Below, piece by piece: positions 1 to 37,310 of a DNA stretch of 37,310 nucleotides (position 1 is the first letter of the stretch; every line of letters begins with the position of its first letter). Below the pieces are notes generated by a model. That model saw nothing but the letters and a program-made list of their open reading frames with translations. It made no database searches and had not been told where the DNA came from. A program made the position numbers and the translations under genes. Source of the DNA: Nocardioidaceae bacterium (GTDB lineage Bacteria; Actinomycetota; Actinomycetes; Propionibacteriales; Nocardioidaceae); NCBI GenBank assembly GCA_029268205.1, contig JAJUGK010000007.1, positions 1-37,310 of the forward strand, written 5' to 3'.

Positions 1-649
1 TCAGGACCCGCATGCCGAACCTCTCGTCGTGTGCGTCCTTGCGCACCAGCGCGGCCCTGCCCGGGTCGCGGGTCGTCACGTCGACGTCGAAGGGAGCGAA
101 GTCCTCGGCGACCCGCTCCCAGATCTCGTGGATCACCGCGCGTTCGGCGGCGCTGAAGCGGGTGCGGTCGTGGTCGAGGGAGAAGGCGGGGTAGGTGCCG
201 CCCGGCAAGCCCAGCTGCTGCTGCCACTCGGTGCCGGTCAGCTGGTGGCCGTCGAAGTCGAGCAGGATCGTGCGGGGCGCGCCGGGGCGGCTGTGCAGCC
301 GGGTGACGTCGGGGAGCGTCGCCCCCCGCGGGCGGCGGGCCCGGTCGGGTCGGTCGGGTGTCACCGCGGCGGGGACCCGCGGCGGGTCGGCGTAGTAGAG
401 CCGGTCGGAGGGACCGACGCCGACCGCCGGGTCGGCCAGCAGCGCTCGTACGTCCTCGGGCGTGCGGTCGTGGGCGGCGGCGATCCGGGCCACCCGTTGA
501 TCAGCCGCGCCGCCGCCGGCGGGGCTACCGTGAGCAGCGCCGCCGGCCGCACTCGCCGGCCCGGTGGCTGTGAGCCCGGCGCACACCAGCGCCCACGCCG
601 CGAGGGCGGCGGTACGGACGACTCCGGGGCGGCGCATGGGGGACATCAT
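1..649 (-). CDS. Secreted zinc metallopeptidase-like protein, N-terminal part (runs off the window's left edge)
   Basis: Manual minus-strand translation from ATG 649 (alternatives 646, 637): MMSPMRRPGVVRTAALAAWALVCAGLTATGPASAAGG... (signal peptide), then ...TILLDFDGHQLTGTEWQQ...IHEIWERVAEDFAPFDVDVTTRDPG..., a motif typical of actinobacterial secreted metallopeptidases. No stop before the window edge. Confidence 0.65.
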   Translation of the reverse strand, partial: MMSPMRRPGVVRTAALAAWALVCAGLTATGPASAAGGAAHGSPAGGGAADQRVARIAAAHDRTPEDVRALLADPAVGVGPSDRLYYADPPRVPAAVTPDRPDRARRPRGATLPDVTRLHSRPGAPRTILLDFDGHQLTGTEWQQQLGLPGGTYPAFSLDHDRTRFSAAERAVIHEIWERVAEDFAPFDVDVTTRDPGRAALVRKDAHDERFGMRVL

Positions 650-711
650 CGGCCCTGGGTCCGACAGTGCGGAACCCGCCGTCCCGCCAGATCGCCGCAA
701 GGCCCAGCGGC

Positions 712-2007
712 TCACCGCAGCCGGCTGGTCCCGTCGTAGCCGCCGCGCGGGGGCCGCAGGCCGAAGAACTCACCCACCGTCGGTGCCACGTCGATCGTCC
801 GGGCCCGTGCCGGCGAACGCCGTTTCCTCACCACCGGATGTCCGCCGGAGAGGAAGAACGGGATCGGCGCGGTCGCCGGGTGGCCGTGGTTGCCCGGGAT
901 CGGGTTGGAGATCGGCGCCGGGTCGCTGAACCGCCAGCCCGCCTTGCAGTAGACCACCAGGTCCCCAGCCCGGGCGCCGAGGCGCAGTCGCTTGGGGGTA
1001 TGGGTCGACAGCACGCCCGGCGTGCTGCGGGCGATCCGGCGCATGCGGCGAACCGCCTCGGCCTGCCGGGCCCGGGGTCCGGTCCAGTAGAGCAGGTCGG
1101 CGCCGCCGTTCTGACTGACCTCCACCCGGCCGGCCAGCAGCGGGTCGCGCGCCAACCGGGGTGCCAGCGTGATCACCCGGTCGGGGCGCGACCAGTCCAT
1201 CGAATGGTCGGCGAGGAACACGATCAGCGAGTTGCGCCACCGGCCGGTCCGCTTGAGCATCGCGACGAACTGGCCGATCTGCAGATCGAGCTGGATCAGG
1301 GCCGCCGTCCGCAGCGCGCGCAGCGTCGTGCCGGTGATGTCGGTATGGCCCCACCGGTCGCAGTCGCCGAGATTGACGAAGACCAGATTCGGATCGTGCT
1401 GCGCGACCATGCTGTGCAGGGCCTGCATGGTGAACAGATCCGGCGCGTGCCCGCTGATCGGGATGATCGGGAACGGCTCCCACCGGTGGTTCGCCCGGGT
1501 CCCGAAGATGCCGTAGAGGTACTCCTTGCTCAGCACCGTGCCGGTGCTGAAGCCCTGCTTGCGCAGGCGCTCGATGACGGTCGGGAACCGCAGGTCGCTG
1601 GGACGGTCGAGGTCGCGGTGGATCTTCGCCCTGCGGTCGTAGATCGCGTTGGCAGGTACGCCGTTCCGGCGCGGGCGCACCCCGGTCATCATCATCACGT
1701 GGTTGGGGATCGTCTCCATGATCGGCAGCGACCGGGCGTTGGGGAAGGCCGTCCCGGCGTCGCGCAGCGCCTTGAGCCGCGGCATCAGCCCCGAGTCGAT
1801 CTCGCCGGGGATCATCCCGTCGAGCACGATGACGTAGGCGCGCTTGCGGCCCTTCGCCGCCAGGACGGGGGAGTCCAGAGCGGTCGACAGGACGATGCCG
1901 GCGCCGCCGGCCGCCCCCAGGCGCAGGACGTGTCGCCGGTCCAGGTCGACCTCGGCGAGCGAGCGGGGGTCCGCAGCGGAGCCGTCGCCGCCGTACGGCG
2001 TGCACAT
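712..2007 (-). CDS. Alkaline phosphatase family protein / type I phosphodiesterase-nucleotide pyrophosphatase
   Basis: ORF 712..2865 trimmed to ATG 2007 (MCTPYGGDGSAADPRSLAEVDLDRRHVLRLGAAGGAGIVL, Tat-like signal). Contains YVIVLDGMIPGEIDSGLMPRLKAL, IPNHVMMMTGV, DHSMDW, GNHGH. Overlaps the upstream phoD stop as TGATG. Confidence 0.85.
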   Translation of the reverse strand: MCTPYGGDGSAADPRSLAEVDLDRRHVLRLGAAGGAGIVLSTALDSPVLAAKGRKRAYVIVLDGMIPGEIDSGLMPRLKALRDAGTAFPNARSLPIMETIPNHVMMMTGVRPRRNGVPANAIYDRRAKIHRDLDRPSDLRFPTVIERLRKQGFSTGTVLSKEYLYGIFGTRANHRWEPFPIIPISGHAPDLFTMQALHSMVAQHDPNLVFVNLGDCDRWGHTDITGTTLRALRTAALIQLDLQIGQFVAMLKRTGRWRNSLIVFLADHSMDWSRPDRVITLAPRLARDPLLAGRVEVSQNGGADLLYWTGPRARQAEAVRRMRRIARSTPGVLSTHTPKRLRLGARAGDLVVYCKAGWRFSDPAPISNPIPGNHGHPATAPIPFFLSGGHPVVRKRRSPARARTIDVAPTVGEFFGLRPPRGGYDGTSRLR

Positions 2008-3806
2008 CAGCGGTCCCCCCGTCGGGTCGGGACCGGCCCGGAGGCGGCGCGAACCCGCTGGGTGCCTGCCAGCGTCTGCCAACTGGTGCTCCAGCGGCTC
2101 CCGGCGCGGCGCTGCTGGCGCGCGCCGGTCACGAAGTAGTCCATCTGGGTGCGCTGCGGGGTGATGTCGAGGACGCCGTAGCCGTGGGAGTCGAAGTCGA
2201 GGTAGCGCACGTGCCGGTTGAGCGTCTGGATCGCCGCCTCCACCACGAGGCTCGCGGAGCGGGGCGGTGCTCCGAGGATGTCCTTGAGGTTGTTGCTGGT
2301 GACGCTGGTGCAGACCATCTCGGTGGCGACGCTGCGACTGCGCAGGGGATAGGTGCCCGCATCGACCGGCAGATCGCTGACCCAGGCGGAGTGGATGTCG
2401 CCGGTGACGAAGACGGTGTCGGTGATCCCGTGGTCGGCGAGGTGGCGCAGCAGTTCGCTGCGGTCGGCGGTGTAACCGTCCCACTGGTCGGCGTTGTAGG
2501 GCAGACCGTCGGCCGGGAGCAGGCCGATCAGGTCGGTCACCGGACCGGTGATCTCGTTGGGCAGCGGCGGGAACAGGATCGGGGCGATCATCACCGGGTT
2601 GCCCACGATCTTCCACTGGGCGCGGCTGCGGCGCAGGACGCGTTTGAGCCAGCGCATCTGCGCGGCCCCGGTGATGGTCCGGTCGGGCCGGCTGAGGATC
2701 GGGTCGGGGTTCGGGATCGGCGTGGGCGTGAGCCTCGACTGCTGGGAGCGGTAGGTGCGCAGGTCGAGCATCGCGATGTCGAGGAGTCGGCCGTAGCGCA
2801 GCCGGCGGTAGAGCCGGTAGCCGTCGCCGACCCGGGTCCTCGGACCCATCCGCACCGGCATCCACTCGTCGTAGGCCCGGAAGGCGGCGGCGCGGCGGGC
2901 GCGGAAGCGTCCCTCACCCGGGTTGTGGTTCTCCGCACCGGCGGCCCAGGTGTCGTTGGTCAGCTCGTGGTCGTCCCAGGTGACGATGAATGGGTGCCGC
3001 GCGTGCAGGGCCCGCAGGTCGGGGTCCTGCTTGTATTGCGCGTGCCGCTGCCGGTAGTCGCGCAGGGTGACCATCTCGTGCCGGGGACGGTGCGGGCGGA
3101 CGACGACGTTGCGCTGGCCCATGGCGTACTCGCCGACGCCGTTCTCGTAGAGATAGTCGCCCAGGTGCAGGATCGCGTCGAGGTCGCCGCGCTTCGCCAG
3201 GTGGCGGTAGGCGTGGAAGTATCCGGCCTCGAGGTTCGCGCATGACACGACGCCGAACCGCACGCGCTTGGGGAGCGCGCCGTGTGCCGGTGCGGTGCGG
3301 GTGCGTCCGACCGGACTGGTGCGGCCCCGGTAGGAGAAGCGGTAGAAGTACGCCGTGTCGGGGCGCAGCCCGCGGGCGTCGAGCTTCACGGTGTGGTCGC
3401 GAGCCGGGCCCGTGCGCACCGTGCCCTGCGCGACGATCCGGCGGAACGCCCGGTCGGTGGCGACCTGCCAGCGCACCTGGATGCGCGGCCCCCGGCCCGA
3501 CCCGGGCGTTGCGGCGCGGGTGGGGGTCACCCGGGTCCAGAGGATGACCCGTCGCGGTCGCGGGTCGCCGGAGGCCACACCGTGGCGGAAGTAGCCCGAG
3601 GCCGCCTCCGCCGGTCCCACCGGACCGGCGGCGACCGCGACCGCGCCGGCAGCACCGACGGCCGCGGTGCGTAGGACCGTACGCCGGCTGGGGTCGGGTG
3701 TGCCGGCGGCGTCGGCCGCAGGGGCGGGGGTGCCCGGTGCGGTCACCGGAGGAGCGGCCGGAGGGGTGGCCGGGGAGGCGGGGACGACAGACGGGGTCGG
3801 GCTCAC
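2007..3806 (-). CDS. phoD: Alkaline phosphatase D family protein (PhoD), Tat-exported
   Basis: SRRTVLRTAAVGAAG twin-arginine signal; GVASGDPRPRRVILWTRVTP; HLGDYLYENG; TWDDHELTNDTWAAGAENH; VFVTGDIHSAW. PhoD family. Confidence 0.9.
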   Translation of the reverse strand: MSPTPSVVPASPATPPAAPPVTAPGTPAPAADAAGTPDPSRRTVLRTAAVGAAGAVAVAAGPVGPAEAASGYFRHGVASGDPRPRRVILWTRVTPTRAATPGSGRGPRIQVRWQVATDRAFRRIVAQGTVRTGPARDHTVKLDARGLRPDTAYFYRFSYRGRTSPVGRTRTAPAHGALPKRVRFGVVSCANLEAGYFHAYRHLAKRGDLDAILHLGDYLYENGVGEYAMGQRNVVVRPHRPRHEMVTLRDYRQRHAQYKQDPDLRALHARHPFIVTWDDHELTNDTWAAGAENHNPGEGRFRARRAAAFRAYDEWMPVRMGPRTRVGDGYRLYRRLRYGRLLDIAMLDLRTYRSQQSRLTPTPIPNPDPILSRPDRTITGAAQMRWLKRVLRRSRAQWKIVGNPVMIAPILFPPLPNEITGPVTDLIGLLPADGLPYNADQWDGYTADRSELLRHLADHGITDTVFVTGDIHSAWVSDLPVDAGTYPLRSRSVATEMVCTSVTSNNLKDILGAPPRSASLVVEAAIQTLNRHVRYLDFDSHGYGVLDITPQRTQMDYFVTGARQQRRAGSRWSTSWQTLAGTQRVRAASGPVPTRRGDR

Positions 3807-3865
3807 ATCGCGTGCAACGACGCACCGCCCCGGACGTGACGCCCTGTCGTGAACCGTCGCGCAGC

Positions 3866-3883
3866 CTTCACCTGACGTTCACC
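3866..3883 (+). promoter_or_regulatory. Candidate PHO box (PhoP direct-repeat units) in the phoD / metallophosphoesterase divergent promoter
   Basis: CTTCACCTGAC-GTTCACC: two units at 11-bp period resembling the Streptomyces GTTCACC-N4 PHO-box repeat. Confidence 0.45.
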
Positions 3884-3947
3884 GGACGGGGATCGTGGGC
3901 GCACGCCCCGTTGCCGCGATGAGGGAACCGTCGGGCAGGATGGCACG

Positions 3948-4697
3948 GTGGTGCTTCGGCGGTTCGTGGTCAGCGACGTCCACGGGCACCCCGCCGACCT
4001 GCGCGCCGCCCTGCGGGGCCGGGGGCTGATCGACCGCGACGACCGGTGGTGCGTCGACGACACCGAGCTGTGGGTGCTCGGCGACCTGCTCGACCGGGGC
4101 CCCGACGGACTCGGAGTCATCGACCTGCTCCGCTCTCTCCAGACGCAGGCGCCCGACCACGTGCACGTGCTGCTCGGCAACCACGAGGCGCTGGCGATCG
4201 GGGCCGCGCGGTGGCCCGCGGGCCGGTTCGGGCGCTCGTGGGCGGTCAACGGTGGCCGACCGGGCGATCGCGCCGGTCTGGACGAGGAGCGGCTCGCCTG
4301 GCTGGCCGGCCTCCCGGCCATGGGGCGCGCGGGCGACTTCCTCCTGGTCCACTCCGACACCACGGCCTATGCGGACTGGGGGACCTCGGCGCCCGAGGTC
4401 AACGACCGGATCCGCGCAGCGCTCACGTCGGGCGAGGAGGAACGCGTCTGGGCCGTGTGGTCGAGTCTGTGCGGGCGGCTGGACTTCTCCCGGACCGGGG
4501 GCGCCCAGCGGGCACGGTCGTTCCTCCGCACGTTCGGCGGCAGCTGTGTGGTCCACGGACACACCCTGGTCGGTGCGCTGCGCCACGAGCGGTCCTCGGC
4601 GGTGACCGGTCCGCTGCTGTATGCCGACGACCGGGTCCTGGCGATCGACGGCGGCCGGTACGACGACGGGCCGCTGCTGTTCGTCGCGCTCGACTGA
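3948..4697 (+). CDS. Metallophosphoesterase (ApaH/PPP-type phosphatase)
   Basis: VSDVHGHPADLRAAL, LGDLLDRGPDGLGVIDLL, LLGNHEAL, VHGHTLVG motifs. GTG start. Confidence 0.88.
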   Translation: MVLRRFVVSDVHGHPADLRAALRGRGLIDRDDRWCVDDTELWVLGDLLDRGPDGLGVIDLLRSLQTQAPDHVHVLLGNHEALAIGAARWPAGRFGRSWAVNGGRPGDRAGLDEERLAWLAGLPAMGRAGDFLLVHSDTTAYADWGTSAPEVNDRIRAALTSGEEERVWAVWSSLCGRLDFSRTGGAQRARSFLRTFGGSCVVHGHTLVGALRHERSSAVTGPLLYADDRVLAIDGGRYDDGPLLFVALD

Positions 4698-4722
4698 GCA
4701 CCGCTGTGGCGGGACGGCAGCG

Positions 4723-4751
4723 GCGCGCGGGTGCGGGTGCTGCCCGCGCGC
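4723..4751. terminator. Hairpin between convergent metallophosphoesterase and aldehyde dehydrogenase genes
   Basis: GCGCGCGGG-N11-CCCGCGCGC perfect 9-bp stem. Confidence 0.5.
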
Positions 4752-4763
4752 TGACGGCCCGGA

Positions 4764-6305
4764 TCAGAGCTTGAGGCCGACGTACTTGGTCTCGAGGTAC
4801 TCCTCGATGCCCTCCAACCCGCCCTCGCGTCCGAGGCCGGACTGCTTGACGCCGCCGAACGGCGCGGCCGGGTTGGAGACGACGCCCTGGTTCACCCCGA
4901 CCATGCCGGCGTCGAGCCGCTCGGCGTAGCGGATCGCCCGGGAGAGGTCCTGGGTGAAGACGTAGGAGACCAGGCCGAACTCGGTGTCGTTGGCGGCGGC
5001 GATCGCCTCGTCGTCGTCGGTGAAGGTGGTGATGGGCGCGACCGGCGCGAAGACCTCCTCGGAGAGGATGCGAGCCCGGTCCGGTACGCCGGTGAGCACG
5101 GTCGGCGCGAGGAACGAGCCGTCGCCGGGCAGGGACCCGCCACCCGTGGCGACCTCGGCGCCCGCCCCGACCGCGTCGTCGACGAGTTCCTGCGCCTTGG
5201 CCACCGCGTCGTCGTCGATCAGCGGACCCAGCGTCGTGTGCTCGTCGAGCCCGTGGCCGGGCACGAGCCCGCCGAGCCGCTCGGCGAGCGCGCGACCGAA
5301 GTCGGCGGCGAGGTCGGCGTGGACGAGGAACCGATTGGCCGCGGTGCAAGCCTCGCCGATGTTGCGCATCTTGGCCAGGACCGCGCCCTCGACGGCGGCG
5401 TCGAGGTCGGCGTCGGCGCAGACCACGAAGGGCGCGTTGCCGCCCAGCTCCATCGAGGTGCGCAGCACCTGCGGCGCGGCCTGCTCGAGCAGCGCGCGGC
5501 CGACCTCGGTCGACCCGGTGAAGGTGAGCTTGCGCAGCCGCGGGTCGGCCAGCAGGGGCGCGGTCACCGCCGAGGAGCTCGCGCTGGTGAGGATGTTGAG
5601 CACCCCCGGCGGCAGGCCGGCGTCGAGGAGGATCTGCCCGAGCAGGAGCGAGGTGAGCGGGGTCGCGCCGGCGGGCTTGAGCACGATCGTGCAGCCGGCG
5701 GCGATCGCCGGGGCCACCTTGCGCGTCCCCATCGCCAGCGGGAAGTTCCAGGGCGTGATCGCGTACGTCGGGCCGACCGGCTGCTTCATCGTCAACAGCC
5801 GGGTCCCTCCGCTCGGCGCCGTCGACCAGCGGCCGGCGATGCGCACGGCCTCCTCGGAGAACCACCGCAGGAACTCGCCGCCGTAGGTGACCTCGCCGAG
5901 GGCCTCGGCGTACGGCTTGCCCATCTCGGCGGTCATCACCGTGGCGACGGTCTCGGCGCGCTCCTGCAGCAGGTCGAACGCGCGGCGCAGCACCTCGGCG
6001 CGCTCCCGCGGGTCGGTCGCCGCCCAGTCGTCCTGGGCCGCTGCGGCCGCGTCGAGAGCGGCGGTGGCGTCCTCGGGCGTGCCGTCGGCGACCTCCGCGA
6101 GTCGCTCCCCGGTGGCGGGGTCGGTGACGGCGAAGGTCCGGTCGGTCTCCCGCCAGCGGCCGTCGACGAGCAGGCCCGTGGGGACGGTGCCGACCGCCCG
6201 ATCGCGGCGCTGCGCCGCCGCGGCCGAGATCGCGTGCGGCGCCGTCGACGGGCCGGGGGAGGAGGGGGTGCCGGATGGGGTGCCGGGAGAGGCGTCGGGA
6301 GTCAC
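4764..6305 (-). CDS. gabD: NAD(P)-dependent succinate-semialdehyde dehydrogenase (aldehyde dehydrogenase family)
   Basis: ITPWNFPLAMGTRKVAPAIAAGCTIVLKPA, FTGSTEVGRALLEQAA, MELGGNAPFVV, GEACTAANRFLVH, GVKQSGLGREGGLEGIEEYLETKYVGL. Confidence 0.88.
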   Translation of the reverse strand: MTPDASPGTPSGTPSSPGPSTAPHAISAAAAQRRDRAVGTVPTGLLVDGRWRETDRTFAVTDPATGERLAEVADGTPEDATAALDAAAAAQDDWAATDPRERAEVLRRAFDLLQERAETVATVMTAEMGKPYAEALGEVTYGGEFLRWFSEEAVRIAGRWSTAPSGGTRLLTMKQPVGPTYAITPWNFPLAMGTRKVAPAIAAGCTIVLKPAGATPLTSLLLGQILLDAGLPPGVLNILTSASSSAVTAPLLADPRLRKLTFTGSTEVGRALLEQAAPQVLRTSMELGGNAPFVVCADADLDAAVEGAVLAKMRNIGEACTAANRFLVHADLAADFGRALAERLGGLVPGHGLDEHTTLGPLIDDDAVAKAQELVDDAVGAGAEVATGGGSLPGDGSFLAPTVLTGVPDRARILSEEVFAPVAPITTFTDDDEAIAAANDTEFGLVSYVFTQDLSRAIRYAERLDAGMVGVNQGVVSNPAAPFGGVKQSGLGREGGLEGIEEYLETKYVGLKL

Positions 6306-6382
6306 GAGCAGGACCGTACCCGGGCCGGGCGCCGGCGACGCGTTATCGCATCGTTAGCAAGCGATCGTTGATTTTCGCCGAC

Positions 6383-6394
6383 GTAAACGTTTAC
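6383..6394. promoter_or_regulatory. LacI-family operator of the sugar-uptake operon
   Basis: GTAAACGTTTAC: perfect 12-bp palindrome about 85 bp upstream of the substrate-binding protein ATG. The operon ends with a LacI regulator. Confidence 0.8.
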
Positions 6395-6479
6395 ATCTGA
6401 AGGGTCATGCGTATGTGACGGACGTCTCGACCTCCATGTGGTGGTCGCACGTCGACCTCAGAGCAAGGGAGTCAGATAC

Positions 6480-7865
6480 ATGCGATCCATCCATCTCAGG
6501 CGCGCGCTCGCCACGGGCGCCGTCCTGGTGCTCGGCGCCGGCCTGGCCGCCTGTGGCGGCGACGACGGCGGCGGCGAGACCAACACCGCCGGCGGCACCT
6601 CGCCCGGTGAGGGCAAGGCGGAGTGCGAGGCGCTGACCGAGTTCGGCGACCTCTCCGGCAAGACCGTCTCGGTCTACACCTCGATCGTCGCCCCCGAGGA
6701 CCAGCCCCACATCGACTCCTACAAGCTGTTCGAGGAGTGCACCGGGGCCACCGTGAACTACGAGGGCTCGAAGGAGTTCGAGGCCCAGCTCGTCGTCCGG
6801 GCGCGCAGCGGCAACCCGCCGGACATCGCCTACATCCCGCAGCCCGGTCTGCTGGCCAACCTGGTCAACGACACCGACGCGGTGGTCGAGGCCCCCAGCA
6901 CCGTGGCCGACAACGTCGATGAGTTCTTCGGCGAGGACTGGAAGTCCTACGGCAGCGTCGACGGCACCTTCTACGCCGCCCCGCTGGGCGCGAACGTGAA
7001 GTCCTTCGTCTGGTACTCCCCGAAGATGTTCGCCGACAACGGCTGGGAGATCCCCGAGACCTGGGACGACATGATGACCCTGTCGGAGGAGATCGCGGCC
7101 ACGGGCATCAAGCCCTGGTGCGCGGGCATCGGCTCCGGCGAGGCCACCGGCTGGCCGGCCACCGACTGGCTCGAGGACACGCTGCTGCGTGACGGCGGCG
7201 CCGAGGTCTACGACCAGTGGGTCAACCACGAGATCCCGTTCGACGACCCGGCCGTGGTCGAGGCGCTCGACCGCGTCGGCTCGATCCTGAAGAACCCCGA
7301 CATGGTCAACGGCGGGTACGGCGATGTGAAGTCGATCGTCGAGACCACCTTCCAGGACGGCGGTCTGCCGATCCTCGAGGGCAAGTGCGCACTGCACCGC
7401 CAGGCCAGCTTCTACGCCGCCAACTGGGGCGAGGCCAAGGCCGACGTGCAGATCGCCGAGGACGGCGACGTCTTCGCCTTCTACCTGCCGCCGACCAACG
7501 ACGAGAACGGGTCGCCGGTCCTGGGTGGTGGCGAGTTCGCCGCGGCGTTCTCCGACCGCCCGGAGGTCCAGGCCTTCCAGACCTACCTGTCCAGCGACGT
7601 GTGGGCCAACGAGAAGGCCAAGGCCACCCCGGACGGTGGCTGGGTCAGCGCCAACACCGGCCTCGACGTGGCCAATCTGACCAGCCCGATCGATCAGCTC
7701 TCCGCGGAGATCCTGCAGGACCCCGAGGCGGTCTTCCGCTTCGACGGCTCCGACATGATGCCCGGTGCGGTGGGCGCTGGATCGTTCTGGAAGGAGATGA
7801 CCGCCTGGATCGGTGGCAAGTCCACCGAGGACGCCCTGGCGGACATCGAGTCCTCCTGGCCGTGA
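6480..7865 (+). CDS. Carbohydrate ABC transporter substrate-binding lipoprotein
   Basis: MRSIHLRRALATGAVLVLGAGLAACGGDDGGG (lipobox LAAC). SBP_bac family motifs, followed by two permease genes and a glycosidase. Confidence 0.92.
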   Translation: MRSIHLRRALATGAVLVLGAGLAACGGDDGGGETNTAGGTSPGEGKAECEALTEFGDLSGKTVSVYTSIVAPEDQPHIDSYKLFEECTGATVNYEGSKEFEAQLVVRARSGNPPDIAYIPQPGLLANLVNDTDAVVEAPSTVADNVDEFFGEDWKSYGSVDGTFYAAPLGANVKSFVWYSPKMFADNGWEIPETWDDMMTLSEEIAATGIKPWCAGIGSGEATGWPATDWLEDTLLRDGGAEVYDQWVNHEIPFDDPAVVEALDRVGSILKNPDMVNGGYGDVKSIVETTFQDGGLPILEGKCALHRQASFYAANWGEAKADVQIAEDGDVFAFYLPPTNDENGSPVLGGGEFAAAFSDRPEVQAFQTYLSSDVWANEKAKATPDGGWVSANTGLDVANLTSPIDQLSAEILQDPEAVFRFDGSDMMPGAVGAGSFWKEMTAWIGGKSTEDALADIESSWP

Positions 7866-7871
7866 CACGTG

Positions 7872-7907
7872 CGTGGGGTCCGGCACCTGCGGGTGCCGGA
7901 CCCCACG
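7872..7907 (+). terminator. Strong intercistronic hairpin between substrate-binding protein and permease genes
   Basis: CGTGGGGTCCGGCACC-TGCG-GGTGCCGGACCCCACG: 16-bp perfect stem, no U-tract, inside the apparent operon. Confidence 0.75.
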
Positions 7908-7960
7908 GCGTACGCCCGACCTGAGCCCGCGCCGTCCCGGCATCGGATGAGGAGGCCGCA

Positions 7961-8923
7961 GTGTCCACCGGTGAGAAGTTCCTCCAGCTGCTGATCGTCA
8001 TCGGCCTGTTCCTGGCCGTGATGGCGGTCGTGCTGGTGCTGACCTCGCGCGTCCGCTCGCGGGTCGGCGAGATATTGCAGACCACCGCCTTCCTGCTGCC
8101 GGCGGTCCTCCTGCTCGCGCTCGGGCTCCTCTATCCGGCCATCCGGACGGTGATCGAGTCCTTCCGCGACCGCACCTCCTCGGAGTGGGTCGGGCTGGCC
8201 AACTACGAGGCGATCTTCACCGACGACGCCCTGCTGCAGGTGCTGCGCAACACCGCGATCTGGGTGCTGGTGACCCCGGTCCTGGCGACGGTGATCGGCC
8301 TCGTCTACGCCGTGCTCGTCGACCGAGCGCGGTTCGAGCGGTTCGCCAAAGCGCTGATGTTCATGCCGATGGCGATCTCACTGGTCGGCGCCTCGCTGAT
8401 CTGGCGGTTCGTCTACTCCTACCGCGAGACAGACGCCGCGCAGATCGGCGTGCTCAACCAACTCCTCAAGAGTCTGGGCTTCGAGACCTACCGGTTCATC
8501 AGCACCGAGCCGTGGAACACCCTGTTCCTGGTCGTGGTGATGATCTGGGTCCAGGCCGGCTTCGCGATGACGATCCTGTCGGCTGCGATCAAGGCCGTGC
8601 CCGACGACATCGTCGAGGCCGCGCGACTCGACGGCGTCAGCGGGTGGCGGATGTTCCGCTACATCACGGTGCCGAGCATCCGGCCGTCCCTCATCGTCGT
8701 GCTCACCACGATCACCATCGCCACGCTCAAGGTCTTCGACATCGTGCGCACGATGACCGGCGGCAACTTCGGCACCAGCGTGCTGGCCTACGAGTTCTAC
8801 GCCCAGGGCTTCCGGGCGTTCAACAACGGCCTCGGCGCCGCCCTGGCGGTGCTGCTGTTCGTGCTGGTGATCCCGATCGTCATCTACAACGTCCGGCAGA
8901 TGCGGAAGGTGGAGGCCCGATGA
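7961..8923 (+). CDS. Sugar ABC transporter permease (MalF/AglF-like)
   Basis: Multiple TM segments and the EAA loop VEAARLDGVSGWRMFRYITVPSIRPS. GTG start with upstream GAGGAGG. Confidence 0.92.
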   Translation: MSTGEKFLQLLIVIGLFLAVMAVVLVLTSRVRSRVGEILQTTAFLLPAVLLLALGLLYPAIRTVIESFRDRTSSEWVGLANYEAIFTDDALLQVLRNTAIWVLVTPVLATVIGLVYAVLVDRARFERFAKALMFMPMAISLVGASLIWRFVYSYRETDAAQIGVLNQLLKSLGFETYRFISTEPWNTLFLVVVMIWVQAGFAMTILSAAIKAVPDDIVEAARLDGVSGWRMFRYITVPSIRPSLIVVLTTITIATLKVFDIVRTMTGGNFGTSVLAYEFYAQGFRAFNNGLGAALAVLLFVLVIPIVIYNVRQMRKVEAR

Positions 8924-9879
8924 GCGCCGCGTCCCCCGTCGTCCCCAGCGACACCACCGGCCTGGCCCCGAGCGCGCCCCCGGAGCCGTCCGCGGCCGCG
9001 GAGGCCAAGCGCCGCCTGTCGTCCCCGTGGGCTTCCCTGGCCGCGATCGTCATCGCGATCCTGTGGACGGTGCCGACCGCGGGTCTGCTGATCACCTCCT
9101 TCCGGCCCGTGGGCGACATCAACTCCAGCGGTTGGTGGAAGTTCTTCCTCGACCCCAACGTCACCCTCGACAACTACCGCGCGGTCTTCACCGGCGACGA
9201 CGTCGGCCTGAGCACCTACCTGGTGAACTCGATCGTCATCACCCTCCCGGCGGTCTTGATCCCGATCGCGCTCGCCACGATGGCGGCCTACGCGTTCGCC
9301 TGGATGAAGTTCCCCGGACGCAACGCCCTGTTCGTGGCGGTGTTCGCGCTGCAGATCGTGCCGATCCAGGTGACGATGATCCCGTTGCTGAGCCTCTACG
9401 TGGACCCGCCCTTCGGGCTGCCGCAGTTGGCCGGAGCGAACGCTCCCGGCGGCGGCTTCTACACGATCTGGCTCTCGCACGCGATGTTCGCGCTGCCGCT
9501 GGCGATCTTCCTGCTGCACAACTTCATGCGCGAGATCCCCGGCGAGCTCGTCGAGTCCGCCCGCGTCGACGGCGCCGGCCACGTGCAGATCTTCACGCGC
9601 ATCATGCTGCCGCTGATGGTCCCCGCGATCGCGGCGTTCGGGATCTTCCAGTTCCTCTGGGTCTGGAACGACCTGCTGGTCGCCCTCGTCTTCGGCGGCG
9701 GCAGCCTGAACATCTCGCCGATGACGGTGCGCCTGGCCGAGCTCTCCGGCACCCGCGACCAGGCCTGGCACCTGCTGTCGGCCGGCGCATTCGTGTCGCT
9801 GATCATCCCGCTGATCGTGTTCCTGGCATTGCAGCGCTACTTCGTCCGCGGCCTGCTCGCCGGCAGCGTCAAGGGCTGA
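8920..9879 (+). CDS. Carbohydrate ABC transporter permease (MalG/AglG-like)
   Basis: EAA loop VESARVDGAGHVQIFTRIMLPLMVPAIAAFGIFQFLWVWND. ATGA overlap with the upstream permease stop. Confidence 0.92.
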   Translation: MSAASPVVPSDTTGLAPSAPPEPSAAAEAKRRLSSPWASLAAIVIAILWTVPTAGLLITSFRPVGDINSSGWWKFFLDPNVTLDNYRAVFTGDDVGLSTYLVNSIVITLPAVLIPIALATMAAYAFAWMKFPGRNALFVAVFALQIVPIQVTMIPLLSLYVDPPFGLPQLAGANAPGGGFYTIWLSHAMFALPLAIFLLHNFMREIPGELVESARVDGAGHVQIFTRIMLPLMVPAIAAFGIFQFLWVWNDLLVALVFGGGSLNISPMTVRLAELSGTRDQAWHLLSAGAFVSLIIPLIVFLALQRYFVRGLLAGSVKG

Positions 9880-9884
9880 GGGCG

Positions 9885-11252
9885 ATGGTCTCGAGTCACC
9901 CTGCGGGTCTTCCCGGTCGGGGGGAGTTCAGCTACGGCGTCGCCACGGCGTCCTACCAGGTCGAGGGCGCGATCGGCGCGGACGGTCGTACGCCGTCGAT
10001 CTGGGACACCTTCACCCAGGTGCCCGGCGCCATCCGCGACGGCTCCGACGGCGCGACCGCCTGCGACTCCTACCACCGGGTGGAGGAGGACCTCGCCCTC
10101 GTCGCCGGGTTGGGCGTCGACCACTACCGGTTCTCGCTCGCCTGGCCGCGGATCCTGCCCGGTGGCACGCTGGCGGCGGGCGTGGAGGCGCGCGGCCTGG
10201 ACTACTACGACCGGTTGGTCGACGGGCTGCTCGAGCGGGGGATCTCCCCGATGCCGACGCTCTACCACTGGGACCTGCCGCAGGTGCTGGAGGACGACGG
10301 CGGGTGGCTGAACCGTGACACCGGCCGCCACCTCGCCGATCTCGCCCGGGTGGTGCACGACCGGCTCGGCGACCGCGTGGGCATGTGGGCGACGCTCAAC
10401 GAGCCGTACTGCTCGGCCTACCTCGGGTACGCCGCCGGCATCCACGCCCCCGGACGGGTGCTCGGCACCGGCGCCCACGTCGCCGCGCACCACCTCCTGC
10501 TCGGCCACGCGTGGGCGGCGGAGGCGCTGCGCGACGCCGGTGCGCGCGACGTCGGCATCGTGCTCAACCTGGCCCCGGTGTGGCCCGAGCGCCCCGAGGC
10601 CGCGGAGGTGGCCGACGGCGTCGACGCGATCCGCAACCGGGTCTGGCTGGGCCCGCTGACCGACGGCGCCTACGACGACGGGCTGCTCGCGGTGGCCCCC
10701 GAGCTGCGCGACCCCGACGTCGTGCGCGACGGCGACCTCGCGGCGGTCCGCGGCTCCGCGGAGTGGATCGGGATCAACTACTACACCCCCGAGCGCCCCG
10801 ACCTCGCAGCTGCGGGCGAGCCGGCCGGCGTCCCCGTCTACCCGGGCGTCGAGGGGCTGGTCATGCGCCCGCGGGAGCCGCTGACCGACATCGGCTGGGA
10901 GGTCGACGCCCGCGGCCTCACCCAGGTGCTGGCCGACACCCACGCCCGCACGGGCCTGCCCGTCCTGGTCTGCGAGAACGGCGCTGCCTACCACGACACC
11001 GTGGTCGACGGGGCCGTCGACGACCGGGCGCGGGTCGACTACCTGCGCGACCACCTGGCCGCCGTCACCGCGGCGCGCGAGGCCGGGGTCGACGTACGCG
11101 GCTATGTGGCCTGGACCCTGCTCGACAACTTCGAGTGGGCCGAGGGCTACACCCAGACCTTCGGGATCGTCCACGTCGACCGGCAGACCCGCAACCGGAT
11201 CCCCAAGGCTTCGTACCACTGGTACGCCACCCACGTGGGCGAGCGCGGTTGA
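9885..11252 (+). CDS. GH1 family beta-glucosidase
   Basis: FSYGVATASYQVEGA, WATLNEPYCSAYLGY (acid/base TxNEP), LPVLVCENGAAY (nucleophile ENG), GYVAWTLLDNFEWAEGYTQTFGIVHVD. Confidence 0.95.
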   Translation: MVSSHPAGLPGRGEFSYGVATASYQVEGAIGADGRTPSIWDTFTQVPGAIRDGSDGATACDSYHRVEEDLALVAGLGVDHYRFSLAWPRILPGGTLAAGVEARGLDYYDRLVDGLLERGISPMPTLYHWDLPQVLEDDGGWLNRDTGRHLADLARVVHDRLGDRVGMWATLNEPYCSAYLGYAAGIHAPGRVLGTGAHVAAHHLLLGHAWAAEALRDAGARDVGIVLNLAPVWPERPEAAEVADGVDAIRNRVWLGPLTDGAYDDGLLAVAPELRDPDVVRDGDLAAVRGSAEWIGINYYTPERPDLAAAGEPAGVPVYPGVEGLVMRPREPLTDIGWEVDARGLTQVLADTHARTGLPVLVCENGAAYHDTVVDGAVDDRARVDYLRDHLAAVTAAREAGVDVRGYVAWTLLDNFEWAEGYTQTFGIVHVDRQTRNRIPKASYHWYATHVGERG

Positions 11253-11278
11253 GGATCGCCCGGTGAGGTGAGGGGGAG

Positions 11279-12310
11279 ATGACCGGGATCCGTGACGTCG
11301 CACGCGAGGTGGACATGTCCACCGCGAGCGTCTCGCGCGCGCTGCGCGGCCTGCCGGGGGTCTCGCCGGAGACCCGGGAGCGGGTGCTCGAGGCCGCGCG
11401 CCGGCTGGGGTACGTCGCCTCGCCGCAGGCGGCGGGCCTGGCCAGCGGCACCACGCGCACGATCGGGGTGATCGTGCCGTTCGTGACCCGCTGGTACTTC
11501 TCCTGGATCGTCCAGGGCGCCCAGGATCGGCTGCGCGGCGAGGGCTACGACCTGCTGCTGGCCAACCTCGGGGGCGACGCCGCCGCGCGCGAGCGGATGC
11601 TCGCCACGCGCTACCTGGCCAAGCGGGTCGACGCGCTGCTGGTCCTGGCGCTGACCCCGACCCCGGAGGAGGAGCAGAACCTGCGCACGCTCGGCCTGCC
11701 GATCGGGCTGGTGGGCGCGCGCGTCGACGGGTTCTGCTGCGTCGACATCGACGACCTGGCGGTCTCGGCCCAGGCGGTTGACCACCTCGTCGGGCTGGGA
11801 CACCGGCGGATCGCCTACGTCGGCGGCGGCCTGGAGGACACCCTCGACAAGCGGGCCCCGCGGTTGCGGGCCGAGGGATGGCGCGCGGCGATGCAGCGCC
11901 ACGGGCTGGACGTCCTGCCGGGCTACGACGAGGCGGGTGACTTCACGATGGCCGGCGGCGAGCGCGCGGCCACGCGACTGCTCGCCCTGCCCGAGCGGCC
12001 CACCGCGATCTACGCGGCCTCCGACGAGATGGCCATCGGCGTGCTCCGCGCGTTGCGCACCGCGGGCCTCCATGCGCCCGAGGACATCTCCGTGCTCGGG
12101 GTGGACGACCAGGAGATGGCCTCCTTCGTCGACCTGACCACCATCCACCAGCCGGTGCGCGAGCAGGGCGAGGCGATCACCGACATGGTCCTGGCCGCCC
12201 TCGACACCGGCGCCGGACAACCGACCGAGCATCGGACGTTCCCGACCCATCTGGTCCCCCGCGCCAGCACCGGTCCGCCGGCCTCCGGGTCCCGTACGCT
12301 CCCGCGCTGA
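11279..12310 (+). CDS. LacI family transcriptional regulator
   Basis: IRDVAREVDMSTASVSRALRGLPGVSPETRERVLEAARRLGYVAS HTH, followed by a periplasmic-binding-like sensor domain. Confidence 0.93.
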   Translation: MTGIRDVAREVDMSTASVSRALRGLPGVSPETRERVLEAARRLGYVASPQAAGLASGTTRTIGVIVPFVTRWYFSWIVQGAQDRLRGEGYDLLLANLGGDAAARERMLATRYLAKRVDALLVLALTPTPEEEQNLRTLGLPIGLVGARVDGFCCVDIDDLAVSAQAVDHLVGLGHRRIAYVGGGLEDTLDKRAPRLRAEGWRAAMQRHGLDVLPGYDEAGDFTMAGGERAATRLLALPERPTAIYAASDEMAIGVLRALRTAGLHAPEDISVLGVDDQEMASFVDLTTIHQPVREQGEAITDMVLAALDTGAGQPTEHRTFPTHLVPRASTGPPASGSRTLPR

Positions 12311-12317
12311 CGCCCCA

Positions 12318-12401
12318 GGCAGCTCCAGATACGGGGCAGCTCCAGATCGGGACAGCCTCAGATCGGGCGCAGGCGCGGATCCGGGGCAGCCTCAGACCCG
12401 G
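12318..12401. repeat. Degenerate 16-18 bp tandem repeat (about 5 copies) overlapping the lexA stop codon
   Basis: GGCAGCTCCAGATACGG / GGCAGCTCCAGATCGG / GACAGCCTCAGATCGG / GCGCAGGCGCGGATCCGG / GGCAGCCTCAGACCCGG. Confidence 0.75.
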
Positions 12402-13120
12402 CGCAGGACGGCGGTGACCTTGCCGAGGATCGTGGCGTGCGTGCCGTCGATCGGCTCGTAGGCGTCGTTGTGGGGGAGCAGCCAGACCTGGCCGTCGACG
12501 CGGCGGAAGGTCTTCACCGTCGCCTCGCCGTCGATCATCGCCGCGACGATCTCGCCGTTCTCGGCGGTGGGCTGCTGGCGGACGACGACGTAGTCACCGC
12601 TGCAGATCGCGGCGTCGATCATCGAGTCGCCGCTGACCTCGAGCAGGAACAGGGTGCCGTCGCCGACGAGCGTCTTGGGCAGCGGGAAGACGTCCTCGAC
12701 CCGCTCCTCGGCCAGGATCGGCCCGCCGGCGGCGATCCGGCCGACCACCGGGACGTACGCGGCGCTGGGGCGGTGGTCGCCCACGCCGGTCTCGTCGACC
12801 GAGGACTCGGTGGCGGTGCCGACGGCGCGACGCGACGCGAGCGCGTCGGGGAGGAGCACCTCGAGCGCCCGGGGCCGGTTGGGGTCGCGCTTGATGTAGC
12901 CCTTCTCCTCCAACGTGCGCAGCTGGTGGGCCACGGAGGAGGAGCTGGCCAGACCGACGGCCTCGCCGATCTCGCGCATGCTCGGCGGGTAGCCGCGCTG
13001 CTCGACCGACTCGACGATCACCGTCAGCACGCGCTGCTGGCGCGGTGTCAGGCCGGTGGCGTCCGGGGGACCGTCGGGGAGCTCGCGGACGGTGGCGCGG
13101 GATCGCTTCTGGGCTGCCAT
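12392..13120 (-). CDS. lexA: SOS-response repressor LexA
   Basis: [65 protein letters not shown]; cleavage region [13 protein letters not shown]; catalytic GDSMIDAAI and [21 protein letters not shown]. Confidence 0.98.
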
Positions 13121-13152
13121 GGGTCGAACCTAGACCCCCGCGACCGCGGAGA

Positions 13153-13168
13153 TCAAACACCTGTTCGA
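13153..13168 (-). promoter_or_regulatory. LexA box in the lexA promoter
   Basis: Minus strand TCGAACAGGTGTTTGA, matching the actinobacterial consensus TCGAAC-N4-GTTCGA in 11 of 12 defined positions. It overlaps a candidate -35 (TTGATC) of a predicted leaderless lexA promoter (-10 TAGGTT at 13127-13132). Confidence 0.85.
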
Positions 13169-13246
13169 ACGGCGTGTCGGTCCCCGCAGGGTCCCGAGGG
13201 ACCCCCGGGCGGCCTCCGGGCGGCCCCTGGTGGCTCGCCCTCGGGG

Positions 13247-13262
13247 TCGAACATCGGTTCGA
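13247..13262 (+). promoter_or_regulatory. Perfect LexA box
   Basis: TCGAACATCGGTTCGA matches TCGAAC-N4-GTTCGA exactly. Confidence 0.88.
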
Positions 13263-13279
13263 TTCGATGCTTGCGTCGT

Positions 13280-13330
13280 TCGAACAAGTGCTCTACGGTC
13301 GTACACGTGTTCGAACGAACAGGTTATCGA
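13280..13330 (+). promoter_or_regulatory. Cluster of three further LexA-like boxes over the LysM-gene promoter
   Basis: TCGAACAAGTGCTCTA (13280-13295), TCGTACACGTGTTCGA (13299-13314, one mismatch), ACGAACAGGTTATCGA (13315-13330, degenerate). Candidate -35 TTGCGT 13271-13276, 17-bp spacer, -10 TACGGT 13294-13299. Confidence 0.65.
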
Positions 13331-13441
13331 ATGGCGGCTCCTCAGCGGCGTCGGAACCTCCGTCCGGACGCGACTGTCGGTGGCGGCCGGTAGACCTCAC
13401 CGCGACCGATCAACGTCCCGCTCTCTTCCCCGGAGGCACCC

Positions 13442-13783
13442 ATGAGCACCCTGACCCTCAGCAGCAGCTTCACCCCGGTCCGTCGTCCCGCGCCGGTCCG
13501 GTTGACCCGTCGTGGGCGGCTCGTCGTGCTGGCGGCCTGTCTGCTCGCGGCGCTGGTGGTCTCGGTCGTGATCGGGGCGCAGTCGTCCGCCACGCGCGAG
13601 GGCGGCACGCCGGTGCCGACCCGCACGGTGGTCGTCGGTGCCGGCGACACCCTGTGGGAGATCGCCAGCGAGGTGGCCGAGCCGGGCGAGGCCCGCGCGA
13701 TGGTCCACCGGATCGAGAAGCTCAACGCGCTCGAGGGCGCGGGTCTCCAGGTCGGTCAGGAGCTGGCGGTCCCGCTGGGCTGA
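13442..13783 (+). CDS. Membrane-anchored LysM-domain protein, DivS/ChiZ (Rv2719c)-like SOS cell-division suppressor
   Basis: 113 aa: one TM segment (RLVVLAACLLAALVVSVVIGA), then LysM VVVGAGDTLWEIASEVAEPGEARAMVHRIEKLNALEGAGLQVGQELAVPL. Divergent from lexA, SD GGAGG upstream. Confidence 0.8.
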   Translation: MSTLTLSSSFTPVRRPAPVRLTRRGRLVVLAACLLAALVVSVVIGAQSSATREGGTPVPTRTVVVGAGDTLWEIASEVAEPGEARAMVHRIEKLNALEGAGLQVGQELAVPLG

Positions 13784-13859
13784 GCCGGAGGGGCCGCGTC
13801 GCGGCCCGCGCAGGTTTCTCGCCGGTCCTCCTCGACCCGGGGCCGGCGAGAGGGGAAGA

Positions 13860-13892
13860 CGAGGGGCGGGCCCGGGGTGGGCCCGCCCCTCG
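13860..13892. terminator. Strong GC-rich hairpin between convergent genes
   Basis: CGAGGGGCGGGCCC-GGGGT-GGGCCCGCCCCTCG: 14-bp perfect stem, 5-nt loop, no U-tract. Confidence 0.8.
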
Positions 13893-13916
13893 TTGCATGC
13901 CGGACCGCCCGCGGTC

Positions 13917-14600
13917 TCAGCGGGGGAGCCGGCTGCTGCCCTCGGCGAGGAGCACCTGGGCGGCGGTGTAGGTGGCCATGACCACCCCGTCGAGCGCCGG
14001 GGGGGAGTCGGGCCGGACGTGCTCGCGATAGGCCAGCACACTGTCGGAGACCAGGAACGACACGGCCCCGGCCCCGGCGAGCAGGCGGGCCCGTCGCTCG
14101 CCGCGCACACTGAGGGCGGTGAGCGCCATCGTGCTCAACAGCAGACCGTAGGCGGTCGTCGGGAGCTGGAGCGCCGGGTCGCGCCGACGAGCGGCGACCC
14201 CCGCGGCAACGGAGTTGGTCGCGGCCACCGCCGCGAGTGCGATGCGCCGGCGGGGCGGGCCGGTGCGCTCCGCGGCGGGGAGCCGGCGGGCGAACGCGAA
14301 CCTCGCGAGGTAGCCGGCCTGGGCGACCGCGAAACCGGCCATCCCCGCGCGCAGCGCGCGGTCACCCGAGCGCAGCAGCGCGACATCGCCGACCCCGGAG
14401 GCCACCTGCGCGGTCACCAGGAGCGGGTGGCCCGGCGCCGGGTTGCCGGCGAGGAGCAGTGGCATCAGCGCCGGCTTGGTGATCCGTCGTACCCGGTGTG
14501 CCCGCGGACGGCCGGAGGCGGCGAGGGCGGTGTCGACGGCGGCGAGGACGAGATAGGTCGCACGGAGTGCGGCGCGGCCGCGGGGGGAGGCACCAGGCAT
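13917..14600 (-). CDS. Lysoplasmalogenase (YhhN/TMEM86 family)
   Basis: RITKPALMPLLLAG, SGVGDVALLRSGD, FLVSDSVLAYREHV, YTAAQVLLAEG: YhhN-family motifs across a multi-TM protein. Confidence 0.85.
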   Translation of the reverse strand: MPGASPRGRAALRATYLVLAAVDTALAASGRPRAHRVRRITKPALMPLLLAGNPAPGHPLLVTAQVASGVGDVALLRSGDRALRAGMAGFAVAQAGYLARFAFARRLPAAERTGPPRRRIALAAVAATNSVAAGVAARRRDPALQLPTTAYGLLLSTMALTALSVRGERRARLLAGAGAVSFLVSDSVLAYREHVRPDSPPALDGVVMATYTAAQVLLAEGSSRLPR

Positions 14601-14616
14601 GGGCGAAGAGTAGTGG

Positions 14617-14931
14617 TCAGCGCGCCGCCCGTTTGCCGCCGCGGGCGCCCCGGGGAGCGGGAGTGGGCGAGAGCACCCCGATCTCCCGCAGCAGGCGGGT
14701 GACCAGGACCAGCGCGATCAGCAGACAGCACGTCGCCCCGACGCCGGCGAGCACGGTGAAGACCCAGGCGATGCCGGTGCCGCTGCGCGCGAGCACGCCG
14801 AAGGTGATCGCCGCGCTGATCAGATAGACCCACGCGCCGACCGTGACCGCGGTGCCGAGGAGATAGACCAGGACGAGCCGCGGGGAGGTCCGCCGCGCGC
14901 GCCGTCCGGGTTGTCTCGCCACGCAGTGCAT
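14617..14931 (-). CDS. Small two/three-TM hypothetical membrane protein
   Basis: MHCVARQPGRRARRTSPRLVLVYLLGTAVTVGAWVYLISAAITFGVLARSGTGIAWVFTVLAGVGATCCLLIALVLVTRLL... Hydrophobic pattern and position support coding. Confidence 0.6.
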   Translation of the reverse strand: MHCVARQPGRRARRTSPRLVLVYLLGTAVTVGAWVYLISAAITFGVLARSGTGIAWVFTVLAGVGATCCLLIALVLVTRLLREIGVLSPTPAPRGARGGKRAAR

Positions 14932-14985
14932 CTTCGCCGACCGGCACCGCGGTTGGGGGGAGGCACGTCGCACTACGGTGATCGG

Positions 14986-15612
14986 GTGCTGCTGATCACC
15001 CTCGATCTCCTGGGCATCTTCGCCTTCGCCCTCACCGGGGCGCTGGTGGCGCTGCGCAAGGACCTCGATGTCTTCGGGCTGCTGGTGCTGGCCGGCGCGA
15101 CCGGCCTGGGCGGTGGGTTCGTCCGCGACGTCCTCATCGGCGCCACGCCGCCGGCTGCCCTCGCCGACTGGCGCTATCTGGTCGTGCCGGTGGTCGCCGG
15201 TCTGGCGACGGCGTTCTGGCACCCGGTCTTCACCCGGATGGAGCGGGTGATCGGCGTGCTCGACGCCTTCGGGTTGGCGCTGTTCTGTGTCACCGGCACC
15301 GTCAAAGCGCTCGCGTACGGCCTGGGACCGCTGCCCGCTGCGTTGCTGGGGATGGTGACCGCGGTCGGCGGCGGGATCCTGCGCGACCTGCTCGCCGGGC
15401 GCGTGCCGGTGGTGCTGCAGAAGGACCTCTATGCGATCCCGGCGTTCGTCGGGGCAGCGATCGTCGTGGGGGCCTTCGAACTGCGCGAACTGGGCTGGGA
15501 CCTGCCCAACCCGGTGGTCGCGGCGACGGCCATGACGGTCTGCCTGGTGTGGCGGTTGCTGGCGATGCGCCGTGGGTGGTCGGCGCCGCGGCCCGGCGCT
15601 GCCAGCGTGTGA
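14986..15612 (+). CDS. Trimeric intracellular cation channel (TRIC/UPF0126) family protein
   Basis: Duplicated FAFALTGALVALRKDLDVFGLLVLAGATGLGGGFVRDVLIG and FCVTGTVKA...MVTAVGGGILRDLLAGRVPVVL. GTG start. Confidence 0.9.
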   Translation: MLLITLDLLGIFAFALTGALVALRKDLDVFGLLVLAGATGLGGGFVRDVLIGATPPAALADWRYLVVPVVAGLATAFWHPVFTRMERVIGVLDAFGLALFCVTGTVKALAYGLGPLPAALLGMVTAVGGGILRDLLAGRVPVVLQKDLYAIPAFVGAAIVVGAFELRELGWDLPNPVVAATAMTVCLVWRLLAMRRGWSAPRPGAASV

Positions 15613-15651
15613 GGGCGCGCTGCCAGCGTGTTCGCCGTCACTGCCCGCGTG
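15599..15651. repeat. Short tandem repeat (period about 20) at and after the TRIC stop codon
   Basis: GCTGCCAGCGTG (15599-15610), GCTGCCAGCGTG (15619-15630), ACTGCCCGCGTG (15640-15651). Confidence 0.75.
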
Positions 15652-15716
15652 GGAGGCTTTACAGCGGCCGGGCGGCCCGCAAGGATCACGCCGGGGAGGA
15701 CGACCCGAGGAGTGGC

Positions 15717-16109
15717 ATGACCCAGGACACCGCGCAGCTCAGGGCTGTGGCGAGCTTCGCCGGACTCAGCGACGCCGACTTCGCGAAGATCGCGGCCGCC
15801 GGCGTGCAGACGACCGTGCCGGCCGACTGGGCGCTGATGTCGGAGCACACCCCGGCCGACAAGGCGTACGTCGTCCTGGAGGGGGAGCTCTCGGTGCGGC
15901 GCAACGGGACGGAGATCGCGCGGCTGGGTGCCGGTGACGTCATCGGTGAGGTCGGGATCGTCGAGCACCGGCTGCGGACGGCCTCGGTGGTGTCGGTGAC
16001 CCCGCTGCGGGTCATCCACTTCACCCGGGAGACCATCGAGCGGCTGTGCGCCGAGATCCCGGCGTTCGCCGAGGCGTTGCGCACCTCCGCGGAGTCCCGC
16101 GGCGGCTGA
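15717..16109 (+). CDS. Single-domain cyclic nucleotide-binding (CRP-like) protein without HTH
   Basis: AYVVLEGELSVRRNGTEIARLGAGDVIGEVGIVEHRLRTASVVSVTPLRVIHF; 130 aa, ends after the cNMP fold. Confidence 0.85.
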   Translation: MTQDTAQLRAVASFAGLSDADFAKIAAAGVQTTVPADWALMSEHTPADKAYVVLEGELSVRRNGTEIARLGAGDVIGEVGIVEHRLRTASVVSVTPLRVIHFTRETIERLCAEIPAFAEALRTSAESRGG

Positions 16110-16157
16110 GGCACCGCGACGCTCCTCGTCCGGCGGGGGCGTGCGTACTCCGTGGGG

Positions 16158-17474
16158 TCAGGATCCCAGGACCCGGCGGAGATAGCCGTTGGTGAAGACC
16201 CGGTCGGGGTCGACCTGTTCGCGCACCGTGGCGAACTCCTCCCAGCGGGGGTACGCCGGCGCGAGGTCCGCGGCCGTGCGGGAGTGCAGCTTGCCCCAGT
16301 GCGGCCGGCCGTCGTAGGCGCGCAGCACCTCCTCGACGCCGGCGAAGTAGGCGGTGTGGTCGGCTGCACGGGGCGTGTGGAAGGCCAGGTAGGTCGAGTC
16401 GCGTCCGGAGGAGGCCGACAGCGGGATGTCGTCGGCCGGGGTCATCCGGATCTCCACCGGGAAGCCGATGCGCCAGCCCCGCCGCTCGATCAGGGACCGG
16501 ACCTCGCGCAGTACCTCGCCGCCGACCGCGCGGGGGACGGCGTACTCCATCTCGCGGAACACCACCCGCCGGGGAGCGGTGAACACCCGGTGCGGGACGT
16601 CGGAGTAGGTGCGCGCCGAGAGCTGGGAGGCGGCGAACCGGTTGAGGGCGGGCACCAGTCGGGGCACCCGGGCGCCGACGGCGGTCAGCGCACCGAACGC
16701 GCCGTTGGCCATCAGCTCGTCCTCGAGCAGCTCGCGCCACCGGGGGAGCGGAGATCGCTCCGCGACGTCGGCGGCGAGCCGGTTGTTGCGCTTGAGCTGC
16801 ACGCGGTCCGTGCCGGGGAACCAGTAGCCGTCGACGTGGTGGTTCTCCGCCGCCAGTCGGTCGAGCGAGTCCAGTGCCTCGTCCCAGCCCACGACCTCCT
16901 CGTGCGCCTCGAGCACGAAGACCGGCTCGACCCGCAGCGTGACCGCGGTGATGATCCCCAGCGCACCCAGGCCGAGGCGCGCACTCGCGAGCACCTCGGG
17001 GTGCTGCTCCGGGGTGCAGCGCAGCAGTTCGCCCGTGCCGGTGACCAGCTCCAGCCCGACGACCTGGGCCGACAGCGATGACCAGATCCCGCCGGTGCCG
17101 TGGGTGCCGGTCGAGATCGCACCGGCGATCGTCTGGGCGTCGATGTCGCCCATGTTGTGCAGCGAGAGCCCGGCGGCGGTGAGCGCGGCGTTGAGGTCCC
17201 GCAACCGGGTCCCGGCCAGTGCCGTGACCGTGTGGGCGTCCCGGTCGATCGCGACGATCCCGCTCAACGCGGCGGGATCCAGCATCACGTCGTCGGCGAG
17301 GGCGACGTCGGTGAAGCTGTGGCCCGACCCCACCATCTTGATCCGCCGACCCGCGGTGATGGCCTCCCGGACCGCATGCACGACGTCCGCGGGCGTCGCC
17401 GGGGCGTGGACCGTGGTGGGCACGATCTCGACCAGACCGGACCAGCTTCGCCAGCGACGGGTGGGACCGAGCAT
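16158..17474 (-). CDS. FAD-linked D-arabinono-1,4-lactone oxidase / alditol-oxidase family protein
   Basis: [60 protein letters not shown]. Start TGATG-coupled to the upstream MFS stop. Confidence 0.88.
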
Positions 17475-18691
17475 CAGGTGGTGACCTCCGTGGTGGGGAC
17501 TGGAGCGGGGCGGGAGCCCGACGCCGAGGGCACCACCCAGGTGAGCAAGGCTCCCACGACTCCGGCGGCCCAGACGACGAAATAGCTCGCGGACGCGCCG
17601 TGGCGGTCGACGACCGTGCCGACGAGCGCAGCGGCGGGCGCGATCCCGACGGCCATGCCGGCGTGCACCACGGCCAGCCCCTCGGTCAGACGCGCGGCCG
17701 GCACCTGCTCGGCGACCAGCGCGGTCATGCTGATCAGCGTCGGCGAGATGGCGAAGCCCGCGAGCAGGAGGACGGGCGCGAGGACGGTCAGCGAACCGAT
17801 GAACGGCAGCACCACCAGCGATACCGCGAGGAGCGCCGCGGCGACTCGGAACCGGACCAGGCTGCCCGACCGCCAGCTGATCGCGCCGTACGCGACCCCG
17901 GCCAGCAACGAACCGGTGGCATAGATCCCCAGCAGTGGGCCGGCCCAGACCGGCTTGCCCTGCTCCTCCGCGAAGGCGACGGTGGCGACCTCGGCGCCGC
18001 CGAACACGCCGCCGAGCATCGCCGAGCAGCCGACGAGCACTGTGAGGAGCGCCCACGGCATGGGTGCCCGCGGCTCGCCGCCGCGGTGGGACGGTCGGGT
18101 GGGCGGCTCGGTCCGGCGCTGTGCCGCGAGGGCCAGGCCGCCGAGCAGACCGCAGGTGGCCGCGGTCACGAGACCCGCGGCGGGGTGGACGCTGGTCGCG
18201 AGGACGGTGACGATGATCGGACCGGTGATGAAGACCATCTCGTCCATCACCGCCTCGTAGGAGAAGGCCGTGTGCAGCTTCGGGTCCGAGCCCAGCAGGT
18301 GCACCCAGCGGGCGCGCACGCACGAGCCGATCTGGGGCATCGTCGCCCCGGACAGGACGGCCAGCAGGTGGGGCACGGGTGCACCGAACCCCTCCTGCAC
18401 GGCCCAGATGGTGCCGCCGAGGCTCGCGGCGGAGACGGTGACCATCACCGGCAGCACCCGGCCCTGGCCGAAGCGGTCGATGAGCCGACCGCTGAGGATC
18501 GCCAGCGCCGCGTTGCCCAGGACGTACGCCGCGGACACGACCCCCGCCGAGCCGTACGACCCGGTCGCGTCCTCCACCAGGAGCACCAGGCCGAGGCTGA
18601 TCATCGAGATCGGGAGTCGTCCGATCAGGCCGGCCAGGGAGAACGGGAGTGCGCCGGGGCGACTCAGCACGGCGCGGTAGGAGGCGAGCAT
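17474..18691 (-). CDS. MFS transporter
   Basis: [30 protein letters not shown]... 12-TM pattern. The listed 1259-aa ORF is trimmed at ATG 18691 because upstream sequence is antisense to hemH and the IMPase. Confidence 0.88.
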
Positions 18692-18766
18692 CGCCGCACA
18701 TCGTACGGCGCCCAGGGGGTGCCGAGCGCCGTCCGGACGCTGGTCCGACCTCCCTACGATGGCGGC

Positions 18767-19897
18767 ATGACTGCCACCCCCTGGGCGCCCTACGACGCGC
18801 TGCTGCTGGTGTCCTTCGGCGGACCCGAGAAGCCCGAGGACGTGGTGCCGTTCCTGCAGAACGTCACCTCCGGCAAGAACATCCCGGTCGAACGGCTCGA
18901 GGAGGTCGGGGAGCACTACTACGGCTTCGGTGGCAGGAGCCCGATCAACGACCAGAACCGCGCACTGATCGCCGCGGTCGAGCAGGACTTCGCCGCGCAC
19001 GGCATCGACCTGCCGGTCTACTGGGGCAACCGCAACTGGGACCCCTACCTCACCGACACCCTGCGGCGCATGGCCCACGACGGCGTGCGGCGCGTCGCGT
19101 GCTGGGTGACCAGCGCCTACTCCTCGTACTCCGGGTGTCGGCAGTACCGCGAGAACTTCGCCGATTCCGTGGCCGCCCTCGCGGCCGAGGGCGTCGAGGC
19201 GCCGCACCTGGACCGGTTGCGGCACTACTTCAACCACCCCGGCTTCGTCGAGGCGAACCTCGACGCCACCGCCGACGCGCTGCGCACCCTCGAGGAGCGG
19301 ACCGGCGCGGACGCCGCGGCGGCGGCCCGGCTCGTCTTCGTCACCCACTCGATCCCCGACGCCATGGAGGACGCGAGCGGGGCCTCGCCGGCCGAGGGGC
19401 TCCCGGGCGGTGCCTACACGCGCCAGCACCGGGATCTGGCTGCGATCATCGTGGCCGGGATCGCCGAGCGCACCGGCCGTACGCACGACCACGACCTGGT
19501 CTTCTGCTCCCGCTCGGGCCCCCCGCAGGTGCCGTGGCTCGAGCCCGACGTCAACGACCACCTCGCCGCCCTGGCCGGAGACGGTGTGCCGGCGGTCGTG
19601 CTGATCCCGATCGGGTTCGTCTCCGACCACATGGAGGTCATCTACGACCTCGACACCGAGGCCGCCGCCACCGCGGAGGGACTCGGTCTGCCGTTCGTGA
19701 GGGCGGCGACCGCCGGCACGCACCCCGCGTTCGTCCGGGTGGCCCGCGAACTGCTGCTCGAGCGGGCCGCCGCCGAGCGGGGCGAGGCGCCCGTACGCCC
19801 CGCGGTCGGCGACCTCTCGGCCTCGTGGGATGTCTGCCCGCCGCAGTGCTGTGCCAACCAGCGCGGCCCGCGACCGGCGCTGTGCGGGCGTGACTGA
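18767..19897 (+). CDS. hemH: Ferrochelatase / coproporphyrin ferrochelatase
   Basis: [104 protein letters not shown]. Confidence 0.95.
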
Positions 19898-19914
19898 GGC
19901 TGTGCGGGCGTGAC
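19879..19914. repeat. 16-bp direct repeat (20-bp period) across the hemH stop and IMPase start
   Basis: GCTGTGCGGGCGTGAC at 19879-19894 and 19899-19914. Confidence 0.85.
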
Positions 19915-20734
19915 GGAGACCGTTGCGCCGGATGCCGGCGTACTCAGGGACCTCGCCCGCGACGTCGCGCTCGAGGCCGCCGCGCTGGCGGCACGGATGC
20001 GGACTGAGGGCATCGGGGTGGCCGCGACGAAGAGCTCGGCCACCGACGTCGTGACCGAGGCCGACCGGGCCGTCGAGGAGCTGATCCGTGCACGGTTGCG
20101 GTCGGCCCGGCCCGAGGACGGGTTCCTCGGCGAGGAGAGCGGCGGAGCGGGGGAGCGCGGCACCGGCGTCACCTGGGTCGTCGACCCGATCGACGGCACG
20201 GTCAACTTCCTCTACGGCATCCCCGCGTACGCCGTGAGCATCGCCGCCGAGGTCGAGGGTCGGGTGCAGGCGGGTGTGGTCGTCGACATCGCCACCTCCG
20301 AGATCTGGTCGGCGGTACGCGGCGAGGGCTCCTTCCGGGGGGACCAGCGGCTCCGGATCCGCGACAGCGGGCCGCTGGGCCACTGGCTCGTGCGCACCGG
20401 CTTCGGGTACGCCGCCGATCTCCGCGCCGCGCAGGCCGTCGCGGTCACGCGGATGCTCCCGCAAGTGCGCGACATCCGCCGCATCGGCTCGTGCGCCCTC
20501 GACCTGTGCGCGATCGCTGCCGGCGAGTCCGATGCCTACGTCGAGGAGGGCGTCCACGACTGGGACCACGCCGCCGCCGGGCTCATCGCCGAGGAGGCCG
20601 GCGCGGCCTGCGAGGTGCTGCGCGGGGCATCCGGCGGCGACCTGCTCCTGGTGGCCCCGGCCGATCGGTTCGCCGAGTTCCGGACGCTGGTCCTCGACTG
20701 CGGATTCGCGGATCGGACGGAGCAGCAGGTCTAG
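19910..20734 (+). CDS. Inositol monophosphatase family protein
   Basis: TDVVTEADRAVEELI, FLGEESG, WVVDPIDGTVNFLYGIPAYAVSIA, VEEGVHDWDHAAAGLIAEEAGA. GTG start. Confidence 0.92.
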   Translation: MTETVAPDAGVLRDLARDVALEAAALAARMRTEGIGVAATKSSATDVVTEADRAVEELIRARLRSARPEDGFLGEESGGAGERGTGVTWVVDPIDGTVNFLYGIPAYAVSIAAEVEGRVQAGVVVDIATSEIWSAVRGEGSFRGDQRLRIRDSGPLGHWLVRTGFGYAADLRAAQAVAVTRMLPQVRDIRRIGSCALDLCAIAAGESDAYVEEGVHDWDHAAAGLIAEEAGAACEVLRGASGGDLLLVAPADRFAEFRTLVLDCGFADRTEQQV

Positions 20735-21246
20735 TCGTCGGGCTTGTGCTCGAGCAGGTGCAGCAGGGGCACGCCGATCTTGCGCTTGGCCCGCGAGGTC
20801 CAGTCGAGGTGGAAGAACTCCGCGACCAGGTGCGGGCGGGTCAGCACGATCGCCTCGCGCGCGTCGACCCGCTGGACCGTGGTGGCCAGCGCGTCCACGG
20901 GGTCGATGCTGACCAGCTCGCCGTGCACCTCGAAGGACCCGGCGTGGTCCGCGCCGGCGGTCCGGAGACGGTCGAGGGTGGTGGCCAGCGCCGCCCGGCT
21001 CTCGGCGAGCAGCTCGGCCTGCAGGCGTTCGAGGTCGTCGTCGGGCAGGACCAGCCCCGGGACCGTGACGACCTCGCCGGCCGCCAACGAGCCCAACGAG
21101 GCCTCGATCCGGGTCGCGGCGTCCTCGACCGGCATCAGCACGTGGTAGGTCAACGGCTCGTCGAGCTCCGCATGCAGCGCTCGGACCTGGGCCGCGTCCG
21201 GGGGCGTGAGCGGCTTCTCGACGAGCAGGACGACGGTGTAGGTCAT
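20731..21246 (-). CDS. Conserved hypothetical protein (172-codon ORF)
   Basis: MTYTVVLLVEKPLTPPDAAQVRALHAELDEPLTYHVLMPVEDAATRIEAS... Codon bias and gene order support coding. No confident family assignment. Confidence 0.75.
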   Translation of the reverse strand: MTYTVVLLVEKPLTPPDAAQVRALHAELDEPLTYHVLMPVEDAATRIEASLGSLAAGEVVTVPGLVLPDDDLERLQAELLAESRAALATTLDRLRTAGADHAGSFEVHGELVSIDPVDALATTVQRVDAREAIVLTRPHLVAEFFHLDWTSRAKRKIGVPLLHLLEHKPDD

Positions 21247-21275
21247 GGGCCACCTCCGTGCCGGGTGCCCCGAGG

Positions 21276-22385
21276 TTACCCCCGGCCGCGGCTGGCGCCC
21301 AGCACCTCCGCGAGGTCGTAGTTCACCGGCTCCTCCAGCTGGTCGTAGCCGCACGACTCGGGATCGCGGTCGGGCCGCCAGCGCTTGAACTGCGCGGTGT
21401 GCCGGAAGCGCGTGCCCTCCATGTGGTCGTACCCGACCTCGAGCACCCGTTCGGGACGCAGCGGTACGAACGACAGGTCCTTGCCCGCGCTCCAGCGCGA
21501 CTGGGTGCCCGGGATGCGCGAGGGGTTGGCGATCATCTGGTCGGCCCACTCCGCCCACGGGTGGTCCTCCACCCCGGTCTCGAGCTCCCGCAGCTCCTCC
21601 AGCAGCTCCGCGCGTCGCTTGGCGGTGAACGACGCAGCGACCCCGACGTGCTGGAGCTCCCCGTCGGCGTACAACCCCAGCAGCAACGAGCCGAGCAACG
21701 GCTTCTGTGGCGTCGAGGTCTTGTGCAGCCGGTAGCCGGCGACCACCACGTCGGCGGTGCGCTCGTGCTTGACCTTGATCATCGCCCGGGCTCCCGGCTG
21801 GTAGGCGGCCCCCAACGGCTTGGCGATCACCCCGTCGAGCCCGGCCCCCTCGAACTGGTCGAGCCAGGTCTGGGCCAGGTCGCGGTCGGTCGTCGTGCGG
21901 GTGAGGTATGTCGGTCCGCGGCCGCCGACGAGGTGGCCGAGCGCCTCCTCGAGCCGAGCGCGCCGCTCGGCGAACGGGAGCCGGGTGAGGTCCTCGTCGT
22001 CGAGGGCGAGCAGGTCGAAGGCGACGTACCCGGCCGGGGTCTCCTCGGCGAGCTTGGCGATCCGCGAGGCGGCCGGGTGGATGCGCTCCTGGAGCACCTC
22101 GAACTGCAGCCGCTCGCCGATCGCGACGAACAGCTCGCCGTCGAGCACGCACCGCTCGGGCAGCTGCTCCTTGAACGCCGCGACCATCTCCGGGAAGTAG
22201 CGCGTCAGGGGCTTGGTGTTGCGGCTGGCCAGCTCCACCTCGTCGCCGTCGCGGAACACCACGCACCGGAACCCGTCCCACTTGGGCTCGAACGACAGGC
22301 CGTCGTCGAACCTCGCCGGGTCGGGGATCGCCTTCATCGACTTGGCGAGCATCGGCTGGACCGGGGGCATGACGGGCAGCTGCAT
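21276..22385 (-). CDS. ligC: ATP-dependent DNA ligase (LigC-like)
   Basis: FEPKWDGFRCVVFRDGDEVELASRN (KWDG nucleotidyltransferase motif), CVLDGELFV, GLDGVIAKPLGAAY, AMIKVKHERTADVVVAGYR, VGYDHMEGTRFRHTAQFKRWRPD. Confidence 0.92.
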   Translation of the reverse strand: MQLPVMPPVQPMLAKSMKAIPDPARFDDGLSFEPKWDGFRCVVFRDGDEVELASRNTKPLTRYFPEMVAAFKEQLPERCVLDGELFVAIGERLQFEVLQERIHPAASRIAKLAEETPAGYVAFDLLALDDEDLTRLPFAERRARLEEALGHLVGGRGPTYLTRTTTDRDLAQTWLDQFEGAGLDGVIAKPLGAAYQPGARAMIKVKHERTADVVVAGYRLHKTSTPQKPLLGSLLLGLYADGELQHVGVAASFTAKRRAELLEELRELETGVEDHPWAEWADQMIANPSRIPGTQSRWSAGKDLSFVPLRPERVLEVGYDHMEGTRFRHTAQFKRWRPDRDPESCGYDQLEEPVNYDLAEVLGASRGRG

Positions 22386-22486
22386 GGACTCACTATGCCG
22401 CGTGTGCCGACCGCGGCTCGCAGAGCGGCCGGACCCGGGCGGGTTGTGGTAGGGATGGTCCACCGTGTGACCGAGCCTGGGGGTGG

Positions 22487-23848
22487 GTGTTGCGACGTCG
22501 GATGGTGGCGCCGGTCCTCTTCGTGGCGATGCTGCTGGTCGCAGCGCCGACCCTGGTACCGCTCGAGCGCGCCGAGGCCGCCACGGGCCCCAAGGTCTGC
22601 ACCCTGCCGGCGGCGTCGGGCTCGTTCGGCAGGGCAGCTCCCGCCCGGCAGAACCTCGATGCCCGGCGGTTGCGCGCTGCGGTCGACATGCTCAGCACCC
22701 GGGTCCGTCTCTCGGTGAAGGTCTTCCGGCACAAGTGCCTGGTCGCCTCCAGTCGGATCGAGCCGGTGACCGCGAGCGTGCCCAACAACGCCTGGAGCGT
22801 CACCAAGTCGGTCACGTCCCTGCTGACGGGGATCGCGGTGGCGGACGGCAAGCTCCGGCTCAGCGACCCGATCGGCCGCCACCTGCCCCGCGGTCCCGGC
22901 TGGGGCGATGCGGAACACCGCGCCATCACGGTGCGTCAGCTGCTGACCCAGACCAGCGGTGCTCGGCAAGCGATCCTGGCCGAGGCGGCGAGCCTGGCGG
23001 TCGACCCGAACCTCGCCCGGCAGGCACTGGCCCAGCCGCTGGAGCATCGGCCCGGGACGACGTTCCAGTACGGCCAGCTCGGGCCGGCGCTGCTGGCCTT
23101 CGTCGTGCAACGCGCCGTGGGTCAGGACCTGGTCGAGTACGCCCAGCGGCGGCTCTTCACGCCGATCGGGATCCGACGCGGGAGCTACTTCTGGCTGCGG
23201 GACCGGTCGGGCCTGGCCTACGGCTACAGCAACCTCTTCCTGACCCCCGACCAGCTCGCCCGCCTGGGCCTGCTGATGAGCAACCGGGGGCGCTGGCGGG
23301 GCAAGCAGGTCGTGCCCGCCGCGTACGTCCGGCGGGTCGGTCGACCCAGCCGCGCCAACGGCTGCTATGGCCTGCTCTTCTGGACCAACCGGGGCAAGCC
23401 GTGCACCGGCGCCGACATCCCCGGCGCACACACCGTGAAGCGGCGCGCCGTCCCCTCCGCACCGGTCGACGCCTACCAGATGAACGGCACCGGCGGTCAG
23501 ATCGTGATGATGATCCCGAGCCTGGACATGACGGTGGTGACCACGGGCTATTTCGGGAGCCTGGCGCTCGACCCGTCGGTGCTCCTGGGCGCCGTGCCCG
23601 ACGAGATGCAGTGGACCTTCTTCCGGATGCTCATGTCGGCGGTCGAGGACGTCGACGTGCCCGATCCGGGCCCCTACCGCGGCGATCCGATCTCGCTCGA
23701 CCTCAACCCCATGAACTTCCTCGACCCGCGGGTCCTGCTGACCAACCTGGTGACGAACCCGCACTGCAACATCGTGTTCTGCGACGGCACCGTTCCCCTC
23801 CGCGGGCTGCTGCAGAACCTGCAGGCGCTGCCGGGCCTCCTGCCGTAG
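22487..23848 (+). CDS. Secreted serine hydrolase (beta-lactamase / class C-like)
   Basis: Signal peptide; SVTKSVTSLLTGIAVADGKLRLSDPIGRHLP (SxxK), ITVRQLLTQTSG, FQYGQLGPALLAFVV. Start ambiguous (GTG 22487 or ATG 22502). Confidence 0.87.
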   Translation: MLRRRMVAPVLFVAMLLVAAPTLVPLERAEAATGPKVCTLPAASGSFGRAAPARQNLDARRLRAAVDMLSTRVRLSVKVFRHKCLVASSRIEPVTASVPNNAWSVTKSVTSLLTGIAVADGKLRLSDPIGRHLPRGPGWGDAEHRAITVRQLLTQTSGARQAILAEAASLAVDPNLARQALAQPLEHRPGTTFQYGQLGPALLAFVVQRAVGQDLVEYAQRRLFTPIGIRRGSYFWLRDRSGLAYGYSNLFLTPDQLARLGLLMSNRGRWRGKQVVPAAYVRRVGRPSRANGCYGLLFWTNRGKPCTGADIPGAHTVKRRAVPSAPVDAYQMNGTGGQIVMMIPSLDMTVVTTGYFGSLALDPSVLLGAVPDEMQWTFFRMLMSAVEDVDVPDPGPYRGDPISLDLNPMNFLDPRVLLTNLVTNPHCNIVFCDGTVPLRGLLQNLQALPGLLP

Positions 23849-23878
23849 CTGCCCGGATCGCGGGCTAGGTTGAGGGGC

Positions 23879-24646
23879 ATGTCAGCGCTGCGCGAGGTGG
23901 TCGCCACCCGCTACGTCACCCCGCTGCGGGAGGGCGGTTCGCTGCCCGGCATCGTCGAGGGCGACGACCTCGGCACCTACGTGTGCAAGTTCCGCGGGGC
24001 GGGGCAGGGGCCGCGGGTCCTGGTCGCGGAGGTGATCGTCTCGGGGCTGGCCCGCCGCTTGGAGATCCCCACCCCCGAGCTGGTGCGGATCCGGCTCGAC
24101 GAGCCGATCGCCCGCTACGAGGCCGACGAGGAGGTGCAGGACCTGCTGCACGCGAGCCTCGGCGACAACCTCGGCGTGGACTTCCTGCCCGGATCGTTCG
24201 GCTTCGACGCCTCGTGCGAGCCCGACCCCGAGGTCGCCGGCCGCGTGCTGTGGCTCGACGGTCTGGTCGCCAACGTCGACCGCTCCTGGCGCAACCCCAA
24301 CCTGCTGATCTGGCACGGGGACCTGTGGGCGATCGACCACGGTGCGTGCCTGTACTTCCACCACGCCTGGGCCGGGGGACCCCCCTCGGTCTCCGGTGCC
24401 GCCGACCGTTTCGCCGCCCAGCCCTACGACACCAGCGACCACGTGCTCGCGGCGTACGCCGACAAGGTCGCCGCCGTCGACGCCGGTTGCCGCGAGGCGC
24501 TCGGGGGCACGACGCTCGAGGAGGTCGTGGCCGAGGTGCCGGACGTGTGGCTGGGCGACGACCCGGCGGTGGACCGGGCGGCGTACGTCGCCTTCCTCCG
24601 CGCCCGGCTCGGCGGCGACCAGTGGGTGCCGGGGGAGCGCGCGTGA
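23879..24646 (+). CDS. HipA-like kinase family protein
   Basis: GTYVCKFRGAGQGPRVLVAEVIVSGLARRLEIPTPELV; catalytic region LDGLVANVDRSWRNPNLLIWHGDLWAIDHGACLYFHHAW (DRxxxNxN ... IDHG). Confidence 0.82.
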   Translation: MSALREVVATRYVTPLREGGSLPGIVEGDDLGTYVCKFRGAGQGPRVLVAEVIVSGLARRLEIPTPELVRIRLDEPIARYEADEEVQDLLHASLGDNLGVDFLPGSFGFDASCEPDPEVAGRVLWLDGLVANVDRSWRNPNLLIWHGDLWAIDHGACLYFHHAWAGGPPSVSGAADRFAAQPYDTSDHVLAAYADKVAAVDAGCREALGGTTLEEVVAEVPDVWLGDDPAVDRAAYVAFLRARLGGDQWVPGERA

Positions 24647-25047
24647 CCGGGCTGGAGCGCGACGTGCGCGCGGCGGTGCCCTACCAGTACGTCGTCCTGC
24701 GCTGCGTACCGCGGGTGGACCGGGAGGAGTTCCTCAACGTCGGGGTCGCGGTGTACTGCCAGGCCACCGATTACCTCGACGCCGCCGGTCACCTCGACCG
24801 CGACCGGCTACGGGCGCTCGACCCCGCGCTCGACCTCGACCGGCTCGCGGTGGCGCTCGACGCCGTGCGCGCGGTCTGCCGGGGTGAGGCCGCGGCCGGC
24901 GCCGCCGGGCGTACCGACCTCGGCACCCGGTTCGGGTTCGTGAAGGCCCCCCGCAGCACGATCCTGCAGCCGGGCCCGGTGCACGGCGGTCTCACCACCG
25001 ACCCGGGCCGGCAGCTGGAGCACCTGCTGGACCGGCTGGTGCGTTAG
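24643..25047 (+). CDS. DUF3037 family protein, translationally coupled to the HipA-like kinase
   Basis: [37 protein letters not shown] is DUF3037-like. GTGA overlap with the upstream stop. Confidence 0.8.
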
Positions 25048-26447
25048 AGGTTGATCATGTGGCCGGCGATGCCCTCGACGGCCTCCTTCACCGACTCCGA
25101 CAGCGTCGGGTGGGCGAAGATGTTGCGCGCGACCTCGTCGGCGGTGAGGTCCCAGCGCTGGGCGAGGGTGAGCACCGGCAGCAGCTCGGTCACGTCGGGG
25201 CCGATCATGTGGGCGCCGATGATCTCGTTGTATTTCGCGTCGGCGACGACCTTGACGAAGCCGGACTCGTCGCCGAGCCCCTTGGCCTTGCCGTTGGCCA
25301 TGAAGGGGAACTTCGCGACCTTCACGTCGTAGCCCAACTCCCGCGCCTGCTCCTCGGAGTAGCCGAAGGAGGCGATCTGGGGCTGGCAGTAGGTCGCCCG
25401 CGGGATCATGTCGAAGTCGATCTCCATCGTCTCGGCACCGGCGATGGTCTCGGCGGCGACGACCCCCATCGCCTCGGCGGTGTGGGCGAGCATCAACTTG
25501 CCCGTGCAGTCGCCGATCGCGTAGACGCCCTCGACGCTGGTCCGGCCGCGCTCGTCGACGGCGATCGCGCCGCGGTCGGTCATCTCGACACCGAGGTTCT
25601 CCAGGCCGTAGCCCTCGACGCGCGGGGCGAACCCGATCGCCTGCAGCACCTTGTCGGTCTCGATGACCTCGGACTCGCCGTTCTTGGAGACGGTGACCTT
25701 GACCTTGTCGCCGGAGTCGTCGATCGACTCGACCTTGGTCGACAGGCGGACGTCGATGCCGAGCTTCTTGTAGTGCTTGAGCAGCTCCTTGGAGACCTCG
25801 GCGTCCTCGGTGGGGACCATCCGGTCGAGGAACTCCACGATCGTCACGTCGACGCCGAAGTTCTTCATCACGTAGGCGAACTCGACGCCGATGGCGCCGG
25901 AGCCGGCGATGACGATGGAGCCGGGCAGCTGGTCGGTGAGGATCTGCTCCTCGTAGGTCACGACCCGCTCGGAGAGCTCGGTGCCGGGGATGAGCCGGGT
26001 GGTGGCGCCCGCGGCGATGATCATCGTGTCGCAGGTGACGGTGGAGGTGTTGCCGTCGGCGTCCTTGACGTCGATCGAGGTCGGGCTGGTGATGGTGCCC
26101 CAGCCGTGGACCTCGGTGATCTTGTTCTTCTTCATCAGGAAGTGGACGCCCTTGACGATCGACTCCGAGACCGTGCGGCTGCGGGCGTGCGTGGGCGCGA
26201 ACTCCATGGCCGCGTCGCCGGTGATGCCGAACTTGTCCTTCTCGTGCTGCAGCACGTGCGCGAGCTCGGCGTTGCGCAGCAGGGCCTTCGACGGGATGCA
26301 GCCGACGTTGAGGCAGACCCCGCCCCAGTACTTCTCCTCCACGACCGCGACCTTCTTGCCCAACTGGGAGGCGCGGATGGCGGCGACGTACCCACCGGGG
26401 CCGGCACCGAGGACAACGACGTCGAAGTGGTTGCTCTGCTCGCTCAC
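25044..26447 (-). CDS. lpdA: Dihydrolipoyl dehydrogenase
   Basis: [115 protein letters not shown]. Confidence 0.97.
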
Positions 26448-26518
26448 GGGGACCAACCTACCCGTCCGGGCGCGGCCCGAAGCGGGCAGGTTGGCCACCG
26501 TGGCGGCTCGGCGGTCGA

Positions 26519-27262
26519 TCAGACGGGGACGAGCTCGACCGCACCCACGGCGTAGCGCGCCAGCACCGTCCGGGCGACCTCCGGGTGGGCACCGAGCGGC
26601 TCGGAGACCGCGACCGCACCGGCCTCGAGCGCGAGCTCGGTGACCCGGTCGGGGAGGAAGCCGGGCGCCAGGAACAGCGACCCGACCGCGATGTGGCGGC
26701 GGCCCTCGGCGCGGAACTGCCGGACGGCCTCGCCGGCCGCCGGCGGGGCGCTCGCGGCGAACGCCGCGACCACGGGCAGCTTGTGGTGGGTGCCCCAGAC
26801 GCGGGCGAGCCGGGCGACGGCCTGGTTGGCCACCGAGTCCGACGAACCCGCGGCGGCGAGCACGAGGGCGTCGAGCTCCCGGACCCGTTGCGCCTTCAGC
26901 GCGGTGCGCAGCCGCTCGTCGAGCACCTCGAGGAAGACGTTCTCCAGACCCAGGATCTTGGTAGCGCGCAGCTGCAGACCGGGGTGTCGGGCGCCGGCGG
27001 CCTCGACGGCGGCCGGGACGTCGACCTGGGCGTGGTAGGCGTTGTTGAGCAGCAGCGGCACCACGACGATCTCGTCGTAGCCGGCCTTGACCAGCTTGTC
27101 GACGACCTTCTCGAAGGACGGCTTCGACAGCTCCAGGAACGCCGGCTCGATGCGCAGGTCCGGTCGCATCGCGCGGACCTGGTCCACGAGGGCGGTGATG
27201 GTGGCGGCAGACCGGGGATCGCGACTCCCGTGGGCGAGAGCGACGAGTGCGGGTGCGGTCAT
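26519..27262 (-). CDS. Sirohydrochlorin chelatase (CbiX/SirB family)
   Basis: [66 protein letters not shown]. CbiX family, in a sulfate-assimilation cluster. Confidence 0.9.
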
Positions 27263-27350
27263 CGGTGGAGCCTCCCTTCGAGGCGGTTGGGGTGGTGCGG
27301 AGGGTGGGGGAACGGGGCGCGGGACGGGGCGGGGGTGGGGTGTGCGGCGG

Positions 27351-28097
27351 TCATTGGTGGATCCCGCACTCGGTCTTGTTCCGGCCGGCCCAGCGGCCGC
27401 TGCGCGGGTCCTCGCCCGGGGCGACCCGGGCGGTGCACGGCCAGCACCCGATCGAGGGGTAGCCGTCGTAGACGAGCGGGTTGACCAGGACGCCGTGGTC
27501 GGCGATGTAGCGCTCGACCTGCTCGTCGCTCCACCGGGCCAGCGGCGAGACCTTGACCTTGTGCTTCTTCTCGTCCCAGCCGATCACCGGCGCGACGACC
27601 CGGTTGCGGGTCTCGGATCGGCGCAGGCCGGTGGCCCAGGCGTCGTACCCCTTGAGCGCGTCGTTGAGGGGTGCGACCTTGCGCAGGGCGCAGCACAGGT
27701 CGGGGTCCCGACGGAACAGGTCCTTGCCATAGGTCTCGTCCTGCTCGGCCACGGTCTGCTGGGGGCCGACCGTGATCAGGTTGACGTCGAGGGTGGCCTC
27801 GACGGCGTCGCGGGTACCGATGGTCTCGACGAAGTGGTAGCCGGTGTCGAGGAAGACCACGTCGACGCCCGGCGCGACCGTGCTGGCCAGGTGGGCCAGC
27901 ACGGCATCGCCCATCGAGGAGGTCACGCAGAACCGCTCGCCGAACGTCGCGACGGCCCACTCGATGATCACCTCGGCCGGCGCGAGCTCGAGCTCGGCCC
28001 CGGCGTGGGAGACCAGGTCGCGCAGCTCCTCCTCGGAGCGCCCCGCGGTCTCGCTGCCGCGGCGCTCGTGCGCGTGCTGGGTGCTGAGTGCGGTCAT
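27351..28097 (-). CDS. cysH: Phosphoadenylyl-sulfate / adenylyl-sulfate reductase
   Basis: FCVTSSMGDAVLAHLAS, VVFLDTGYHFVET, CCALRKVAPLNDALKGYDAWATGLRRSE, YPSIGCWPCT, RWAGRNKTECGIH (CC...CxxC, APS reductase-type). Confidence 0.95.
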   Translation of the reverse strand: MTALSTQHAHERRGSETAGRSEEELRDLVSHAGAELELAPAEVIIEWAVATFGERFCVTSSMGDAVLAHLASTVAPGVDVVFLDTGYHFVETIGTRDAVEATLDVNLITVGPQQTVAEQDETYGKDLFRRDPDLCCALRKVAPLNDALKGYDAWATGLRRSETRNRVVAPVIGWDEKKHKVKVSPLARWSDEQVERYIADHGVLVNPLVYDGYPSIGCWPCTARVAPGEDPRSGRWAGRNKTECGIHQ

Positions 28098-28324
28098 GCC
28101 TGCGCGCCCCCTTCGGCGGAGCGGCCCTCGGGGGAGCGGCTGTCCGGTGAGGGGTGGGGGGAGGCAGCGCCACGGCGCAGCTGACCGAGGAAGCTGACGG
28201 CGAAGGCGCGCATGCACGAGCGGCACTCCCAGGCGGCCCGGACCTTCGGGTCCTCGGCCTCGTGCGGGAAGAGGTTGTCGTCCCCGCAGTACGGGCAGGC
28301 GAACACCGCCGCCGCGCGGCTCAC
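28094..28324 (-). CDS. Small zinc-ribbon-like protein within the sulfite reductase / cysH operon
   Basis: MSRAAAVFACPYCGDDNLFPHEAEDPKVRAAWECRSCMRAFAVSF (two CxxC). Start GTGA overlaps the sir stop; its stop overlaps the cysH ATG. Confidence 0.82.
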   Translation of the reverse strand: MSRAAAVFACPYCGDDNLFPHEAEDPKVRAAWECRSCMRAFAVSFLGQLRRGAASPHPSPDSRSPEGRSAEGGAQA

Positions 28325-30036
28325 GCGAGTGCCCCCGCGGAGACCCGCTCGCCGCGCAGGAGCTCCTCGTCGGCCCGGGCTGCCCAGGACGCGAAGTTCT
28401 CCCCGTCGGCGCGGTCCTCGAGGTAGGCCGCGACGACGTTGGCGATGTAGTCGTCGAGCTCGGTGCTGGTGACCTTGTGGGCGCGCAGCTTGCGGCCGAA
28501 GTTGGCCTGCAACCCGGTCGCGCCGCCGAGGTGCACCTGGAAGCCCTCGACCTGCTCGCCGTCGACGGTGACCAGCTGGCCCTTGAGCCCGATGTCGGCG
28601 ACCTGCGTGCGCGCGCAGGCGTTGGGGCAGCCGTTGACGTTGACCGTGATCGGGGTGTCGAGCTGCGGGAAGCGCTGTTCGAGCTCGGCGACCAGCGCGC
28701 GGGCCCGCTCCTTGGTGTCGACGATGGCGAGCTTGCAGAACTCGATACCGGTGCAGGCCATCGTGTGCCGGCGCCAGTTGGACGGACGGGCCTCGAGGCC
28801 GATCAGGTCCAGGGCGTCGATCAGCGGCTCGACGACGTCGGGCTCCACGCCGATGAGCACGATCTTCTGGTACGGCGTGAGCCGCGCGCCGGCGACGCCG
28901 TAGGCGTCCATCAGATCGGCGAGCTCGACCAGCATGGTGCCGGAGACGCGCCCGGCGACCGGGGCCAGGCCGACGTACTTCTTGCCGTCCTTCTGGTCGT
29001 GGACGCCGATGTGGTCACGGTGGCCGACCGGCGAGGGCGGGGAGGGGCAGTCGATCAGCTTCTTGCCGAGGTACTCCTCCTCGAGCACCTCGCGGAACTT
29101 CTCCACGCCCCAGTCGGCGACGAGGAACTTCAACCGGGCCCGTGAGCGCAGGCGGCGGTAGCCGTAGTCGCGGAAGACCGCGGTGACGCCGGCCCAGGTG
29201 TCGGGGACGTCCTCGAGCGGGATCCACACGCCCATCTTCTGGGCGAGCATCGGGTTGGTCGACAGGCCGCCGCCGACCCACAGGTCGAAGCCGGGGCCGT
29301 GCTCGGGGTGGACGGTGCCGACGAAGGACACGTCGTTGGTCTCGGGGGAGACGTCGTGGCTGGGGTGGCCGGTCAGCGCGGTCTTGAACTTGCGCGGCAG
29401 GTTGGCGTACTCGGGGTCGCCGATGTAGCGACGGGCGATCTCCTCCAGCGCGCTGGACCCGTCGATGATCTCGTCGGTGGCGACGCCGGCGACGGGGGAG
29501 CCGAGGAACGGGCGGGGCGAGTCGCCGCACGCCTCGATGGTCGACAACCCGCCGGCCTCGAGGCGATCCCAGATCGCCGGCACGTCCTCGATGCGGATCC
29601 AGTGGTACTGGATGTTGGCGCGATCGGTGACGTCGGCGGTGTCGCGGGCGTAGTCGCGGCCGACCTCACCCAGGGCGCGCACGGTCTGCGGCGGCAGCAG
29701 CTTGCCGTCGGAGCGGACCCGCATCATGAAGTAGCGGTCGTCGAGCTCCTCCTCCTCGAGCAGCGCGGTCTTGCCGCCGTCGAAGCCGGGGGCGCGCTGG
29801 GTGTAGAGGCCCATCCAGCGGAAGCGCCCGCGCAGGTCGGAGGGGTCGATCGAGTCGAACCCGCGCTTGGAGTAGATGTTGAGGATGCGATCCCGCACGT
29901 TGAGCGGGTTGTCGTCCTTCTTGGCCTGCTCATTCTTGTTCAGCGGCTCGCGGTAGCCCAGCGCCCACTGACCCTCGCCGCGCTTGGGGCGGGGGCGGGC
30001 GGGACGGGGCTTCGGGGGCTGCACCGGGGTGCTCAT
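28321..30036 (-). CDS. sir: Ferredoxin-dependent sulfite (nitrite/sulfite) reductase
   Basis: DYARDTADVTDRANIQYHWIRIEDVPAIWDRLEAGGLSTIEACGDSPRPFLGSPVAG, ACTGIEFCKLAIVDTKERARALV, VNVNGCPNACARTQVADIGLKG (4Fe-4S/siroheme CxxxxxC...CxxxC). Confidence 0.95.
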   Translation of the reverse strand: MSTPVQPPKPRPARPRPKRGEGQWALGYREPLNKNEQAKKDDNPLNVRDRILNIYSKRGFDSIDPSDLRGRFRWMGLYTQRAPGFDGGKTALLEEEELDDRYFMMRVRSDGKLLPPQTVRALGEVGRDYARDTADVTDRANIQYHWIRIEDVPAIWDRLEAGGLSTIEACGDSPRPFLGSPVAGVATDEIIDGSSALEEIARRYIGDPEYANLPRKFKTALTGHPSHDVSPETNDVSFVGTVHPEHGPGFDLWVGGGLSTNPMLAQKMGVWIPLEDVPDTWAGVTAVFRDYGYRRLRSRARLKFLVADWGVEKFREVLEEEYLGKKLIDCPSPPSPVGHRDHIGVHDQKDGKKYVGLAPVAGRVSGTMLVELADLMDAYGVAGARLTPYQKIVLIGVEPDVVEPLIDALDLIGLEARPSNWRRHTMACTGIEFCKLAIVDTKERARALVAELEQRFPQLDTPITVNVNGCPNACARTQVADIGLKGQLVTVDGEQVEGFQVHLGGATGLQANFGRKLRAHKVTSTELDDYIANVVAAYLEDRADGENFASWAARADEELLRGERVSAGALA

Positions 30037-30040
30037 CGAA

Positions 30041-30066
30041 TGCGTTCCTTCGCGGGAGAAGACGCA
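30041..30066 (-). promoter_or_regulatory. Candidate hairpin enclosing the sir ribosome-binding site
   Basis: Minus strand TGCGTCTTCTCCCGCGAAGGAACGCA: TGCGT/ACGCA and TTC/GAA arms, with the GAAGGA Shine-Dalgarno inside. Confidence 0.45.
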
Positions 30067-30164
30067 CGAGTCGCGGCTGAACGGGGGCCCGACGCCATTG
30101 TCGGAGGCGGCTGCCGTGTTGCCGGCGACCACGCGCGCCCGGAGTTGCTGGGACGGGGGCGGGG

Positions 30165-30251
30165 TCACACCGACATACACATCATGCTGCGGGTACGACC
30201 GAGGTCCACGTGGCGGCGGGCCACGAGCCAGGTCGTCGTTGCAGCAGTCAT
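30165..30251 (-). CDS. Cysteine-responsive-type leader peptide uORF (28 aa) upstream of sir
   Basis: Manual translation, ATG 30251 to TGA 30165: MTAATTTWLVARRHVDLGRTRSMMCMSV. RRHVDL-x-R-x-x-S-x-x-C resembles actinobacterial putative leader peptides upstream of sulfur-assimilation genes. Too short for the supplied ORF track. Confidence 0.75.
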   Translation of the reverse strand: MTAATTTWLVARRHVDLGRTRSMMCMSV

Positions 30252-30305
30252 GGCAGGGAGTCTCGGCTCGTGGACACGCGTTCCACAAACCGGAATCTCA
30301 TGATG

Positions 30306-30330
30306 TGGACCTAGTGTCCAACACTTGGAC
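30306..30330. promoter_or_regulatory. Triple half-site operator between sir and glyA
   Basis: TGGAC-CTAGT-GTCCA-ACACT-TGGAC: alternating 5-nt half-sites at an exact 10-bp period, giving two overlapping perfect inverted repeats. Confidence 0.5.
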
Positions 30331-30381
30331 TCCGGTGGTTCCGTGCGCCTGGCCGACGAGCGGGGTCACTACGCTGACCGC

Positions 30382-31884
30382 ATGACCTCCGCCGACGCGC
30401 CCGTTCCGACCGCTTCCACGCCTGAATCCGCGGGTTCCGGCGGATCCGCCGACCTCGCGGCGCGCGCCAGTGCGGCGTACCGGGAGGCCCTGGCGGTGAT
30501 CGAGGCGGTCGAGCCCCGTGTGGCCGACGCCACACGCGCCGAGCTCGCCGACCAGCGGGCCTCGCTGAAGCTGATCGCCTCGGAGAACTACGCCTCGCCG
30601 GCGGTGCTGCTGACGATGGGCAGCTGGTTCAGCGACAAGTACGCCGAGGGCACGGTCGGGCATCGGTTCTACGCCGGGTGCCAGAACGTCGACACCGTGG
30701 AGTCGCTGGCCGCCGAGCACGCCCGCGAGCTGTTCGGGGCGGAGTACGCCTATGCGCAGCCGCACTCGGGCATCGACGCCAACCTCGTGGCCTTCTGGTC
30801 GATCCTCGCCCACCGGGTCGAGGGCCCGTGGCTGGAGAGGGCCGGCTCGAAGAACGTCAACGAGCTCACCGACGCCGACTGGGAGGAGTTGCGCCGCGAG
30901 CTGGGCAACCAGCGGCTGCTCGGGATGAGCCTCGACGCGGGCGGCCACCTCACCCACGGCTTCCGGCCCAACATCAGCGGCAAGATGTTCCACCAGCAGC
31001 AGTACGGCACCGACCCCGAGACCGGGCTGCTCGACTACGACGCCGTGCGCGCGAAGGCGAAGGAGTTCAAGCCGCTGATCCTGGTGGCCGGCTACTCGGC
31101 GTACCCGCGGCGGGTCAACTTCGCCAAGATGCGCGAGATCGCCGACGAGGTGGGCGCCACCCTGATGGTCGACATGGCGCACTTCGCCGGGCTGGTCGCG
31201 GGCAAGGTGTTCACCGGCGAGGAGGACCCCGTTCCGTACGCCCACGTCGTCACCACCACCACCCACAAGTCGCTGCGCGGCCCGCGGGGCGGGCTGGTGC
31301 TGGCCACGGAGGAGTACGCCCCGTCGGTCGACCGCGGCTGCCCGATGGTGCTGGGCGGCCCGCTCTCGCACGTGATGGCGGCCAAGGCGGTCGCGCTCGC
31401 CGAGGCGCGCCAGCCGGCGTTCGCCGCCTACGCCCAGGAGGTGGCCGACAACGCCCAGGCGCTGGCCGAGGGGTTCAACTCCCGAGGCGCGCGCCTGGTC
31501 ACCGGCGGCACCGACAACCACATCGTGCTGCTCGACGTCTCCGGCTTCGGCCTCACCGGGCGCCAGGCCGAGTCGGCGCTCCTCGACGCCGGCGTCGTCA
31601 CCAACCGCAACTCCATCCCCGCCGACCCCAACGGCGCCTGGTACACCTCCGGCATCCGGTTCGGCACCCCCGCCCTCACCACCCGCGGCTTCGGGCGCGA
31701 CGAGTTCGACAAGGTCGCTGAGCTGGTCGTCGACGTGCTGCGCAACACCCAGCCCGGCACCACCAAGGCCGGCGCCCCGTCCAAGGCCTCCTACACCCTC
31801 GCCGACGGCATCGCCGACCGGACGAAGGCCGCCTCCGCCGAGTTGCTCGGCAAGCACCCGCTGTACCCCGGCCTGGAGCTCTGA
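30382..31884 (+). CDS. glyA: Serine (glycine) hydroxymethyltransferase
   Basis: [76 protein letters not shown] (PLP lysine). Confidence 0.96.
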
Positions 31885-31892
31885 GTCGGCTG

Positions 31893-31980
31893 GCACCGGT
31901 TTCGCCACATATGTGGCGAAACCGGTGCTTATGACGCCATCTGGCAGGCCACGACGCCAGTTTCGCCACATATGTGGCGA
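31893..31980. repeat. Twin palindromic elements sharing TCGCCACATATGTGGCGA
   Basis: 31893-31928 GCACCGGTTTCGCCACATATGTGGCGAAACCGGTGC is a perfect 36-bp palindrome. 31963-31980 TCGCCACATATGTGGCGA is a perfect 18-bp palindrome. Both lie between convergent genes. Confidence 0.85.
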
Positions 31981-32005
31981 CTTCTGTGACGCCTGAGGTT
32001 CGGGG

Positions 32006-33673
32006 TCAGCCGACCTGGGGGGCGGCGGAGGCCGCGATCCGGGCGACGGCTGCGCTGGGCGGGAGGGTGCCCAGGGTGCCGCCGTACGCCGGGCCCAGGC
32101 GGGTGGCGCAGAAGGCGGCGGCGACGTCGGGGCTGCCGTACCGCACCAGCAGCGAGCCCTGCAGGCAGGCGGCCATCTGGCCGGCGAGCCGCCGGGCGGA
32201 CATCTCCGCGGCGGTGGTGTCGGCCAGCATCTCCAGCACGCCCTCGATCGCCCGGTCGAGGTGCGGGTCCTCGCCGCGGGTGTGCCCGACCTCGGTGATC
32301 CAGGCCTCGAGCACCTCCGGCTCCCGGCCGAGGGCGCGCAGGACGTCGAGGGCGTTGACGTTGCCCGAGCCCTCCCAGATGGAGTTCAGCGGCGACTCCC
32401 GGAACAGCAGCGGCATACCCGACTCCTCGACGTAGCCGTTGCCACCCAGGCACTCCAGCGCCTCGGCGACCATCATCGGGGTGCGCTTGCAGACCCAGAA
32501 CTTCGCCAGCGGCAGCGCGATCCGCCGCAGCGCGGCCTCGTGCGGGTCGTCGGCGCGGTCGACGGCGGCGGCCAGGCGCATCGCGAGCGTCGTGGCGGCC
32601 GCGGACTCCACCGCCAGGTCGGCGACGACGTTCTGCATCAACGGCTTCTCCGCCAGCCGGCTGCCGAAGGCGGACCGGTGCTCGACGTGCCAGGCGGCCT
32701 CGCTCAGCGCGCGCCGCATCAGCGCCGACGACCCGAGAACGCAGTCGAGCCGGGTCGCGGCGACCATCTCGATGATGGTGCGGACCCCGCGGCCCTCGTC
32801 GCCGAGGCGCTGCGCCCAGGTGCCGCGGAACTCCAGCTCCGAGGAGGCGTTGGACCGGTTGCCGAGCTTGTCCTTGAGGCGGACGACGTCGAGGTCGTTG
32901 CGCGACCCGTCGGGCAGCACCCGTGGGACCACGAAGCAGCTCACGCCGCCCTCGGTCTGCGCCAGCACGAGGAACACGTCGTTGGTGGGTGCGGAGGTGA
33001 ACCACTTGTGCCCGTGGAGGACGTACTCGCCGTCGGTGCCGGTCGGGGTGGCCGTGGTGACGTTGGCGCGTACGTCGGATCCGCCCTGCTTCTCGGTCAT
33101 CCCCATCCCGGCCAGCGCGCCGAGCTTCTCGCCGGCCGGCAGGAGGCGTGGGTCGTAGGTGGTCGAGGCCAGGCGCGGCGACCATTCCTCAGCGCGTGTC
33201 GGGTCGACCCGCAGGGCCGGGACGGCGGCGTACGTCATCGAGATCGGGCACAGGTGTCCGGGCTCGGTCTGCGACCAGGCGTAGAACCCGGCCGCCCGCC
33301 GCAGGTGGGCGTCCGGAGCGCTCGATGTCCACGGCGCGGCCTGGAGGCCGTAGCCCACGGCGCGCTCCATCAGCCAGTGCCAGGACGGGTGGAAGCGGAC
33401 GTCGTCGACCCGGTTGCCGTACCGGTCGTAGTTGATCAGCTCGGGGTGGAACTCGTTGGCGAGCATCCCGTGCTCGCGCGCCTCCGCCGACCCGGCCTCG
33501 GCGCCGAGCGCGGCGAGGTCGTCGGCGAGGTCGGGGGAGCCGTGCACGCGCAGGGCCTCGGTCAGCACCGCGTCGCCGGTCACGACGTTGTGGCCCACCA
33601 GCGGCGGCGCCTGGTTGGTCGCCCGGCGGAGGTCGGTGAGGTCGGTGCCGATTTCAGGGGTCAGCGAAGCCAT
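32006..33673 (-). CDS. Acyl-CoA dehydrogenase family protein, AidB-like
   Basis: TNQAPPLVGHNVVTGDAVLTEAL, GMGMTEKQGGSDVRANVTTA, HGHKWFTSAPTNDVFLVLAQTEGGVSCFVVPR, ECLGGNGYVEESGMPLLFRESPLNSIWEGSGNVNALDVLRAL: AidB-type. Confidence 0.92.
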   Translation of the reverse strand: MASLTPEIGTDLTDLRRATNQAPPLVGHNVVTGDAVLTEALRVHGSPDLADDLAALGAEAGSAEAREHGMLANEFHPELINYDRYGNRVDDVRFHPSWHWLMERAVGYGLQAAPWTSSAPDAHLRRAAGFYAWSQTEPGHLCPISMTYAAVPALRVDPTRAEEWSPRLASTTYDPRLLPAGEKLGALAGMGMTEKQGGSDVRANVTTATPTGTDGEYVLHGHKWFTSAPTNDVFLVLAQTEGGVSCFVVPRVLPDGSRNDLDVVRLKDKLGNRSNASSELEFRGTWAQRLGDEGRGVRTIIEMVAATRLDCVLGSSALMRRALSEAAWHVEHRSAFGSRLAEKPLMQNVVADLAVESAAATTLAMRLAAAVDRADDPHEAALRRIALPLAKFWVCKRTPMMVAEALECLGGNGYVEESGMPLLFRESPLNSIWEGSGNVNALDVLRALGREPEVLEAWITEVGHTRGEDPHLDRAIEGVLEMLADTTAAEMSARRLAGQMAACLQGSLLVRYGSPDVAAAFCATRLGPAYGGTLGTLPPSAAVARIAASAAPQVG

Positions 33674-33763
33674 GCCCCCACCGTAGGCGCCGTCGCCGCC
33701 GGTGACCCGCCGCGGCCGGAAACTCCCATGCGTCCGGGCGATCCGCCCGCCTACAGTGGCGTG

Positions 33764-34060
33764 ATGGTGCCCCGCCTCGGTCCGTTGCCCCCGGACGCCG
33801 ACCTCCCCCGCGACTGCGCGGTCGGGCGGATCATCCGGGTCGCCGACGGGATCGCCGACGTGCGTTCGCGCGCCGGGCTCGTGCGTGCGACGTACGGGGC
33901 GGAGTACCTCGCCCGGATCGCGCACGATCCCCGCACCCGCCCGCGCCCCGGTGATCTGGTGCTGCTGCGCACCTGGCCCGGCCCGCGGGTGACGATGGAG
34001 CCGCTCGACCGCCGGGACGGGGGCGGCCGCGGGTCGGGGCCGGCGATGCGCGTCGGCTGA
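33764..34060 (+). CDS. Small hypothetical protein
   Basis: MVPRLGPLPPDADLPRDCAVGRIIRVADGIADVRSRAGLVRATYGAEYLARIA... Candidate -10 TACAGT exactly 6 nt before ATG. Confidence 0.65.
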   Translation: MVPRLGPLPPDADLPRDCAVGRIIRVADGIADVRSRAGLVRATYGAEYLARIAHDPRTRPRPGDLVLLRTWPGPRVTMEPLDRRDGGGRGSGPAMRVG

Positions 34061-34125
34061 CCCGGCACCGGCCCGTCCGGGGAGTCGCCGGGACCTGCCC
34101 CGCGGACCGTGCCATCCTGTGCCGC

Positions 34126-34479
34126 GTGGGCAACGTCAACCTCCCGACCCCGGTCTTCCTGGCCAGCGGCGCGCTGTGCCTGTTGGCGGGGTACCTCATC
34201 GGGGTCGTCGCCGGCCCGGACACCCCGGCGCGCACCACAGCGGAGGTCGAGAGCTTCGATCCCGGCACCTCGGAGCTGTGCCTGCGCGGTGACGGCGCGA
34301 CCGACGCCGAGGGCGCCGAGGGCGACCTGCTGTGCGGGACGTGGCGGCGTACGGCGGGGTCGGAGACACCCGAGCCCGGCGACGTCTTCCGGTTCGTCTC
34401 GGTCGACGTCGACAATGCCGGTGGTGGCGGCGATCCCGTGGGCCCCGGGGTCGTGATCTACGGCTCCGTCGTGGACTGA
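34126..34479 (+). CDS. Small membrane-anchored/exported hypothetical protein
   Basis: N-terminal TM FLASGALCLLAGYLIGVVAG followed by a hydrophilic domain. GTG start. Confidence 0.65.
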   Translation: MGNVNLPTPVFLASGALCLLAGYLIGVVAGPDTPARTTAEVESFDPGTSELCLRGDGATDAEGAEGDLLCGTWRRTAGSETPEPGDVFRFVSVDVDNAGGGGDPVGPGVVIYGSVVD

Positions 34480-34491
34480 CGGGCGCTGGTC

Positions 34492-35571
34492 ATGGTCGAG
34501 AGCGGGGAGGGCGTCGGGAACGTCCGGTTGCCGGAGATCCAACGGTCGCCCTGGTGGGCGCTGACCCGCCGGCTCATGGCCGCGGCCGCGATCCTCGTGG
34601 GGTCGGTCCTGCTGGTCTACCTCGACCGCGACGGCTACCGCGACAGCACGGACGGCACGGTGTCGCTGCTCGACGCGATCTACTACACGACCGTCACGCT
34701 CAGTACGACCGGGTACGGCGACATCACCCCCGTCACCGACACCGCACGGATGGTCAACGCCTTCGTCGTGACCCCGGCGCGAATCGCGTTCCTGGTGCTG
34801 CTGATCGGCACCACCCTGGAGGTGCTGGCCACCCAGGGCCGAGAGATGTTCCGAGTCGCACGATGGAGGAAGCGCGTGGACCACCATGTCGTGGTGATCG
34901 GGTACGGCACGAAGGGGCGCAGCGCCGTCGACACCCTGCTCAACAACGGGGTGGCGAAGGAGTCGATCGTCATCGTCGACCCCAAGCCGGCCGCGGTCAG
35001 CGATGCGCACGAGGACGGGCTGGCGATCGTCACCGGCGATGCCACCCGGCGCGAGGTGCTCCGTCGCGCGGGCGTCAGCCGGGCCGACCAGGTCATCATC
35101 ACCGCCGACCGTGACGACTCGACCGTGCTCGCGACGCTCACGGTGCGCCAGCTCAACCCCGACGCGCAGGTCGTCGCCTCGGTGCGTGAGCAGAGCAACG
35201 TGCCGCTGGTGCGGCAGAGCGGTGCGGACTCGGTGGTCACCTCCTCCGACGCCGTCGGCCGTCTCCTGGGGCTGTCGTCCCTGAGCCCGACGCTGGGGTC
35301 GGTGATGGAGGACCTGCTCACCTACGGCGAGGGCCTCGAGGTCGCCGAGCGCGACCTGCTGCTCTCCGAGGTCGGCAAGCAGCCGCAGTCGCTGCCCGAC
35401 CAGGTGATCGCGGTGGTGCGCGACGAGCAGGTGCACCGCTACTTCGACCCGGTCGTCACCCGGCTCGCACGCGGGGACCGGCTGATCGTCGTCCGGCCGT
35501 CCAAGGAGCTGCCGTGGGCTCCGCGCCCCGGGACCCACAGTGAACCGACCGCCGACGACGGCGACGAGTGA
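34492..35571 (+). CDS. Potassium channel with RCK/TrkA-N regulatory domain
   Basis: Selectivity filter TVTLSTTGYGDITPVT; RCK Rossmann HHVVVIGYGTKGRSAVDTLL...VTGDATRREVLRRAGVSRADQVIITADRDDS. Confidence 0.93.
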   Translation: MVESGEGVGNVRLPEIQRSPWWALTRRLMAAAAILVGSVLLVYLDRDGYRDSTDGTVSLLDAIYYTTVTLSTTGYGDITPVTDTARMVNAFVVTPARIAFLVLLIGTTLEVLATQGREMFRVARWRKRVDHHVVVIGYGTKGRSAVDTLLNNGVAKESIVIVDPKPAAVSDAHEDGLAIVTGDATRREVLRRAGVSRADQVIITADRDDSTVLATLTVRQLNPDAQVVASVREQSNVPLVRQSGADSVVTSSDAVGRLLGLSSLSPTLGSVMEDLLTYGEGLEVAERDLLLSEVGKQPQSLPDQVIAVVRDEQVHRYFDPVVTRLARGDRLIVVRPSKELPWAPRPGTHSEPTADDGDE

Positions 35572-35640
35572 CCGAACCCACGGTCCCCAGATCCGGCTCA
35601 GATCTGTGATCCCGGGACCGATCGGAGGCACAATAGGGGT

Positions 35641-35865
35641 GTGTCAGTGGAGGGTGGATCGACGGTGCACGAGGAACGACTCGAGGTCCTGGCGTGTGCG
35701 AGTCCCGGCGTGGACTCGCGCACCTATGCCGCGGCCGTACGCGTATGGCTGCACGGAGGTGTGCTGCGCACCGATGCGGCCCTGCTCGTGCCGGGGGAGG
35801 CGACCCCGTCCATGATCGCCGAGGCGCGCCGCCGCCAGGCGTACGGCGCTGCCGTCGCCGCCTGA
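35641..35865 (+). CDS. Small hypothetical protein (74 aa)
   Basis: MSVEGGSTVHEERLEVLACASPGVDSRTYAAAVRVWLHGGVLRTDAALLVPGEATPSMIAEARRRQAYGAAVAA; candidate -10 CACAAT 6 nt before GTG. Confidence 0.6.
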   Translation: MSVEGGSTVHEERLEVLACASPGVDSRTYAAAVRVWLHGGVLRTDAALLVPGEATPSMIAEARRRQAYGAAVAA

Positions 35866-35905
35866 GGGCGAGGCCCGGGGGCCCTTCGGCCGCCTCATCC
35901 GGCGC

Positions 35906-35921
35906 TCGAACAGGTGTTCTA
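35906..35921 (+). promoter_or_regulatory. LexA box upstream of the 88-aa ORF
   Basis: TCGAACAGGTGTTCTA: 11 of 12 defined positions of TCGAAC-N4-GTTCGA. Shares TCGAACAGGTGTT with the lexA autoregulatory box in this window. Confidence 0.82.
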
Positions 35922-35931
35922 ACATGGCGCC

Positions 35932-36198
35932 ATGGGCGGCGGACATCGTGGCGGACACGCCAACCCGACCGCGCCCGATGACGGTCGGCGCGCGGTCCAC
36001 GTGTGGGTGCGCCGTCCCGGCTACTTCGGCGAGGAGCGGTTGCCCGGACTGCTGTTGATGTGGCGCCGGGGGCGTACGCGGTCCGGCGCCCCCCAATGGG
36101 AGGGCTGGGTGGTGTTCGCCGCGACCGGCCACCCGGAGGGCGGCGGACCGGTCGTCCGCCAGGAGTGGGTGGAGGCGGCGGCGATCATGCCCCGCTGA
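35932..36198 (+). CDS. Uncharacterised 88-aa protein, predicted LexA/SOS-controlled
   Basis: MGGGHRGGHANPTAPDDGRRAVHVWVRRPGYFGEERLPGLLLMWRRGRTRSGAPQWEGWVVFAATGHPEGGGPVVRQEWVEAAAIMPR. LexA box ends 10 bp before ATG; -10-like TAACAT (35920-35925) 6 nt before ATG. Confidence 0.75.
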   Translation: MGGGHRGGHANPTAPDDGRRAVHVWVRRPGYFGEERLPGLLLMWRRGRTRSGAPQWEGWVVFAATGHPEGGGPVVRQEWVEAAAIMPR

Positions 36199-36348
36199 CC
36201 AGCGGGTCGGCGACTCCCGCGAGACAGGCCACCGGGTGCGCCCACCCCTGCGTGAGTGGCGTGCGCGCCCGGTCGCGATGTTGAGGAGATGCCCCGCTCC
36301 TGTAGCGCTCACACCTCTCAACCGTGGGCTCTTCCGGTTGTCTCAGGC

Positions 36349-36906
36349 CTAGCGGGCCAGTGCCGTGCGTACGGCGTCGCGGGTGCGGTCGAGCACGGCG
36401 GCGAGGGGCCCGGCGAGGAGGTTGGTGGTGGCCGAACTGCCGACGCTGGGGTGGGGATGCGTGGGGGCGATCTTCTCCACCGCCAGCACGGCGGCCGCCA
36501 TCCGCTCAAGCATCCGCTCGTCGGTGTCGGCGCGCAGCAGCGGGAACTCCTCGCGCTCCTCGGCCTCGGCGTGAGTGATCACCGCCGCACGCAGGGCGGC
36601 GAGCTTCGGGTCGAACGCCGGGTCGGCGACGTCCATCCCGTCGAGGTCGGCGAGCAGCTTCTTGGCCGTGGTCTCCTCCTCGAGGCGCTCGTCGACCACA
36701 TCGTTGCCACCATCGGCGATCCGGGCCAGGGGGTGGGTGATGAGTTCCTCGGCCGTCTCGTGGACGGCGAGGTAGCGACGCAGTTCCTCGAAGGCGCGCT
36801 GCCGCGCGTCGGTGTCACTGGCGGCCTCGACGGCGTCGAAGAGGTCGCGGATGTGGCCGTGCTGTTGCACGAGCAGGTCGATGACGTCGGTCTTGGCGGA
36901 ACTCAT
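36349..36906 (-). CDS. Hemerythrin domain-containing protein
   Basis: DLLVQQHGHIRDLFDAVEAA, RRYLAVHETAEELITHPLA, AVITHAEAEEREEFPLLR: HxxE/H pattern of hemerythrin HHE. Confidence 0.9.
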   Translation of the reverse strand: MSSAKTDVIDLLVQQHGHIRDLFDAVEAASDTDARQRAFEELRRYLAVHETAEELITHPLARIADGGNDVVDERLEEETTAKKLLADLDGMDVADPAFDPKLAALRAAVITHAEAEEREEFPLLRADTDERMLERMAAAVLAVEKIAPTHPHPSVGSSATTNLLAGPLAAVLDRTRDAVRTALAR

Positions 36907-37014
36907 GGGCGGCCTTCCCGGTGGCGGACTGGGGCTACCCCAAGGTGTTCCCCAGCGGCCATCGCCCATACCTGGGTGGTCTGTGGTGCGCGGCACCCGG
37001 TCTGGGAACGCGAA

Positions 37015-37052
37015 CCGCCCCCGTGATCGACGCGTGGTGATCGCGGGGGCGG
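37015..37052 (-). terminator. Hairpin terminator downstream of the cold-shock gene
   Basis: CCGCCCCCGTGATC ... GATCGCGGGGGCGG: about 14-bp stem with one wobble. Confidence 0.65.
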
Positions 37053-37087
37053 TGCGGACGGCGGAGGTCAGATGGCCTCCGCTGGTG

Positions 37088-37288
37088 TCAGATGGCGCGG
37101 ACGTTCTCCGCCTGCGGGCCCTTGGGGCCCTGCGTGACGTCGAACTCGACGCGCTGGTTCTCGTCGAGGCTCTTGTAGCCCTGGGTCTGGATTGCGGAGT
37201 AGTGGACGAACACGTCGTCACCCTCGGCGCGCTCGATGAAGCCGAAGCCCTTCTCGGCGTTGAACCACTTCACGGTACCTTCAGTCAT
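37088..37288 (-). CDS. cspA: Cold-shock protein (CspA family)
   Basis: [66 protein letters not shown]. Confidence 0.97.
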
Positions 37289-37310
37289 GCTGATTCCTTG
37301 CTGGTGATGA

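Follow-up and report, generated by a model that had tools for sequence, protein, structure and literature searches.

A conserved family of small proteins under a LexA operator in soil actinobacteria, a candidate SOS effector

Among the small effectors and inhibitors of the SOS response that LexA represses are SulA, DinI, YneA, DivS, and ChiZ, and the known SOS division inhibitors of actinobacteria have a membrane segment or a LysM domain. Actinobacterial SOS regulons, of which that of Streptomyces venezuelae is one, hold many genes of unknown function (PMC9380542). Proteins of mobile elements that act on the SOS response are also already known, namely gp7 of phage GIL01 (PMC4551915) and RamT/RamA of ICEBs1 (PMC11841131). 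For most candidates, the evidence is a box found in a single genome. We describe here a gene for an 88-aa protein in a 37,310-nucleotide stretch of a Nocardioidaceae genome (the window), whose protein family keeps an operator fused to a leaderless-type promoter. Three taxonomic families within a single order retain that arrangement, as do plasmid copies and prophage-like loci, and we therefore regard the protein as a well-supported SOS effector candidate.

The gene occupies positions 35932-36198 of the forward strand, and its LexA operator (SOS box), TCGAACAGGTGTTCTA, lies at 35906-35921 on the same strand. The last two bases of the operator begin a -10 hexamer of the TANNNT type, TAACAT (35920-35925, forward strand), which is followed by GGCGCC and the ATG at 35932, a hexamer-to-ATG spacing of 6 nt. 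An earlier note on this DNA had placed the box, the hexamer, the start codon, and the end of the stop codon at exactly these positions, and its observation that the first 13 nt of the box recur in a lexA-side box at 13153-13168 (minus strand) proved correct as well. The operator agrees with the consensus TCGAACANNTGTTCGA at 13 of the 14 defined positions, and the sole departure, a T for G in the last TCGA, supplies the TA with which the -10 hexamer begins. In the window, the operator 16-mer, searched at three mismatches or fewer, is expected by chance 0.03 times and was matched six times, five of the matches falling at four sites before lexA and the sixth being the operator itself. Across the genome's own assembly (2.6 Mb, 81% complete), the box at 35906-35921 is one of only four sites that match TCGAACANNTGTTCKA with zero mismatches. 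Inspection of the flanking genes revealed no other obvious client for this box; a small same-strand ORF (35641-35865) ends upstream of it, and the genes that follow downstream are read from the minus strand. Given the 6 nt that separate TAACAT from ATG 35932, the mRNA is predicted to be leaderless from this codon. By the layout of TA-type promoters, transcription would begin at the start codon, with LexA covering the -10 element. We decided against the out-of-frame ATG at 35924 as the start codon because the conserved frame is the 88-aa one and 35932 suits leaderless spacing.

The presumed repressor of the operator is encoded in the same window by lexA (12392-13120, minus strand; TIGR00498, 244 bits). 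A cluster of four LexA-type boxes, which served as an internal reference for the motif, occupies 13153-13314 between lexA and a divergent LysM-like gene. The latter (13442-13783, 113 aa) resembles SOS genes of the ChiZ/DivS type. Further boxes in the assembly precede recA, imuA'-imuB, uvrA, and an alkB-like gene, as identified from their translations, and these boxes indicate an ordinary LexA regulon in the window's genome. The TIGR00498 lexA is present in all 10 genomes tested, that is, the window genome and nine relatives. At a separate site (G000:C16:13787; L002 1501), a perfect LexA box starts a 156-aa ORF, and a Y-family polymerase gene is found close by.

The earlier note had proposed the uncharacterised protein as a candidate SOS effector on the strength of its box, and the lack of a conserved box upstream of orthologues had been named beforehand as a finding that would count against it. 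We gathered 113 distinct homologues from the fetched loci by a core profile and scored a box where at least 12 of 14 positions matched within 260 nt upstream. Such a box precedes 84 of the 113, and none of the 13 orthologues from the named collection lacks it, which supports the proposal. The background among neighbouring genes is 32 of 826 (3.9%), an upper bound, as many of the 32 are divergent genes under the same operator or mis-started family members. The 29 homologues that fall short of 12/14 include several prophage-type copies (L039, L040, L057, and L150); these four lie near lysis or integrase genes and have no LexA box that we could recognise, as though phage transcription had taken them over.

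The promoter layout is conserved along with the operator. Among 42 distinct promoters with a box ending in TA, 37 have a TANNNT hexamer that starts on those two bases, and an ATG or GTG follows 6-7 nt later, an arrangement that arose in a mean of 0.9 and a maximum of 6 cases when the downstream bases were shuffled. For the GA-type promoters, a looser test that was run without the shuffled control, and is weaker for it, found NANNNT near the box and 6-7 nt before ATG/GTG in 37 of 38; their start codon most often lies 20 nt after the box. The operator is kept in unrelated settings, including the chromosomal potassium-channel locus, plasmids, and integrase-flanked loci. Taken as sequence evidence, this conservation makes SOS control of the window gene very likely.

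Patterns of substitution show that the 88-aa frame is a real translated gene under purifying selection. Comparison with an orthologue from the same genus (84% identical) yields dN 0.10 and dS 0.64, with 13, 6, and 28 changes at codon positions 1, 2, and 3, and pairwise comparisons give dN/dS values of about 0.1-0.3 with a strong excess of third-position changes. The protein consists of a variable N-terminal tail (residues 1-21; 35932-35994, forward strand), predicted with low confidence in the AlphaFold2 model, and a conserved domain (residues 22-88; 35995-36195, forward strand), predicted to be an all-beta small barrel. The family core reads HVWV-x(n)-PGLLLEWRR-x(n)-WEGxVVYA-x(n)-EWVxAxxLxP, and Trp25, Gly39, Trp44, and Trp79 are invariant among 28 family sequences. 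The N-tails differ, with MAGGMNKRGSG and MGGNKRYP as repeated forms, and some members have almost no tail.

Six-frame protein searches detected homologues in 57 of the 150 genomes sampled from the same taxonomic family; a second family member, used as the query across the order, detected them in 97 of 248 genomes. The family is thus present in over a third of the sampled Nocardioidaceae/Propionibacteriales genomes, besides plasmids and prophage-like loci, although these prevalences, like the DnaE2 co-occurrence table given below, are approximate because single-protein searches include weak, possibly chance matches (e.g., L062). A phylum-wide profile search scored 12 candidates per genome and so under-counts; no prevalence figure is drawn from it. 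Named chromosomal records belong to Nocardioides, Pimelobacter, and relatives, and plasmid copies, some of them weak matches, were found in Nocardioides, Pimelobacter, Sinomonas, Yimella, Aeromicrobium, and Janibacter. The literature that we searched, which covers part of all literature, yielded no published description. We conclude that this family of small, LexA-controlled proteins in soil actinobacteria is genuine and undescribed. Its members are short and diverged and hence easily overlooked in annotation; most plasmid matches carry no annotated feature, in feature tables that are themselves incomplete. An 83-aa gene on a S. venezuelae plasmid (L185, 13896-14171), which lies behind the box TCGAACACGTGCTC, was considered as a relative and rejected as unrelated by the family profile; its SOS box is within about 10 nt of the start codon.

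The 88-aa product gave no significant match in Pfam, NCBIfam, or PADLOC, which bears out its earlier description as uncharacterised. We took two marginal hits, TIGR03964 (E 0.055) and phrog_29475 (E 0.072), for chance matches, and the DNA polymerase theta fragments that were the sole return of a profile search of PDB sequences (E about 1) were rejected on the same grounds. One relative had a marginal match in PHROGs, from which the family is effectively absent. The earlier characterisation of the protein as basic holds only mildly: averaged across the family, the net charge of the core is +0.9 (sd 2.0) and that of the full-length protein +2.8. We recognised no catalytic motif or membrane segment in this small, soluble protein.

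Two AlphaFold2 models built from a 14-sequence alignment agree on roughly five beta strands, the last of which is preceded by a short helical turn; their mean pLDDT values, 74 and 70, indicate moderate confidence from shallow alignments. The nearest PDB structures by Foldseek are chromo-barrel, PWWP, Tudor, and Agenet domains, with probabilities of up to 1.0 at E values of about 0.2, and neither model has a match at E 0.001 or better. A weak Agenet profile match (E 0.053) is kept only as a hint. Among viral models, the nearest are uncharacterised proteins, several of them from actinophages, and these do not reach significance. The models point to a small, all-beta, SH3-like barrel of chromo-barrel type as the most likely fold. 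Such a barrel could bind DNA or RNA in the manner of Sm, Sac7d, or chromo-like domains and coat or mark nucleic acid during the SOS response, as the invariant tryptophans and the basic N-tails in part of the family would allow. The near-neutral charge of the core and the near absence of a tail in some members speak against this role, which we consider quite unlikely.

Genomic context shows the gene in several surroundings. Within Nocardioides it often follows a TrkA-type potassium-channel gene, in a neighbourhood of acyl-CoA dehydrogenase, YihY-like, and channel genes (identified by eye), and the setting in the window is comparable. The small ORF at 35641-35865, between the potassium-channel gene and the SOS gene, is conserved in the genus (L038, L052) and has no Pfam or NCBIfam match. 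Other copies of the family adjoin phage-type integrases or an endolysin, and plasmid copies have parA, ssb, or dprA genes nearby. Two adjacent family members occur on plasmids pCHL and pA-N39 and in genome G682; these tandem pairs (L107, L108, L131, and L133) are on Nocardioides/Pimelobacter plasmids and in G682, where the reading frames overlap by 4 nt (L131), which suggests a two-gene operon. No constant partner gene was seen across the loci examined. When four family members were used to scan viral contigs directly, no relatives turned up, and the prophage link therefore rests on integrated copies. The repeated placement near integrases or lysis genes and on plasmids, together with strong sequence divergence between copies, would suit a protein of defence or inter-element conflict, carried as prophage or plasmid cargo and triggered by SOS to inhibit competing phages or mobile elements. 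The protein matches no PADLOC model of known anti-phage defence, however, and the copy conserved at one chromosomal locus across Nocardioides suggests a house role too, so that we consider this function quite unlikely.

The earlier note had further suggested a tie to the ImuB/DnaE2 mutasome, with co-occurrence and neighbourhood as the means of checking it, and this part of the proposal is unsupported. DnaE2, called by NF004225 over its curated cut-off, is present in 101 of 150 genomes. Family carriers with and without it number 61 and 23, and non-carriers 40 and 26, an association that is not significant (Fisher p = 0.16). The 23 of 84 carriers that lack DnaE2 over the cut-off include 14 of the 20 genomes with the strongest MAGG-type copies, and complete genomes with well-conserved copies are among them (G139, G111, and G146). 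Where gene and DnaE2 share a contig, their median distance is 572 kb and 31 of 33 copies are more than 80 kb away. Linkage was found in one genome only, G028 (C2), in which two copies (L045 and L196) flank imuA'-imuB-dnaE2; the copy upstream of imuA' has the box GCGAACACGTGTTCTA and the leaderless spacing of the family. This arrangement, in one genome among those tested, could be chance. An obligate mutasome partnership of the family is rejected, an occasional association may exist, and even with the G028 copies and the LexA control that the gene has in common with imuA'-imuB in the window's genome, we hold it very unlikely that the 88-aa protein is a partner of ImuA'-ImuB-DnaE2.

Our preferred reading, which we think probable, is a single-gene SOS unit coding for a small-barrel, stoichiometric binding protein that modulates a component of DNA metabolism, the SOS response, or the cell cycle. 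In an undamaged cell, LexA at 35906-35921 would cover the promoter spacer and the -10 element and keep the gene off, as the sequence and its conservation imply. Upon DNA damage, LexA would be cleaved and RNA polymerase would use TAACAT, starting at or next to A35932. The resulting leaderless mRNA is predicted to yield an 88-aa soluble protein with a flexible N-tail and a small all-beta barrel of the SH3/chromo-barrel/Tudor type. This protein may then act temporarily on its target by stoichiometric binding, with RecA/LexA, the replisome, RNA polymerase, and the division machinery as candidate targets. A binding role is most likely because the protein has no catalytic motif, membrane segment, or constant partner gene, a weak argument in that it draws largely on absent features. 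By analogy, the most likely mode is modulation of the kind attributed to small SOS-linked inhibitors and adaptors such as SulA, DinI, and phage gp7.

A more specific function, as an SOS-induced inhibitor of growth or division, repressed because leakage is harmful and released after damage to hold the cell cycle in a SulA/DivS-like checkpoint, seems unlikely. An operator that overlaps the -10 element, as it does both here and in the family's TA-type promoters, would agree with it, and so would a single gene that has no partner and encodes a small, soluble protein. Homology to SulA or any other named inhibitor is missing, however, as the window protein and its relatives have no significant Pfam or NCBIfam match to SulA, YneA, DivS, or ChiZ. 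The protein also has neither the membrane segment nor the LysM domain of the known actinobacterial inhibitors, and the separate LysM gene beside lexA (13442-13783) already suits that role.

Returning to the binding protein that we favour, carriage on plasmids and prophage-like elements suggests that it may be of use to mobile elements too, for example in damping or surviving the SOS response. Whether gene and LexA operator together form a cassette that moves among chromosomes, plasmids, and prophages, with the small barrel binding RecA, LexA, or the replisome to tune or end the response, is a bolder idea that we judge unlikely; if true, hosts and mobile elements would share and compete over one feedback device. 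Should the protein indeed modulate RecA, LexA, replication, or division, it would open up a new point of control over survival after damage and over the contest of mobile elements with their hosts.

With the chromo-barrels of MSL3/MRG15 and with Tudor, Agenet, and PWWP domains, the 88-aa protein would share, in its predicted fold, curved beta strands, a short helical turn, and a last short strand. Unlike those barrels, it is bacterial and shows no sign of an aromatic cage or methyl-lysine binding, and the E value of the likeness is not significant. The gene resembles the LexA-regulated actinobacterial genes recA, lexA, and imuA'-imuB in operator type, promoter position, and nearness to the start codon, but none of the curated libraries that we searched contains its protein family. 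As a small product under predicted LexA repression, the protein can be likened to SulA, DinI, YneA, DivS, and ChiZ, from which it differs in having no curated-family match, membrane part, or LysM part. Its likeness to GIL01 gp7 and ICEBs1 RamT/RamA, which mobile elements encode and which are linked to the SOS system of the host, is drawn as an analogy; in contrast to these, the 88-aa family has a LexA box of its own and is chromosomal as well.
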